From an uncultured Anaerosolibacter sp. (GTDB taxonomy: Bacteria > Bacillota_A > Clostridia > Peptostreptococcales > Thermotaleaceae): a DNA stretch of 15,979 bases. The stretch is taken from NCBI GenBank assembly GCA_937948705.1, contig CALECF010000232.1, positions 1 through 15,979 on the forward strand, written 5' to 3'. The notes beneath the pieces were generated by a model. The model did not search any database. It was not told the DNA's origin and worked only from the letters and a program-made list of their open reading frames with translations. A program made the position numbers and the translations under genes. Below are positions 1 to 15,979 of the stretch, one piece after another (the stretch's first letter is position 1; each line of letters starts with the position of its first letter).

Positions 1-198
1 ATTACGCTCTGCTTCTTCAGATACAATCTTTACATAAGCCTTTGCAATATTGATTCCATCTGTTTCCATCTGACTCAGCATTGTTTTAGACTGGTTATTA
101 ATTAGTAATGCTGTAATACCACCTGTAGAAATTGTTATAGCAATAACTATTACCATCATTATTCGCGTTCTAATCGACATCTCCGATAGCTTTTTCAC
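1..198 (-). CDS. Membrane sensor protein, N-terminus only (probable chemoreceptor)
   Basis: Partial gene of 66 codons that runs off the left edge. The start is GTG at 198-196, preceded by an AAGGGGG ribosome binding site with 7 bases of spacing; an ATG a few bases upstream is in another frame and stops quickly. The protein begins VKKLSEMSIRTR, then has one hydrophobic segment (about residues 14-35), then a helical stretch with QMETDGINIAKAYVK. A short basic cytoplasmic tail, a membrane anchor and the start of an extracellular helix is the usual N-terminus of methyl-accepting chemotaxis proteins and of some membrane histidine kinases or diguanylate cyclases. The signalling domain lies outside the window, so the class is inferred. 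The gene points away from its neighbour, with a long non-coding region upstream. Confidence 0.7.
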   Translation of the reverse strand, partial: MKKLSEMSIRTRIMMVIVIAITISTGGITALLINNQSKTMLSQMETDGINIAKAYVKIVSEEAERN

Positions 199-411
199 TC
201 ATTTGCCCCCTTAAATACTCATAATGTTTACTTTTTGAATCATTCTTCCTAAGTTACTACTAAGCAATGTTGGATGTCCAAACCTAAACTGTTAATCCAT
301 CCCAATAATATAACCAAACATGTTTCTTCATTGTTCACTGGTTGTTTGGTCAACATGTCTCACTTTTATTGTGGGAACAATTATTTGATTGAACTTATTT
401 TTTTACGGTTT

Positions 412-485
412 AAAGACCTAGGATAAAATCATATCATTTATTGTCGTTGTTTTTTGTCGGATTTTGTCGGTTTCAGTAGGTCTTT
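412..485. repeat. Inverted repeat enclosing three TTGTCG boxes
   Basis: The 9-base arms AAAGACCTA (412-420) and TAGGTCTTT (477-485) are perfectly complementary. Between them TTGTCG occurs three times in one orientation (441-446, 454-459, 464-469). The last two lie in nearly identical 10-base units, TTTTTGTCGG and ATTTTGTCGG, one helical turn apart. The boxes resemble Spo0A-type 0A boxes (TGTCGAA core) but have GG where the consensus has AA. They could be a protein-binding array in the control region of the sensor gene at 1-198, or part of a leader RNA hairpin; neither is shown. Confidence 0.55.
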
Positions 486-614
486 TTTGACCCAGATACC
501 TAATGCTATGTAGTTTGTCCGCTTCTTTAGGGGGGAGCTTGTTACACTATCCACCAAAAATATATTCCATTTGATCTTATTACTGGGACAGTTCCTTGAT
601 TACTAGCTATAGAA

Positions 615-658
615 TTTAAAAAACAGCCAGAAGTCGATATTTCTGGCTGTTTTTTAAA
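615..658 (-). terminator. Terminator of the cupin gene, bidirectional in sequence
   Basis: An 18-bp perfect stem (615-632 with 641-658) has a GC-rich core CAGCCAG/CTGGCTG and an 8-base loop. A/T runs on both sides give a T-run on either strand. It lies 19 bases past the cupin stop codon and is a standard intrinsic terminator. Confidence 0.9.
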
Positions 659-676
659 GATATATTGTATTACATT

Positions 677-1015
677 TTATGGCTTGAACACAACAACTAA
701 AAACATTTTAAACTGCTCTTTTGCAAGGAGCGCATGGGGAATTCCCGCGGGCATGACTATGACATCGCCCTTTTTGGCTTGGAATACCTCTTCACCAATT
801 GTAATTTTTGCCTCTCCATCAAGTATATGTACCATGGCATCTCCACTTGAAGAATGGGAGCTAATCTCTTCTCCCTTATCAAAAGCAAATAGGGTTATGC
901 TTAGATTCTTCCCTTGCGCCAAGGTTCTGCTAATCACCTGTCCTTCTTGATAATTCACTAAAGATTCCATTTCCATTGCCTTTGAAAATTCTATGTTCTT
1001 GATCATTTGTTCCAT
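677..1015 (-). CDS. Small single-domain cupin protein
   Basis: A 112-residue protein forming one cupin barrel. The second cupin motif is clear (GDVIVMPAGIPHAL, residues 83-96). The first is reduced: GEEISSHSSSGDAMVHILDG (48-67) keeps His54, but the second His of the usual HxH pair is Ser and the usual Glu is absent, so few metal ligands remain (His54, His94, perhaps His63). Small cupins of this kind are common in anaerobic Firmicutes; their substrate is unknown, and they may bind a ligand rather than catalyse. The ATG start is set by a GGAGGAGG ribosome binding site 6 bases upstream. The gene is a single transcription unit, with a CRP/FNR-like palindrome upstream (1082-1097) and a strong terminator behind it. 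The promoter layout suggests the same stress regulator as the RIC and chemoreceptor genes. Confidence 0.85.
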   Translation of the reverse strand: MEQMIKNIEFSKAMEMESLVNYQEGQVISRTLAQGKNLSITLFAFDKGEEISSHSSSGDAMVHILDGEAKITIGEEVFQAKKGDVIVMPAGIPHALLAKEQFKMFLVVVFKP

Positions 1016-1054
1016 AATACGCCTCCTCCATTCATAATATTCTTTGTATGTATA

Positions 1055-1097
1055 ACGATAACAGATACCAACGAATCATTCTGTAACAATTGTCACA
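1055..1097 (-). promoter_or_regulatory. Promoter of the cupin gene with CRP/FNR-like operator
   Basis: The 16-base site at 1082-1097 reads TGTGACAATTGTTACA on the minus strand and is a palindrome except for one symmetric pair. An extended -10 box TGTTATCGT lies at 1063-1055. If transcription starts 7 bases after the -10 box, the palindrome is centred at -41.5, the class II activator position of the CRP/FNR family. No good -35 box is present, which fits dependence on an activator. The identity of the regulator is inferred. Confidence 0.65.
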
Positions 1098-1277
1098 TTT
1101 TTGATTCCTATTGCTTATTTTTAAAACTTTTTGCATAGATCACCCATATTTCTACAATGTCCGTCTCCATCATGCTGCACTTGTCTTCTATACGTAATCT
1201 ACTATATAGTTTTTACCCAATCAAGATGATTGTATTCCATTGGCCTTATAAATTCCTATTCTTTCCGGTATCATATC

Positions 1278-3383
1278 TTAAGAATAGATATCAGAAAACT
1301 CCATTTTTATCCTCTCAACATTTGTTTGACTAGCAACAGCAACTTCGTTACATACACTGTCATCTTTCTTTATCAACTTAATTGGCAATTCAATAATAAA
1401 TTCACTGCCAAGTCCTAATTCACTTTTCACTGATATGTTGCCATCATGCATTTCGACAAAGGCTTTGACAAGAGAAAGTCCGATACCGCTCCCTTCAGCT
1501 CTTCTATTATATAGAGGATCTACCTGTCTAAAACGCTCAAATATTATTTCTGACATTTCTTTGGGTATTCCACTTCCCGTATCTTTTACTGAAATAACAA
1601 CTCGGTCTTCTCTATCCAACATATTTACATAGATTATGCCCTTTGGCTCTGAAAATTTAATAGCATTGGACAATAGATTCAGCATGATTCTCTCAATCTT
1701 ATCCACATCACACATAATAAACCGTTCTTCCGTTTCTGTATCAAATACAATATCCATTCCTTTACTCTGTATATATCCACTTACAGATTGGACTATTTCT
1801 TCTACTAGATTGACGATATTATAGTTGCTAGGCTTCATTTTCATAAAACCTGAATCCACCCGGGTAATATCAATGAGGTTATTTATCAATCTTAATAATC
1901 TATAACAGTTTTGCCTCATAATACCAATATGCTTAATTAACGAACTGAGCTTATTACTATAATCACAAGTGTTATCATTGTAGTTCCTATCTAGAAGTTG
2001 TATACAGCCTAAGATAATATTGAGTGGTGTCTTCAGCTCATGTGATATATTCGAAAAGAACTCTGTTTTCATCGCATCATATTCTTCAGCTTGTCTTAAT
2101 AATTGTGTTTCCTCTTCAATTTGCCTTTGTAGATCTTGTGTTCTACATTTCTCAGTGATATCTTTAAAATTCCATACTCTACCAGTAATGATATCTCTTT
2201 GTTGAAGGGTATGGGTGTTATACTCTAAGACCCTTCCATCTTTCAAGTAGGCTTTATCAGAAATACAATCTATTGACATATATGCAGTGTCCAGATCTTT
2301 TATAAATGCATCTGGATTATGAAACAAGTCAATGGCTAGACGTCTTAGACATATACCATCTTTTTCTTCTATATGTGCTTCACTTATCTCAAACATCTTA
2401 TTAAAACCGCTATTTACATAAATAGTCTGCTTCATTTTACCTTTTACAATAACACCCTCTGTAGTTGATCCTAATATCCCCTGGATAATTTCTCTTTCTT
2501 CCTCCAAACTAAGCTCCGCTTGATTTCGACGATCTATTTCTGCATTAAGGACACGGTTCATGTCTGTTAGTTCTTTTGTTTTGTCAAATAAGCTTTTATT
2601 TGATCTACTTAAATCTTCATAAGGTGCATGGAGGCTTGTTTCAACAAGAGATTTATAAATCATATAAAAAGAAATTACTTTTAAGATATGACCTATTGTA
2701 AAAATATTATTATTTACCCCATTCATCATAGTAAACGGAATTCCTGAAGCAAAGGATACAATCAAAAAGAGCAACATATACGAATATCTCTTTACTTCAA
2801 TATGTTCTTTTCTTCTTATTAATAAGTAGAATGATATCATAACAAGTACCGATGCCACGTATTCGCTTACATCCTTGAAGCGTGTAAAACCAGATTCTTC
2901 CGTATGACATAGGGGAAAACTGCGCCAATAAAATATTGAAAGTAATAAAATTATTGTACTTATTGGATATAAGTATTTGATCATGCCGATCTTATATCTT
3001 TTTTCACGTTGCATTAATATACAAGCAATGACCATGGATATACCTTCCAAATATCTTGCAGCAATCCACAACTGAACAGAAATATTTAGGCTAGTGTCGG
3101 GTAAAAGTTCTAAGCCTGGAAAAGTGATAGCATGCAGAAATAGAAAAAAACCAGTAAACCCATATGTCATACCTAAAAAAACTCCAAATTGTTCTGTACT
3201 AAACCGATGGGTATTCAAAGCTACCACTACCATTCCAAAGGCAATAAAAACACAAATCAGCTCTATTACAGTATGAAATAATAAAAAGTTTCTTGTCTCT
3301 AAATAAATACTCCCTAAAACGAAAACAATTAATATTGCTAATTTGCCAAGTCTCATTTCGCTTTTTATAATTTCATTTAGCAC
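1278..3383 (-). CDS. Membrane-bound orphan histidine kinase (MASE3-PAS-HisKA-HATPase)
   Basis: A sensor kinase of 701 residues. I choose the GTG at 3383-3381 because GGGAGG stands 7 bases upstream; a reading frame from 3413 would place this site inside the gene. An N-terminal MASE3-like multi-helix membrane domain (about 10-245; NFLLFHTVIEL, then LFLHAITFPG) is followed by a coiled linker (255-300) and a PAS domain (about 300-410). HisKA has the phospho-acceptor His448 in SNISHELKTPLN. The ATPase domain shows the N box LLSNAIKF (Asn573), DTGSGIP, FERF and GSGIGLSLVK. All catalytic motifs are intact. No response regulator gene is adjacent. In clostridia, orphan kinases often phosphorylate Spo0A, but nothing here shows the partner. 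I see no clear terminator after the stop codon. Confidence 0.92.
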   Translation of the reverse strand: MLNEIIKSEMRLGKLAILIVFVLGSIYLETRNFLLFHTVIELICVFIAFGMVVVALNTHRFSTEQFGVFLGMTYGFTGFFLFLHAITFPGLELLPDTSLNISVQLWIAARYLEGISMVIACILMQREKRYKIGMIKYLYPISTIILLLSIFYWRSFPLCHTEESGFTRFKDVSEYVASVLVMISFYLLIRRKEHIEVKRYSYMLLFLIVSFASGIPFTMMNGVNNNIFTIGHILKVISFYMIYKSLVETSLHAPYEDLSRSNKSLFDKTKELTDMNRVLNAEIDRRNQAELSLEEEREIIQGILGSTTEGVIVKGKMKQTIYVNSGFNKMFEISEAHIEEKDGICLRRLAIDLFHNPDAFIKDLDTAYMSIDCISDKAYLKDGRVLEYNTHTLQQRDIITGRVWNFKDITEKCRTQDLQRQIEEETQLLRQAEEYDAMKTEFFSNISHELKTPLNIILGCIQLLDRNYNDNTCDYSNKLSSLIKHIGIMRQNCYRLLRLINNLIDITRVDSGFMKMKPSNYNIVNLVEEIVQSVSGYIQSKGMDIVFDTETEERFIMCDVDKIERIMLNLLSNAIKFSEPKGIIYVNMLDREDRVVISVKDTGSGIPKEMSEIIFERFRQVDPLYNRRAEGSGIGLSLVKAFVEMHDGNISVKSELGLGSEFIIELPIKLIKKDDSVCNEVAVASQTNVERIKMEFSDIYS

Positions 3384-3708
3384 GAATTCGCCTCCCAAGA
3401 TAAGTAAATTCAAGAACAGTAAAATCTATCCATAAAAAAAGAGCTTATTGCTCTGTATAGTCTTTGGCTTATTCAATTGAAAGTAAGTACCAAGATGTCT
3501 ACATAATTGTTTTGATACATCGCCCATAAGTTACTGCAGATACATCATCCATTAGCTACAATAAATATTTATAGTATTGTTATTCAAAATTATCTTTTAA
3601 AACAGTACTACTTACCAACATGTTGTTTATAATATTCTACGTGTTAAGGAGTTTTCCTTTGAAAAATTATGTTTTTTTAGAAATCGATATGCAACGATGC
3701 AATGAATC
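3384..3708 (-). other. Long leader/promoter region of the histidine kinase gene
   Basis: No gene is visible. On the minus strand a possible promoter has CATAAT as -10 and TTGCAT as a weak -35, spaced 17 bases apart, roughly 290 bases before the kinase start. The leader carries an 8-base direct repeat GATGTATC (3546-3539 and 3521-3514, 25 bases apart), and a GATGT...ACATC pairing is possible. It ends in a terminator-like hairpin just before the gene. Confidence 0.45.
3434..3455 (-). terminator. Terminator-like hairpin in the kinase leader (possible attenuator)
   Basis: On the minus strand AGAGC-AATAA-GCTCT is followed directly by TTTTTT. It stands about 50 bases upstream of the histidine kinase GTG in the direction of transcription, so it would act inside the leader rather than behind a gene. 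The stem is only 5 bp, so efficiency is uncertain. Confidence 0.5.
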
Positions 3709-3755
3709 AAAAAAATAGCACGGGTTATTCGCCGATTTTCTCGAATAACCCGTGC
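3709..3755 (-). terminator. Terminator of the nrdDG operon
   Basis: A 14-bp perfect stem (3718-3731 with 3742-3755; GCACGGGTTATTCG and its complement) with a 10-base loop is followed on the minus strand by TATTTTTTT. It lies about 50 bases past the nrdG stop codon. Confidence 0.95.
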
Positions 3756-3805
3756 CTTTGCATGCCTAGTGAAATAGATATTTTATATGTATTTACAGAA
3801 TTTGT

Positions 3806-4357
3806 CTATCTGGCTACAGCTGCTTCATCCATATAGATTTCATGATAATCCTCATGTAAGACAGGTGCCTTCAAACTTAAGGATCGTTGTACATGTAAAA
3901 TCCGCTGATTTTCTGATCCTCGAAATCGTAACAATAGATTTTTCTTCTCAAGAATAAAGGGGCCATCAATTAGCACATCGATATATTTTAGAAATTCTAA
4001 CCAGCCTTCTTTATATTTATGGTTTGTTACATTGGTCAATTCCTCATAGGTATAACCCGTATAACACCAGACATCCAAACCTAGTTCCTTTGTATGCTTG
4101 GCAATCTCTAGACATTCTAATGGTTGTTCAAAGGGTTCTCCCCCACTAATAGTAATGCCACGATGCAACCTTAAAGTTTCTAATTCCAAAGCAATATCTT
4201 GGACATCCATGAGAAACCCACCATTGAAATCATGGGTAGATGGATTGTGACAACCTTTGCAATTATGCTTACAGCCCTGGGTCCAAATGACTGCCCTAAG
4301 ACCTGGTCCGTCAACAATACTATCCCTCGTCATCTTGTGAGCCAATCGGACCAGCAT
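3806..4357 (-). CDS. nrdG: Anaerobic ribonucleotide reductase activating protein (radical SAM)
   Basis: A 183-residue radical SAM enzyme that uses a [4Fe-4S] cluster and S-adenosylmethionine to install the glycyl radical in NrdD. The cluster-binding CX3CX2C motif is visible as CKHNCKGC (Cys29, Cys33, Cys36), followed by the SAM-binding stretch ITISGGEPFEQP. The length is in the usual range for NrdG (about 150-190). The ATG at 4357 lies 13 bases after the nrdD stop codon, with AAAGGA inside the end of nrdD as the ribosome binding site, so the two genes form one operon and are probably translated together. A strong terminator follows. Confidence 0.96.
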   Translation of the reverse strand: MLVRLAHKMTRDSIVDGPGLRAVIWTQGCKHNCKGCHNPSTHDFNGGFLMDVQDIALELETLRLHRGITISGGEPFEQPLECLEIAKHTKELGLDVWCYTGYTYEELTNVTNHKYKEGWLEFLKYIDVLIDGPFILEKKNLLLRFRGSENQRILHVQRSLSLKAPVLHEDYHEIYMDEAAVAR

Positions 4358-4370
4358 TTTACCACATCCT

Positions 4371-6743
4371 TTATATGCTTTTAAAATTATGCTTCACTCT
4401 TTGTTTCACTTCTGCAAGCTTGGCATCATTGAAACGATCGATTGTTCCTACTAGATATCCTGTTATTCTCCGAATTCTTTCGAATTTTACCCCGTCCTCT
4501 TCTGTTCGACCACAGCCTGGGCAAACTTCTGCAATTACGCCATTGAATCCACAAACCGGATCCCGATCTACAGGGTGATTAATGCTGCCATATCCAACGG
4601 CGGCATCCTTCATAGCCCTCACAATTGTTTCAAAGGCTTCTAAGTTATCTGATGGCTTTCCATCCAACTCTATATATGTAATGTGACCCGCATTGGTTAA
4701 GGCATGATAGGGTGCCTCTAACTGTATTTTTTCAAAGGCGCCCAAGTGATGATACACAGGCACATGGAAAGAATTTGTATAATAATCCTTATCTGTAACC
4801 CCTGGAATCTCTCCGAATAATTTGCGATCTATCCGAGTAAATCTTCCAGATAACCCCTCAGCAGGTGTGGCAATTAACGAGAAATTAAGTTTGTATTTTT
4901 CTGCTATGGTATCCAACTTATCTCGCATTGACCTTACTATTTTTAACCCTAGTTCTTGAGCTTCTTGGCTTTCTCCATGATGCTTTCCTATTAAAGCCTT
5001 TAATGTTTCAGCCAATCCAATGAATCCAACCGTTAATGTGCCATGCTTTATGACTTCACTCAAATGGCTGTCCCAGTCTAATTTATCAGAATCTAGCCAA
5101 ATTCCTTGACCCATCAAGAAAGGAAAGTTCTTCACTCGTTTACTCTGCTGCACCTTCATTCTCTCCATTAATTGATCAATGACTAGGTCAATCTTTTCAT
5201 CCAGCGCTGAGAAAAAACCATCTATATCAGATTCGCCCTTTGTTACCGTACCATGCTGAATAGCCAGTCTTGGCAGGTTAATTGATGTGAAGGAGATATT
5301 TCCTCTACCCGTAACAACTTCTCTTTCCTTATCATAGACGTTTCCGATTACCCTGGTTCTACAACCCATGTAGGTGGCTTCTGTCTCAGGACGGCCAGGT
5401 ACATAGTACTGAGCATTAAAAGGTGTATCTAAGAAGCTAAAGTTCGGGAACAATCTTTTTGCCGATACCCTACAGGATAATTTAAACAAATCATAATTTG
5501 GGTCTTCCGGATTATAGTTCACGCCCTCCTTCACCTTAAAAATCAGTATTGGAAATATTGCGGTTTCTCCATTACCCAAACCTGATTCTGTTGCCAGCAG
5601 TAGATTTCTAGAGACTGTTCTACCTTCTATGGATGTATCTGTACCAAAATTAATACTGCTAAAGGGTACTTGGGCACCCGCCCTGGAGTGCATCGTATTA
5701 AGATTATGTATAAAAGCTTCCATCGCTTGATAAGTTCTTCTATCTGTTTCTTTGAAGGCATATTTTTTCGCGAATTTATGTATTTTTACAGCTTGTTCTT
5801 TGAGGATAGCTAATTTATGAGTTAACACATCAATTTCCACATCCCCATAGGAAGGAGGGTTATCCATTGTAAATGGAAGATTAGAAATTTGTTGGGCTTC
5901 TTTGATAACCTCTTCTGCCAGCCGCTCTGGGCTTTCATCCTCTAGACCACAGTATAGTGCAATGGCCTTTGCCATATTGGATTTATAAAGTTTTTTGTAA
6001 GTCTTCTTTACCCCTAGTGCAAGTCCATAGTCGAAAAAGGGTATACTTTGTCCCCCGTGCTGGTCATTTTGATTGGATTGAATGGCTATAGCAGCTAATG
6101 CAGCATAACTCATAATATCCTGAGGCTCTCTTAAAAAGCCGTGACCTGTGGAGAATCCACCTTCAAACAAGTTGATAATATCGATTTGAGCACAGGTCAA
6201 TGTGCCCATATTAAAGAAGTCAAGATCATGAATATGTATATCTCCATTTTCATGGGCAAAGACATGCTCCGGCTTTAGCATATGGGTTTTACAAAATTCC
6301 TTTGAAACAGCACTTCCATACTGAAGCATTGTGCCCATTGCAGTATTACCATCAATATTGGCATTTTCCCTTTTTTTGTTGCTCTCTGTAGCATCTTGTA
6401 GGGTAATTGCTTCGATGGTTTTCATCAATCTGGATTTTGACTCCCTGCTTCTTGTACGCTCTGCTCTATAGAGGATATAATTTTCACTGGTTTTTGCATG
6501 TCCTGTTTCAATCAATACCTTAATTACCGCATCCTGTACCTGCTCGACGGTAGGAATCTCTCCTATGAACTTTTTATTCAATAAAGCCATTACATTTTCC
6601 GTTAGCTTTTCAGCGATTTCATATTCAGCTTCCTTGTTTTCTTTCTGGGCTGTAACCTGCGCTGACTTAAAAATTGCCGCTGTAATTTTCTGAGGAACAA
6701 AGTTAATAATTCGTCCATCTCTTTTCTTAATTTTGTCTATCAT
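4371..6743 (-). CDS. nrdD: Anaerobic ribonucleoside-triphosphate reductase (class III)
   Basis: A glycyl radical enzyme that reduces ribonucleoside triphosphates to deoxynucleotides without oxygen; 790 residues from the chosen start. I prefer the ATG at 6743, since AGGAAGG lies 9 bases upstream, over a TTG two codons earlier that is too close to it. An ATP-cone regulatory domain occupies about residues 3-95 (KRDGRIINFVPQKITAAIFK). Catalytic-domain cysteines appear in MGTLTCAQIDI and TYMGCRTRVIGN. The radical loop is RRITGYLVG near the C-terminus, with the radical Gly at about 762. The metal-binding region before it reads DPVCGFNG...VCPGCGR, with Asp where many relatives have the first of four Cys. 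Two NrdR boxes lie upstream. Confidence 0.97.
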   Translation of the reverse strand: MIDKIKKRDGRIINFVPQKITAAIFKSAQVTAQKENKEAEYEIAEKLTENVMALLNKKFIGEIPTVEQVQDAVIKVLIETGHAKTSENYILYRAERTRSRESKSRLMKTIEAITLQDATESNKKRENANIDGNTAMGTMLQYGSAVSKEFCKTHMLKPEHVFAHENGDIHIHDLDFFNMGTLTCAQIDIINLFEGGFSTGHGFLREPQDIMSYAALAAIAIQSNQNDQHGGQSIPFFDYGLALGVKKTYKKLYKSNMAKAIALYCGLEDESPERLAEEVIKEAQQISNLPFTMDNPPSYGDVEIDVLTHKLAILKEQAVKIHKFAKKYAFKETDRRTYQAMEAFIHNLNTMHSRAGAQVPFSSINFGTDTSIEGRTVSRNLLLATESGLGNGETAIFPILIFKVKEGVNYNPEDPNYDLFKLSCRVSAKRLFPNFSFLDTPFNAQYYVPGRPETEATYMGCRTRVIGNVYDKEREVVTGRGNISFTSINLPRLAIQHGTVTKGESDIDGFFSALDEKIDLVIDQLMERMKVQQSKRVKNFPFLMGQGIWLDSDKLDWDSHLSEVIKHGTLTVGFIGLAETLKALIGKHHGESQEAQELGLKIVRSMRDKLDTIAEKYKLNFSLIATPAEGLSGRFTRIDRKLFGEIPGVTDKDYYTNSFHVPVYHHLGAFEKIQLEAPYHALTNAGHITYIELDGKPSDNLEAFETIVRAMKDAAVGYGSINHPVDRDPVCGFNGVIAEVCPGCGRTEEDGVKFERIRRITGYLVGTIDRFNDAKLAEVKQRVKHNFKSI

Positions 6744-6757
6744 TTCCAACTTCCTTC

Positions 6758-6804
6758 CTGCTATATATTGTGTATCGCTATAGTCCGCATACTATATATA
6801 GATC
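6758..6804. promoter_or_regulatory. Pair of NrdR boxes upstream of nrdDG
   Basis: Two AT-rich palindromic 16-mers fit the NrdR consensus (acaCwAtATaTwGtgT). The box at 6758-6773 contains CTATATATTGTGT, and the box at 6789-6804 contains CTATATATAG. Their starts are 31 bp apart, three helical turns, which is the usual NrdR arrangement. NrdR represses ribonucleotide reductase genes when dATP/ATP is high. The boxes sit just before the nrdD ribosome binding site, probably over or just after the promoter. Confidence 0.85.
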
Positions 6805-6813
6805 GTAAAGTAA

Positions 6814-6843
6814 TAAAAAATACCCTTATGTATCTCAAAGGGT
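6814..6843 (-). terminator. Weak terminator-like hairpin upstream of nrdD
   Basis: On the minus strand ACCCTT (6843-6838) pairs with AAGGGT (6827-6822) around a 10-base loop and is followed by ATTTTTTATT. It precedes the NrdR boxes. It may stop transcripts from farther upstream, may be an attenuator, or may be chance; TTGAGA and TATTAC within it could also be read as a weak -35/-10 pair spaced 17 bases. Confidence 0.35.
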
Positions 6844-7297
6844 GAAATATTATGTACTCGTTTGTTCTATCTGAAGTAAATTTTAACAGAATAAGCAGGA
6901 ATACTCAATAAGAAATTTAGCTCATAATTTATCATTAACTCCGATTTTTTTCTACTTATCTATCATTTATGATGTTATTCTTACCCATGGTAACTTTATC
7001 AATCATACGCCTACACACTGCTTAAACACAGGGTTTCGATTTAAAAAAATATATTCTAGGATAACAATTAGCAAAGTGTGTCCCTAAAACAACCCTTCTC
7101 CATATCTGTACACCCTGTTGTACTGAAAAATCAAGATATATGTAGTAATTCAGTATCAGTAATAGTATAATAATTTTCGAGAATACAATTTATTTGGAAA
7201 GTTATGGACATTATTTACTACAACCTAGAACGTCGAACCATCTTAACTCCGTTAAAGTGCTTTATATGCTCTGTATTTACGTTGAAAGGAGACTCAT
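6844..7297. other. Divergent intergenic region between nrdD and the AI-2E-family gene
   Basis: About 450 bases without a recognisable gene. Visible elements are ACACACT/AGTGTGT inverted arms (7013-7019 and 7075-7081), the inverted repeat GTACA-CCCTGT-TGTAC (7108-7123) that could be an operator, and a perfect -10 TATAAT (7166-7171) pointing toward the plus-strand gene but without a good -35. No known riboswitch was recognised. Confidence 0.5.
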
Positions 7298-8341
7298 ATG
7301 CTAGATCCATTGTTTGTTGATAAACTGAAAAAGACTGTGCTCTTTATGATTACATTCACCATACTCTTTGCACTTTTTTTCTCAACTCTTTCCTATACAT
7401 TACCATTTGTCCTAGCATTCCTCATTGCCTTATGGACAAAACCACTTAACAAATATCTGCAAAGAAAATTCAAACTATCAAACCCTGTCTCTTCGGTTTT
7501 ATCCACAACCCTTGTTTTTTCCTTGCTTGGATTTCTAATATCTGCAGTATTATATAAGATTACAAATGAGTCAAAACTACTTCTTACTAAGGTCCCTAAT
7601 CTTGAAACGATTCGAGCCTATGTTGAAATATATATAAGCGAGCTCAGCATCTTCTTTGGTCAGCTAGATCCTGCTTTAGTTGAGAAAACATATCAGCAGC
7701 TAACAACTATGCTATCTGGAACCTTCGATATCACTGTCAGCATCTTAAATACCGTCATATCCTTCGTCATTGGACTACCTGTAGCCCTGATGATTGCGTT
7801 TATTACATTTCTTGCTACATATTTCTTTTCTAAGGATATGCCAAACATCGTTGAAAGGTTTTATTCTATTTTTTCTTTTCAAGGCAAGGACCAAATGCAT
7901 AGCATCCTTAAAGAGGGTAGCATTATGATAGTGGGCTATTTTAAAGCATATTCTGCTGTAATATTTTTAACATTTCTTGAGACGTTAATTGGATTATCCA
8001 TATTAGGAATAGACTATGCTTTAATCCTCAGCGTCGTATCAGCAATTATGGACGTACTTCCTATTCTGGGTATCAGTGCTGTCTATATCCCCCTTGCTAT
8101 CTATCATTTTTATTTGGGTAATACCATTGTCGCCGTTGGACTTTTAATCCTCTATGTGATTATCACCGTAGCACGACAAATCATAGAACCAAAACTAGTA
8201 TCTACGACTTTGGATATACATCCTGTCATGATACTAGCTGCTATTTTTATTGGTTTAAAAGCATATGGATTTATTGGAATGATTTTTCTAATTGCCCTTA
8301 TGATGGCCTATAAGATATTAGCAAAAGTACGGATTTTATGA
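7298..8341 (+). CDS. AI-2E transporter family membrane protein
   Basis: A 347-residue polytopic membrane protein of the AI-2E/TqsA/YtvI family (formerly DUF20). The pattern is typical: paired N-terminal helices (about 14-60), a further helix near residue 70, an amphipathic soluble stretch (about 85-140), and C-terminal hydrophobic helices containing DYALILSVVSAIMDVLPILG and the family-typical RQIIEPKLVSTTLDIHPV. Members have been linked to autoinducer-2 export, sodium/proton exchange and sporulation, so the substrate cannot be given. The ATG has AAAGGAGA 5 bases upstream. The gene is alone on the plus strand and is closed by a strong terminator. Confidence 0.9.
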   Translation: MLDPLFVDKLKKTVLFMITFTILFALFFSTLSYTLPFVLAFLIALWTKPLNKYLQRKFKLSNPVSSVLSTTLVFSLLGFLISAVLYKITNESKLLLTKVPNLETIRAYVEIYISELSIFFGQLDPALVEKTYQQLTTMLSGTFDITVSILNTVISFVIGLPVALMIAFITFLATYFFSKDMPNIVERFYSIFSFQGKDQMHSILKEGSIMIVGYFKAYSAVIFLTFLETLIGLSILGIDYALILSVVSAIMDVLPILGISAVYIPLAIYHFYLGNTIVAVGLLILYVIITVARQIIEPKLVSTTLDIHPVMILAAIFIGLKAYGFIGMIFLIALMMAYKILAKVRIL

Positions 8342-8356
8342 TCACAGCGTTATTAA

Positions 8357-8400
8357 TAAAAGCAGAAGAGGCCATCAAACTGATGGCTTCTTCTGCTTTT
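8357..8400 (+). terminator. Terminator of the AI-2E-family gene
   Basis: A long stem (AAAAGCAGAAGA and GGCCATCA pairing with TGATGGC and TTCTTCTGCTTTT) with a very small loop begins 16 bases after the stop codon and ends in TTTT. Confidence 0.9.
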
Positions 8401-8512
8401 ATCAATATATTCATCAGATCTCAAAAGCTCCAGACTCTATTTTGTATCATAAGCAACTCCACCTGCGTAATATATTATATTATTATAATCTTAATACTAA
8501 GGGGTTGTTTTC

Positions 8513-8728
8513 ATGTCTGTTTGTAGATTCAAGAAAGCCTGTGATGCCCATAAAGATAGTTTCAAGAACTTTCCTGAGCACTTTGTTAAGCTCATTGAGG
8601 CACGCTACTGCCATGGTAATGAGACCAAATGTGCTCGGTATATGATTGGAAAACAATTGGGTCGCGATAAAATTCCTCCCACGCTAAAGCCTAACGATAT
8701 ACAAAAGGCTAAAAAAATCATCAAATAA
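8513..8728 (+). CDS. Small four-cysteine protein of unknown function
   Basis: A 71-residue basic protein. The ATG has AAGGGG 8 bases upstream, and a TATAAT sequence (8484-8489) lies before it. An own terminator follows, so it looks like a real single-gene unit. Four cysteines are spaced C-x5-C-x22-C-x6-C (Cys4, 10, 33, 40), with His13, His23 and His34 near them. The core YCHGNETKCARYMIGKQLGR, followed by IPPTLKPND, looks like a conserved module. I recall similar CARY-type stretches at the ends of other signalling proteins but cannot name a family. The cysteines could bind Zn or an Fe-S cluster. There is no signal peptide or membrane segment, so it should be cytoplasmic. The function is unknown. 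Confidence 0.8.
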   Translation: MSVCRFKKACDAHKDSFKNFPEHFVKLIEARYCHGNETKCARYMIGKQLGRDKIPPTLKPNDIQKAKKIIK

Positions 8729-8740
8729 ATTTTATTATTC

Positions 8741-8776
8741 AGGGAGTGTCGAAAATAACTCTCTCTTTTTTATTTT
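8741..8776 (+). terminator. Terminator of the four-cysteine gene
   Basis: AGGGAGT (8741-8747) pairs with ACTCTCT (8758-8764), with one G-U pair and a 10-base loop, followed by CTTTTTTATTTT. It begins 12 bases past the stop codon. Confidence 0.8.
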
Positions 8777-8890
8777 ATTGGCCTACTATCACGTATATAA
8801 ATAAGCTCTTTTCAAAATTTGGTATCTTTAAAATATCTACAAGATAGAATCTATGGATTAGACCTACTCTACTTCATCATACCAATCGAA

Positions 8891-8909
8891 ACAATCTTAA
8901 TAAGATTGT
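8891..8909. repeat. 19-base palindrome downstream of the antiporter gene
   Basis: ACAATCTTA-A-TAAGATTGT has 9-base perfect arms. It lies about 50 bases past the antiporter stop codon (minus strand). It could be a weak 3' hairpin of that transcript, since the minus strand continues with TTTCG, or a protein site. No other element is clear in 8777-8955. Confidence 0.4.
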
Positions 8910-8955
8910 GAAAGTTAATTACAGCCCCTACAGGAAACAGGTAAACATAGAAAAT

Positions 8956-10140
8956 CTACTCTCCAACGCTAAGCCATTTTTCACCTGTAATCTTAATGGC
9001 TATTGCCCCTAGGGGAGCCGTTATCATGATAGATAGTACTGAGATAGCAAGAATAATATCTCCAGAGGGTATACCTGCCGCCAAAGGTACTGCGCCAATG
9101 GCTGCCTGAACCGTTGCCTTTGGTATATATGCAAAGACACAAAAGAATCGTTCCTTCCAGTTTAAGTTCGTTCCTGCAACAGACACCAATACGCCCATAC
9201 TTCTACCAATAAGACCAATAGTAATAATAAGAAGCCCTATGAGTCCAGAATCCAGTGCTACATAGATATTTACTTGGGCACCAACAAGAACAAACAATAG
9301 CAACTCAGCAAATACCCATATCTTGTTAAACTTTTCTGCTAAACGGTTTGCTACTTTAGGCTGTTTCTCCAAGATGATAAATCCGATGGTCATTACCCCT
9401 AAAAGACTCGCTATAGGAATAATATCCTTTAATGCATCTTCTAGACTAGTGAGAACAATAGCAGTACTTAAGATCATGAGTGTCTTCTTCGTATCTCGAA
9501 TATGAAAGCTTTGAAAAATAGTAACGATCCATGCCGCCATAACAATCCCAAGTATAATTCCTAAAACAATAGAAATAGGTATATCTAAGAACTTTCTTGC
9601 TACATTAATATTACTACTCCCATACAAACCGAGAAAAGTAGAAAACAGAGTGATTGCAAAAACATCATCGATGGAGGCTCCTGCCAATATAAGGGTGGGA
9701 ATTCCCTTTTTTTGTCCCATCTTTCTTTCAATAAAGCCAAGCATCGATGGCACTACCACTGCCGGAGACACTGCCGCAATGATAAATCCTAACATACCAG
9801 CTTCAACCTTCGTTATTCCTAATAGATAACTGGCAGCAAATAGAATGGTGAAACCTTCAAACAACCCTGGAATACAGCTCATTTTCATTGCCGGTACCCC
9901 CACCTTATTAAGGGTTTCTTTTTTAATTCCTAAGCCAGCCCTAAGTAGTATTACAACAAGTGCTATTTTCCTTAGTTCTGAAGAAATATTAAGAATATCC
10001 TTTCCGATGAAATTCAACCCATAGGGACCAATCACAATTCCTAATATCAGCATGCCTAACAAACCAGGTAGTTTGAGCTTATCAAAAGCTTTGTTCGCTA
10101 ACAATCCCAGTAGAATAATTACACTAAGACTAAGGGCCAT
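8956..10140 (-). CDS. Cation:proton antiporter under fluoride riboswitch control
   Basis: A 394-residue integral membrane protein of the monovalent cation:proton antiporter superfamily (CPA type, Kef/NapA-like transport domain). About 11-12 hydrophobic helices are visible. Family signs are the N-terminal helix pair with LPGLLGMLILGIVIGPYG, the discontinuous-helix region GFIIAAVSPAVVVPSMLG, and the acidic pair in ASIDDVFAITLF where the ion-binding Asp residues sit. The start is ATG 10140, since GAGGAGG lies 9 bases upstream; an earlier ATG at 10188 would put this site inside the gene. No C-terminal regulatory (TrkA-N) domain is present. A fluoride riboswitch with its terminator precedes the gene, so it should be expressed when fluoride rises. 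Antiporters are known, less common members of fluoride riboswitch regulons. The transported ion is not known. Confidence 0.9.
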   Translation of the reverse strand: MALSLSVIILLGLLANKAFDKLKLPGLLGMLILGIVIGPYGLNFIGKDILNISSELRKIALVVILLRAGLGIKKETLNKVGVPAMKMSCIPGLFEGFTILFAASYLLGITKVEAGMLGFIIAAVSPAVVVPSMLGFIERKMGQKKGIPTLILAGASIDDVFAITLFSTFLGLYGSSNINVARKFLDIPISIVLGIILGIVMAAWIVTIFQSFHIRDTKKTLMILSTAIVLTSLEDALKDIIPIASLLGVMTIGFIILEKQPKVANRLAEKFNKIWVFAELLLFVLVGAQVNIYVALDSGLIGLLIITIGLIGRSMGVLVSVAGTNLNWKERFFCVFAYIPKATVQAAIGAVPLAAGIPSGDIILAISVLSIMITAPLGAIAIKITGEKWLSVGE

Positions 10141-10214
10141 ACGGCTCCGCCTCCTCTTTAAAATATAGTCTTTCCTACGTTGCAGCATAAGTTGAAAAAA
10201 ACTGCCAAAAACAC

Positions 10215-10252
10215 AAAAAACCTACTAGGGCTAGTATAGTAGCCGAAGTAGG
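10215..10252 (-). terminator. Riboswitch-controlled terminator (expression platform)
   Basis: On the minus strand CCTACT-TC-GGCTA-CTATAC-TAGCC-CT-AGTAGG-TTTTTT forms a stem of 6 plus 5 bp with a symmetric internal loop and ends in six T. Its 5' arm CCTAC is also the 3' end of the fluoride aptamer, so aptamer and terminator compete. Confidence 0.92.
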
Positions 10253-10303
10253 AGCCATTAATTGCACTTGATGCAATGATTAAAGGCGAGCTCCATCGCC
10301 TAT
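10246..10303 (-). promoter_or_regulatory. Fluoride riboswitch aptamer (crcB motif)
   Basis: The minus strand reads GGCGATGGAGCTCGCC, then a hairpin ATTGCA/TGCAAT, then TAATGGCTCCTAC. This matches the crcB-motif layout: a first hairpin GGCG/CGCC whose loop GGAGC pairs with the downstream GCTCC to form the pseudoknot, and a second hairpin followed by the conserved TnATGGCnnCTAC segment. It lies about 110 bases upstream of the antiporter start and overlaps a terminator. In known fluoride switches, bound fluoride stabilises the pseudoknot and prevents terminator formation, turning the gene on. Confidence 0.95.
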
Positions 10304-10484
10304 GATTCTGTATCATAATTTTCCAACAATTTTTATTATACTACAAGTTCCAAATTGGTCAATAGTGTAAAAAAACTGTTTTAGAAAATAATTACTATTG
10401 AATTTTTTTCTTTTTTCAGCAAATAAAACATAGGTTGAATAGTATATAATGTTAATATCACTACCTATTTGAAAAGAGGTGAAC

Positions 10485-11342
10485 ATGATGCCTTCAGCTT
10501 CTATGGAATGGGCAAGATTAATTGAAGAGATCAAGGATATTCCTGAAATTTTCAAACATTGTCTTTCACAAATTTTAGGTGAAGCAGCTGCACTCCCATA
10601 CTTAATTTATGCGCCACAGGATACATGGAGAAAACGAGTTATTTATGATAAATTACTCTTTATTCACAATAAACAAGCCTACATATTAGAAAACGTAGAT
10701 GGCCGAATTGTAACTGTTTGTCATCCCTTTGAGCATATTATTAACATCGAACATGGAAAGATTCTATTGTATTCATGGATCAGGATTGAGTCTGTCATTG
10801 ATAACAATATCATAAGCTCTATTGTTGAATATAATACGGTGCTGGAGCCTTTGTTTAAAGAAATCCTAGGTACTATACGTGATGCAATAGCAAATACGAA
10901 AGTGAATTTTATAGATACCCATGACAGCTTTTATAGCATCAAAGATCTAACCTGTAGGCTTGAAAATTATACAAGCACTAGTCTTTTACCTAATCAAAAA
11001 GTAATGGGTGCGATGTTCCAGCCTGCCCTTTACAAAAGTTCCTGGTTTATTTCAAAACAGATTCTGATCCCCAATCAATTAATCATACTTACCCATGAAG
11101 AATTCATTATTTATAAAGAAGAATTTGAAAAAGCGGATATACGAAAATTTGGCGGTGTATGGTTGTATCTTCCCGTGAATAAAATCCGAGAAATAGAATG
11201 TACCCCAGATACTTCTGCTAACCTTGTCGACCTATCTATTCGCTTGAATGGATCTAAAAGGATCACTCTCACATACCCTTTAAAACGAAGCGATGACGTC
11301 CGTGCCCTCATTTCCCATATGCATGCCCAAATGAGAACATAG
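10485..11342 (+). CDS. Unrecognised protein, possibly two PH-like domains
   Basis: A 285-residue protein that I do not recognise. The start is ATG 10485 (or the ATG right after it), as AAGAGG stands just upstream; a GTG at 10479 overlaps that site. A TATAAT (10445-10450) is a likely -10. A short helical N-terminus (EWARLIEEIKDIPEIFKHCL) is followed by beta-rich stretches. The first (about 53-100) has DKLLFIHNKQAYILE and IINIEHGKILLYSWIRIESV. The second (about 190-285) has QLIILTHEEFIIYKEE and YLPVNKIREIECTPD and ends in the helix DDVRALISHMHAQM. The second pattern resembles bacterial PH-like folds, and the first may be a diverged copy; this is an inference from strand pattern only. There is no signal peptide and no strongly hydrophobic helix. 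The gene is a single unit with its own hairpin behind it. Confidence 0.75.
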   Translation: MMPSASMEWARLIEEIKDIPEIFKHCLSQILGEAAALPYLIYAPQDTWRKRVIYDKLLFIHNKQAYILENVDGRIVTVCHPFEHIINIEHGKILLYSWIRIESVIDNNIISSIVEYNTVLEPLFKEILGTIRDAIANTKVNFIDTHDSFYSIKDLTCRLENYTSTSLLPNQKVMGAMFQPALYKSSWFISKQILIPNQLIILTHEEFIIYKEEFEKADIRKFGGVWLYLPVNKIREIECTPDTSANLVDLSIRLNGSKRITLTYPLKRSDDVRALISHMHAQMRT

Positions 11343-11355
11343 GAACAACTAACAT

Positions 11356-11385
11356 AGATACAGACCCTTTGCGGGGTCTGTATCT
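11356..11385 (+). terminator. Hairpin after the unrecognised gene
   Basis: A 12-bp perfect stem, AGATACAGACCC (11356-11367) with GGGTCTGTATCT (11374-11385), and a 6-base loop lies 14 bases past the stop codon. The T-run behind it is poor (ACTTTGC), so it is a strong hairpin but an imperfect intrinsic terminator. Confidence 0.7.
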
Positions 11386-11505
11386 ACTTTGCAAGCATCT
11401 TATTATATGTGTATAGAAGAATGGCTTGATGGTAGTGTTTTAACGCCATAGATAGGATGCCAGCAATAGCTGAATGATAAACTGCTTTCTATATTTTCTT
11501 AAGAA

Positions 11506-11548
11506 TGTGATTCTAATCAAAGCTTAGATTTGTTTCTACATATATAAT
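11506..11548 (+). promoter_or_regulatory. Promoter of the RIC-selenoprotein operon with CRP/FNR-like operator
   Basis: The site TGTGATTCTAATCAAA (11506-11521) has inverted half-sites TGTGATT and AATCAAA and also fits GTGAT-N4-ATCAA, 9 of 10 bases of the FNR core. A perfect -10 TATAAT lies at 11543-11548. A start 7 bases later puts the palindrome centre at -41.5, the class II activator position. The -35 window (AAGCTT) is poor, as expected for an activated promoter. Confidence 0.75.
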
Positions 11549-11582
11549 AAGATTAAACAATAAAGAGATAGGAGGACTTATT

Positions 11583-12287
11583 ATGATAAAGAACTTTAAA
11601 GCAAGCGAAAAAATTGGAGATATCGTATCAAGATTTCCAAAAGCAAGTGAAATATTCAAAACATACAACATAGACTTTTGTTGTGGTGGTGATAGACCAT
11701 TATCTCAGGCTATGGAGGAGCAAAATCTGAACCGAAGAGAAGTTTTAGATAAGCTTGAAGAAAAGTACGATGAGTTAAGAAATATGCAGCTTCAACAAAT
11801 AGATTTTAGGAAACTATCCATGACTGATCTTATAGATCATATCATGAATACCCATCACGTCTTTGTCAAAACTGAACTACCTAGAATCGGTGACCTAATA
11901 GCTAAAATTTTAAGGGTTCATAGTGTCGAGCACGGTCAAGAGCTATTACAAGTACACCAATTATTTAGTAACCTACGAATGGAAATGGAACAACATTTGA
12001 TTAAGGAAGAAGAAATCTTATTTCCCAAAATTAAAGAATATGAAAAAAATCCTAGTGATCAACTGTTAGCCGAAATTGTCTCCGTGATGGAAGAAACCGA
12101 AAATGAACATGATGGTGCAGGCGATTTGATAAAATCATTGAGAAAAGTAACAAACAGCTTTACAGCTCCAGGAAATAGCTGCGCCAGCTTTGTTTTAACC
12201 TACAAAAGACTTTTAGAGTTTGAATCAGATTTATTTCAACACATTCATTTAGAGAACAATATCCTCTTCCCTAGGTTAAAGAAATAA
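11583..12287 (+). CDS. Iron-sulfur cluster repair di-iron protein, RIC family (ScdA/YtfE)
   Basis: A 234-residue cytoplasmic protein that repairs Fe-S clusters damaged by nitric oxide or peroxide. An N-terminal ScdA_N (DUF542) domain, residues about 4-60, contains the conserved IDFCCGGDRPL (Cys33, Cys34). A hemerythrin-like four-helix domain, about 80-232, follows. The di-iron ligands fit His86, His138 with Glu142 (HLIKEEE), His176 (ENEHDGAG), and His220 with Glu224 (HIHLEN), the same HxxxE spacing as in YtfE. Length and order match the family. The ATG has AGGAGG 7 bases upstream. A CRP/FNR-like site precedes it. The next gene, a probable selenoprotein, starts 66 bases later with no terminator between, so the two are likely one operon. 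Confidence 0.95.
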   Translation: MIKNFKASEKIGDIVSRFPKASEIFKTYNIDFCCGGDRPLSQAMEEQNLNRREVLDKLEEKYDELRNMQLQQIDFRKLSMTDLIDHIMNTHHVFVKTELPRIGDLIAKILRVHSVEHGQELLQVHQLFSNLRMEMEQHLIKEEEILFPKIKEYEKNPSDQLLAEIVSVMEETENEHDGAGDLIKSLRKVTNSFTAPGNSCASFVLTYKRLLEFESDLFQHIHLENNILFPRLKK

Positions 12288-12353
12288 TACACGAATCGGC
12301 TTACTTTGGTGAATACTAATTATATGTATGAATTACTCTAAGGAGGTTTTCCA

Positions 12354-12599
12354 ATGAATATAAAAATTTTAGAGCACGTATGTTGAAGTGGTAGTGAAAT
12401 GGAGCCCATCGTTGATGCGGCACTTTCTAAGCTAGGCTTAGCTGTTGATTTTGAAATCATAAGTGACGCCAGGGACATTGTGAAACATGGTGTTATGAAC
12501 CCACCTGCTTTACTAGTGAATGGTACTGTCATAATTGCCGGTAGAATGCCCACCGTTGACGAAGTTGTTGAGGTAATTAAAGCATTCCAATCTCTATGA
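12354..12599 (+). CDS. Probable selenocysteine-containing thioredoxin-like protein (in-frame TGA)
   Basis: An 81-residue reading frame with one in-frame TGA (12384-12386) at codon 11, right after Cys10: MNIKILEHVC-U-SGSEMEP. The ATG at 12354 has a perfect AAGGAGG 7 bases upstream. The only ATG after the TGA (12399) has no good ribosome site, and starting there would lose the first strand and active site. Residues 1-81 fit the small thioredoxin-like 'redox-active disulfide protein 2' (Thioredoxin_3) family: strand MNIKILE, active-site Cys at the head of helix 1, the cis-Pro loop GVMNPPALLVNG, then AGRMPTVDEVVEVI. The protein on both sides of the TGA belongs to one fold in one frame, which argues for recoding to selenocysteine rather than a stop. 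The final TGA (12597) is taken as the true stop. It is probably co-transcribed with the RIC gene. A 4-bp hairpin (AUGG-AGC-CCAU) lies about 17 bases after the TGA; I could not confirm a convincing SECIS by eye. Confidence 0.82.
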
Positions 12600-12638
12600 C
12601 TTCAATCACATTATCGTAAAATTAGTTTAATAAGTATC

Positions 12639-12683
12639 ATAAAATGAGAGAGCCACCTAGATTAGGTGATTCTCTCATTTTAT
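12639..12683. terminator. Bidirectional terminator between convergent operons
   Basis: A 13-bp outer stem (12639-12651 with 12671-12683; ATAAAATGAGAGA and its complement) continues into CACCTA/TAGGTG with a 3-base loop. A/T-rich ends serve both the plus-strand selenoprotein operon and the minus-strand DUF1450 operon. Confidence 0.92.
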
Positions 12684-12695
12684 GGTATTCCATGC

Positions 12696-12908
12696 TTACA
12701 TTTGTTCTTTAATTTTACCATATAATTCTTCTGGACTCTCTGCTTGGATAAATTCATCATCCACTAAGGCAAAGGGTCCAACGGCACAGTCTCCACAATA
12801 TCCGAGACATGGCTCTATCTCTACATTTATGCCTTCATTTTTTAGCTTTTCTGCAATCTCATCGGTACCATGACCAAAATTGTTTTCACAGAACTTTACT
12901 TCTGCCAT
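12696..12908 (-). CDS. DUF1450 (YuzB-like) four-cysteine protein
   Basis: A 70-residue protein. The start is ATG 12908 because GAAGGAG lies 9 bases upstream; an in-frame ATG at 12926 is unsupported. The DUF1450 signature CLGYCGDCAVGPFALVDDEF is clear. Four cysteines (Cys7, Cys34, Cys38, Cys41) in a C-x26-C-x3-C-x2-C pattern on a thioredoxin-like fold suggest a metal or [2Fe-2S] site, as in thioredoxin-like ferredoxins; the function of the family is not established. It starts 19 bases after the stop codon of the FAD oxidoreductase gene, with its ribosome site in the gap, so the two are one operon. The pairing hints that the FAD enzyme may reduce this protein, which is inference. Confidence 0.9.
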   Translation of the reverse strand: MAEVKFCENNFGHGTDEIAEKLKNEGINVEIEPCLGYCGDCAVGPFALVDDEFIQAESPEELYGKIKEQM

Positions 12909-12927
12909 ATAAATGCACTCCTTCAAT

Positions 12928-14145
12928 TCATTTTTTCTTCTTTATTATCTCAATTAGTTCATGAAAAGATACTAAATTAAAATCAACACCTGTCAGATCA
13001 AGCTCCTTCTCTATAGCTGCTTTTAACGCTGGCGAATACTTTATATCCCCAATGACTATGGCGCCAATGACTTTATTGTTATGAATGTAGACCTTGTGAT
13101 AGACATTTTCTGCCGATCTATCCTCCAGCACAATATCCGTTGCTTTGTTATCTTCAATAACACCCATAGAAAATAAACATAAGTTAAAGGCACTTAAAGT
13201 TGTAACAGGAACAATATGCTTATATATTTCATTCTTACCTACCATATTGGATCCAGCTACTTTTCCATGTTCGATGGCAATATTCCATAGCCCATAAATT
13301 GCACCTTCGTATTCCGCCACATCTCCTGCTGCATATATACCTTCCATAGAAGTTCTCATCTTTTCATCAACGATAATGCCTTTATTGATCTTAATTGGTG
13401 TGTCTATCAAAAAACCTATATTTGGTCTTATGCCTACAGAATAAGTTATCATATCACAGCCTATCGTTTGTTCTTGTGCAGTTTTTATTCCTTCTACCTT
13501 ATCCATACCCACAATTTCATTTAATTGGGTCCCTAGCATAACCTCTATGCCATGACTTCTTACGACTTTTTCTAATATCTTTGAAGCCTGCTCATCAAGC
13601 TGTCTTGGCATAAGTCGAGGTAATAATTCAACGAGACCTACCTTTTTGCCCATTTGAGAAAGTATCCATGCAGTTTCAAGCCCTTGAATTCCTCCACCAA
13701 TATTTATGATTTTTTGTTCATGTTTTACCTTCTCTACTATATCCCATGCATCCCTTAGGGTTCTTAGGGTGCAAACACCAGGTATATCTATGCCAGGAAC
13801 TGGGGGTTTAAAATTATAGGCACCCGATGCTATCAATAACTTTGTATAACCAAATGTATCTTCTGCAGATGTAGTAATGATTTTTTTACTGGTATCGACT
13901 GAGGCAACCTTAGTGTCTATATGCAGCTTAACATTCTTGGCCTCATACCATTCTTTCTTTTGAAGCAGAATTTTCTCTTCTTCTAAATTTCCAAGTAATC
14001 CTTTTGATAAGCGTACTCGATTGTATGGATAAAAAGGCTCCTCACCGAATAAATGGATTTCACTTTCTTGATCTATTTCCCTTATGGATTTAACTGCAGT
14101 AATAGCAGCGATTCCATTCCCAATAATAACTATCTTATCTTCCAA
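12928..14145 (-). CDS. FAD-dependent pyridine nucleotide-disulfide oxidoreductase, NADH:rubredoxin reductase-like
   Basis: A 405-residue flavoprotein of the NROR/NirB-type class I oxidoreductases. The first dinucleotide fold is at the very N-terminus (KIVIIGNGIAAITAVKSIRE, FAD), the second in mid-protein (INIGGGIQGLETAWILSQMG, NAD(P)H), and the FAD-closing motif is GIYAAGDVAEY. It has no CxxxxC redox disulfide, so electrons should go to a partner protein such as rubredoxin or the DUF1450 protein encoded next. The best start is TTG 14145, with AGAGGAG 8 bases upstream; this places the FAD fold right at the N-terminus, as usual. An in-frame ATG at 14211 would add 22 unrelated residues. No CRP/FNR-like site or convincing promoter was found between 14146 and 14302. 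Confidence 0.9.
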   Translation of the reverse strand: MEDKIVIIGNGIAAITAVKSIREIDQESEIHLFGEEPFYPYNRVRLSKGLLGNLEEEKILLQKKEWYEAKNVKLHIDTKVASVDTSKKIITTSAEDTFGYTKLLIASGAYNFKPPVPGIDIPGVCTLRTLRDAWDIVEKVKHEQKIINIGGGIQGLETAWILSQMGKKVGLVELLPRLMPRQLDEQASKILEKVVRSHGIEVMLGTQLNEIVGMDKVEGIKTAQEQTIGCDMITYSVGIRPNIGFLIDTPIKINKGIIVDEKMRTSMEGIYAAGDVAEYEGAIYGLWNIAIEHGKVAGSNMVGKNEIYKHIVPVTTLSAFNLCLFSMGVIEDNKATDIVLEDRSAENVYHKVYIHNNKVIGAIVIGDIKYSPALKAAIEKELDLTGVDFNLVSFHELIEIIKKKK

Positions 14146-14302
14146 GTCTTTCACTCCTCTTAGATCGTTTATAGTGTTAGTGTTTTGCATTATTTGATAT
14201 CCATACCCCATAAATTACTGGAAATCTTGAAATACCTTGGGTTGACCTGGATACTTGTTGTATTGCTCCAAAGTGCTTTGATGAATGAATAGAAGGACTA
14301 AG

Positions 14303-14330
14303 AAAGGACTAACATCTGCGTTAGTCCTTT
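14303..14330 (-). terminator. Terminator of the soluble chemoreceptor gene
   Basis: An 11-bp perfect stem AAAGGACTAAC/GTTAGTCCTTT with a 6-base loop lies 11 bases past the chemoreceptor stop codon. Minus-strand T content is moderate (TTTCTTAGTCC); the plus strand has TTTTT. A direct copy of AAGGACTA lies next to it (14293-14300). Confidence 0.8.
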
Positions 14331-14341
14331 TTGTTACACAT

Positions 14342-15298
14342 CTATATATTATTCTGGACATAGGTATCTATACTTTTTATGCTATTCTCTAATTCTTGAT
14401 CCACAATACTTGCTTCTTTTACATGGTGAATAAGTTGGGTATTTGTTTTTTGCAATAATTCCTCAACATTTCTAATATTATTTAAGACATCTTGAACATA
14501 CTCTTTCTGTATAGCAATTGTACCAATTACGCTTGTAACCTCAGTTCCTATATATTCAATAGCTCCCAGTCCTTCATCTATTTTCTCAATTGCTTTTTTT
14601 GATATCATTGACCCTTCCATCATCGATTTTGCATTTTGCCCAGCCTTTCCCAAAACTTCTCGAGTTTCTATTTGGATATTATTGATTAGACTAGCGATAT
14701 TCTTCGTACTTTCTGAAGTCACTTCAGCTAATTTTCTGACTTCCTCCGACACAACTGTAAATCCTTTACCTTGTTCCCCAGCACGGGCAGATTCAATGGC
14801 AGCATTTAGTGCTAGTAAGTTTGTTTTCTTCGCTATACTGGTAATGACCGAAACGATTTCACCTATCTCAGCAATTTTTTTGCTCAAGCTTTCTATACTA
14901 CTATAAGTTTCCTGGGACTCAGCTTCTAATGATAGAATAATCTTAGCAATTTTTTCAACGGACTCTTTTCCCTCAGAAGACTTGTGGATTGTTTGTTCAG
15001 TTGTTTTCAGTAAATTGTTACTTTTTGCATTCAGCTCATCCATTGATTTGTTTGTTCTATTACTCAGATCAGATGCCTTTGATATCTCAATCTCTACCTG
15101 CTGAGCCAAATTTGCCAATACCCCATGTTCATCGTTTACACGATGATGCTGATTAATTGCAGTCTGTATTTGCCTATGTACGTTCTTCAAAGACTCCACA
15201 TATTGATTTTCTGATTTGGCTTTTACCAATAAATTTTCTTTAGTTTGTAAGGATTGATCCGAACTATTTGGAACACTCTTTCTAAATAAATTTAACAT
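14342..15298 (-). CDS. Soluble methyl-accepting chemotaxis protein
   Basis: A 318-residue chemoreceptor without any membrane segment or classical sensor domain, so it should be cytoplasmic. Residues about 1-60 form a short N-terminal region with a His-rich stretch [21 protein letters not shown] (His51, 52, 58) that might bind a metal, heme or other ligand. The rest is a coiled coil with the invariant signalling tip [20 protein letters not shown] plus [19 protein letters not shown]. It passes signals to CheA/CheW. The ATG at 15298 has GCAGGA 5-6 bases upstream. The promoter carries a CRP/FNR-like site at -41.5, like the RIC and cupin genes, so the receptor may be made under NO or low-redox stress. 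It is preceded by hcp on the same strand, with a terminator between. Confidence 0.93.
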
Positions 15299-15387
15299 TT
15301 TATTCCTGCCTTTCTAAATAAAAATTAGCATCATTTGTAAATAGCTTATAAAGTTTTTCTCCGTCTTCTGATCGCTTGCTTAGATTC

Positions 15388-15430
15388 ATTATAAGAAATA
15401 TCTAAGATTAAATATGTGATTAAAGTCAAG
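15388..15430 (-). promoter_or_regulatory. Promoter of the soluble chemoreceptor with CRP/FNR-like operator
   Basis: A perfect -10 TATAAT is at 15393-15388 on the minus strand. The site TGTGATTAAAGTCAAG (15415-15430, plus reading) has the TGTGA-N6-TCA pattern. A start 7 bases after the -10 places its centre at -41.5, exactly as in the two other promoters. The -35 window (CATATT) is poor. Confidence 0.68.
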
Positions 15431-15458
15431 GGAGTATAAGATACTAATATTTTTCTGT

Positions 15459-15507
15459 AAAATAATAAACTCGCCAGCATCTATTTGACTGGCGAGTTTA
15501 TTATTTT
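15459..15507. terminator. Terminator of hcp (symmetrical)
   Basis: A 19-bp perfect stem (15459-15477 with 15489-15507) has the GC core CTCGCCAG/CTGGCGAG and A/T-rich ends, with an 11-base loop. It lies 37 bases past the hcp stop codon and separates hcp from the chemoreceptor promoter. Confidence 0.95.
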
Positions 15508-15543
15508 AACCATAAGTTCTACTATAAAATTCTAAATAATTAT

Positions 15544-15979
15544 TTAAGCCAATGCACCTTCTGTACCTAATATCGCACCCATATCCGCTTCAACATTTGA
15601 GATTGGTGTAACATTGAAGTTGTCCACCAATACCTGCAATACATTTGGTGAGATAAATGCAGGCAATGAAGGCCCTAAATGAATATTTTTTATGTCTAAG
15701 GACAGCAGTGTTAGCAAAATACACACAGCCTTTTGCTCATACCAAGAAAGAATCATTGATAGAGGTAATTCATTCACGCTGCACTCAAATGCTTCAGCAA
15801 GGGCGCCAGCTACCTTTATCGCTGAATAGGCATCATTGCATTGTCCCATATCTAAAAGTCTTGGGAGACCAGCAACAGTACCAAACTCCATTTTATTAAA
15901 TCTAAATTTTCCACATGCCAATGTTAGGATGATTGTATCCTGTGGTGCTTTTTCTGCAAATTCTGTATAGTAATTTCGT
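15544..15979 (-). CDS. hcp: Hybrid cluster protein (hydroxylamine/NO reductase), C-terminal part
   Basis: Partial gene; the frame is open to the right edge, so the true start is outside the window. About 144 C-terminal residues are visible. They begin [20 protein letters not shown] and continue with [35 protein letters not shown], where the cysteines of ACGKF and GQCND are ligands of the hybrid 4Fe-2O-2S cluster. SWYEQKAV follows, whose Glu is also a cluster ligand. The end [21 protein letters not shown] fits the family. Hcp reduces nitric oxide or hydroxylamine in anaerobes and is usually controlled by HcpR/FNR-type regulators; its own promoter is not visible here. A TTG inside the fragment (15921) is not the start. 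Confidence 0.96.

Follow-up and report, generated by a model that had tools for sequence, protein, structure and literature searches.

A predicted selenoprotein with a Cys-Sec pair

The gene at positions 12354-12599 (+) of the window, i.e., the whole stretch of 15,979 nucleotides of Anaerosolibacter DNA analysed here, very probably codes for a true bacterial selenoprotein, 81 residues long, in which the UGA at codon 11 is read as selenocysteine (Sec). Comparison with relatives backs the recoding signals, the Cys/Sec exchange and the fold. A reading made earlier from the sequence only had proposed recoding of the TGA to Sec, and the proposal was backed by the conservation of the codon, the exchange with Cys, the covariation of a SECIS hairpin and the sel genes found in the genomes of relatives. 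SelB together with tRNA-Sec would decode the UGA, steered by the hairpin lying downstream.

The ribosome-binding site AAGGAGGT (12340-12347, +) is placed 6 nt ahead of the ATG at 12354, and an SD-like sequence likewise precedes the start codon in close orthologs. The frame reads MNIKILEHVC-TGA-SGSEMEPIVD...MNPPALL...FQSL and closes with the terminal stop TGA at 12597-12599. The putative Sec codon (TGA, 12384-12386, +) adjoins the TGT codon of Cys10 (12381-12383, +), the active-site motif being C10-U11-S12-G13, so that no CxxC redox centre is present. Within the loop MNPPALL (12495-12515, +), read as a cis-Pro loop from the sequence, Pro51 was invariant in an alignment of 17 rows (A2). The frame, the ideal ribosome site, the TGA next to Cys10 and Gly13 were all present where they had been claimed, and the Thioredoxin_3-type fold was confirmed by Pfam (PF13192), which gave 57.9 bits when Sec was replaced by Cys in the query, the gathering score being 24.8 (residues 1-76 of the protein, 1-76 of the 76 profile positions).

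Past the internal TGA the frame stays open for 70 codons. With translation table 11, the only ORF of at least 60 aa in this frame was one of 66 aa from ATG 12399, exactly the truncated product to which gene calling had been expected to reduce the gene. Eight database versions of the window protein were returned, all of 64-66 aa, the window's own and seven others; because these seven start at the equivalent of Met16, after the Sec codon, the redox centre is absent from the annotation. When the window was scanned on both strands for ATG codons preceded by an SD-like sequence and followed within 19 codons by an in-frame TGA, only this place emerged.

Conservation of the TGA codon in relatives

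A scan of genome contigs yielded two loci, both from Anaerosolibacter (L001, of A. carboniphilus DSM 103526, and L002), with TGA at codon 11 in both. When the window protein was searched against 297 related genomes, matches were obtained in 120, and reading of the frames gave TGA at codon 11 in 22 genes beyond that of the window, from 20 genomes (two genes each in G001 and G002), with tblastn identities to the window protein of 29-82%. The question raised by the sequence-only reading, whether relatives carry a true stop or a residue other than Cys at this codon, was answered by the 24 sequences visible as DNA, window included, among which 23 had TGA and one had TGC (Cys). A sequencing error as the origin of the TGA was very unlikely, since 22 other genes carry TGA at the same codon, and it was ruled out on this ground.

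The profile of A2, run on 247 genomes and reported to E 1e-16, placed the 22 TGA members and one member without TGA at 79.6 bits or higher, the next 14 rows being CxxC proteins without TGA at 73.2 bits or lower; this gap is partly built in, because 16 of the 23 top members are rows of A2. The same branch set was recovered in a second search over 198 genomes. Class-wide the Sec branch was rare (five genes in four genomes, in a sample of 391 genomes).

Sec11 was constant in the 23 Sec members (window included), whereas the preceding residue was Cys in 15 (C-U) and Gly in eight (G-U); Ser14 was nearly invariant. The idea that a Cys-Sec pair substitutes for CxxC accordingly stood for the window protein but not for the family, of which the pair is not the invariant centre. 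Since Cys10 is Gly in 8/23 members, the C-U pair can be considered as a putative catalytic unit only.

The ten codons before the TGA differed between the window and L001 by five synonymous and two non-synonymous changes (3/10 codons identical in DNA), and between the window and L002 by three and one, respectively (6/10 identical). Straight after the TGA, 13/13 codons were DNA-identical to L001 and 11/13 to L002, as compared with 19/53 further on for each of the two loci.

SECIS hairpin

A predicted bacterial SECIS hairpin, GCCCAUC-GUU-GAUGCGGC, with 7 bp, one bulged base and the apical loop GUU (12411-12413), was located at 12404-12421 (+), its start being 17 nt and its loop 24 nt past the UGA. 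The bacterial SECIS rules given in a 2026 review (PMC13188914) comprise a 3-9 nt loop having G in its first two positions, a stem of 4-16 bp, a UGA-to-loop distance of 16-37 nt and a minimum free energy of -7.5 kcal/mol or lower. The window hairpin fell within the four constraints published there, with its GUU loop, 7 bp plus one bulge, the above spacing and -9.3 kcal/mol for 47 nt.

A common hairpin with the same spacing was found in the 23 Sec sequences, the commonest form being G-C-C-C-A-U-C, a loop GUU, GUC or GUG, G-A-U-G, one bulged base and G-G-C. All seven pairs were kept in 18/23 sequences and five in the lowest two, and 95.7% of the 161 cells of the alignment (A3) were paired; RNAalifold recovered the same helix unprompted. 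Against a shuffle control that takes no account of relatedness among the sequences, three pairs changed on both sides (5/500 shuffles as high), and both the eight cells changed on both sides and the covariation score of 0.207 were equalled in 0/500 shuffles each, while the number of further pair types, one of the five covariation measures, was not raised (358/500 shuffles as high). Compensation involved an Ile codon AUC changed to a Val codon with a silent GAU to GAC change in the paired Asp codon (L016, L047, and L054), and CCC changed to CCU with the partner G changed to A in four sequences, a fifth one (L048) being left with a U-G pair. The Cys form described below kept 0/7 hairpin pairs, and 41 distinct CxxC paralogs had a mean of 2.1. 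Folds of single sequences were no more stable than shuffles (z of -0.18 for the window and -1.35 to 0.39 in a set of eight sequences); in this set, L019 showed a different minimum-energy fold, and L022, which formed the hairpin in part and reached only -6.8 kcal/mol, would miss the energy limit.

Sec machinery and the Cys counterpart

The genes selA, selB, selC, and selD were present in both Anaerosolibacter genomes with close orthologs. Over the 20 Sec genomes, selB exceeded the cut-off in 18 and tRNA-Sec also in 18 (2/2, with ARAGORN in agreement, plus 16/19, the three of these 19 without it being G061, G069, and G029, the last one carrying the Cys form). In the 8 of 21 genomes (20 Sec genomes plus G029) in which selD and selA were sought, selD was over cut-off in seven (not G029) and selA was found in five (not G029, G061 or G069); all seven selD genes contain TGA, those of G061 and G069 among them. 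These two genomes, of the 20, displayed no selB over cut-off, no tRNA-Sec and no selA, which we read as incompleteness because the assemblies are of limited size (2.1 and 1.6 Mb, respectively) and yet possess selD with TGA. The 18/20 figure for selB says little by itself, because selB was also found in 15/17 genomes in which the match was to a CxxC protein; the telling point is that selB is absent in the sole genome with the Cys form, G029.

In this genome, TGC replaces TGA in the gene L020, the sole DNA-visible member without TGA, which reads V-C-C-K-G-G-K and whose product is identical to the database protein P0010 (Serpentinicella alkaliphila). No selB over cut-off, no tRNA-Sec (E 1e-9) and no selD or selA (E 1e-20) were found in G029. 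In its locus (L078), the thioredoxin gene sits between two blocks of gene clusters, one with c8, c9, and c17 and the other with c10, c11, c0, and c12; both blocks recur on either side of the gene in the Sec loci L072 and L076 and, apart from c17, in the Sec locus L073. These common flanking clusters suggest that the Cys form of G029 and the Sec forms are orthologs between which Cys and Sec have been exchanged. P0011, a second CC protein, is known only from a database entry on a contig of 1,076 bases, and Cys10 is retained in both P0010 and P0011.

Alternative readings of the UGA codon

The UGA could be a true stop, the product being either the 66-residue protein from ATG 12399 or that of a decaying gene, as the 64-66 aa proteins of this kind in databases would fit; we hold this to be most improbable. 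The changes in the ten codons ahead of the TGA are mostly silent, the SD belongs to ATG 12354, with no clear SD ahead of ATG 12399, and Met16 is missing in 15 of the 22 other Sec members, and on these grounds an internal start was discarded; moreover, the TGA is conserved over 23 genes and a 66-aa product would be without the first strand and the redox residues. Reading of the UGA as another amino acid, e.g., Trp, whether through natural suppression or a variant code, would agree with four metagenome proteins of the branch, present as protein records only (P0012, P0014, P0017, and P0022), that have Trp in the Sec column, but these are probably gene calls in which TGA was translated with table 4. 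Furthermore, UGA also acts as a stop in the window, where it ends 3 of the 12 ORFs checked, the gene at 12354 included, which rules out a variant code, and the exchange visible in DNA is with TGC (Cys); given also the SECIS covariation and the sel genes, we give hardly any credence to an amino acid other than Sec.

Relation to known families

With Sec as the preferred reading of codon 11, the window protein has the fold, the length and the conserved Pro loop of the MTH895/ArsE family (TIGR00412, also called "redox-active disulfide protein 2"; structure 1ilo, 28% identical). It obtained 55.4 bits against TIGR00412, under the cut-off of 62, and membership over cut-off was therefore rejected; out of eight branch relatives, one of them the CC form, one reached 66.1 bits and the rest remained under 62. 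In contrast to this family, the branch presents C-U-x-G or G-U-x-x in place of the CxxC found in 1ilo and in the tandem paralogs, together with a Sec codon and a SECIS. Redox-active disulfide protein 2 has been described from arsenic operons that also contain CcdA, thioredoxin and, in 7/8 cases, ArsC (PMC2963123); it belongs to the same family, and the available portion of that paper mentions no Sec form. In NCBIfam release 20 there was no model whose cut-off the window protein passes.

According to the available text of PMC5330540, the Brachyspira selenoproteins Sec.1 and Sec.2 (PF13192) carry Sec in a short N-terminal extension (column 26), the domain starting at column 53 and its CXXC occupying columns 61-64. 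They share with the window protein the Pfam domain, the Sec/Cys exchange, a truncated or missed annotation and the clustering with a Cys paralog, whereas Sec11 of the window protein lies inside the active-site loop of a domain beginning with residue 1; identity with them was rejected, since the window Sec is not in an N-terminal extension. Table 1 of the 2026 review (PMC13188914) includes only Sec.1 (CxU) and Sec.2 (UxC) as PF13192 selenoproteins, the Sec branch being absent from it; SaoT appears with UxxC and the SO_0444-family efflux transporter as a UxC selenoprotein.

The SAO operon (SaoT, NF040730; exporter SaoE, NF040736) similarly combines a thioredoxin-like selenoprotein with an exporter, and the permease found beside the Sec branch had SaoE as its best match (125.6 bits, cut-off 325). 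However, SaoT has UxxC where the window protein has U-S-G-S, and its model was not among the matches of the window protein at E up to 10, a range in which the HMMER filters drop most matches above 0.1; identity with SaoT was rejected on the motif and on the failure of NF040730 to match branch proteins. The SO_0444 transporter (NF033936) is related to the neighbouring ArsP_1 permease (92.7 bits), which has U-x-C in three genomes, but this permease stays under the cut-off of 300 and is a neighbour, not the thioredoxin itself.

Genomic neighbourhoods

Neighbourhoods of the family were compared by tblastn over 24 loci, the extent of the flanks differing between loci. An ArsP_1-type permease adjoins the Sec member in 11/20 genomes, namely G001, G002 (opposite strand), G043, G018, G014, and G068 (fragments only), and, as a divergent two-gene, split ArsP_1-like permease beside a Gly-Sec member, G033, G061, G069, G044, and G022 (loci L079, L039, L040, L050, and L083). 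The fragments of G068 that match the permease lie between ArsR and the CxxC gene (L075:6386-6486). The permease of G043 gave 250.9 bits for PF03773, and the two halves of the G022 pair gave 55.6 and 27.0, the latter under the gathering score of 32.3. At 12/23 Sec loci, the window copy included, no permease match occurred in the stretch searched, whose flanks differ. ArsR-type regulators were nearby in G001, G002, G043, G018, G068, G014, and G017 (family confirmed for the G001 protein), and a CxxC paralog is directly upstream in seven loci (G001, G002, G043, G068, G014, G097, and G158).

The permeases of G001, G043, and G014 have an in-frame TGA at S-P-F-U-S-C-S, a position occupied by Cys in G018 and G021 (L073 and L087). 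These TGA-bearing genes, upstream of the thioredoxin pair at L069:6101-7048 (+), L074:7210-8157 (-), and L077:5664-6611 (+), are likely to encode a further selenoprotein of the operon; the stretch following the permease TGA showed no standard SECIS loop in the three loci. In G021, a set of CxxC thioredoxin, permease and ArsR was observed between selB and the tRNA-Sec gene on one contig (L087:6594-6827 (-)).

In the window, a RIC-type iron-sulfur repair protein (TIGR03652, 249.9 bits, cut-off 204.7) is encoded upstream on the same strand, 66 bp off; RIC was not found upstream of the Sec gene in L001 or L002. Downstream and convergent are genes for a DUF1450 protein and for an oxidoreductase that combines the domains Pyr_redox_2 and Rubredoxin_C, 89 and 79% identical, respectively, to their L001 counterparts. 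Near the window end, the ORF 15544-15921 (-) matches part of a 581-aa ORF of L002 with 87% identity across 121 residues; this L002 ORF, which lies two genes upstream of the selenoprotein gene, we take by eye to be a hybrid cluster protein. A fluoride riboswitch (Rfam RF01734, 43.3 bits) occurs at 10242-10309 (-), preceding a 410-aa ORF (8956-10188, -), presumably a cation/proton antiporter as judged by eye, and the 287-aa ORF at 10479-11342 (+) matched nothing in Pfam or NCBIfam at E values of 0.001 or lower.

Proposed chemistry and role

The Sec branch would constitute a small side branch of MTH895/ArsE-like thioredoxins in which the CxxC centre has been lost and replaced by a selenol beside the first Cys position, as C-U or G-U followed by x-x-S. 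Sec11 would be the attacking nucleophile and, in C-U members such as the window protein, Cys10 could act as resolving partner by closing a Cys-Sec selenosulfide; the Sec protein may then be re-reduced by a CxxC thioredoxin, for which the tandem paralog of seven loci is a candidate. As judged from the neighbouring genes, a role as thiol/selenol relay or in metal(loid) transfer with the ArsP_1-type permease, under ArsR-type control, is plausible, although we place it a little short of even. A more elaborate and rather doubtful version is an as yet undescribed metal(loid) export module, formed by an ArsR-controlled operon with Sec in both the ArsP_1-type permease (S-P-F-U-S-C-S) and the Cys-Sec thioredoxin, in which the CxxC thioredoxin would be the electron donor and the Sec-x-Cys site of the pump would receive from the selenol either a reducing equivalent or a soft metal(loid).

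Catalysis could instead depend on a single selenol, Sec11 acting alone in U-x-x-S like monothiol redoxins, with Cys10 outside the mechanism. The constancy of Sec11 in 23/23 members, against 15/23 for Cys10 with Gly in the other eight, and the nearly invariant Ser14 make this a real possibility, to which we incline less than to its opposite; the two CC proteins and the 15 C-U members retain Cys10, which suggests that it has a function in them. As regards the window copy, it might serve in nitrosative-stress defence, by repair or reduction of nitrosylated thiols, and not in metal(loid) export, as could be proposed from the RIC/YtfE-type repair gene upstream on the same strand, the downstream oxidoreductase with Pyr_redox_2 and Rubredoxin_C domains and the fragment at 15544-15921 related to the presumed hybrid cluster protein. 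We consider this unlikely, as L001 and L002 are without RIC upstream and their upstream gene is divergent. Nevertheless, as a stand-alone gene next to one for iron-sulfur repair, the window copy could conceivably have nitrosative or metal stress as its own trigger.

Taken as a Sec-bearing redox protein with a putative part in metal(loid) handling, the window protein adds a selenocysteine branch to the thioredoxin family found in arsenic operons, at a Sec position not used by the two PF13192 selenoproteins tabulated in the 2026 review (PMC13188914). The syntenic Cys ortholog, from a genome without detectable Sec machinery, would provide a natural pair for assessing what a small thioredoxin gains from selenium, and the link with a permease that partly contains Sec would open a role of selenium in metal(loid) export to direct testing.
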